DNA from: an uncultured Synergistales bacterium
Lineage (GTDB): Bacteria; Synergistota; Synergistia; Synergistales; Aminobacteriaceae
Assembly: GCA_905233725.1 (NCBI GenBank)
Contig: CAJOEM010000027.1
Coordinates: forward strand, 1-33,064
Reading direction: 5' to 3'
Length of the DNA: 33,064 nt
Shown: positions 1 through 33,064 of the stretch, in pieces
Position numbering within the stretch: the stretch's first letter is position 1
Layout: each line of letters opens with the position of its first letter
Translations under genes and position numbers: made by a program
Notes under the pieces: model-generated
The model's database searches: none
Seen by the model: only the letters and a program-made list of their open reading frames with translations
What the model was told of the DNA's origin: nothing

Positions 1-766
1 TCTGCTGCCCATAATTCCAGGGATTATGATAATCGGATTTTTGGAGGTTGGGTTCACGACTTCCTCAGCAATTTCCCCGAACGTAAACGTCAATTTCTCA
101 ACGTCGGTGACTTCGTAATAAGAGTTCGCGCTCGCAATATCCTGCATGAAACGTCTGCCAAATTCGAGATCTTCTCCTGTCAAACTGTGAAAGAATCCCA
201 AAGTGTAAATATTATATTTCGCCTTGAGTTCCTGAGCAGTATTGTACGCAGAATTTGCATATTCGTAATACCAATAATCATTGTAAGTGTAATGACCGTC
301 TGACGTGTACACGCCTCTTTCTGGTAAACCGTCGGAGCAAAGTACGATATTTTTCACAGCGTTCGAGTTCGTAACTGTGTCCAGAAGATTGCCAGCCATT
401 TCGAGAGCGTCGTTAGTATTCGTTCCACCGCCAGCATAAAGTCCGTCTATACAGGCATTCAAAACGGAAATATCGTTCGTGAATTGACACTTAACTTCAG
501 CATATGACTCTAAAGCAACGATTGCTACGTTATTATTGCCAGTTGTAGCGTGTATTTTCTGGCAAAAAACTTTCGCGGCTTCCTTTTGAACTTCAAACGG
601 TGTGCCAGACATACTCCCCGACGTATCCAGCACCAGCACGACGTATCTGTCAGTTACAGATGCTGCCGAAGCTTCCCCACCCCCAACAGAGCGAGACAAC
701 CAACAATGCAACTACAAAGAGCTGTACTTTACAAAAAACTTTCTTAGCGCTTATGTTCATATTCAT
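1..766 (-). CDS. Secreted VWA-domain protein, partial and frameshifted, possible hydrolase fusion
   Basis: The minus strand encodes a signal peptide from the ATG at 766 (hydrophobic core FVVALLVVSLC) behind a good ribosome site, GGAGGTG at 774-780. In that frame translation stops after about 39 codons. The rest of the protein lies in another frame that joins at the run CCCCACCCCC (plus strand 675-684); removing one G there would give a signal peptide ending near EASAAS. The mature part is a von Willebrand A domain: DTSGSMSG is the metal-binding MIDAS motif, with GGGTNTND and CSDGLPE as the later metal loops. Beyond the domain the frame runs off the window at NPIIIPGIMGSR, which resembles the first strand and oxyanion loop of LCAT-like alpha/beta hydrolases. 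The VWA call is firm and the hydrolase is inferred. The frameshift may be real decay, phase variation or a sequence error. Confidence 0.8.
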
Positions 767-804
767 ATACGAACACCTCCTACAAAAATTTATAAATTAT
801 TGTG

Positions 805-833
805 ATTTTACACGACAAAAAATACTTTTGCAA
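805..833 (-). promoter_or_regulatory. Promoter of the VWA gene
   Basis: On the minus strand TTGCAA (828-833) and TAAAAT (805-810) are separated by exactly 17 bases, and the start codon lies 38 bases past the -10. The same TTGCAA/17/TARAAT pattern precedes each Mrr-type gene at the other end of the window. Confidence 0.6.
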
Positions 834-848
834 TGAGTAATTCTCATT
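832..848. promoter_or_regulatory. Palindrome between divergent promoters, Fur-like operator candidate
   Basis: AATGAG-TAATT-CTCATT is a perfect 6-base inverted repeat with a 5-base centre. It overlaps the -35 of the leftward VWA promoter and lies about 22 bases upstream of the -35 of the rightward transporter promoter. The right half (ATTCTCATT) is that of many Fur boxes, but the left half and the spacing do not fit a classic 19-base box. An iron-linked regulator is inferred from the transporter family only. Confidence 0.35.
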
Positions 849-870
849 TTGAAATTCGCGCGAAATACCG

Positions 871-899
871 TTGATTCAAATCGCACGCTGAGCTAGAAT
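871..899 (+). promoter_or_regulatory. Promoter of the ABC importer operon
   Basis: TTGATT at 871-876 and TAGAAT at 894-899 have a 17-base spacer and lie 42 bases before the first start codon. No other promoter-like pair is obvious in the gap, and the five genes that follow are nearly contiguous. Confidence 0.55.
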
Positions 900-941
900 T
901 TACGCATAATATTTTTTACACGTTAGGAGCGTTTGATAGTT

Positions 942-2231
942 ATGAAAAAGTTTGTTTTAGCGATTATGATTTTCGCAGTTATGTTCGGGATTTGCTCGGT
1001 CGCTTGTGCGGCATCGGTTGCTGATGTCATCAAGCAGGCTCAGGGCATGTCCAACGAGGAGCTTTATCGCAAGGCAATCGAGGAATCCAGCGGCAAAAAA
1101 TTCGTCGCAATCGGCAATTCAAGTCGCGGAAAAACTGCTCTGGCATCGTTCGTGAAAATGTTGCAGCAGATCGAGCCATCGTACAAACTCGAAGAAGATT
1201 GGGGTCAGCCCAAGAATAACACGATTTTCGAGGCTTTGAACGCTGACGTTAATAGCGCGAATCCGGTCTACGCAATGACGCTGATTCAAGACGGAAACCA
1301 GATTAAAAGCAAAATGTTGGATACCGGCGTGTTGCTGAATTTCGTTCCTAAAGAATGGCTCGAAGCTCCGGGACTTGCACGCGAAAATAACGAGTTCCCG
1401 TTAGCATTGCAGACGCTGAATAAAGTCTTCATGTTCAATAACGTCGGCGGTGCGAAATTCGATAACATGTGGGATTTCGTCGCGGAAGATCAAAAACCGT
1501 TATTCATGGGCGTAAATAGCGAACTCGTCGGCAAAAATGCTCTTTACATGATGACCAGTGACAAATACGCAACATGGATAAAAGAAGCTTACGAGAAATT
1601 ATCACCCGAACGTCAGGCTGAATACGCGGAATTAATCGAAGATATGCAGAACGACGCTGACGAACTTGGTATCAAAGGCGAAAACGCAAAGTACGGCTTA
1701 ACCTGGGTGTATCTGTGGTGCGAGAAGTATAATCAGGAAACAGACGACGGTCCAATTTGCACAACACTAGTCACGAAGAGTGCAGCAGGCAGATCAGGAT
1801 TAATCGTTTACTCGAAATTGCGCTCGGTCGAGGAAACTGGCGAAAGTTCCGTTAATAATATAACTGTCGCAGCGTATCAGGATAATTACGAAGGCATCGG
1901 CGGTTACGCGTACAAACATTATCTTATGCTCACAAAGACAAGTCCGTTACCGTGGACAGCGTGTGCTTTCATCGCGTACATGACAACAACTCACGACGGA
2001 TTCGCAGCTTGGGGCAAAGATATGGGCGGCTATGCTCCGGTCCCTGCGTGCATGCAGGATCACAGTCACGACGGCTACGTTGACGGCGAGAACAAATTCC
2101 CAGTCAAAAACGACCGCGGCTATGATTGGTGGCTCAACAAAGGCAGACTTGTCGTTGAAGATCCGACATATTGCGCTTCAGTCTCCGGAGTTATGAGCGA
2201 ATGGATCGACGGAATCATTGCGCATAAATAA
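942..2231 (+). CDS. ABC transporter substrate-binding protein (type II, iron/phosphonate-like)
   Basis: This is a periplasmic solute-binding protein of about 429 residues, the first gene of a five-gene ABC importer operon. The ATG at 942 is preferred over the upstream in-frame TTG at 933 because AGGAG at 925-929 precedes it at a spacing seen elsewhere here, and because a standard signal peptide follows (MKKFVLAIMIFAVMFGI, ending CSVACAA). There is no lipobox, so the mature protein should be soluble. The C-terminal half has motifs typical of this class, such as the PLPWTACAFIAYMTT stretch, where short-lived substrate-bound forms usually close. The permease starts 2 bases after the stop. The ligand is not readable: ferric iron, 2-aminoethylphosphonate or another small anion are possible from the transporter family. 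The operon carries a second, shorter binding protein. Confidence 0.8.
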   Translation: MKKFVLAIMIFAVMFGICSVACAASVADVIKQAQGMSNEELYRKAIEESSGKKFVAIGNSSRGKTALASFVKMLQQIEPSYKLEEDWGQPKNNTIFEALNADVNSANPVYAMTLIQDGNQIKSKMLDTGVLLNFVPKEWLEAPGLARENNEFPLALQTLNKVFMFNNVGGAKFDNMWDFVAEDQKPLFMGVNSELVGKNALYMMTSDKYATWIKEAYEKLSPERQAEYAELIEDMQNDADELGIKGENAKYGLTWVYLWCEKYNQETDDGPICTTLVTKSAAGRSGLIVYSKLRSVEETGESSVNNITVAAYQDNYEGIGGYAYKHYLMLTKTSPLPWTACAFIAYMTTTHDGFAAWGKDMGGYAPVPACMQDHSHDGYVDGENKFPVKNDRGYDWWLNKGRLVVEDPTYCASVSGVMSEWIDGIIAHK

Positions 2232-2233
2232 TC

Positions 2234-4114
2234 ATGAGTAATAATACATCACGGCCCGGCAGTCTGAGTAAACGGCTCAACCGGGTCAAAACTTACCTGT
2301 CAAAGCCACAGAACGCAATTTTGCTGGCGTTGGGAATTATGCTCACAATTACGACCGTGTTCCCGATGATAACAATTTTGCGCGATACGGTTTTGATTCA
2401 CCCGGGCAGCAAGGACGCTGTCGGGACTGCGTTGGAATCCAGTTTCGATTTTGGCTCTGAAAAACTGACGAGCTATAACTGGACGAATCTCTTCACCGGC
2501 ACGATAACGACACGTGTTGGCAGAACCAGAGTTACGCGCAGTGTTGCAGATGTGTATCTATGGACACCGCTGTTAAATTCGGTCTTGATTAGCATATTTG
2601 CCTGTTTCGGCTCGATTCTTTACGGCGGAATTTTTGCGTATCTTGTCACTCGAACGAATCTCAAGTGCAAAAAATATCTCAGCTCGATATTTATCTTCCC
2701 GTATATAATGCCTCAATGGACGTTAGCTGTCGTCTGGCAAAATTTATTCAACTCGAATGTCGTCACCGGCGGTTCAAACGGATTACTTGCGAATATGTTC
2801 GGGATCACGATGCCTCAATGGTGGTGTGAGGGAATTTTTCCGGTCTCGGTTGTGCTGGCGATTCACTACGCGCCATTTGCGTATATATTAATCGGCGGAA
2901 TTTTTCGCAACATGGACGCTAATCTTGAAGAAGCTGCTACGATACTAAACAGCCCTCGTTGGAAGACGTTTCTGAGAGTAACGCTGCCGTTGATTAAGCC
3001 CGCAATTCTTAGCACGATTCTGCTGGTGTTTTCGAGTGCGATGGGCTCGTATCCGATTCCGCATTACCTGAAGCTCAACACGCTAAGCACCCAATACGTA
3101 GCCATGAAAGGTGATCGTATCGGTCAAGCAAGTATCTTAGCCGTAATCATGATGCTGTTCGGCTTCATAATCCTGATAATCAATCAGCGCACAACTTCAG
3201 GACGCAAGAATTTCACGACTGTAACCGGTAAATCCGGGCAAACCAGTGTCGTAAATCTGAGAGCCTGGAAATATATCCTGTCTGTAATCCTGATTCTCAC
3301 AACTTTAGCTACGGGAATTTTGCCTATAGTTTTATTTGCAATCGAGACGTTCTTGCCTAATCCGGGAGATTATTCGTTCTTGACAAATGCTTCGAGCTTA
3401 ACAAGCAAATGGTGGCTTACGTCTGAGAATATCACCGAGAGCGGCATGTACGGTAACAAAGGCATATTGTATAATCAACAAATTTGGAACGCTTTTGCAG
3501 GCACGCTGTTTGTTGCGATATGTTGCGCACTTGTCGCAGGAACGATTGGTACTCTTGTAGGCTACTGTGTCAGCAAAAACCGCCGCAGTAAATGGGCTGC
3601 GTATGTGAATAACATGGCGTTCTTGCCGTATTTGATGCCGTCCTTGGCTGTTGGTGTAGCGTTCTTCGTCGTGGGCTCTAACATGGGTCTGTATGATACG
3701 TTCTTGCTGTTAATCCTGGCTGGAACAGTGAAATACATTCCGTTTGCAAGCCGCAGCGCGTTGAATTCCATGATGCAGTTATCCGGCGAACTTGAAGAAG
3801 CTGCGATTATACTCGACATTCCCTGGTGGAAACGCATGACTCAGATTATAATTCCGATTCAGAAAACGTCGATTATAAGCGGCTATCTGCTGCCGTTCAT
3901 GACGTGTCTGCGAGAATTGACGCTGTTCATGTTATTATGCGGTCAGGGAAGGATTATCACGACGATGCTGGATTACTTCGATGAGATGGGTCTATACGCA
4001 TTCTCAAGCGGAATTAACTTGATATTGATCGTCTCGATTTTGATATTTAACTATTTTGTGAACAAGCTGACCGGTGCAAGTCTTGATTCTGGTATCGGCG
4101 GCGGCAAAAAGTAA
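2234..4114 (+). CDS. ABC transporter permease, double-length (FbpB-like)
   Basis: This inner-membrane permease of 626 residues carries two fused binding-protein-dependent permease domains. Each has the cytoplasmic EAA loop that docks on the ATPase: LEEAATILNSPRWK near residue 233 and LEEAAIILDIPWWK near residue 519. Many hydrophobic segments are evident, from residue 30 (AILLALGIMLTITTVFP) to the C terminus. The fused layout is typical of ferric-iron and related importers (FbpB/AfuB/ThiP class). Extracytoplasmic loops after the first helix of each half are long. It starts 2 bases after the binding-protein gene and is followed 16 bases later by the ATPase gene, so the three should be co-translated. 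The ligand is not determinable from the permease. Confidence 0.88.
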   Translation: MSNNTSRPGSLSKRLNRVKTYLSKPQNAILLALGIMLTITTVFPMITILRDTVLIHPGSKDAVGTALESSFDFGSEKLTSYNWTNLFTGTITTRVGRTRVTRSVADVYLWTPLLNSVLISIFACFGSILYGGIFAYLVTRTNLKCKKYLSSIFIFPYIMPQWTLAVVWQNLFNSNVVTGGSNGLLANMFGITMPQWWCEGIFPVSVVLAIHYAPFAYILIGGIFRNMDANLEEAATILNSPRWKTFLRVTLPLIKPAILSTILLVFSSAMGSYPIPHYLKLNTLSTQYVAMKGDRIGQASILAVIMMLFGFIILIINQRTTSGRKNFTTVTGKSGQTSVVNLRAWKYILSVILILTTLATGILPIVLFAIETFLPNPGDYSFLTNASSLTSKWWLTSENITESGMYGNKGILYNQQIWNAFAGTLFVAICCALVAGTIGTLVGYCVSKNRRSKWAAYVNNMAFLPYLMPSLAVGVAFFVVGSNMGLYDTFLLLILAGTVKYIPFASRSALNSMMQLSGELEEAAIILDIPWWKRMTQIIIPIQKTSIISGYLLPFMTCLRELTLFMLLCGQGRIITTMLDYFDEMGLYAFSSGINLILIVSILIFNYFVNKLTGASLDSGIGGGKK

Positions 4115-4130
4115 TTAGGGAGAATAGATT

Positions 4131-5474
4131 ATGGCAAGAATTGAATTAAAGAACGTAACGAAGCGTTGGGGCGGCTACTACGCTGTCGAACACCTGGATC
4201 TAAACATCGAGGAGAACGCTTTTGTTACACTGCTTGGACCTTCAGGCTGCGGGAAAACTACGACGCTGCGAATGATTGCAGGGCTCGAAACTCCGACTGA
4301 AGGACGCATTACGATTGACGACACAGTTATGTTTGACAGCGAACTGGGGATTAACATTCCGCCGAATAAGCGACGTGTTGGCTTCCTGTTCCAGAATTAC
4401 GCGCTGTGGCCTAACATGACGGTCTACCAGAATATCGCGTTCGGACTTAGCAATATTAACGAACCCGGAGTCTACGTGAACGATGCCGGTGAAGTTGTGC
4501 GTGATGGTCAGGACAAGAGCAAGTTGACGCTCACAAAAGACGAGATCAAACGCGTAATCGATCGTGTAAGTGCAATAGTGAAAATCGGTCCGTTTCTTGA
4601 ACGCTATCCCAGCGAATTATCCGGCGGTCAACAGCAGCGTGTCGCTATTGCAAGAACTCTGGCTCCAAGTCCGAAAGTTCTGTTCATGGACGAGCCGCTG
4701 AGTAATCTTGACGCGAAATTGAGGCTTGAGATGCGCTCGGAATTACAGCGATTGCATTTGAGCACGGGTTCGACGTTCGTTTACGTTACTCATGACCAGA
4801 TGGAAGCTATGACACTCGCTACGAAAATTTGCCTGATTGATAACGCTAGATTGCAGCAATACGATGAGCCTTTGACGATTTACTCGCAGCCAAGAAACTT
4901 GTTCGTTGCGGATTTCGTCGGTAATCCGGCTGTGAATTTCATCGAGGCTACAGGTGTGCAAAACGCTTCAGATTCGAGTTCGAGTATCGAGCTGGAATTT
5001 CTTGACGGCTTCAAAGGCAAGTTCGTTCCTGAATCAGGCGTAGATCTCGAGGCGTGGCATAATCATGAGGCGAAGTTACAGGCTGAAGATGAGGCTAAAC
5101 GTCGCGGTTATGTCGAGAAAACGAATAAAGACCTGCCGTTCAAGTATAATATAGCGCGCGTTCATGAACCGGAACAAACACAGACTAAGCAGCTCACTCA
5201 TAATGATTTCGTAATCGGCATTCGTCCGGAATTTATCAAGCTGAGTGATGACGGCAAAATCGAAGGTGAAGTATTCAGTGCAATGCCTACAGGTATGGAA
5301 ACTACGTTGAAGATTCGCGTGGGGAATTTCCTGTTGACGGCTGTTGCGTTTGGCGAGATGTTTTACAAAATTGGAACAAAAGTTCGCATGGATTTCTCCG
5401 GTCACAGAATTATGCTGTTCAGTCGCGAGAATGGAATGCGAATAACTAATGGGGAGTTGATAATAAATGCGTAA
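4131..5474 (+). CDS. ABC transporter ATP-binding protein (FbpC/PotA-like)
   Basis: This 447-residue cytoplasmic ATPase powers the importer. Walker A is GPSGCGKTT (residues 36-44), the Q-loop Gln is 88, the signature LSGGQQQR is at 163-170, Walker B is VLFMDEPL with Glu188, and the H-loop His is 221. A C-terminal TOBE-type region follows from about residue 265. It is longer than the usual 350 or so because of a charged, Gly/Asp/Lys-rich insertion at about 108-138, between Q-loop and signature, and a Lys/Glu-rich stretch near 310-345 in the C-terminal region. It is preceded by AGGGAG and overlaps the next gene by 8 bases. It is the only ATPase in an operon with two permease genes, so it may serve both. 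Confidence 0.9.
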   Translation: MARIELKNVTKRWGGYYAVEHLDLNIEENAFVTLLGPSGCGKTTTLRMIAGLETPTEGRITIDDTVMFDSELGINIPPNKRRVGFLFQNYALWPNMTVYQNIAFGLSNINEPGVYVNDAGEVVRDGQDKSKLTLTKDEIKRVIDRVSAIVKIGPFLERYPSELSGGQQQRVAIARTLAPSPKVLFMDEPLSNLDAKLRLEMRSELQRLHLSTGSTFVYVTHDQMEAMTLATKICLIDNARLQQYDEPLTIYSQPRNLFVADFVGNPAVNFIEATGVQNASDSSSSIELEFLDGFKGKFVPESGVDLEAWHNHEAKLQAEDEAKRRGYVEKTNKDLPFKYNIARVHEPEQTQTKQLTHNDFVIGIRPEFIKLSDDGKIEGEVFSAMPTGMETTLKIRVGNFLLTAVAFGEMFYKIGTKVRMDFSGHRIMLFSRENGMRITNGELIINA

Positions 5475-6471
5475 ATTTATGATTATGGTTATGGCGTTAA
5501 TGTTGATGTTTTTTGCTTCAGAAGCTTTCGCGGCGAAACCTAAAGTCGTGATTTATACGTCTATGTACGAGGACGTAATCGAGGCTATGACACAAACTTT
5601 ACAAGAGAAATTCCCGGATTATGACGTCGAATTTTTCTACGGAGGCACGGGAACTCTGCAGGCGAAAATTGCTGCCGAACTCGATGCGAAGAAACTTGGC
5701 TGTGATATGCTCATGGTTGCGGATCCGTCGTATTCGCTCGAACTCAAGCAAATGGGAATTTTGCACGCGTATGTCTCTGAGCAGGCGAAGAATCTTGCGC
5801 TTGATTACGATCCCGAAGGTTACTGGTATCCTGTGCGGAATCTCAACATGGTTTTGGCTTTCAATCCTGAGAATTATTCGCGAGAGAATTTGCCCAAAAC
5901 TTTCAAAGAATTTGCGTATAATTCTGACCTGAAAGCTGCGATTTCCATGCCGAATCCGCTGACAGCCGGAACAGCTCTTGTTGCAATCTCGGCTCTGAAG
6001 GACAAGTACGGCTATGAATATTTCGACAAGTTGTCAGAGAATCGCGTCATGGTTGAGTCCGGTTCAGTTGCGTTGACAAAGCTCGAAACAGGTGAATGCA
6101 AAGTCATCATGATACTCGAAGAATCCGTCTTGAAAAAACGCGAGGAAGAAGACAGTGCTCTCGAAGTGATTTATCCCGAAGATGGCGTGATTTGCGTTCC
6201 GTCACCGATTATGACGATTAATGATAAATACAGCGCACACGCTAATTCGAAAATATGCGAGGAATTAACGGACTGGTTCTTGTCACCCGAGGGTCAGAGT
6301 TATATCGTAAAAGGCTGGATGCACTCGGTTCTGAAGAATCCGCCGGCTATTCCGTATGATTCGATTAATACCGCAGAAATTTTCACGAGAGCTATGCCTG
6401 TCGATTGGGTGAAATGTCTTGCTGAACGTACTGAGTTGAGAACGAATTTTGAAGATCGTGTCAAGAAATAA
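5467..6471 (+). CDS. Second ABC substrate-binding protein (AfuA/FutA-like)
   Basis: This is a 334-residue periplasmic binding protein with a signal peptide (MRKFMIMVMALMLMFFASEA, cleavage near AFAA). The mature start KPKVVIYTSMYEDVIEAM resembles iron-binding and phosphonate-binding type II proteins, in which VVIYTS begins the first strand. It is shorter than the first binding protein of the operon and not obviously a duplicate of it. Its ATG overlaps the ATPase gene by 8 bases, with GGGGAG upstream inside that gene, so translation is probably coupled. The second permease gene begins before its stop. The arrangement suggests a second import half-system sharing the ATPase. The ligand is unknown. 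Confidence 0.85.
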   Translation: MRKFMIMVMALMLMFFASEAFAAKPKVVIYTSMYEDVIEAMTQTLQEKFPDYDVEFFYGGTGTLQAKIAAELDAKKLGCDMLMVADPSYSLELKQMGILHAYVSEQAKNLALDYDPEGYWYPVRNLNMVLAFNPENYSRENLPKTFKEFAYNSDLKAAISMPNPLTAGTALVAISALKDKYGYEYFDKLSENRVMVESGSVALTKLETGECKVIMILEESVLKKREEEDSALEVIYPEDGVICVPSPIMTINDKYSAHANSKICEELTDWFLSPEGQSYIVKGWMHSVLKNPPAIPYDSINTAEIFTRAMPVDWVKCLAERTELRTNFEDRVKK

Positions 6472-8134
6472 TAGCAATCTGAGCAATCTGGATGTAAAGA
6501 TCGTATTGATATTTGCGATCGTTGCTTTCTTAGTAATATTCAGTGTTCTGCCGATGAGCTATCTGGTATTCAGGTCGTTCATCGGTGGAGCTGAATCCTT
6601 CGGTAGAATTTACACGAATACTCTTAACTGGAACGCTCTCAAGAATACGCTTGTTACAGCGAGCCTGTCGATGATATTCGGTGTAATGATTGCATTCCCG
6701 TTAGCCTGGTTAGTTGGCAGAACGGATATGTACGGGCGAAAATTTTTCCGGACGCTGTTTGTCATGACATACATGGTGCCGCCGTATGTTGGAGCTATGG
6801 CTTGGCTGCGATTGCTGAATCCGAGAGTTGGTACTTTGAACGTATTAATCGCGAATTTTCTGGGATTATCTGAGAACCCGTTTAATATTTACAGCATTCC
6901 AGGATTAGTATTCGTTTTGACGACGTTTTATTATCCATACGCATTCATAACGATCTCGCGCTCAATGGAAAAAATGGATCCGTCACTCGAAGAAGCTGCG
7001 AAAATTTCCGGTGCCGGCACTGTGAGAACTCTCTTGAAAATTACGCTGCCGGTCATGTTGCCTTCGATAGTTGCGTCTGGCTTGCTGGTATTCATCGCGG
7101 CTGCGTCATGTTACGGGATCCCGTCTATAATCGGTGCTCCAGGACAAATTGACACTGTTACGACAAGAATTATTGATTACGTTTACGTTGGAAGTTCCGA
7201 GGGTTTGAGCGATGCTGCGGCGTTGGCTGTCTCGTTAATGCTGATTGCGAATCTCGTGCTGTATTTTTCTGCGTTTGTCACGGGTGACAGGCACTACACG
7301 ACAATCTCCGGAAAATCCACTCACCCGAATATCGTCACGCTTGGCAAATGGAACATACCCGTCACGATCTGTGTGAGCATTTTCGCATTCATCGTGATAA
7401 TTCTGCCGTTCCTGACCGTAGCAATGACATCGTTCACGAAGAATCTTGGGAAAGCGTTTACACCTGAGAATCTCACGCTGCGATACTGGAATATATTATT
7501 CACGCGTAAACCGTTGCTGAACTCGCTCAAGAACAGTGTTATTTCGGCATCTGCTGCTGCTACAATCGGTGTTGGCATTTCGTGCGTGATGGCTTGGGTT
7601 GCGAATCGCACTCGAAGCAGATTCAGGGCTGTCCCAGATTTCCTGATAACTTTGGGCAGCGGTACTCCGAGTGTAGTCATAGCGTTGGCGTTAATCATGA
7701 CGATGTCGGGGCGATTTGGCCTGAATATTTACAACACGCTGCTGATCATGATAATCGCGTACGTGATCAAGTATTTGCTTATGGGAATGCGTACGATTGC
7801 TGCTGCTATGAGCCAGATTGATGCGTCACTCGAGGAAGCTGCGTTAATTTCAGGAGCGTCATGGCTGAAGAGCTTCGTGAGAGTCACGTTGCCGTTGATA
7901 GCTCCATCAGTTGTGGCAGGTTGGTTTTTGATATTCATGCCGAGCTTTTACGAGTTGACAATGTCGACGCTGCTATATTCGACCGACACCAAGACAATCG
8001 GCTACGAGTTGTTCACGTACCAGACTTATCACAGCCAACAAACAGCGAGCGCAATCGCAACAGGAATCCTGATAATCGTGATTCTCGTGAATTATGTTCT
8101 GAGCAAATTGTCCGGGGATAAATTTTCGATTTGA
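6449..8134 (+). CDS. Second double-length ABC permease (FbpB-like)
   Basis: This is an inner-membrane permease of up to 561 residues with two fused permease domains. EAA loops are LEEAAKISGAGTVRT near residue 179 and LEEAALISGASWLKS near residue 461. The listed start is a TTG at 6449, inside the previous gene; a GTG at 6458 is an alternative, and neither has a clear ribosome site, so the N terminus is uncertain by a few residues. The 23-base overlap implies coupling to the second binding protein. Compared with the first permease it lacks the long insert after helix 1 and is a diverged paralogue, not a recent copy. An imperfect hairpin right after the stop probably ends the operon. Confidence 0.87.
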   Translation: MKIVSRNNSNLSNLDVKIVLIFAIVAFLVIFSVLPMSYLVFRSFIGGAESFGRIYTNTLNWNALKNTLVTASLSMIFGVMIAFPLAWLVGRTDMYGRKFFRTLFVMTYMVPPYVGAMAWLRLLNPRVGTLNVLIANFLGLSENPFNIYSIPGLVFVLTTFYYPYAFITISRSMEKMDPSLEEAAKISGAGTVRTLLKITLPVMLPSIVASGLLVFIAAASCYGIPSIIGAPGQIDTVTTRIIDYVYVGSSEGLSDAAALAVSLMLIANLVLYFSAFVTGDRHYTTISGKSTHPNIVTLGKWNIPVTICVSIFAFIVIILPFLTVAMTSFTKNLGKAFTPENLTLRYWNILFTRKPLLNSLKNSVISASAAATIGVGISCVMAWVANRTRSRFRAVPDFLITLGSGTPSVVIALALIMTMSGRFGLNIYNTLLIMIIAYVIKYLLMGMRTIAAAMSQIDASLEEAALISGASWLKSFVRVTLPLIAPSVVAGWFLIFMPSFYELTMSTLLYSTDTKTIGYELFTYQTYHSQQTASAIATGILIIVILVNYVLSKLSGDKFSI

Positions 8135-8135
8135 C

Positions 8136-8163
8136 TTCACACTGATTCAGCGTGAAAATTTTG
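8136..8163 (+). terminator. Probable terminator of the importer operon
   Basis: TTCACACTG and CAGCGTGAA flank an ATT loop, giving eight pairs with one A/C mismatch, followed by AAAATTTT. It begins 2 bases after the last stop codon. The U tract is short, so termination may be partial. Confidence 0.45.
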
Positions 8164-8189
8164 ACAAAAATTCATGGTTAGTGTAAAAT
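8161..8189 (+). promoter_or_regulatory. Strong promoter of the Synerg-CTERM operon
   Basis: A consensus -35 TTGACA (8161-8166), a 17-base spacer and TAAAAT (8184-8189) form the best sigma-70-type promoter in the window. Transcription should begin near 8196, leaving an untranslated leader of about 115 bases. That leader holds an unused strong ribosome-site sequence, AAAGGAGGGAG (8215-8225). Confidence 0.75.
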
Positions 8190-8311
8190 CCGACATGTTT
8201 TAAATAATAGCAAGAAAGGAGGGAGTTGCAATTTGAGGGTATGAGTTTTGTTTTACGCGTTGGTAATGTTTTTTCGAAAATAATTTGATTTTGTAAGGAG
8301 ATGTTGTTTTT

Positions 8312-10041
8312 ATGAGAAAATTATGCGTAGTTTTTTTAGCGGCTGCGTTGGTCGTGTGCGCTGTATCGGCGGCGTTGGCGACTGATTACGGCTATGCTTT
8401 GGTTGCGGTCGGTGAGGGAAATTATATCGAAGAACCTGAACTTCACGAAAATTATGATGATGCTGTTGCGGGATACGCTGGTCATAATTATTTCGCGAAG
8501 TATCGAGTTCCTGATGTTGGACTTTATATTTACGACGTATCCAAAGTAGAAGACGCGTTGGGGGGGGTATAGACCTAGACACTCTTGTTGATGCCGGCGC
8601 AAGGCAGATAGATTCTGGTTCTTACTCTGTTTCATGGGATCTCGTATCCGATAGAACTTCTCTACGTATCACAGAAATTACTTCTGACGCATCAAACGAT
8701 ATTCTTGTTGTTTCAGGCGTACTTCCTGAGTCAGAATCCGAATACGAGTATGATTTGTATTTCGTAGCTAAGGCTATTAATATCACGGATTCTACGTTTA
8801 ATCAAATTTTCAGCAGTGTGACTGAAGTTTCGACGGATTTTGGAGTTGAAGCGAACGCTTTGGCGATACAAGTTGAAGTAGACGAGCATGATAAATCTAC
8901 AGAAGCAGATCTACAGAAATATATAGATTCGTACAACGCAGCTACAATCGGGAAAGTCGCGAAAGATTACTCGGTGTTAGTGACGGTCAGTGCTGATTAC
9001 GATTCTATATTAGGTGGCTATGGCGTATATATCGAATCCGATGACGATTACATGATAAGCGTTCCTGAATGGCTCACGTATCAGGTAAATTCAGTTTATG
9101 ACGGCGTAACTGAAGATTTCGAGGGCACAGCTATAACTTCCGTGACTATCAAATTCAACGATAGCTACAACGGCACGCTCAATGATGGCGAAAAAGCTGT
9201 CGTCTGCATTCCGTTCATCAAGGACGACGAGAACAATACTCTCGGGATCAATCTTAAATGGGAAGTCGAATACTCATCAACAAAAGCTGAACCGTTCAAA
9301 CTCGCTGAGCATTCGAAAACTTTCGCGGTCAAAGCCGGTGGTGACAATTCGCTGCAATCTGTGAATTACACCGGAGCAGATCCCGTGGGCTCGGCAAAGT
9401 TCAATCCGGACATTTCCGCCAACGTCAAGATCGAGTACACGCACGCCAACGGAAAACTGAATTTTACAGTTAGTGCACCGTCAACAACTCAAGCCGGTCA
9501 ATACAAAACTACCGCAACATTTACGGACGCAGCTGGGAATTCTGACGCAATCGAAATAACTGTGAACGTCAGCGTTGACAATGGACAGCAGCCAAACACT
9601 CCGCCAACTAGCCAGGATTTGACAATAGCTGGAAATTTTGCAGTCTCAGTTGATGTAGGTTCAAATGCCAGCACAACTCTAACTGTCAACGGGAATTTCA
9701 CTGGCGCATTAACTTGGACAGTCGGAGAAATTTCTGTCGAAGGTCTGAGCGCAACTGCAACGGCTTCGGGAAATAATTCGGCAAAAATCACTATCAATGT
9801 TGCTGATAATGTCGCTTCCGGAACTTACGATGTGCCAATCACTGTAACTGACGGGGCGAATAAATCCGCAAAAGTCACGCTGAGAGTAACTGTCATTCAG
9901 AAAACTACACCGACTCCGACACCAACGAATCCGAACGGAGTTTATCGTAGCAGCGGTGGTGGTGGAAGCTGTAACACAGGATTATTCGGACTTGCATTCG
10001 TGTTAGTGCCGTTAATCCTCGTGAAAAAAATTCGCAACTAA
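8312..10041 (+). CDS. Synerg-CTERM surface protein, frame broken at a G8 tract
   Basis: This is an exported protein of unknown function. The ATG at 8312 has AAGGAG 11 bases upstream and opens a signal peptide (MRKLCVVFLAAALVVCAVSA). The frame stops at 8572, just after eight Gs at 8560-8567. With nine Gs it would continue without a stop to 10041 as a 576-residue protein, through the later frame that is open from at least 8755. The middle is acidic and matches no family I know. Residues from about 330 on look like two beta-rich Ig-type repeats (ATFTDAAGNSDAIEITVNVS and VTDGANKSAKVTLRVTV). A Pro/Thr linker leads to the tail GGGGSCNTGLFGLAF, a hydrophobic helix and KKIRN: the Synerg-CTERM signal. 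It is first of three such genes. Either the sequence has lost a G, or the gene is switched off by slippage. Confidence 0.75.
8560..8567 (+). repeat. Poly-G tract (8 G), frame-breaking
   Basis: Eight consecutive Gs lie at codon 81 or so of the first Synerg-CTERM gene. Eight gives LGGV then stop; seven gives a stop a few codons later; nine opens the full frame. Confidence 0.9.
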
Positions 10042-10071
10042 AGCGCAAAAATCTTTTATGGTGTATTCAAG

Positions 10072-13000
10072 ATGAAAAAGATTATTCTGAGTACATGCAT
10101 AGCTATCGCGATCTCGTGTGTAATTCACGGGGTCGCCTTGGCTGCGTTTTACATAATCGATTCGTTCGAGGATTGGCTGGATTTCCGCGATGTTGCTTCT
10201 TCCCCTGACAAATACTACAAACTCGCAGTTGATCTCGATCTCGTGAATTTGAGTGACGATAACGAAATCGAATTTCGAGGACATTTCAACGGACAGAATC
10301 ACACGATTACGTACTACAATTACGAGAATAAAGTCTTTGCGGCTCTGTTTACTGAGGCAGGAGGCTCTTCTGTGGTTGATACTGAGATCAAAAATCTCAA
10401 CGTTGTCGGGGATTTGAGCGGTGATTGTGTCGGAACAGTTGTGCATTATCTGTACAGTGGCGCCGTGATTGAGAACTGCGGTTTCAACGGTCGAATTGTG
10501 CGTGATGGTCAAACTGACGCATTTGGTGCTGGCGGAATTGTCACTCATATGAGCGGAGGCACAGTCACAAATTGCAGAGTCAGCGCGGATATTTCGGGCG
10601 CGTCATGGGTCGGCGGAATTGTCGGCGAAATGTATTCTGGAACTGTTCAGAATTGCACCGTCTCGCAAAATTCGCAATTACGCAGTGATGGTTACGTCGG
10701 CGGGATCGTTGGGATTGCCAGCGGTAACAATGTAATTTTGTCGGGAAATTCTTGGAATTCGCAATACTCCGAAGTCGGAAATTTTGAAGGTGGAAATTTT
10801 GAAGGCTCACAGGGAATTTCCAGTGACAAAGCTGTATTCGAATGGAACGGTCACGAATATCAGATTTTTGACACGAATGTCACGTGGCAACAGGCGAAAG
10901 CTCACTGTGAATCGCTCGGCGGACACTTGCTGACGATCACAAGCCAATCAGAACAGGACGAGATCATGAATATGCTTCGTGAAGTTAATCCGGGATTTGG
11001 CTATTACTGGATCGGTGCGAGAGTTGATTCCGGCGGCATGATCGAGTGGGTCACAGATGAAGTTTTCGAGAAGCAGTTCCGGAATTTCGCGGAGAATCAC
11101 CCGAACGGTTCTGGGAATTATTTGCAGATTTTGGCTGCTTCGGGGAAATGGATAGCTACGGATAATTTGGCTTCGACGCTCGAACACGGATTCATTTGCG
11201 AATGGGACACTGATCAGAACGATGCTGAAGAAGCTCCCGTGTCTGATGCGTTTCAAGATTGGCTCGAACATCGCGATGAATTGGACGAGAGCAAATCAAC
11301 CGGAGCAATTCCGTCTCCCAATGACATGTCGCATTTGTCGAGTAATCCGCCTAAAACCGAAGTTTCAAGCGATCTGCCGAGATTTTACAGGAACGAGAAA
11401 TTGCCGCCAGTTCGTAATCAGGGAGATTTCTTGACTTGTTGGGCATTCGCTGCGATTGGCGCAATGGAAGCTGATTACATGAAGCAGAACTTGACGATTG
11501 CTGGAGCTGAACCGGATTTCTCTGAGCTGCATTTGGCGTGGTTTGCGTACAAAGATGTAAGTTCGGACAATTTCGTGAATGCTAAGAAAGATATCCTGAT
11601 GCTTCAGGGGAATGTTGACACTGCTGAATCATTCCTGAGCAAATTCCGAAATACCGTAAACGAATCAGCAATGCAATACTCAATCGCAGGAACTGATACG
11701 AACGGTGCGGATTCGAAAATTGAAAGTTTCCTGGGCGACAGAACTGCGCAAAGTTTCCAAGGGTCACGCGTATTGTTCCATGACACGTTGAAATTTGGTA
11801 ATAAATACTTGGGCGATGAGAATATCAATCTCGTTAAACAAGCTATAATCGATCACGGAGCAGTATTTTGCATATTCCGCTGGAATCCCGACGGTGTATG
11901 CTACAACGATAGCCAAGACGCATTCTATACTGATGAAAGTTCGCGTTATGGACATGCTGTATTACTCGTGGGCTGGAACGATGATTACCCGCGTGAAAAT
12001 TTCAATCCGCTGAAGCAACCGTCTAAGAATGGCGCGTGGCTTGTGCGAAATTCTGAGGGTGTGAACAAAAATGACAACGGTTATTTCTGGATGTCATACG
12101 AACAAGCTACGGTAAATGAAAGCGGAATAGAAGACATCACGGCGTTCATTGTGAGCGAAGACACTCGGGAATACGACACGATCGTCACGAACTATCACGA
12201 CGAGAACGGCAAGACCAAGCATATCAGCACGACATGGTCATCGAATATTTTCAAGTCATCACGAAACGAAAGTCTGGTGCGAATTGGCTTCCACACGACG
12301 GATAACAACACACAGTACAAGATTTTCGTGAATAACTTCGGCAAGATTCGACCGACTGATCCTGGACATGCTGAGAATGCGATTTTGACGGGCGAAATTC
12401 CGAACGCAGGTTATCACACGCTGGATTTGCCTGAGACAGTGAACTTGTATTCCGGGGATTATTACGCGGTTATTATCCAGTCTACGCTGAACTCTGAGTA
12501 CGAGTTCCCGACGGGAGTTGAAGCTAGTATCAGCAATTACGTTCGCGCATCTGTCAATCAGGGAGAGAGTTTCTTCGCTGTTGGCGAGCCTGTGCCGTCA
12601 GTCTGGTACGATGGAACTGAGATCAACGGCGGACCGTATAATGCGACGATCAAAGCTTTCACTCTTGAGAGATTCTCGAATGAAACCGCGCCTGAAATCA
12701 CGAGCGAGAAATTGCCCGACGCAACTGTCGGTATAGCCTACAATTACACGCTCACAGCTTCAGGCACAGCACCGATCGAATGGCGCAGCGGAAATATTCC
12801 GGACGGCTTATCGCTCACACAGGGCGGCATATTGTCAGGAACTCCCAGTGAAGCCGGAGAGTACGAGATTAATTTCACGGTTTTGAATAACGTAGATCAA
12901 TCCGGCAAGACTTTCACGCTGAAAATCGCAGGTGCAAGCACGAATAATTCCATAAGCAACGGCGGTGGCGGCGGTTCGACTTGTAATTCCGGGAATTTGG

Positions 13001-13077
13001 GATTGGCTTTTGCAATTTTACTCGCAGTATTTACACGCTTCAAATCAAATCTATCAAAAGGAGTTGACATTTCATGA
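10072..13077 (+). CDS. Secreted papain-like peptidase with GLUG, C-type lectin, Ig-like and Synerg-CTERM modules
   Basis: This is a predicted surface cysteine peptidase of 1001 residues. In order: signal peptide (1 to about 24); GLUG-type beta-repeats (about 100-230, with GGIVTHMSGGTVTNC and GGIVGEMYSGTVQNC); a C-type lectin domain (about 254-378, with WQQAKAHCESLGGHLLTI, YYWIGA and the final FICEW); a C1A peptidase domain (about 430-690); a lectin-like beta domain of the kind that often follows bacterial C1 peptidases (about 703-865); one He_PIG Ig-like repeat (about 873-955); and the tail GGGGGSTCNSGNLGLAF with a helix and basic residues. The catalytic set is intact: Gln450 and Cys456 in RNQGDFLTCWAF, His628 in YGHAVLLVGW, and Asn660 in WLVRNSEG. 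The motif F-x-DWL-x-x-RD appears both near residue 31 and before the peptidase. The start has no strong ribosome site and the stop overlaps the next ATG. Confidence 0.85.
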   Translation: MKKIILSTCIAIAISCVIHGVALAAFYIIDSFEDWLDFRDVASSPDKYYKLAVDLDLVNLSDDNEIEFRGHFNGQNHTITYYNYENKVFAALFTEAGGSSVVDTEIKNLNVVGDLSGDCVGTVVHYLYSGAVIENCGFNGRIVRDGQTDAFGAGGIVTHMSGGTVTNCRVSADISGASWVGGIVGEMYSGTVQNCTVSQNSQLRSDGYVGGIVGIASGNNVILSGNSWNSQYSEVGNFEGGNFEGSQGISSDKAVFEWNGHEYQIFDTNVTWQQAKAHCESLGGHLLTITSQSEQDEIMNMLREVNPGFGYYWIGARVDSGGMIEWVTDEVFEKQFRNFAENHPNGSGNYLQILAASGKWIATDNLASTLEHGFICEWDTDQNDAEEAPVSDAFQDWLEHRDELDESKSTGAIPSPNDMSHLSSNPPKTEVSSDLPRFYRNEKLPPVRNQGDFLTCWAFAAIGAMEADYMKQNLTIAGAEPDFSELHLAWFAYKDVSSDNFVNAKKDILMLQGNVDTAESFLSKFRNTVNESAMQYSIAGTDTNGADSKIESFLGDRTAQSFQGSRVLFHDTLKFGNKYLGDENINLVKQAIIDHGAVFCIFRWNPDGVCYNDSQDAFYTDESSRYGHAVLLVGWNDDYPRENFNPLKQPSKNGAWLVRNSEGVNKNDNGYFWMSYEQATVNESGIEDITAFIVSEDTREYDTIVTNYHDENGKTKHISTTWSSNIFKSSRNESLVRIGFHTTDNNTQYKIFVNNFGKIRPTDPGHAENAILTGEIPNAGYHTLDLPETVNLYSGDYYAVIIQSTLNSEYEFPTGVEASISNYVRASVNQGESFFAVGEPVPSVWYDGTEINGGPYNATIKAFTLERFSNETAPEITSEKLPDATVGIAYNYTLTASGTAPIEWRSGNIPDGLSLTQGGILSGTPSEAGEYEINFTVLNNVDQSGKTFTLKIAGASTNNSISNGGGGGSTCNSGNLGLAFAILLAVFTRFKSNLSKGVDIS
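10777..10806 (+). repeat. 15-base tandem duplication inside the peptidase gene
   Basis: The unit GGAAATTTTGAAGGT is followed directly by GGAAATTTTGAAGGC, encoding GNFEGGNFEG between the GLUG region and the lectin domain. Reading frame is kept. Confidence 0.7.
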
Positions 13078-15881
13078 AACACAGAAAATTTACAAGTATT
13101 ATCGCACTCGCAGCGATATTATTATCATTGGGAGCAGGAGCAGTTATTTCCGAGGCATCATCTGGCAAATACAACGCGTCAGATTACCAAGGATACCCGT
13201 ACTCGAATTATGCCGGAAATTGCTTCATGTTCGCACGACAAGTCAAGATCAACGAGGGCAAAGGATATTTCAACACGTACACGAGCGATTACCGGAGATT
13301 TTCCTCGTATAATGGCGGCACACTCATTGCTCAGCACTTGAACGATGTCAGTGGCACACCGTCAGAAAGTGATATTCGAAACGCGTTTTCAAAAGCAAAA
13401 GTCGGTGACGTCGTCCAGATGTATTGGCAATGGTCAAGCGCAAGTCAGCACACTGCGATAATCTCGGAACTTGGCAGCGATTACGTAGAATTTCTCGAGT
13501 CGAATAATCCCAGAGGCAAAATCGCGAATAATCGCTATTCATTCGGATCGAGCGCAAACGGAAATTACGGGGCTTTGCAGACACTTTATTCCAGACCGGG
13601 AAGTCGTGGAGGGTTTTCAATTTACAGATTCGGTTCAGATCCTGTCGAGATTACCAAAGTTCCGGACGGTCACGGTGGCGTCGTAGGTAAGAGTTACTCA
13701 TTCCAATGCGAAGCAACGGGTAATCCGAGTTCGTGGAGCTTAGCAGATGGAGTTATCCCGTCAAATTATAGGAATTTTGCGAACGCCACCAATAGACCTC
13801 CTTCTGGATTATCGATCAATTCTTCGGGATTAATTTCTGGAACGATTACCGAGTCTTCAACGCGAAGAGATACGTTCAATACCATGAATTATTTCTTCAA
13901 AGTCAGAGCTGATGATTCAGAAAAGCAGGTCTGGTTGTCCGTATTTGAGCCACCGGTGATTAAGACGGCAAGTTCACTAAAAAACGGCAGAGTCGGTACA
14001 TCGTACAGTCAGGAACTCACAGCTGATGGCACGGAATGGACAATGCAATGGAGACGCATACGCAATTCGTTGCCATCCGGTCTGAAGTTGACAGCTAACG
14101 CCAATTCTCGAACTGCAAAGATTGAAGGCACACCCACAAAAGCTGGATATTACGCATTTACGCTCGAATGTCGTAACGGGGTCGGCAATTTCGAGACAGC
14201 TGTAACACGAACATTCAGCATCAATGTTAGTGGAACTGACCCATGGGTTGATCCTAACCTCAAGACAATATACAGTTACTATGATGGGAAAGTTGGCGAA
14301 TATTACAGTGACTATGTGAAGGTTCCTAACTCAAATTTCGACGATGTAACATTATCTGGAAATTATCCTCCCGATTCTGAATTGAAACTCTTTCTTTCTG
14401 GAAAGTACATCTATTTCAGGGGGACACCATCACAGGCGAAAACGTATAATTTCACGATCACTACGTACAGAAACGATGGCGGCTATTACAACAACACGAA
14501 TCATTCTATCACTATCAAGCCGTCAACATCATCGCGTCCGTTTGCTGACTCAAGCATGAAAGCGTATTACTTTTTCTACAATGGCACACTCGGCAAATCC
14601 TACAGCGATTGGGTATTCGTTACAGGTGGCTCTGTTCCGATCACTCCATCGCGCGTCTCGGGAACTCTGCCTGCAGGATTGACGCTGAGACAATCAGGGC
14701 GAACAACATTCTTGGACGGCGTTCCTAAGAGAACTGGAACATTCACGTTCACGCTGCGATTCTTGGGAGCTCATAACGGTTACGTCGAGAAGCGCTTCAC
14801 CATGACGATCGCTGATAATCCGTCGTATCGAGCTGGTGCTCCGAGTGGTAGCACGACTGCCAAACCGAAATTCTCGTCGAAAACTCTGCCTGATGCGTCT
14901 GTCGGAACTGAATACGAAGCAACGCTCGAAGCTTACGGAACTACCCCGATGAAATTCTTGGCTGCGGAAGCTTTACCTGATGGCTTCCATCTCGACGAGG
15001 ACACCGGCGTGTTAAGCGGAATCCCAACGAAAACCGGCAAATTGAGCTTCAAGATCACGATTGAAAACGAAATCGGCTCCGTTACGAAAACTCTCAAGCT
15101 CAAAGTTGTTCCTCAAGCTCCGAAGATTCTCACGACAAGTCTTCCTGATGGCTACGTGAAAGTTCCGTACGAATTTATGCTGGATATTTCCGGATCAGAT
15201 CTCAAGCTCAAGAAGATCGGCTCGCTGCCGTCGGGTCTCAAATTCGACAAGAAAACCGGCGTAATCTCAGGAACTCCGAAAAAAGCTGGTACGTATGAGT
15301 TCTCGATTCAGGCGAAGAACAAAACTGACATCGATGTCGTTACGTTCAAGCTCACGATTAAGAACGACGATTCGGACTCGGATACCAAACAGACTCAGAG
15401 CAGTTCGGCATTAAGTCTTGCTGCTGCAAATCCCGAAACGACCAGCAATAACGGACACGCTGCAATTTACACGGGATTATACTTGCTCAGCGGCGACGAG
15501 AAATTAACGGGCGCAATCGCGATAGATTCTAACTCACCTGCAACTTTCGAGATCGCTCAATGGGTTGACGCTTTCGGGCGCAATGTCGAAGTCTCGGACG
15601 TGGAAATCCTGCTGAATGACGAAGCTCTTGATGAAATAGAAATCTCTGATGAAAACACGTTCACGCTTTCACAAGACATGCTTCAGGAAGAGTTCACGTT
15701 ACAAGCTGCGGCAAAATCCGGTGAAGATGCTCTCAAAACTTCCGAACTTTTCATCACGGCGAATGATCAGGCTCAAGATCAAGCTCATGATTCAGGAAAT
15801 TCGTCCGGAGGCTGTAATGCGAGTTACGCAGGAATGATTACTCTAGCGTTATGTGCGTATTTCGCGCTTAAAAAGAACTAG
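13074..15881 (+). CDS. Secreted CHAP/NlpC-like protein with six Ig-like repeats and Synerg-CTERM
   Basis: This 935-residue exported protein has a signal peptide ending near ISEASS (about residue 29). The N-terminal domain resembles CHAP/NlpC-type cysteine hydrolases: Cys50 in YAGNCFMFARQ, His126 in SSASQHTAIISEL and Asn144 in LESNNP could form the active site, which would suit a peptidoglycan amidase or peptidase, but the match is by motif only. Six He_PIG-type Ig-like repeats follow (from about 195 to 760), the last two clearest (LPDGFHLDEDTGVLSGIPTK and LPSGLKFDKKTGVISGTPKK). Then come an unassigned beta-rich segment and the tail SSGGCNASYAGMITLAL with a terminal KKN. Its ATG overlaps the peptidase stop (ATGA), so the two are translationally coupled and probably made in fixed ratio. 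A terminator follows. Confidence 0.8.
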   Translation: MKHRKFTSIIALAAILLSLGAGAVISEASSGKYNASDYQGYPYSNYAGNCFMFARQVKINEGKGYFNTYTSDYRRFSSYNGGTLIAQHLNDVSGTPSESDIRNAFSKAKVGDVVQMYWQWSSASQHTAIISELGSDYVEFLESNNPRGKIANNRYSFGSSANGNYGALQTLYSRPGSRGGFSIYRFGSDPVEITKVPDGHGGVVGKSYSFQCEATGNPSSWSLADGVIPSNYRNFANATNRPPSGLSINSSGLISGTITESSTRRDTFNTMNYFFKVRADDSEKQVWLSVFEPPVIKTASSLKNGRVGTSYSQELTADGTEWTMQWRRIRNSLPSGLKLTANANSRTAKIEGTPTKAGYYAFTLECRNGVGNFETAVTRTFSINVSGTDPWVDPNLKTIYSYYDGKVGEYYSDYVKVPNSNFDDVTLSGNYPPDSELKLFLSGKYIYFRGTPSQAKTYNFTITTYRNDGGYYNNTNHSITIKPSTSSRPFADSSMKAYYFFYNGTLGKSYSDWVFVTGGSVPITPSRVSGTLPAGLTLRQSGRTTFLDGVPKRTGTFTFTLRFLGAHNGYVEKRFTMTIADNPSYRAGAPSGSTTAKPKFSSKTLPDASVGTEYEATLEAYGTTPMKFLAAEALPDGFHLDEDTGVLSGIPTKTGKLSFKITIENEIGSVTKTLKLKVVPQAPKILTTSLPDGYVKVPYEFMLDISGSDLKLKKIGSLPSGLKFDKKTGVISGTPKKAGTYEFSIQAKNKTDIDVVTFKLTIKNDDSDSDTKQTQSSSALSLAAANPETTSNNGHAAIYTGLYLLSGDEKLTGAIAIDSNSPATFEIAQWVDAFGRNVEVSDVEILLNDEALDEIEISDENTFTLSQDMLQEEFTLQAAAKSGEDALKTSELFITANDQAQDQAHDSGNSSGGCNASYAGMITLALCAYFALKKN

Positions 15882-15894
15882 AATATACACAAAA

Positions 15895-15927
15895 CCCACG
15901 TTCATTCACGAGCGTGGGCATTTTTTT
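15895..15927. terminator. Bidirectional terminator
   Basis: CCCACGTTC and GAGCGTGGG form a 9-pair stem with one G-T pair and a six-base loop, followed by CATTTTTTT on the plus strand. On the minus strand the stem is followed by TTTTG, so it can also stop the convergent UPF0210 gene, whose stop codon is at 15936. Confidence 0.85.
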
Positions 15928-15935
15928 CTGATTCG

Positions 15936-17270
15936 CTAATTTCTTAGGCTGTGAATCGGTGCAGGGATTCTTCCGCCGCGTTCGATAAATTTCTTGCAGC
16001 TCACGTTATTCACGCGCATCACCGGAGCAGAACCGAGTAAGCCGCCAAACTCGACCGTATCACCAGCAGATTTTCCCGGAGCAGCGATTAGTCTCACGGC
16101 AGTAGTCTTGTTGTTAATCACGCCGATTGCAGCTTCATCAGCGATTATTGCCGCGATAGTCTCAGGACTCGTTTCACCCGGCACAGCTATCATGTCAAGT
16201 CCAACTGAACACACGCATGTCATAGCCTCAAGCTTCTCGATATTTAACACGCCTTTGCGAACGGATTCGATCATGCCTTCGTCCTCGCTCACAGGGATAA
16301 AAGCTCCGGATAATCCGCCAACGTGTCCAGATGCCATAACACCGCCCTTTTTCACCGCATCGTTTAATAACGCAAGAGCTGCTGTTGTGCCATGAGTTCC
16401 GCAAGTTTCGAGCCCCATTTCCTCCAGGATTCTCGCAACACTGTCGCCGACTGCCGGAGTAGGAGCAAGTGACAAATCAACAACTCCGAACGGAACGCGC
16501 AATTTTTCCGACGCGACCTGAGCCACGAGTTGACCCATTCGCGTAATTCTGAACGCCGTACGTTTAACAGTTTCAGCTACAATATCAAAGCTCTTGCCCT
16601 TGACTTCCTGCAATGCTTTATACACAACACCGGGTCCTGATACTCCGACGTTAATCACGCATTCAGGTTCGCCTGCACCGTGAAACGCTCCTGCCATAAA
16701 CGGGTTATCTTCAACAGCGTTCGAAAAAATCACAAGTTTCGCAGCAGATTCTCCGGTTTGCTTTACGATACGTCCCATCAGAGCTACGGCATCCATGTTG
16801 ATTCCGGCTTTTGTCGTAGCAACGTTCACGCTCGAACACACGAGTTCAGTTTGTGATAGCGTCTCAGGAATCGCGTTTATCAAGCGCAAATCTGAATCCG
16901 TGAAGCCTTTGTGAACAAGTGCCGAGAATCCTCCGATGAAATTCACGCCGCAATTTTTCGCAGCCTTGTCCAGAGCAGTGCCGATGACGCAATAATTTCC
17001 GTCTTCACACGCAGCAGCAACTTGTGCAATCGGTGTCACTGAAATTCGCTTGTTAATTATAGGTATGCCGTATTCGTTCTCGATTTCTGAGCCAACTTTC
17101 ACGAGATTCTCAGCGCGTCTGGATATTTTGTCATATATTTTGCGAGAACAGGCGTCTATATCCGGATCAGCGCAATCATTCAGGGAAATTCCCATTGTAA
17201 TCGTGCGAATGTCCAGATGTTGATGATCGATCATGTCGAGCGTCTGCATTATGTCCGAGATATTCAGCAT
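15936..17270 (-). CDS. UPF0210 / DUF711 (PFL-family) protein
   Basis: This 444-residue cytoplasmic protein of the UPF0210 (DUF711) family has no established reaction. Family-typical blocks include [14 protein letters not shown] near residue 20, [13 protein letters not shown] near 93, the Gly-rich [19 protein letters not shown] near 330, and [20 protein letters not shown] near 365. Length agrees with the family. It follows the ACT-domain gene with 3 bases between, the usual pairing in many bacteria and archaea, where the small protein is thought to sense a ligand for it. No signal peptide or membrane segment is seen. It shares the terminator at 15895-15927 with the convergent surface-protein operon. 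Confidence 0.88.
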
Positions 17271-17273
17271 GAC

Positions 17274-17543
17274 TTACACCCTGTGCATTGCGTCAAAAAT
17301 GTCCGCGCGTTGAATATGTATCACGAGACTTTCGTTCTCACCGCGTTGAATTAAAGCAGATTTGATCTCGTCGAAGTTATGACTCGAAGTCGAAGTATCA
17401 ACTAGAAGCGTCATTGTGAAAATTCCCTGCATAACAGTCTGGTTTATGTCGAGAATATTCACGTCCATCGATGCCAGCAGCGTGCAAACACTCGCGATTA
17501 TTCCGACACGGTCAGCAGCCGTAACGGTCATGATAGCTTTCAT
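17274..17543 (-). CDS. ACT-domain protein, UPF0237 family
   Basis: This 89-residue protein is a single ACT domain, a small-molecule (often amino acid) binding fold. The N-terminal MKAIMTVTAADRVGIIASV has the Asp-Arg-x-Gly-Ile turn of ACT ligand sites, and MDVNILDINQTVMQGIF is the helix and strand that follow. Length and sequence fit UPF0237, the regular partner of UPF0210 genes. It lies 3 bases upstream of its partner, so the two are co-transcribed, probably from the extended -10 at 17602-17610. What it binds is unknown. Confidence 0.88.
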   Translation of the reverse strand: MKAIMTVTAADRVGIIASVCTLLASMDVNILDINQTVMQGIFTMTLLVDTSTSSHNFDEIKSALIQRGENESLVIHIQRADIFDAMHRV

Positions 17544-17601
17544 GCTAAAAATACCAACTCTCTTTCAAGATTCAAGACAAGATTTGTGAAATTACCTGCG
17601 A

Positions 17602-17610
17602 ATTATAACA
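17602..17610 (-). promoter_or_regulatory. Extended -10 promoter for the ACT/UPF0210 pair
   Basis: TGTTATAAT on the minus strand (TG-n-TATAAT) overlaps the stop codon of the upstream ABC ATPase gene and lies about 58 bases before the ACT start. No good -35 at 17 bases was found. Confidence 0.5.
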
Positions 17611-18280
17611 CGGATTTTTGCGTCAAGATCCCGTCATTCATTTCGAAAACGCGTTTGCCGAACTTCAGCGTGTCCAGATCATGCGAGACAAGCAATAGCG
17701 TTACGTTCTCTTGGGAATTCAGGCGCGAGAAAATTTGCAGGATATTTTGCGAGGATTCGCTATCAAGATTTGACGTAGGCTCATCTGCGAGAATAATCTT
17801 CGGGTGATTTATCAATGCTCTGGCAATCAACGCACGACGCAGCTCTCCGCCGGAAACTTCAGACGGATATGAATTTGCCAGATTAGCTATGCCGAATTTC
17901 TCAAGTAATATCATTGCGTAGCCGGTAATATCTCCGCCGTGTTCCCAGAGTATCGCCGGCAGAATCACGTTCTCGATAATCGTCAGGTTTGGCAGAACAG
18001 AAGCTCCCTGAGGAATGAAGCCTATTTTGTAATTGCGTATTCTTGATAATTCAGAATCGCTTTTATTCGCGAGATTTTCACCGTCGAGTTCGATTTCCCC
18101 GGACGTTGGCGTTAATATTCCCGCAGAAATTTTCAGGAGCGTGGATTTCCCACTGCCGGAACGCCCGATTATGTTCACGAAATCGCCGGATTCTATCTCA
18201 AGCGTAATATTATCAAGTGCTTTTAAACTCGAACGTGAGTTGAATATTTTCGTTATGTTTTCAAAACGCAGAATTTTCAT
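17603..18280 (-). CDS. MacB/LolD-type ABC transporter ATP-binding protein
   Basis: This is a 225-residue cytoplasmic ATPase. Walker A is GRSGSGKST near residue 38, the Q-loop is FIPQGASVLPNLT, the signature is VSGGELRRALIARAL, Walker B is IILADEPTSNLD and the H-loop is VSHD. Length and the SNLDSES sequence fit the LolD/MacB family that pairs with FtsX-like permeases. It is third in an operon after the DUF4418 gene and the permease, 11 bases downstream of the latter. Such pairs act mechanically on exported lipids, peptides or proteins rather than as channels. The substrate is not readable. Confidence 0.9.
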   Translation of the reverse strand: MKILRFENITKIFNSRSSLKALDNITLEIESGDFVNIIGRSGSGKSTLLKISAGILTPTSGEIELDGENLANKSDSELSRIRNYKIGFIPQGASVLPNLTIIENVILPAILWEHGGDITGYAMILLEKFGIANLANSYPSEVSGGELRRALIARALINHPKIILADEPTSNLDSESSQNILQIFSRLNSQENVTLLLVSHDLDTLKFGKRVFEMNDGILTQKSVL

Positions 18281-18291
18281 GGCTGATTTGA

Positions 18292-19494
18292 TTACACCTC
18301 CGAGAGCATGTCATTTATCTCAACGCGCCCTGCTCTCAAAACCGGAATCAACGCCGCTAACATTCCAGTCAAAATCGCAAACGCTCCGGAAATTATCGCA
18401 GCCGAAATCATGAACTGAATCGACGAAAGCAAGAATGGCAAACGTAACGCCTCAATCACGCGAGAATTTATCACCGGAATCACCAAAGCTCCGAGAAATA
18501 TTCCCAAAATCGCTCCGTAAGAGCTAATCATGAGAACTTCGCTTAGCATTATGCGTGTTAATTTTGCACGAGTAGCTCCCAGGTAACGCAGCGTTCCCAT
18601 CTCGAGACGGCGTTCAGAAATCGACAGCGCGAACAAAAGCCCGATGATTATCACAGCCAGGAACCAGATCACAGCCAAGCTCAGAGTAATTGCTCTCGAA
18701 ACGAACACAAGACTTTGCGACATGTTATTCACGAAACTCTTGCTGAATATTGCCTGAATGCCCCGTGAACCCAACACGCGATTAATTTCCATAGCAGCGG
18801 CTTCCGGGTCATGACCTGACTTTAGCTTGAGCATTATAACAGAATTTCTACTGGATGAATCATGCAAGCGTTTCGCGGAGATTCTTTCGGATTCGTATGC
18901 CAATTTCTCAATCGTAGCCCTGTCAACGAACACGCTTGAATCAAAAGCCATTCCCGTTTTCTCAAGTTTGCCCGCAACTTTCAAGTCCTGACCGAAGAAG
19001 CGCAAATACTCACCGACGTCACTCGCGATATTATTCCCGATGATTAACTCGCCCTCACGCAATTTCTGCGACAAAATCTTCCCGAGCCAATGCTTGATTA
19101 TGAAATCTGAATCGTAATCTATGCCGATCAGCTGCACCGGATACGAGCAACACGACATCTTGAAACTCGCAAGAAACGTCTGAGGCGAAATTTTCTCGAT
19201 ACCAAGATCAAGCTTCTGAACTTCTTCGAGCGCGTTATCCGGCAAATAGAAACTCGATGGCTTACCAGTTAAAATAATACCCTCGACCTGACTGAATCTA
19301 TAACTCGACGGCACGATCATGACATCAGCTCCGAGACGATTCGCCAAACTCACAGCCCCGTCTGATAAACTCACGTTCAAGACGCTGCCGATGAAAACGA
19401 AGCTTGACAATAGCATCACAGTCAAGATCAGGCAAAAGCTTCTCAACGGTTTACGCTGAATATTTCTCTTAGCAATTTTCGAGATACTTAGCAA
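18292..19494 (-). CDS. FtsX/MacB-like ABC transporter permease
   Basis: This 400-residue inner-membrane protein has the MacB topology: one helix near the N terminus (FCLILTVMLLSSFVFIGSVL, about 18-37), a large extracytoplasmic MacB_PCD-type domain (about 40-260), and three helices in the FtsX domain at the C terminus. Start is a TTG at 19494 with GGAG 9 bases upstream inside the end of the DUF4418 gene; no ATG fits better. It should form a dimer with two copies of the downstream ATPase. The extracytoplasmic domain would be the part that meets the substrate or partner. Confidence 0.85.
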   Translation of the reverse strand: MLSISKIAKRNIQRKPLRSFCLILTVMLLSSFVFIGSVLNVSLSDGAVSLANRLGADVMIVPSSYRFSQVEGIILTGKPSSFYLPDNALEEVQKLDLGIEKISPQTFLASFKMSCCSYPVQLIGIDYDSDFIIKHWLGKILSQKLREGELIIGNNIASDVGEYLRFFGQDLKVAGKLEKTGMAFDSSVFVDRATIEKLAYESERISAKRLHDSSSRNSVIMLKLKSGHDPEAAAMEINRVLGSRGIQAIFSKSFVNNMSQSLVFVSRAITLSLAVIWFLAVIIIGLLFALSISERRLEMGTLRYLGATRAKLTRIMLSEVLMISSYGAILGIFLGALVIPVINSRVIEALRLPFLLSSIQFMISAAIISGAFAILTGMLAALIPVLRAGRVEINDMLSEV

Positions 19495-19495
19495 G

Positions 19496-19921
19496 TTAGC
19501 GATCTCCTTTGATTAGCGCAAGTATCAATCCTGCGAAACTCGACACAATAATCGCACTCGCAATAAGCGCAACTTTCGGCATTGTATCAGCAACGCACGC
19601 GTGTGAACTAACTGAACATAGAGCGATTTTCCAATTTTCACCAGCGATATTTACAATTCCGTTCGGAGCCAGCCAAGTCAACGCAGCCGCAATTATCGCT
19701 AACACAAAAGCCATTCCCGAGAATTTTTTCGCAAACGCAAATGAGAGAATCACGACAATAATTCCCATTGCAGTCACGAATATTCCTGTGTAAAAACAAT
19801 TCATGTGTGTTCCGTCCGGCTTCAAATTCTCACAGACCGGATAGAGTACAAACGGGATCGACGCTAAGACAAATCCCAAAGCCAAATTCATTTTCAAAAA
19901 TATATTTCTCATGTTTCTCAT
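19496..19921 (-). CDS. DUF4418 membrane protein
   Basis: This is a small integral membrane protein of about 141 residues with four hydrophobic segments (LALGFVLASIPFVLYPVC, FVTAMGIIVVILSFAFA, FVLAIIAAALTWLAP and VALIASAIIVSSFAGLIL). The conserved pairing of PVCENL with DGTHMNCFYTG after helix 1 is typical of DUF4418, a family with no known function often found beside MacB-like ABC pairs. The frame is open to 20023, but the upstream part starts at a TTG and reads as non-membrane sequence with no ribosome site; the ATG at 19921 (or 19912) gives the family length. That ATG lies only 10 bases past a TATAAT, so the mRNA may be leaderless. Confidence 0.75.
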   Translation of the reverse strand: MRNMRNIFLKMNLALGFVLASIPFVLYPVCENLKPDGTHMNCFYTGIFVTAMGIIVVILSFAFAKKFSGMAFVLAIIAAALTWLAPNGIVNIAGENWKIALCSVSSHACVADTMPKVALIASAIIVSSFAGLILALIKGDR

Positions 19922-19931
19922 AATAAGTTCG

Positions 19932-19937
19932 ATTATA
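19932..19937 (-). promoter_or_regulatory. -10 element just upstream of the DUF4418 gene
   Basis: TATAAT lies 10 bases before the ATG at 19921. The best -35 is TGGAAA with a 16-base spacer, which is weak. The rest of the gap to 20080 shows nothing else recognisable. Confidence 0.45.
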
Positions 19938-20080
19938 CATACTTTCGCGAAAATTTCCAGTGCACAAAAATGACGAATTATTAATAAAGCTTTCACGTGA
20001 AATTCAGCTCGTTTTTCTGTCAAGAGCGAACTCGGTCAGGGAACAGAATTTGTGATAAGCTTCCCGTTAATAAGCGCATG

Positions 20081-20116
20081 AAAAAACTGCTGCCCCCGTA
20101 AATTCAGGAACAGCAG
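20081..20116 (-). terminator. Terminator of the sugar operon
   Basis: On the minus strand CTGCTG and CAGCAG (20111-20116 and 20087-20092) form a stem around an 18-base loop that can add further pairs, followed directly by TTTTTT. It lies 45 bases after the permease stop codon. Confidence 0.8.
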
Positions 20117-20161
20117 CTCTCGTGATTGCAATTTGTAATTTTCAAGTTGCGAGTTTGCAAA

Positions 20162-21376
20162 TTATCTGGCAGTCTTTCGGCTCGATACAACGTCAAAAAT
20201 TACTGCTACTAACAACACGCCGCCTTTAACGACATATTGCCATGAATCCGTAATTCCGATAATCGACATTCCCATGTTCAACACGCCGAGTAACAACGCT
20301 CCGATTACAACGCCGCCTACAGTTCCAACGCCACCGTAAGCTGAAGCTCCTCCGATGAAACACGAAGCTATAGCGTCCATTTCAAACGATGTTCCAGTTT
20401 GTCCCGAAACAGAACCTACTCGCGCAAGACATAACAAGCCGCATAATCCAGCAAGCAATCCCATGTTAGCATATGCGATGAAATACACGCGATTCGTGTC
20501 AATGCCGCTGAGACGTGTAGCTTTCTCGTTGCCGCCGACTGCGTAGAAATATCGCCCGAACGCCATCTTAGACGTGATGAAATAATATATCAGGCACACA
20601 GCCAATACCCAGACTAACATGACTGAGATGCCTTTGTAATTGCTCAGCTTGTCGCAATACCAGAGAATCAACGCACTCACGATTAACGCACGCCCGTAGT
20701 CAACGATTGCTTTGTTCTGATGATAGCCGTTTTTCGCTTTATTCGCTCTCGAACGCGCAATCATGAAAAATATCAACACGACTGCGATCGCTCCGACAAC
20801 TAACGGGGACCATATGTGCGGATTTTCAACCGGATTCGCTCTTGTCGAAATTACGTCAAGTCCGGGAATGTTTATGTACGACGTGAAGAGATTCATGAAC
20901 GCTTTGTCTTTAATCGGCACGGTCTTGCTATCGAGAACAAGTCTGCCAATTCCACGGAACACAAACATGCCAGCCAAGGTCGTAATAAACGGCGGGATTC
21001 TTACATAGCCAATCCAGTAGCCCTGCCAAATTCCGACGAGTAAGCCAACTAATAAGCAAATTATAATCGTAATATACGAGTTCCAGCCGAGATTATTGAC
21101 CATTACCGCAGCCATTCCACCCGTCAAGCAAATTACGGAACCAACTGACAAGTCAATATTTCCGCCCGTTAATATACAAAGCAGCATGCCGCACGCAAGC
21201 ACTAAAACATAGCCGTTCTGCAAAAGCAAGTTCGACATGTTCTGCGCGTAAAGCAACCTGCCACCCGTCAAATAGCAAAATAACGCGAACACAACAACCA
21301 GTGCTATCGTCATTGAGTTCTTCGTCGCAAATGATTTCAGCTTTGATAAACCGCTCTCTTGTACTTTATCCGCCAT
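20162..21376 (-). CDS. mmsB: Multiple-monosaccharide ABC transporter permease
   Basis: This is a 404-residue inner-membrane permease of the BPD_transp_2 (sugar) family, the GguB/MmsB/XylH type. It has about ten hydrophobic segments, beginning MTIALVVVFALFCYLTGG near residue 21. The family region GGNIDLSVGSVICLTGG is near residue 70, and the conserved GGNEKATRLSGIDTNRV docking loop is near 278. A longer central segment (about 200-230, ARSRANKAKNGYHQNKA) is typical of the XylH/GguB subgroup. It is the last gene of the operon, 26 bases after the ATPase gene and upstream of a clear terminator. Two copies should form the channel for the ChvE-like binding protein. Confidence 0.9.
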   Translation of the reverse strand: MADKVQESGLSKLKSFATKNSMTIALVVVFALFCYLTGGRLLYAQNMSNLLLQNGYVLVLACGMLLCILTGGNIDLSVGSVICLTGGMAAVMVNNLGWNSYITIIICLLVGLLVGIWQGYWIGYVRIPPFITTLAGMFVFRGIGRLVLDSKTVPIKDKAFMNLFTSYINIPGLDVISTRANPVENPHIWSPLVVGAIAVVLIFFMIARSRANKAKNGYHQNKAIVDYGRALIVSALILWYCDKLSNYKGISVMLVWVLAVCLIYYFITSKMAFGRYFYAVGGNEKATRLSGIDTNRVYFIAYANMGLLAGLCGLLCLARVGSVSGQTGTSFEMDAIASCFIGGASAYGGVGTVGGVVIGALLLGVLNMGMSIIGITDSWQYVVKGGVLLVAVIFDVVSSRKTAR

Positions 21377-21402
21377 CTGTAATTTTCACTCCTTCATGTA
21401 AT

Positions 21403-22947
21403 TTATGCTATCGCCTGAGCATCTCGTAAAATATAGCCCATGATGATTTCCTGAGTCGCGTCTTTCGCGTTCAATTCAGCCAGAATTTTCCCCTCGTTCA
21501 TGACGTAAATTCTGTCGCACATTCCGAGCAATTCCGGCATTTCCGACGAGATTACGATTACAGTTTTGCCCTCATCGACCATCTTGTTAATCAGGCAGTA
21601 AATATCATACTTTGCACCAACGTCAATTCCGCGCGTAGGCTCATCCAGAATTAATATATCCGGTTCAGTGAACATCCATTTGCCGAGTAACGCTTTCTGT
21701 TGGTTTCCGCCGGATAAATTGCCGACTTTTTGCTCAATCGTAGGAGTTTTCGTGCCCATTTCGTCTTTCATTTTTTCAGCGACGATCACTTCTTTGTCCG
21801 AGTCAATTACGCCGTTGTTCGAGATTTTGTCAAGCCTTGGCAGCGTCGTGTTCATACGAATGCTCTCGTTCAGTAACAGGCCGCTGGTTTTGCGATCTTC
21901 AGTTACGTATGCGAGACCGGCGTGAATTGCAGCTTCGGGATTTTTTAGCGTGATTTCTTTGCCGTCAATCTTAAGAACGCCAGAAATATCCGTACCGTAA
22001 CTCTTGCCGAATATCGACATTGCCAACTCAGTTCTGCCAGCTCCCTGCAAGCCAGAAAAGCCTATAACTTCGCCTTTGTGAGCATTGAACGATACGTTAT
22101 TCACGACGATTTTCTCAGGATACAACGGGTGATGAACCGTCCAATCTTTGACTTCGATGCCGATTTCGTCACGAATATTATGAACGCGTTCGGGGTATCT
22201 GTCGTCCATAGCTCTGCCAACCATGCCTTTGATTATGCGATCTTCGCTGAAATCGTCAACGCCTTTGGTGAGAGTTTCAATCGTGCTGCCGTCTCTAAGA
22301 ATCGTAACTTTGTCCGCGCAATAAATTATCTCGTTTAACTTATGCGTGATAATAATCGATGTGAGACCGTTTTTCTTGAACTCCATCAGCAAGTCCAGCA
22401 ACATTTTCGCCTCTTCGTCATTGAGCGAGGACGTGGGTTCATCGAGAATTAGCAATTTTACGTTCTTTGAGAATGCCTTCGCGATTTCGATTAATTGCTG
22501 CTTGCCTGTGCCGATGTCTTTAATTAGCGTGTGAGCTGATTCGTGCAGATTTACCTGCTTCATGTGTTTCTCAGCTTCTTGATACGTCTTGTTCCAGTCG
22601 ATTACGCCCGCGGAATTTTTGAACTCGTTGCCAAGAAACATGTTCTCACCGATTGATAATAACGGGATAAGCGCCAATTCCTGATGAATAATAACTATGT
22701 TTTCAGCTTCGGATTCTTTCAGCGTTTTGAACTTGCATAACTTGCCGTTATAATAAATTTCGCCTGTGTAAGTTCCGTACGGGTAAATTCCGGATAATAC
22801 GTTCATCAGCGTAGATTTTCCTGCACCATTTTCGCCGATTAGCGCATGAATTTCGCCGCGTTCGACTACGAGATTCACGTTATCAAGAGCCTTAACGCCA
22901 GGAAATTCTTTCGTGATGTTCTTCATTTCGAGAATAATATCCGCCAA
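21403..22947 (-). CDS. mmsA: Multiple-monosaccharide ABC transporter ATP-binding protein
   Basis: This 514-residue ATPase has two fused ABC domains, as in sugar importers of the MmsA/GguA/XylG group. Domain 1: Walker [10 protein letters not shown] near 38, a degenerate signature ([14 protein letters not shown]) as usual for this group, Walker [12 protein letters not shown]. Domain 2: a non-canonical A loop GLQGAGRTE, intact signature [14 protein letters not shown] and Walker [13 protein letters not shown]. The start is TTG at 22947, supported by AGGAGGAG 6 to 7 bases upstream; the ORF has no ATG that fits. It follows the binding-protein gene after an intergenic terminator, which should lower its expression compared with that gene. 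Confidence 0.92.
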
Positions 22948-22984
22948 AATTAACTCCTCCTTTCACTTTTGCACTCTTGCACAT

Positions 22985-23015
22985 AAAAAACAGGCAGAGC
23001 AACTACAGCCCCGCC
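22985..23015 (-). terminator. Intergenic attenuator/terminator between chvE and mmsA
   Basis: On the minus strand GGCGGGGC and GCTCTGCC pair over eight positions (two G-T), with a seven-base loop, then TGTTTTTT. It lies 15 bases after the binding-protein stop and upstream of the mmsA ribosome site. Partial termination would give more binding protein than membrane complex. Confidence 0.8.
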
Positions 23016-23030
23016 CGTGAATATTCATGA

Positions 23031-24143
23031 TTATTTCGATTTCAGATAGCCATCTGCGCCCATCTCGTACAAACCAGTCTCGACAAGATAGTTCAGATTA
23101 TCTTTCGTTACGACTGTCGGGACAAGCAAGAATGACGGCGTATAATGTCCGGGTGAGGTGAAATAAGACGTAGTGTCATAAGCGCACTCAACCGGGAATG
23201 TCTTTGCAAGTGCTGCACCGTCAACTTCGCCACTCAACATAGCCTTCGCAACTTCGAGCGTAACGACTGCTTCATTTGCGACGTTCTTGTAGACTGTCAT
23301 TGTCTGTTTGCCGTCAACGATGTTCGCCAAATTCGCGATGTCTCCGTCCTGACCGGTCAAAACTACGGGATTGTCACCGGCGTAGTCTGAATCAAGAGCC
23401 TGAGCTACACCTGCTGAAGTTGAATCATTGCTGCACATCCAGGCGTGTAAAACAGTTCCGTCGGCGTAATACGAACCCAGAATATTCTGAGCGCGTGCGA
23501 GTGCTGTGTCGGTGCTCCACTGAGCTGTTGCAACCTGCTGGAATTCTGTCTGACCTGAGGGGACTTTCAAAACGCCTGACTCGATATACGGCTTCAGAAC
23601 GTCATAAGCTCCGTTGAAGAAATATCCGGCGTTATTATCCGCTGGGTCACCTGCTGTGAACTCGATATTGTAGCTTTTCTTGGCTGCTGCTGCGTTCACG
23701 AGATCAAGAGCCTTCTCGATGAATCTGCCCTGAAGTGTGCCGACCGTGTAATTATCGAACGAGATGTAATACGTAACTGCGTCGTTGCCGATTAATCTGT
23801 CGTAGGAAATTACAGGAATGCCTGCTTCTGCTGCTCTGTCCATGACCGTGTTCAGACCGTCGCCATCGATTGCCGCAACGATTAACAAGTCCGCGCCCCA
23901 GCTGATCATGTTGTCGATGTCGTTGACCTGCTGATCGTTCTTGTTGTCCGAGTACGTCAACATTGTCTCGTAACCTGCTGCATCGAACTGAGCCTTCAGA
24001 TATTCGCCGTCACGGTTCCAACGCTCAAGTGACTGAGTGGGCATTGAAATTCCGATCTTCTTGGCTGCCGGTGCTGCAAATGACGCGCCACAAAGGTTGA
24101 AAAGCATAACGAATGCTAACACTAACGATAAAAACTTCCTCAT
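23031..24143 (-). CDS. chvE: ChvE-like multiple-monosaccharide binding protein
   Basis: This is a periplasmic sugar-binding protein of 370 residues. A signal peptide (1 to about 24, MRKFLSLVLAFVMLF to ASFAAPAAKK) precedes KIGISMPTQSLERWNRDG, the first strand and sugar-facing loop as in ChvE/XylF. Other family blocks are NMISWGADLLIVAAIDG, ISYDRLIGNDAVTYYISFDN and VLTGQDGDIANLANIVDGKQ. The type I fold with two alternating lobes is expected. ChvE proteins accept several aldoses such as arabinose, galactose and xylose, so the ligand cannot be named from sequence. It has its own extended -10 promoter, AGGAG 11 bases before the ATG and a terminator after the stop, all consistent with high expression. 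Confidence 0.92.
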   Translation of the reverse strand: MRKFLSLVLAFVMLFNLCGASFAAPAAKKIGISMPTQSLERWNRDGEYLKAQFDAAGYETMLTYSDNKNDQQVNDIDNMISWGADLLIVAAIDGDGLNTVMDRAAEAGIPVISYDRLIGNDAVTYYISFDNYTVGTLQGRFIEKALDLVNAAAAKKSYNIEFTAGDPADNNAGYFFNGAYDVLKPYIESGVLKVPSGQTEFQQVATAQWSTDTALARAQNILGSYYADGTVLHAWMCSNDSTSAGVAQALDSDYAGDNPVVLTGQDGDIANLANIVDGKQTMTVYKNVANEAVVTLEVAKAMLSGEVDGAALAKTFPVECAYDTTSYFTSPGHYTPSFLLVPTVVTKDNLNYLVETGLYEMGADGYLKSK

Positions 24144-24215
24144 AACTAAATACGCTCCTTCAAACTAAAATTTTCTATTAATTGCAGAAGACCTTGCGAT
24201 CTCCTTCAATTCCAA

Positions 24216-24224
24216 ATTATATCA
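24216..24224 (-). promoter_or_regulatory. Extended -10 promoter upstream of chvE
   Basis: TGATATAAT on the minus strand (TG-n-TATAAT) lies about 72 bases before the chvE start and 10 bases before the end of the isomerase gene's stop side. No convincing -35 was seen. It would let the importer be transcribed separately from the catabolic genes. Confidence 0.45.
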
Positions 24225-24233
24225 CGACTAAGG

Positions 24234-25721
24234 CTATTTTTTAAACGGATTCTCTGACGGATAACGAACTGATTCCGGTTGATTATAGCCGATCTCAGAC
24301 GTATTCACACCGATGTATTTCAGCGCGTTGAACAAATCTTTCGCGTAATGCCCGAACATGACGGCTCCGTGATGCGGGAAATTCTTCTCAATCAGAACGT
24401 GTCGGTAAAATCTGCCCATCTCGTGAATCGCAAATACGCCAATTCCTCCGAAGCTGCGTGTTTTAACCGGCAAAATCTCACCTTCAGCCATGTACGCTCT
24501 CAGAATCGTGTCAGCCGTTGACTGCAATCTGTAAAACGTAATTTCTCCGGGCTGCAAGTCGCCTTCGATTGTTCCGTCTGTAAATTCGCGCGGAAGATTT
24601 CGTGCCATGATTCTCTGGAAATCCAAGTGCGGGTTACAGACTTTTCGCGAACACGTGTTTCCGCAATGGAAGCCCATGAACGTGTCAGTATGTTTGTAAT
24701 CGAACTTGCCTTTGATAGCTTCGTCGTACATGTCTTGCGGTACGGTGTTATTAATATCAAGCAAAGTCACGATGTCATTGCTTATGCACGTTCCAATGTA
24801 TTCGCTCAACGCTCCGTAAATGTCAACTTCGCATGAAACCGGAATGCCTCGACCGGTCAATCTGCTGTTCACGTAGCACGGCACAAAATGGAACTGCGTT
24901 TGGAATGCGGGCCAGCATTTACCGGCGATACACGTGTATTTGCGATAACCCTTGTGTTCTTCAATCCAATCACACAGCGTCAACTCATACTGCGCAAGTT
25001 TCGGCAACATTCCTGCATTCGTGTTACCATTGCCGAGTTCGCTTGCCATATCCTGAACGACTGCTTCGATGCGTTTGTCATTATCGTGTTTGTGATAGGC
25101 TTCGAACAAATCCAGCTCAGAATTTTCCTCGATTTCGATACCAAGATTATAAAGCTGCTTAATCGGAGCGTTACATGCCAGGAAATTCAACGGTCTGGGA
25201 CCAAAGCTGATAATCTTGAGCTGCGACAAGCCAACAGCTACACGTGCTACGGGAAGAAATTCGTGAATCATATCGGCGCATTCTTCAGCGGTTCCGACTG
25301 GATATTCCGGGATATATGCTTTGACGTTTCGCAATGCCAGATTATAGCTCGCGTTTAACATGCCGCAGAAAGCATCTCCGCGACCGTCGATCAAATCCTG
25401 CTGAGATTCTTCCGACGCTGCACAGAACATTTTCGGGCCGTCAAAATGTTTCGCCAATAATGACTCCGAGATTTCCGGGCCAAAATTCCCGAGATACACA
25501 CACAGCGCGTTACAGCCATGAGCCTTCACATCTTCAAGAGCCTTCACCATGTCGATTTCGCTCTCGATTATGCAGACCGGGCATTCATAAATATCTTTTG
25601 CGCCGTATTTCTTAGTATACGCTTCGACCAGAACTTTTCGCCTGTTTGTCGCAAGTGATGCTGGGAAACAATCGCGACTTACTGCTACGATTCCAATTTT
25701 AATCTCTGGTACGTTATTCAT
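24234..25721 (-). CDS. L-fucose/L-arabinose isomerase-like sugar isomerase
   Basis: This cytoplasmic aldose-ketose isomerase has 495 residues, shorter than FucI (about 590). The N-terminal Rossmann-like part begins KIGIVAVSRDCFPASLA. The metal ligands expected for the fold are visible: Glu298 in VSCEVDIYG, Asp322 in TLLDINN, and His450/451 in NFPHHGAVMFGH. FHCGNTC near 351 and PGEITFYRL near 391 are typical of the fucose-isomerase-like C-terminal half. It sits where a xylose isomerase would be expected in an operon with a xylulokinase-like kinase, and no xylA is present in the window. Candidate substrates are D-arabinose, L-fucose, D-xylose or a related pentose. The ribosome site GGGGGAT precedes the ATG. 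Confidence 0.85.
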   Translation of the reverse strand: MNNVPEIKIGIVAVSRDCFPASLATNRRKVLVEAYTKKYGAKDIYECPVCIIESEIDMVKALEDVKAHGCNALCVYLGNFGPEISESLLAKHFDGPKMFCAASEESQQDLIDGRGDAFCGMLNASYNLALRNVKAYIPEYPVGTAEECADMIHEFLPVARVAVGLSQLKIISFGPRPLNFLACNAPIKQLYNLGIEIEENSELDLFEAYHKHDNDKRIEAVVQDMASELGNGNTNAGMLPKLAQYELTLCDWIEEHKGYRKYTCIAGKCWPAFQTQFHFVPCYVNSRLTGRGIPVSCEVDIYGALSEYIGTCISNDIVTLLDINNTVPQDMYDEAIKGKFDYKHTDTFMGFHCGNTCSRKVCNPHLDFQRIMARNLPREFTDGTIEGDLQPGEITFYRLQSTADTILRAYMAEGEILPVKTRSFGGIGVFAIHEMGRFYRHVLIEKNFPHHGAVMFGHYAKDLFNALKYIGVNTSEIGYNQPESVRYPSENPFKK

Positions 25722-25752
25722 GTTAATAAATCCCCCTCGTTAATATTATTTT

Positions 25753-26394
25753 TTACTCAATATCTTCGGACGTATCGATATTTTTGCCCGTCAGACCGAT
25801 AAACGCATCTTTCGAGCAGCCGCCTTCCGGATGACCGATCAGCCATTTGTTCACGTGTGTTAATAACTTGTCCTCAGGTGTGAGAATCTCTGGCTTACTT
25901 GTCAATTCTTCGTTCGTGTGTTTGGGCAGGACTACTACGACACGGAAACCTGCATCTGTTACGTGACACGGCGCGTAATGCAGACTTGTAGCGTAGACTT
26001 CCACTGCGACATTCGCCGGCACGAGAAACGCCTTCACATTCGACGTATCGAGCGTGTAATCGTCGTTAATCTCGTGTTTCTTCGCGAGCAGTAATATCAC
26101 GTCATTCGCTGCGATATTAATCTCAGAATCCCGGTGATATTCCAGAGCGTTGAGCTTTGTGTTATGGCCGTTGCAGTAGCCAATCTCGATAGGCATTTTC
26201 CCGAAGATATTTTCCCCGAGAAATTTCGCTGCTTTGAGTGATTCGAGCTTTGAGTCCGACGCGACGTAAATCACGCTATTCTCCGGACATTCAGTATTCG
26301 CATTCAGAACCGAAAGCATCTCACTGAAATCGCAGCCGTCAATCACGCGGCCGTACTCTTTGAACTCAGGATCTTTCACGTTATATAGCTTCAT
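25753..26394 (-). CDS. DUF4867 family protein (cupin-like)
   Basis: This 213-residue cytoplasmic protein resembles DUF4867, a family without known function that recurs next to sugar kinases and ABC sugar importers. The sequence looks like a cupin barrel: possible metal-binding residues are His77 (CNGHNTKLNALEYH), Glu85 or His87, Glu132 (AVEVYATSLHYAPCH) and His139/144. Sugar isomerases and epimerases with a cupin fold (for example D-lyxose isomerase) have similar layouts, so a role in isomerising or epimerising the imported sugar is plausible, but this is inference. It sits 3 bases after the kinase stop and 31 bases before the isomerase, so it is part of the catabolic set. Confidence 0.7.
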   Translation of the reverse strand: MKLYNVKDPEFKEYGRVIDGCDFSEMLSVLNANTECPENSVIYVASDSKLESLKAAKFLGENIFGKMPIEIGYCNGHNTKLNALEYHRDSEINIAANDVILLLAKKHEINDDYTLDTSNVKAFLVPANVAVEVYATSLHYAPCHVTDAGFRVVVVLPKHTNEELTSKPEILTPEDKLLTHVNKWLIGHPEGGCSKDAFIGLTGKNIDTSEDIE

Positions 26395-26397
26395 GAT

Positions 26398-27870
26398 TTA
26401 GCCTCCAATTTTGCCGAACACGTTTTTCATCGCCGGATAGATTACTCGGAACTTTTGGTAACATGATTCGTATTTTGCGACGAGTTCTGGATCTGGTGAT
26501 TCGGATTTCGCGACCTTCACGATAGATTTTGCAGCAGCTTCTACACTGGAATATTCACCGCACGCGACCATCGCCAACATTGCGGCACCCATTCCCGGAC
26601 CTTCTTCTGAGACAGGAACTTCGACTTGTAAATTCAGGATATTGCAGATCATTTTGCGCCACAATTCGCTCCTGGCACCGCCGCCGCAAATTTTCGTGCT
26701 TGTGACTTCGACGCCGGTTTTCTTCGCGAACTCGTACATGTCACGGACAGCAAACGCGACTCCTTCCAAAACCGCCTGAGTTAAATCTGCTCTTGACGTA
26801 TCCATTGTGATGCCTGTGAAAGTTCCACGCGCAAACGGGTCATTCCACGGTGAACGCTCACCCATCAAGTACGGCAGGAAGAACACGTGATTCTCGCCGA
26901 GCTTTTGTATCGCAGCCTGTTCTCCGGAATAATCTTTCGTGTGCAGAATATCTTCGAGCCACCATTTGTTACACGAAGCAGCACTTAGCATACAGCCCAT
27001 CAAGTGATAATGCCCGTCAGCATGTGCGAACGAATGCAGCGCGTTATTCTCATCAAGTCTGAACTCGTCCGATGAGATAAATATCGTGCCACTTGTCCCG
27101 AGCGAAACGTTGCAACAGGAATTTCCGACAGTTCCCGTACCGATTGCAGCAGCAGCGTTATCTCCAGCTCCAGCAGCTATAACGACGGATTCACTCAGAC
27201 CCAATTTCGCAGCGAGTTCCGGTTTCAGATTTCCGACTTTCTCATAACTCTCGAACAACTTTGGCAGCTGAGCTTCAGTAATGCCGCAGATTTCGCACAT
27301 CTCACGAGACCATTTGCGATTCTTCACATCAAGCAAAAGCATTCCCGACGCATCTGAGAAATCCGTGCAATGAACTCCGGATAATTTGTACGCCAGATAA
27401 TCTTTCGGAAGCATGATTTTGCAAATTTTCGCGTAATTTTCGGGTTCGTTGTTTTTTAGCCAGAGAATTTTCGGAGCTGTGAAGCCCGGGAAAGCGATAT
27501 TAGCCGTATAACCTGAGATTTTCTCGCGACCGATTGTGTTGTTCAGGTAATCCGTTTCGCTAGCAGTTCTGCCATCGTTCCAGAGAATTGCGGGTCTAAT
27601 CACGCTGTCATTCTTGTCGAGAATCACAAGCCCGTGCATTTGTCCGCCGAAACTTATTCCTGCGACTTTGGATTTGTCTGTGTCCTTCAGAAGTTCAGCC
27701 AAGCCTGCAATCGTTTGCTCGAACCAGTCGTCAGGATTCTGTTCAGACCAACCCGGTTTCGGAAAATATATCGGATATTCTTTTGAAACGGTGTTGCGAA
27801 TTTTGCCAGTCTCGTCCATCAAGAGCAATTTCACGCTTGATGTTCCCAAATCGATTCCTATGTATAACAC
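26398..27870 (-). CDS. xylB: Xylulokinase-like FGGY sugar kinase
   Basis: This 490-residue cytoplasmic FGGY kinase phosphorylates a ketopentose with ATP, by family D-xylulose to D-xylulose 5-phosphate. The ATP-phosphate loop IGIDLGTSSVK is at 4-14, with Asp7. GGQMHG (75-80) is the substrate-side motif characteristic of xylulokinases. Asp237 in GAGDNAAAA is the catalytic base position, and the C-terminal ATP loop contains CGGGARSELWRKMI. Length equals the family norm. The start is a GTG at 27870 with GGGGAGG close upstream. It is first in the operon behind the promoter at 27932-27960. Because the isomerase is fucose-isomerase-like, ribulose or another ketose is also possible as substrate. Confidence 0.9.
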   Translation of the reverse strand: MLYIGIDLGTSSVKLLLMDETGKIRNTVSKEYPIYFPKPGWSEQNPDDWFEQTIAGLAELLKDTDKSKVAGISFGGQMHGLVILDKNDSVIRPAILWNDGRTASETDYLNNTIGREKISGYTANIAFPGFTAPKILWLKNNEPENYAKICKIMLPKDYLAYKLSGVHCTDFSDASGMLLLDVKNRKWSREMCEICGITEAQLPKLFESYEKVGNLKPELAAKLGLSESVVIAAGAGDNAAAAIGTGTVGNSCCNVSLGTSGTIFISSDEFRLDENNALHSFAHADGHYHLMGCMLSAASCNKWWLEDILHTKDYSGEQAAIQKLGENHVFFLPYLMGERSPWNDPFARGTFTGITMDTSRADLTQAVLEGVAFAVRDMYEFAKKTGVEVTSTKICGGGARSELWRKMICNILNLQVEVPVSEEGPGMGAAMLAMVACGEYSSVEAAAKSIVKVAKSESPDPELVAKYESCYQKFRVIYPAMKNVFGKIGG

Positions 27871-27897
27871 GTTACCTCCCCTTTCGCTTTAAATCTA

Positions 27898-27910
27898 ACT
27901 TTCGTAAAAT
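27898..27910. promoter_or_regulatory. Second, degenerate ROK operator candidate
   Basis: ACTTTCGTAAAAT matches the adjacent perfect palindrome at 10 of 13 positions and starts 14 bases from it. It lies within the untranslated leader of xylB. Confidence 0.4.
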
Positions 27911-27911
27911 C

Positions 27912-27924
27912 ACTTTACTAAAGT
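27912..27924. promoter_or_regulatory. ROK-repressor operator candidate
   Basis: ACTTTACTAAAGT is a perfect 6-1-6 palindrome. It begins 7 bases downstream of the -10, so it covers the expected transcription start of the sugar operon. It is beside a ROK repressor gene. Confidence 0.65.
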
Positions 27925-27931
27925 AATTGCA

Positions 27932-27960
27932 ATATTAATACACAAACTCAGCATTGTCAA
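27932..27960 (-). promoter_or_regulatory. Promoter of the xylB sugar operon
   Basis: On the minus strand TTGACA (27955-27960), a 17-base spacer and TAATAT (27932-27937) form a near-consensus promoter. It starts 2 bases after the ROK gene's stop codon. Confidence 0.75.
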
Positions 27961-27962
27961 GT

Positions 27963-29138
27963 TCAGATTCGCGCGAGAAACTCGTCCACAAAATGCCACG
28001 CTGCACCCATCATTCCGGCGCGTCTTGGGAATTTAGCCAGCTTGATGAAATTCGTATTCTCTTCAAACGGGCTTAATTCGCAAACACGCTGCTGCAAAAT
28101 CGGTAGAAATTCAGACATGTAATCCGATACGAAGCCGCCCAAAATTATCTCGGAATCAAACGTCAATCTCAGATTATGAATCGCAAGAGCCAAATTCGAC
28201 AAAACATCGTTCCAGAGCTCAGAATATTTCGCATTACCAGTCTTGAGTTCGTGAAAAAATTCCTCGATGCTTATGCCAAGATCGCGAGTAAATCTAAATG
28301 CGCTGCAATATGCTTCGAGACAGCCACGTTTGCCGCAATTACAAATTAGTCCGTCTGGGTGTATGCACATGTGTCCAAATTCGCTGCTTCTGTGATTATC
28401 TCCGAGCCATGAGTTGCCGTTGAAAATCACGGAGCCGCCGATGCCGTTTTCCAGGAGCAAGTACACGAACATGAGATTTCTGCTTTTCTCCTCAGCAGTC
28501 AGGATTGACCATTCAGCGAAACCTGCAGCAGTTGCGTCATTCTCGATATAGACCGGGTAGCGAATATTTTTCGAGATTGCGCTTAACTCGAGATTCTTGA
28601 ATTTTAACGTTGGCGAATAAATCACGAGAGCTTTTTCATGATCGATTATGCCTGGTATAGTTATTCCGACACCGATGATTTTTTCCGGCGAGATTTTATT
28701 TTCGGATATGAAAATTTCCAGTTCAGTTTCGATTTTCGCGGCAATATCGCAACTGGTGATTTTATCGAGGTCAAGTCTTTTATACGCGAGCAAATTCCGC
28801 TGAATGTCCGATAACAAGAATCGCAAGTGACTGGCTGTGACAGCAATTCCGATGGCGTAACCTGCCTCAGGCACGATGACATAGCCGATTGGTGGTCGTC
28901 CGCCTGTTGATTTCTGGAGATCACCCGCTGCGATTAATCCGGCGTCTCTGAGTTCCGAGAGATTATTATGAATCGTCGGCAAACTGTAATTCAGGGCGAA
29001 AGCGATTTGCAATTTGCTAACACCTGTGTGTGAATCGTAAATGTAGCGATAGATTCGATTGCGAGTATTTCTCCGGCGTTCACGATTCATTTGCCAGTTA
29101 TTTCTGATTCTATGATGTGTGATGTGATATTTTTTCAT
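27963..29138 (-). CDS. ROK-family transcriptional repressor (XylR-like)
   Basis: This 391-residue regulator probably represses the sugar operon that follows it. A basic N-terminal tail (residues 1-30) precedes a winged helix-turn-helix (about 38-72, VSKLQIAFALNYSLPTIHNN). The ROK sugar-binding fold follows, with VGITIPGIIDHE near 157, IENDATAAG at 198-206 and the zinc site CNCGKRGCLEAY at 266-277. It resembles XylR/NagC-type repressors, which release DNA when a sugar binds. The ATG at 29138 has no ribosome site and lies 9 bases beyond a TAGAAT -10, suggesting a nearly leaderless mRNA; Met17 is an alternative start. The effector is probably the substrate of the operon. Confidence 0.87.
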   Translation of the reverse strand: MKKYHITHHRIRNNWQMNRERRRNTRNRIYRYIYDSHTGVSKLQIAFALNYSLPTIHNNLSELRDAGLIAAGDLQKSTGGRPPIGYVIVPEAGYAIGIAVTASHLRFLLSDIQRNLLAYKRLDLDKITSCDIAAKIETELEIFISENKISPEKIIGVGITIPGIIDHEKALVIYSPTLKFKNLELSAISKNIRYPVYIENDATAAGFAEWSILTAEEKSRNLMFVYLLLENGIGGSVIFNGNSWLGDNHRSSEFGHMCIHPDGLICNCGKRGCLEAYCSAFRFTRDLGISIEEFFHELKTGNAKYSELWNDVLSNLALAIHNLRLTFDSEIILGGFVSDYMSEFLPILQQRVCELSPFEENTNFIKLAKFPRRAGMMGAAWHFVDEFLARI

Positions 29139-29146
29139 GATACGTT

Positions 29147-29159
29147 AATTCTAAGAATT
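29147..29159. promoter_or_regulatory. Palindrome over the ROK gene -10
   Basis: AATTCTTAGAATT (6-1-6, perfect) contains the -10 of the ROK gene. It has the same 13-base 6-1-6 geometry as the putative operator downstream but a different sequence. It could be an autoregulatory site or chance in AT-rich sequence. Confidence 0.3.
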
Positions 29160-29176
29160 TTCCCGACAAAACGCAA
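29148..29176 (-). promoter_or_regulatory. Promoter of the ROK repressor gene
   Basis: On the minus strand TTGCGT (29171-29176), a 17-base spacer and TAGAAT (29148-29153) lie just 9 bases before the ATG. The -35 is 9 bases from that of the divergent Mrr promoter. Confidence 0.55.
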
Positions 29177-29185
29177 GCTGGAATC

Positions 29186-29214
29186 TTGCAATTTTGCGAC
29201 CAAACTCGTAGAAT
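29186..29214 (+). promoter_or_regulatory. Promoter of Mrr copy 1
   Basis: TTGCAA, 17 bases and TAGAAT. The same TTGCAA/17/TARAAT unit precedes copies 2 and 3 at equivalent distances. Confidence 0.65.
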
Positions 29215-29252
29215 TGAAAACATGATTAACGAAACAAGGAGCGTATTGTAAA

Positions 29253-30170
29253 ATGTCAGTGCCTAAATATAACGAATTTTTCCCGGTTTTCATGGAATTT
29301 CTCTCGGACGGAAACGAACACACGTTACAGGAAGTTCGCGATTATTGTGCGAGCAAGTTCGATTTATCCGAGGAAGACAAGAGAGCAACTTTTCCCACTG
29401 GGAGAAATATACTTATTAATCGCCTTGGCTGGGCACAAACGTATCTGAAGCAAGCTGGTTTAATTACGAATCCTAAACGTGCTGTAGTAGCTATTAGTAC
29501 GTTTGGAAAAGAAATTATGAGCAATGGGGGGGGGATTTTTACGCTAAAATATGTCCGTGAGCTACAACAACAGAAGTCCGATACATATACTAACTCTATA
29601 TCTACTATAGAGAATTCTGCAATACCTGAACCTGAAGAACAGACTCCTCAGGAAATGATTGATGTCTCAATGGCACAGTTGAACGCGGAACTTGCAGACA
29701 AACTTCTCGATGAATTAACACGAATGGACGAGTATGATTTTGAATACGTAATTGTAGATTTGCTTTTGAAGATGGGTTACGGGAAACCTGAAGAAAACCA
29801 GGATGCTGTCACGCGAAAATCCGGGGACGGCGGAATTGACGGAATAGTTCGGGCGGATAGATTCGGCTTTGACGCTATATATACTCAGGCGAAACGCTGG
29901 AAGGAAGATTCTCACGTGCAAAGACCAGACATTCAGAAATTTCTCGGAGCAATGGTCAGTCTCGGAGCTACGAAAGGATTATTCATAACTACAGGACAAT
30001 TTTCGAAGGGAGCGTTGGATTTTGCGGCACAGAATCACAATCACAAAATCGTTCTCGTTGACGGCAAGAAGCTTGCTGAACTAATGATTGAGTACGGTCT
30101 TGGCGTAACGACTGTGAAAACGTACGAGATCAAGCGCGTTGACTCGGATTATTTCAGCGCGGACAGTTGA
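29253..30170 (+). CDS. mrr: Mrr-type restriction endonuclease with an in-frame G9 linker
   Basis: This 305-residue protein is predicted to cut DNA, as Mrr enzymes do, often modified DNA. Residues 1 to about 90 form the winged-helix Mrr N-terminal domain (VPKYNEFFPVFMEFLSDG to LGWAQTYLKQAGLI). A linker of about 65 residues begins at NGGG, encoded by nine Gs. The catalytic domain (about 158-290) is intact: GDGGIDG (191-197, Asp196), then TQAKRW with Gln212 and Lys214, the usual Mrr D-x(n)-QxK site, preceded by Glu164. AGGAG lies 11 bases before the ATG. No methyltransferase is nearby, which suits a modification-dependent enzyme. Loss or gain of one G would truncate it to 97 or 102 residues, leaving only the DNA-binding domain. 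Two shorter paralogues follow. Confidence 0.88.
   Translation: MSVPKYNEFFPVFMEFLSDGNEHTLQEVRDYCASKFDLSEEDKRATFPTGRNILINRLGWAQTYLKQAGLITNPKRAVVAISTFGKEIMSNGGGIFTLKYVRELQQQKSDTYTNSISTIENSAIPEPEEQTPQEMIDVSMAQLNAELADKLLDELTRMDEYDFEYVIVDLLLKMGYGKPEENQDAVTRKSGDGGIDGIVRADRFGFDAIYTQAKRWKEDSHVQRPDIQKFLGAMVSLGATKGLFITTGQFSKGALDFAAQNHNHKIVLVDGKKLAELMIEYGLGVTTVKTYEIKRVDSDYFSADS
29526..29534 (+). repeat. Poly-G tract (9 G) in the Mrr linker
   Basis: Nine Gs encode Gly-Gly-Gly of NGGGIF at residues 92-94, at the junction of the DNA-binding domain and linker. The two paralogues have DDKTEF at this place and no G run. Confidence 0.9.
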
Positions 30171-30193
30171 TAGTGATCGAATGAAGTTTCATG

Positions 30194-30222
30194 TTGCAAT
30201 TTCGCGATAAATCCCGTAAAAT
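30194..30222 (+). promoter_or_regulatory. Promoter of Mrr copy 2
   Basis: TTGCAA, 17 bases and TAAAAT. The flank down to the ribosome site (CATGATTAATGAGACAAGG) closely matches that of copy 1. Confidence 0.65.
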
Positions 30223-30260
30223 CAGAGCCATGATTAATGAGACAAGGAGCGATTTTTGAA

Positions 30261-30647
30261 ATGTCAGTGCCTAAATTTAATGAGTTTTTTCAGGATTTTA
30301 TGGAATTTCTCTCAGATGAACAAGAACATGTAGTGCAGGAAGTTCGTGATTATCTTGCGGGTATTTTCAACTTATCCGATGAGGACATGAGAGCTACGAC
30401 CCCGAGTGGAGGAAATTTATTTTTCAACCGAGTATCATGGACGCAAACGTATCTCAAAAAAGCTGGCTTAATCGCGAATCCTGAACATGCAGTGGTCGTG
30501 ATTACCCCGTTGGGAAAGAAAATTCTGGACGACAAGACTGAATTCACGCTTGATTTTGTTAAGGATCTCATGATAAAAAACGGCGAATATCCTACTGAAC
30601 CTGCAACGAGATTCTCACATGTAAGACGCACGAAAACACGAACGTAG
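30261..30647 (+). CDS. Orphan Mrr N-terminal-domain protein, copy 2
   Basis: This 128-residue protein aligns with residues 1 to about 105 of the complete Mrr protein upstream (SVPKFNEFFQDFMEFLSD; WTQTYLKKAGLIANPEHAVV) and then ends in a short basic tail (RFSHVRRTKTRT). The nuclease domain is absent and no remnant lies before copy 3. The ATG at 30261 matches the starts of copies 1 and 3 and has AGGAG 11 bases upstream; the in-frame ATG at 30237 precedes that ribosome site and is rejected. It has its own promoter. It probably binds DNA without cutting. It could regulate or compete with copy 1, or simply be a decayed duplicate; the clean frame argues for some selection. Confidence 0.75.
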   Translation: MSVPKFNEFFQDFMEFLSDEQEHVVQEVRDYLAGIFNLSDEDMRATTPSGGNLFFNRVSWTQTYLKKAGLIANPEHAVVVITPLGKKILDDKTEFTLDFVKDLMIKNGEYPTEPATRFSHVRRTKTRT

Positions 30648-30679
30648 ATTTTCAAAATATTACGTTTTGAAATTTCGTG

Positions 30680-30708
30680 TTGCAATTTCGTGATGAAACC
30701 ATTAGAAT
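30680..30708 (+). promoter_or_regulatory. Promoter of Mrr copy 3
   Basis: TTGCAA, 17 bases and TAGAAT, again 39 bases before the start codon. The spacer begins TTTCGTGAT, like TTTCGCGAT in copy 2. Confidence 0.65.
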
Positions 30709-30747
30709 CGCGAATTATTGATATAGTACAAGGAGTGGATTTTTGAA

Positions 30748-31089
30748 ATGTCGGTGCCTAAATACTATGAGTTTTTCCCGGACTTTATGGAATTTCTCTC
30801 AGATGGAAAAGAACATGCGATGCAGGAAGTTCGTGATTATCTTGCGGGGATGTTCAACTTGTCCGATGAGGATATGAGCTTTACCACACAGAATGGCGGA
30901 AGTTTGTTTTTCAATCGTGTTGACTGGGCGAAACTGTATCTCAAGAAGGCCGGCTTAATAGCGAATCCTGAACTCGCTGTAGTCGTGATTACTCCGTTTG
31001 GTAAGAAAGTTTTGGACGACAAGACTGAATTCACGCTTGATTTTGTTAAAGATCTCATGATAAAAAACGGCGAATATCCTACAAACTAG
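30748..31089 (+). CDS. Orphan Mrr N-terminal-domain protein, copy 3
   Basis: This 113-residue protein is the Mrr winged-helix domain alone (SVPKYYEFFPDFMEFLSDG; VDWAKLYLKKAGLIANPELA). Its last 25 or so residues (DDKTEFTLDFVKDL, then KNGEYPTN) are almost the same as in copy 2, so copies 2 and 3 share a more recent ancestor, or have been homogenised, after losing the nuclease part. The stop comes 13 residues earlier than in copy 2. Ribosome site AGGAG lies 12 bases before the ATG and a separate promoter is present. Function is unknown; DNA binding is inferred from the domain. Confidence 0.75.
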   Translation: MSVPKYYEFFPDFMEFLSDGKEHAMQEVRDYLAGMFNLSDEDMSFTTQNGGSLFFNRVDWAKLYLKKAGLIANPELAVVVITPFGKKVLDDKTEFTLDFVKDLMIKNGEYPTN

Positions 31090-31150
31090 TGCGATGCCGT
31101 TCATTCACAAATGCGAGTCTCTGGGGAAAACTCGCGTAAAAAATACTTAC

Positions 31151-32944
31151 TTACTTTACAGCTTTCAACGCATTCATCGCGGCAATATACCCACCGTGCG
31201 CACAAAGGCTCAGAGCTTCACGTCCCGGGTAGAAATCGCCGAAATAACTTCCTGAACTTATCAAGCCTGCTGCATATAATCCAGGAATAACGCTTCCGTC
31301 AGATTTTACAACTTGGAAATCAGCGTTCGTCAAAATTCCGCCGTAATTCCCGCGTGTCATGTCGTATTCTTTCACAGCGTAATATGCTCCGGAATTGAGC
31401 GGCTTGAGATATTTCTCGGGTTTTCCGAATTGCGTGTCCTTTCCTGATTCACACAGCGCATTGTAATCAGCTACGGTTTTCGCGAGAACTTCGGGGTCAA
31501 TGTTGATGAGTTTTGCGAGTTCTTCGATTGAGTCAGCTTTGAATGCCTTGATGAACGGGTGACCGGATTGTGTTTGCGCGAGATATTTTTCAAGATTCAG
31601 GAATTTGTCAGCAATATCTTGATCCATGATTGCCCAGGCGTGATCGGGTTCATCCTCGTAAATGAAAAACACTTGCTGAGCGTGAGGTCCTGCAGCTTCA
31701 CTGACTTTGCGATTACCTTTGCGATCGACCAGCAACACTGAGAACGGGAACGGATTATTCGGCTGACCGACGACTGGCATATCGAACGGATCTGCGTGGA
31801 AATTTCCGCTCATAGATTCCTGATATGCGTGAAGACCTGCTCCCAATTCCAGCGCCATCTTCAAACCATCGCCTGTATTGCTCTTGGCTGTAGCCGTGTA
31901 TTCCCCGACAGTTTCCGGTGCGAGTTCTGCATTAAGCTGGTTATTGCGCGCGTAATCTCCCGTGCAGAGTATCACAACTTTCGCGTTGAATTTCTTTGTG
32001 CCGGTCTTGTCAGTCTCGCTAACAACTCCCGTAACTGTTCCGGAATCATTCACGATTAAGCCAGTAGCCGGTGTGTTGAGATAAATATCAACGCCGTCCT
32101 TCAATAATTGCGCTTCGAGTGCAGTAATCAGTGCCTCGCCACCTTTTGAATGAGCGGAAACATCTGCCATTTTAATCGTCTCAGCGTTTTTCTTAGCTCT
32201 CTCTGACGGTACTGGAGCAGCAGCGTAATTCGTGTATCTGAACTCAACACCGAGATCCTTGTACATTTTCACGACTGCCGGACTGACTTTGAGCAGACTT
32301 TCCACGAGAGCAACGTCTACTTTGTTAGCATCCTGCATTGTGTTACGAGCTAGCCAGGCTTTCACGACTTCAGGAATCGTTTCTTCGGTTTCAGCAGCCA
32401 AGAACGTTCCCGAACTGAAAATCGAAGTTCCGCCGACGATGCCCTGTTTTTCGAGCAAAGCAACTTTCGCACCCTGTTGTTCAGCAGTGAGTGCAGCAGT
32501 GAGTCCAGCCAATCCCGCACCAACGACTACGATGTCATAATTATACTCGGCATTTTCCTTCACGCGTTCGATTTTACGATTTCGCCATTCAGAAGCATCA
32601 CCGCCAGCTTGTTTAATCGCGTCCGCAACAGCAGTTCTGATTGCATTACTCGACACGGTTGCGCCGGAAACGCCCTCAACTGCCAAAGACTGATTCTCGA
32701 TCAGACGTTTTCGCACAATCTCAAGAGCTTTGTCGCCAACACCGGCTGTCTCGTTATCATCGAGAATTTTTATGTCAGCAATCTTGTCATTCGCGAAAGT
32801 AACTTCGACCGTAACGATTCCGTCAATTCCTCTCGCTGTTGCCTTGTAGCTGCCGTCCTTCAGCGCTGCCTCAGCAAATCCAAACGCTGCCAACACAAAT
32901 ATTGCTGCACTTAACGCTAATACTGCAAATTTCTTCAAGATCAT
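31151..32944 (-). CDS. Exported FMN/FAD flavoprotein reductase (fumarate reductase family)
   Basis: This 597-residue exported flavoprotein has a signal peptide (1 to about 26), an FMN-binding domain (about 30-115) with VSGATVSS, where Thr96 should carry covalent FMN added by ApbE, and an FAD-binding reductase domain from about 135 (VVVGAGLAGLTAALTAEQQ; GLYAAGLISSGSYFG near the end). There is no haem-binding CxxCH, unlike flavocytochrome c, so electrons must enter through the FMN domain. Arg412 in RKGNRKVSEA fits the catalytic acid of fumarate reductases. The His-x-x-Gly-Gly motif of fumarate binding is replaced by RGNYGGILTN, so the acceptor may be another unsaturated acid (urocanate- or acrylate-like). 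It is monocistronic in view, with the promoter at 33000-33028. Confidence 0.87.
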   Translation of the reverse strand: MILKKFAVLALSAAIFVLAAFGFAEAALKDGSYKATARGIDGIVTVEVTFANDKIADIKILDDNETAGVGDKALEIVRKRLIENQSLAVEGVSGATVSSNAIRTAVADAIKQAGGDASEWRNRKIERVKENAEYNYDIVVVGAGLAGLTAALTAEQQGAKVALLEKQGIVGGTSIFSSGTFLAAETEETIPEVVKAWLARNTMQDANKVDVALVESLLKVSPAVVKMYKDLGVEFRYTNYAAAPVPSERAKKNAETIKMADVSAHSKGGEALITALEAQLLKDGVDIYLNTPATGLIVNDSGTVTGVVSETDKTGTKKFNAKVVILCTGDYARNNQLNAELAPETVGEYTATAKSNTGDGLKMALELGAGLHAYQESMSGNFHADPFDMPVVGQPNNPFPFSVLLVDRKGNRKVSEAAGPHAQQVFFIYEDEPDHAWAIMDQDIADKFLNLEKYLAQTQSGHPFIKAFKADSIEELAKLINIDPEVLAKTVADYNALCESGKDTQFGKPEKYLKPLNSGAYYAVKEYDMTRGNYGGILTNADFQVVKSDGSVIPGLYAAGLISSGSYFGDFYPGREALSLCAHGGYIAAMNALKAVK

Positions 32945-32999
32945 TACCTCTTTTCTACGAACAATGTCCCCAGAACCATCGTCCTAAATTTTCGCCAGA

Positions 33000-33028
33000 A
33001 TTTTATCACAAAAGCAATCATCGAGCAA
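33000..33028 (-). promoter_or_regulatory. Promoter of the flavoprotein reductase gene
   Basis: On the minus strand TTGCTC (33023-33028), a 17-base spacer and TAAAAT (33000-33005) lie 55 bases before the ATG. GAGGT just before the start is the ribosome site. Confidence 0.5.
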
Positions 33029-33064
33029 TTTCCCGTCAAATTTTCCATCAGAAATTCTTCTCGT

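What the first reader, a model, noticed from the sequence alone, without database searches (positions are those of the whole stretch)
29526..29534. G9 tract in the linker of the Mrr nuclease as an on/off switch
Nine Gs are in frame at the exact junction of DNA-binding domain and linker. Eight Gs give a stop after 97 residues, ten after 102. Either way the product is a DNA-binding domain alone, the same architecture as copies 2 and 3. The paralogues lack the G run, so it arose, or was kept, only where a nuclease follows. Phase-variable restriction systems are well known, but in type I and III systems; a slippage switch between nuclease and nuclease-free forms in Mrr would be unusual.
Basis: partly seen in the sequence, partly recalled or inferred. 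Interest (0 to 1): 0.75.

Follow-up and report, generated by a model that had tools for sequence, protein, structure and literature searches.

The report
Slippery G9 tract in Mrr nuclease
A run of nine Gs inside a gene for a DNA-cutting defence enzyme is very probably a replication-slippage on/off switch, because this bacterium and its relatives carry many such G-runs in switchable surface genes; other classes of restriction enzyme are known to be switched this way, but no case in this class was found described.

Summary
G9 lies at 29526-29534, in frame, in a 305-aa Mrr_N + Mrr_cat gene. G8 ends it after 97 aa, G10 after 102. Chance or protein composition do not explain the run: GGG is 7.5% of glycine codons, and about 0.3-0.4 runs of G>=9 are expected genome-wide against 6 found.

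The best evidence is the company it keeps. This genome has 12 runs of G>=8, most in classic contingency genes (glycosyltransferases, FkbM methyltransferase, surface proteins), several out of frame. One of them, G8 at 8560-8567 in this window, splits a surface-protein gene. All 43 genomes of the genus carry G>=9 runs. In relatives, coding runs are in frame 16:26 (about 1/3), against 251:45 for G4-5 runs: free slippage.

The Mrr G9 is most likely an ON-state phase-variable locus. Orthologues in 14 other species and about 80 wider homologues lack the run, so it is young. Strain or read data, which would decide, were unavailable.

A role for the truncated form is unsupported.

The parts
29253..30170 (+). 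mrr gene: Mrr_N winged-helix domain (aa 6-89) + linker + Mrr_cat PD-(D/E)XK nuclease (aa 156-278); ON at G9
   Evidence: Pfam PF14338 1.1e-23 and PF04471 2.5e-34; PADLOC mREase_IV 6.2e-67, end to end; catalytic-type residues E164, D196, Q212, K214 invariant in 24 sequences
29526..29534 (+). G9 tract, proposed slippage switch; codes Gly92-94 in the loop after the winged helix
   Evidence: genome-wide and genus-wide excess of G tracts
29524..29526 (+). ATG overlapping the first G of the tract, out of frame; at G10 it would open a 215-aa nuclease-domain frame (use speculative)
   Evidence: G10 frame
30261..30647 (+). paralogue 2: Mrr_N only, no G run, no nuclease domain
   Evidence: PF14338 5.1e-25; 63% aa identity to copy 1, dN 0.22 / dS 1.27
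30748..31089 (+). paralogue 3: Mrr_N only, no G run, no nuclease domain
   Evidence: PF14338 3.3e-23; 80% aa identity to paralogue 2, dN 0.10 / dS 0.64
8560..8567 (+). second G tract in the window (G8), splitting a surface-protein gene (8312-10041) into two frames: same kind of switch, OFF state
   Evidence: Big_13 Ig-like domain downstream

Best explanation
The G9 is a poly-G contingency (phase-variation) tract in a solitary Mrr-type, modification-dependent (type IV) restriction gene. Slipped-strand mispairing at replication would change G9 to G8 or G10. G9 (or another length divisible by three) gives the full winged-helix + nuclease enzyme (ON); other lengths stop after about 100 codons and leave at most a winged-helix fragment without nuclease (OFF). 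The population would then hold cells with and without restriction of modified incoming DNA, a bet-hedge against phage and against self-damage when a new methyltransferase is gained. Shown: tract, frames, domains, non-chance G run, and a genus-wide set of frame-switching G tracts in contingency-type genes. Inferred: that this tract slips, that the full protein restricts DNA, and that OFF is a simple loss of function.
For: Run far above chance and not forced by protein or codon use. 12 runs of G>=8 in the genome, most in FkbM, GT2, GT92, lipoprotein and surface-protein genes with mixed ON/OFF frames. All 43 genus members have G>=9 runs; 132 of 151 sampled genomes of the order do. Coding tracts of relatives in frame 16:26 against 251:45 for G4-5 runs, Fisher 4.9e-10, not different from 1/3. 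Length 8-10 Gs is enough elsewhere: Cj0031c G9, wcbK G8/9/10 across strains, pglX G8 to G7. Slip products lose the whole nuclease.
Against: No length variant of this tract was seen. Orthologues in 14 other species and about 80 wider homologues have no G>=7 in the gene, so there is no sign of long-term maintenance. MutS1 is present, which may keep slippage moderate. G9 is at the short end of the tracts seen in relatives (up to G19). It is the only restriction gene among the 66 tract-gene segments scanned, so there is no recurrence.
Confidence: 0.72

Rival explanations
1. Incidental G run: a recent slippage expansion in a poorly constrained surface loop of a genome prone to long G runs, with no selected switching. 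It may mutate at times, but OFF alleles carry no benefit and are lost.
For: The site varies in length and sequence among homologues. No orthologue keeps the tract. Some long G runs in this genome are intergenic.
Against: Length 9 is where slippage becomes frequent in comparable systems, and such runs are otherwise rare in this genome outside contingency-type genes.
Confidence: 0.2
2. Switch between two working forms: the short winged-helix product of G8/G10 is itself active (for example a repressor or a competitor for binding sites), like the Mrr_N-only paralogues 2 and 3.
For: Paralogues 2 and 3 are Mrr_N-only proteins kept under purifying selection, and the truncation keeps the complete winged helix.
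Against: The truncated form lacks the FTLxxVxxL helix that paralogues 2 and 3 keep and ends in a different tail for G8 and G10. With two dedicated paralogues already present a third source is redundant.
Confidence: 0.05
3. The tract acts at the level of transcription or translation slippage, so that a fixed G9 gene yields a mixture of full-length and truncated protein without any DNA change.
For: Long homopolymers can cause slippage of polymerase or ribosome (general knowledge); an ATG overlaps the tract and would open the nuclease frame at G10.
Against: The out-of-frame states of the sibling tracts in this genome and in relatives show change in the DNA itself.
Confidence: 0.05
4. Assembly or sequencing error: the true run has another length.
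For: Draft genome of 57 contigs; homopolymers are error-prone, and one G8 run lies at a contig end.
Against: G9 keeps a 305-codon frame open with homology on both sides; long G runs recur in all genus members.
Confidence: 0.03

Closest known systems
[quoted passage not shown]
   Same: Nine Gs inside the reading frame of a restriction gene; insertion or deletion splits it into two frames; homologues lack the tract; many other poly-G tracts in the genome, mostly in surface-glycan genes.
   Different: Cj0031c is a fused methyltransferase-nuclease, so switching alters the methylome; Mrr has no methyltransferase. Variation is demonstrated for Cj0031c and not here.
pglX of the phage growth limitation system, Streptomyces coelicolor (PMC4365076)
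   Same: A G tract in a phage-defence gene, G8 to G7 switching resistance off.
   Different: PglX is a methyltransferase in a multi-gene system; here a single nuclease gene.
wcbK G8/G9/G10 of C. jejuni (PMC4658567)
   Same: Same lengths and same ON/OFF logic (G9 intact; G8 and G10 broken).
   Different: A capsule gene; variation seen across strains.
EcoKMrr and Mrr-related type IV enzymes (PMC3874153)
   Same: Mrr_N DNA-binding domain + Mrr_cat nuclease.
   Different: No phase variation is mentioned for them in that review.

Membership tests
Mrr-type (type IV) restriction endonuclease | Mrr_N domain followed by Mrr_cat domain | tested here: met
Mrr-type (type IV) restriction endonuclease | (D/E)..(D/E/Q)xK nuclease residues | tested here: met
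   E164, D196, Q212, K214 invariant in 24 sequences; the nuclease domain matches MspJI/AspBHI folds, with a moderate model
Mrr-type (type IV) restriction endonuclease | No partner methyltransferase | tested here: inconclusive
   No DNA methyltransferase gene in the window next to it; neighbours differ between species; the rest of the genome was not scanned
Mrr-type (type IV) restriction endonuclease | Cleaves modified DNA | not testable with these tools
   needs an assay
Poly-G phase-variable (contingency) gene | Homopolymer of about 8 or more in the reading frame, above chance | tested here: met
Poly-G phase-variable (contingency) gene | One-base change abolishes the full product | tested here: met
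Poly-G phase-variable (contingency) gene | Organism uses such tracts in other genes, with mixed frame states | tested here: met
Poly-G phase-variable (contingency) gene | Reversible length variation at this tract within the species | not testable with these tools
   one genome per species; no reads
Poly-G phase-variable (contingency) gene | Tract conserved in orthologues (supporting, not defining) | tested here: not met
   no G>=7 in orthologues; also absent in homologues of Cj0031c

The most novel reading that the evidence does not exclude
A phase-variable type IV restriction enzyme working together with constitutive Mrr_N-only paralogues: slippage sets the ratio of nuclease-bearing to nuclease-free Mrr subunits and so tunes attack on modified DNA against tolerance of self-modification.
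Probability: 0.1. Interest if true: 0.7.

Novelty: new variant of a known kind. Interest (0 to 1): 0.5.

Why it matters
If confirmed, phase variation would extend to a restriction enzyme without a methyltransferase. Switching would then change DNA uptake and self-damage but not the methylome, which separates the defence role from the 'phasevarion' role that usually confounds such systems. It also points to a bacterial order that appears to run an extensive poly-G contingency system and whose tracts could be counted directly in existing metagenome reads.

Tried and rejected
A viral-contig scan for the exact site found nothing, as did a plasmid search with the locus. Measuring tract length across orthologues failed because none has the tract. 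Recurrent phase-variable restriction genes in relatives: none among 66 tract-gene segments. Loss of mismatch repair as the reason for the many tracts: not supported for this genome, MutS1 is present. A composition effect: rejected by run-length decay and glycine codon use. Copies 2 and 3 as decaying pseudogenes: not supported, dN/dS about 0.16-0.20. Literature searches for phase-variable Mrr or other type IV enzymes gave no case, within an open-licence library only.

Full report
Observation. The run of nine Gs is at 29526-29534 as stated, in frame in an ORF of 305 codons at 29253-30170. Recounting with other lengths gives 304, 305 and 306 residues for G6, G9 and G12, and 101, 97, 102 and 98 residues for G7, G8, G10 and G11. 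The protein has Mrr_N at 6-89 and Mrr_cat at 156-278 and matches PADLOC's type IV mREase model end to end. The residues expected of the (D/E)..QxK nuclease (E164, D196, Q212, K214) are invariant in a 24-sequence alignment. A fold model (pLDDT 78.5, pTM 0.49) places Gly92-94 in the loop after the last winged-helix helix (83-90) and before a helix at 98-114; the low-confidence linker is 112-129. By sequence and fold the best PDB matches are the Mrr_cat enzymes MspJI and AspBHI, at modest scores.

More than chance? In 84 kb of this genome, runs of G or C number 803, 128, 10, 3 and 0 for lengths 3 to 7, and then 12 at lengths 8-10; that sample was chosen to hold the long runs, but its short runs were not selected. 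Decay of the short runs predicts 1.7-2.2 runs of G>=8 and 0.25-0.35 of G>=9 in the whole genome; a first-order model scaled up gives about 0.42 for G>=9. Observed are 12 and 6. GGG is 7.5% of glycine codons in the window, so three in a row, given three glycines, has a probability near 4e-4; the other glycine triplets use GGC and GGT. Runs of A>=8 are commoner (107 in the genome), so the excess claim rests on the expectation for G, not on a comparison with A.

Context, the decisive part. The other long G runs of the same genome lie mostly in genes of the kinds used for contingency variation. The surface-protein gene at 8312-10041 in this very window is split at a G8 (8560-8567). An FkbM-family methyltransferase, a GT92-like glycosyltransferase and a lipoprotein gene are out of frame; a GT2 glycosyltransferase and another large surface protein are in frame; an amino-acid permease has a run near its end; the rest are intergenic or read as C on the sense strand. 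All 43 genomes of the genus have G>=9 runs, some of them dozens, and 132 of 151 sampled genomes of the order have at least one. Tracts of relatives reach G19. With duplicates removed, coding tracts of relatives are in frame in 16 cases and out of frame in 26, against 251 and 45 for G4-5 runs in the same loci (Fisher 4.9e-10); the proportion does not differ from one third. That is what freely slipping tracts give. Their genes include glycosyltransferases, capsule synthesis, acetyltransferases, FkbM and surface proteins. Frame states were read from open-frame lengths alone, so single assignments may be wrong; the contrast with short runs is the robust part.

Orthologues. Fourteen other species of the order have an Mrr match at E<=1e-40; a further same-genus copy (L016, E 1.5e-36) lacks part of the nuclease domain. 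None has G>=7 in the gene, and neither do 80 homologues from other groups. The best full-length orthologue is 65% identical with synonymous sites saturated, so this says the tract is young, not that it is stable. The same was reported for Cj0031c, whose homologues lack its G9.

Tandem copies. Copies 2 and 3 match copy 1 in the Mrr_N domain (63% and 59% identity) and each other (80%), share its upstream region, and show dN/dS of 0.17-0.20 against copy 1 and 0.16 against each other. They look like kept proteins, not debris. They continue through the FTLxxVxxL segment that follows the tract in copy 1, whereas the G8 and G10 products end before it. The OFF product is thus a bare winged helix, shorter than the paralogues. 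No orthologue locus examined has extra Mrr_N copies beside it.

Mechanism. The most likely account is replication slippage between G9 (ON) and G8/G10 (OFF) in a modification-dependent nuclease that has no methyltransferase next to it. The benefit would be a mixed population: some cells cut modified phage DNA, others escape the self-damage that Mrr causes when foreign methyltransferases arrive (E. coli Mrr, PMC3874153). This benefit is inference. MutS1 is present, so rates may be moderate. At G10 an ATG overlapping the tract would open a 215-aa nuclease-domain frame; its use is speculative.

Against the known. Poly-G phase variation of restriction or defence genes is known for types I, III and IIG and for pglX. 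No phase-variable Mrr or other type IV enzyme was found in the papers searched. This case works like Cj0031c but belongs to another enzyme class. I call it a new variant of a known kind, unproven until length variants are seen.

Noticed in passing
window 8312-10041, tract 8560-8567: A G8 run splits a secreted surface-protein gene with Ig-like domains into two frames (OFF state); with one more G the frame is open for 576 aa. Likely a second phase-variable locus in the same window.
   Followed up: partly
window 30261-31089: Two tandem Mrr_N-only genes with a duplicated upstream region, dN/dS about 0.16-0.20, not seen beside orthologues in related species. Function unknown; possible competitors or partners of Mrr.
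   Followed up: partly
whole genus and order: Poly-G tracts of 9 or more are widespread (all 43 genus genomes; 132 of 151 sampled in the order), while single genera in the order have none. No description of this as a contingency system was found in the papers searched.
   Followed up: partly
L040:3085-3093 (+), G000:C32:35684-35692: An intergenic G9 lies between a TTGACA and a TATAGT (spacer 22), followed by a gene start; it could vary promoter spacing as poly-G tracts do in some Neisseria promoters. The long spacer makes this uncertain.
   Followed up: no
L042:2262-2269 (-), G000:C34: A C8 on the sense strand near the end of a 242-aa membrane-protein frame; the reading seems to go on in another frame, so this may be another switched envelope gene.
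   Followed up: no
L035, L039, L042, L044 and window 8560: All these G8 runs are followed by TA(C/T)AG (GGGGGGGGTAYAG), though the genes are unrelated; L039 and L044 are copies of one sequence. Unexplained; it might be chance or a shared origin.
   Followed up: no
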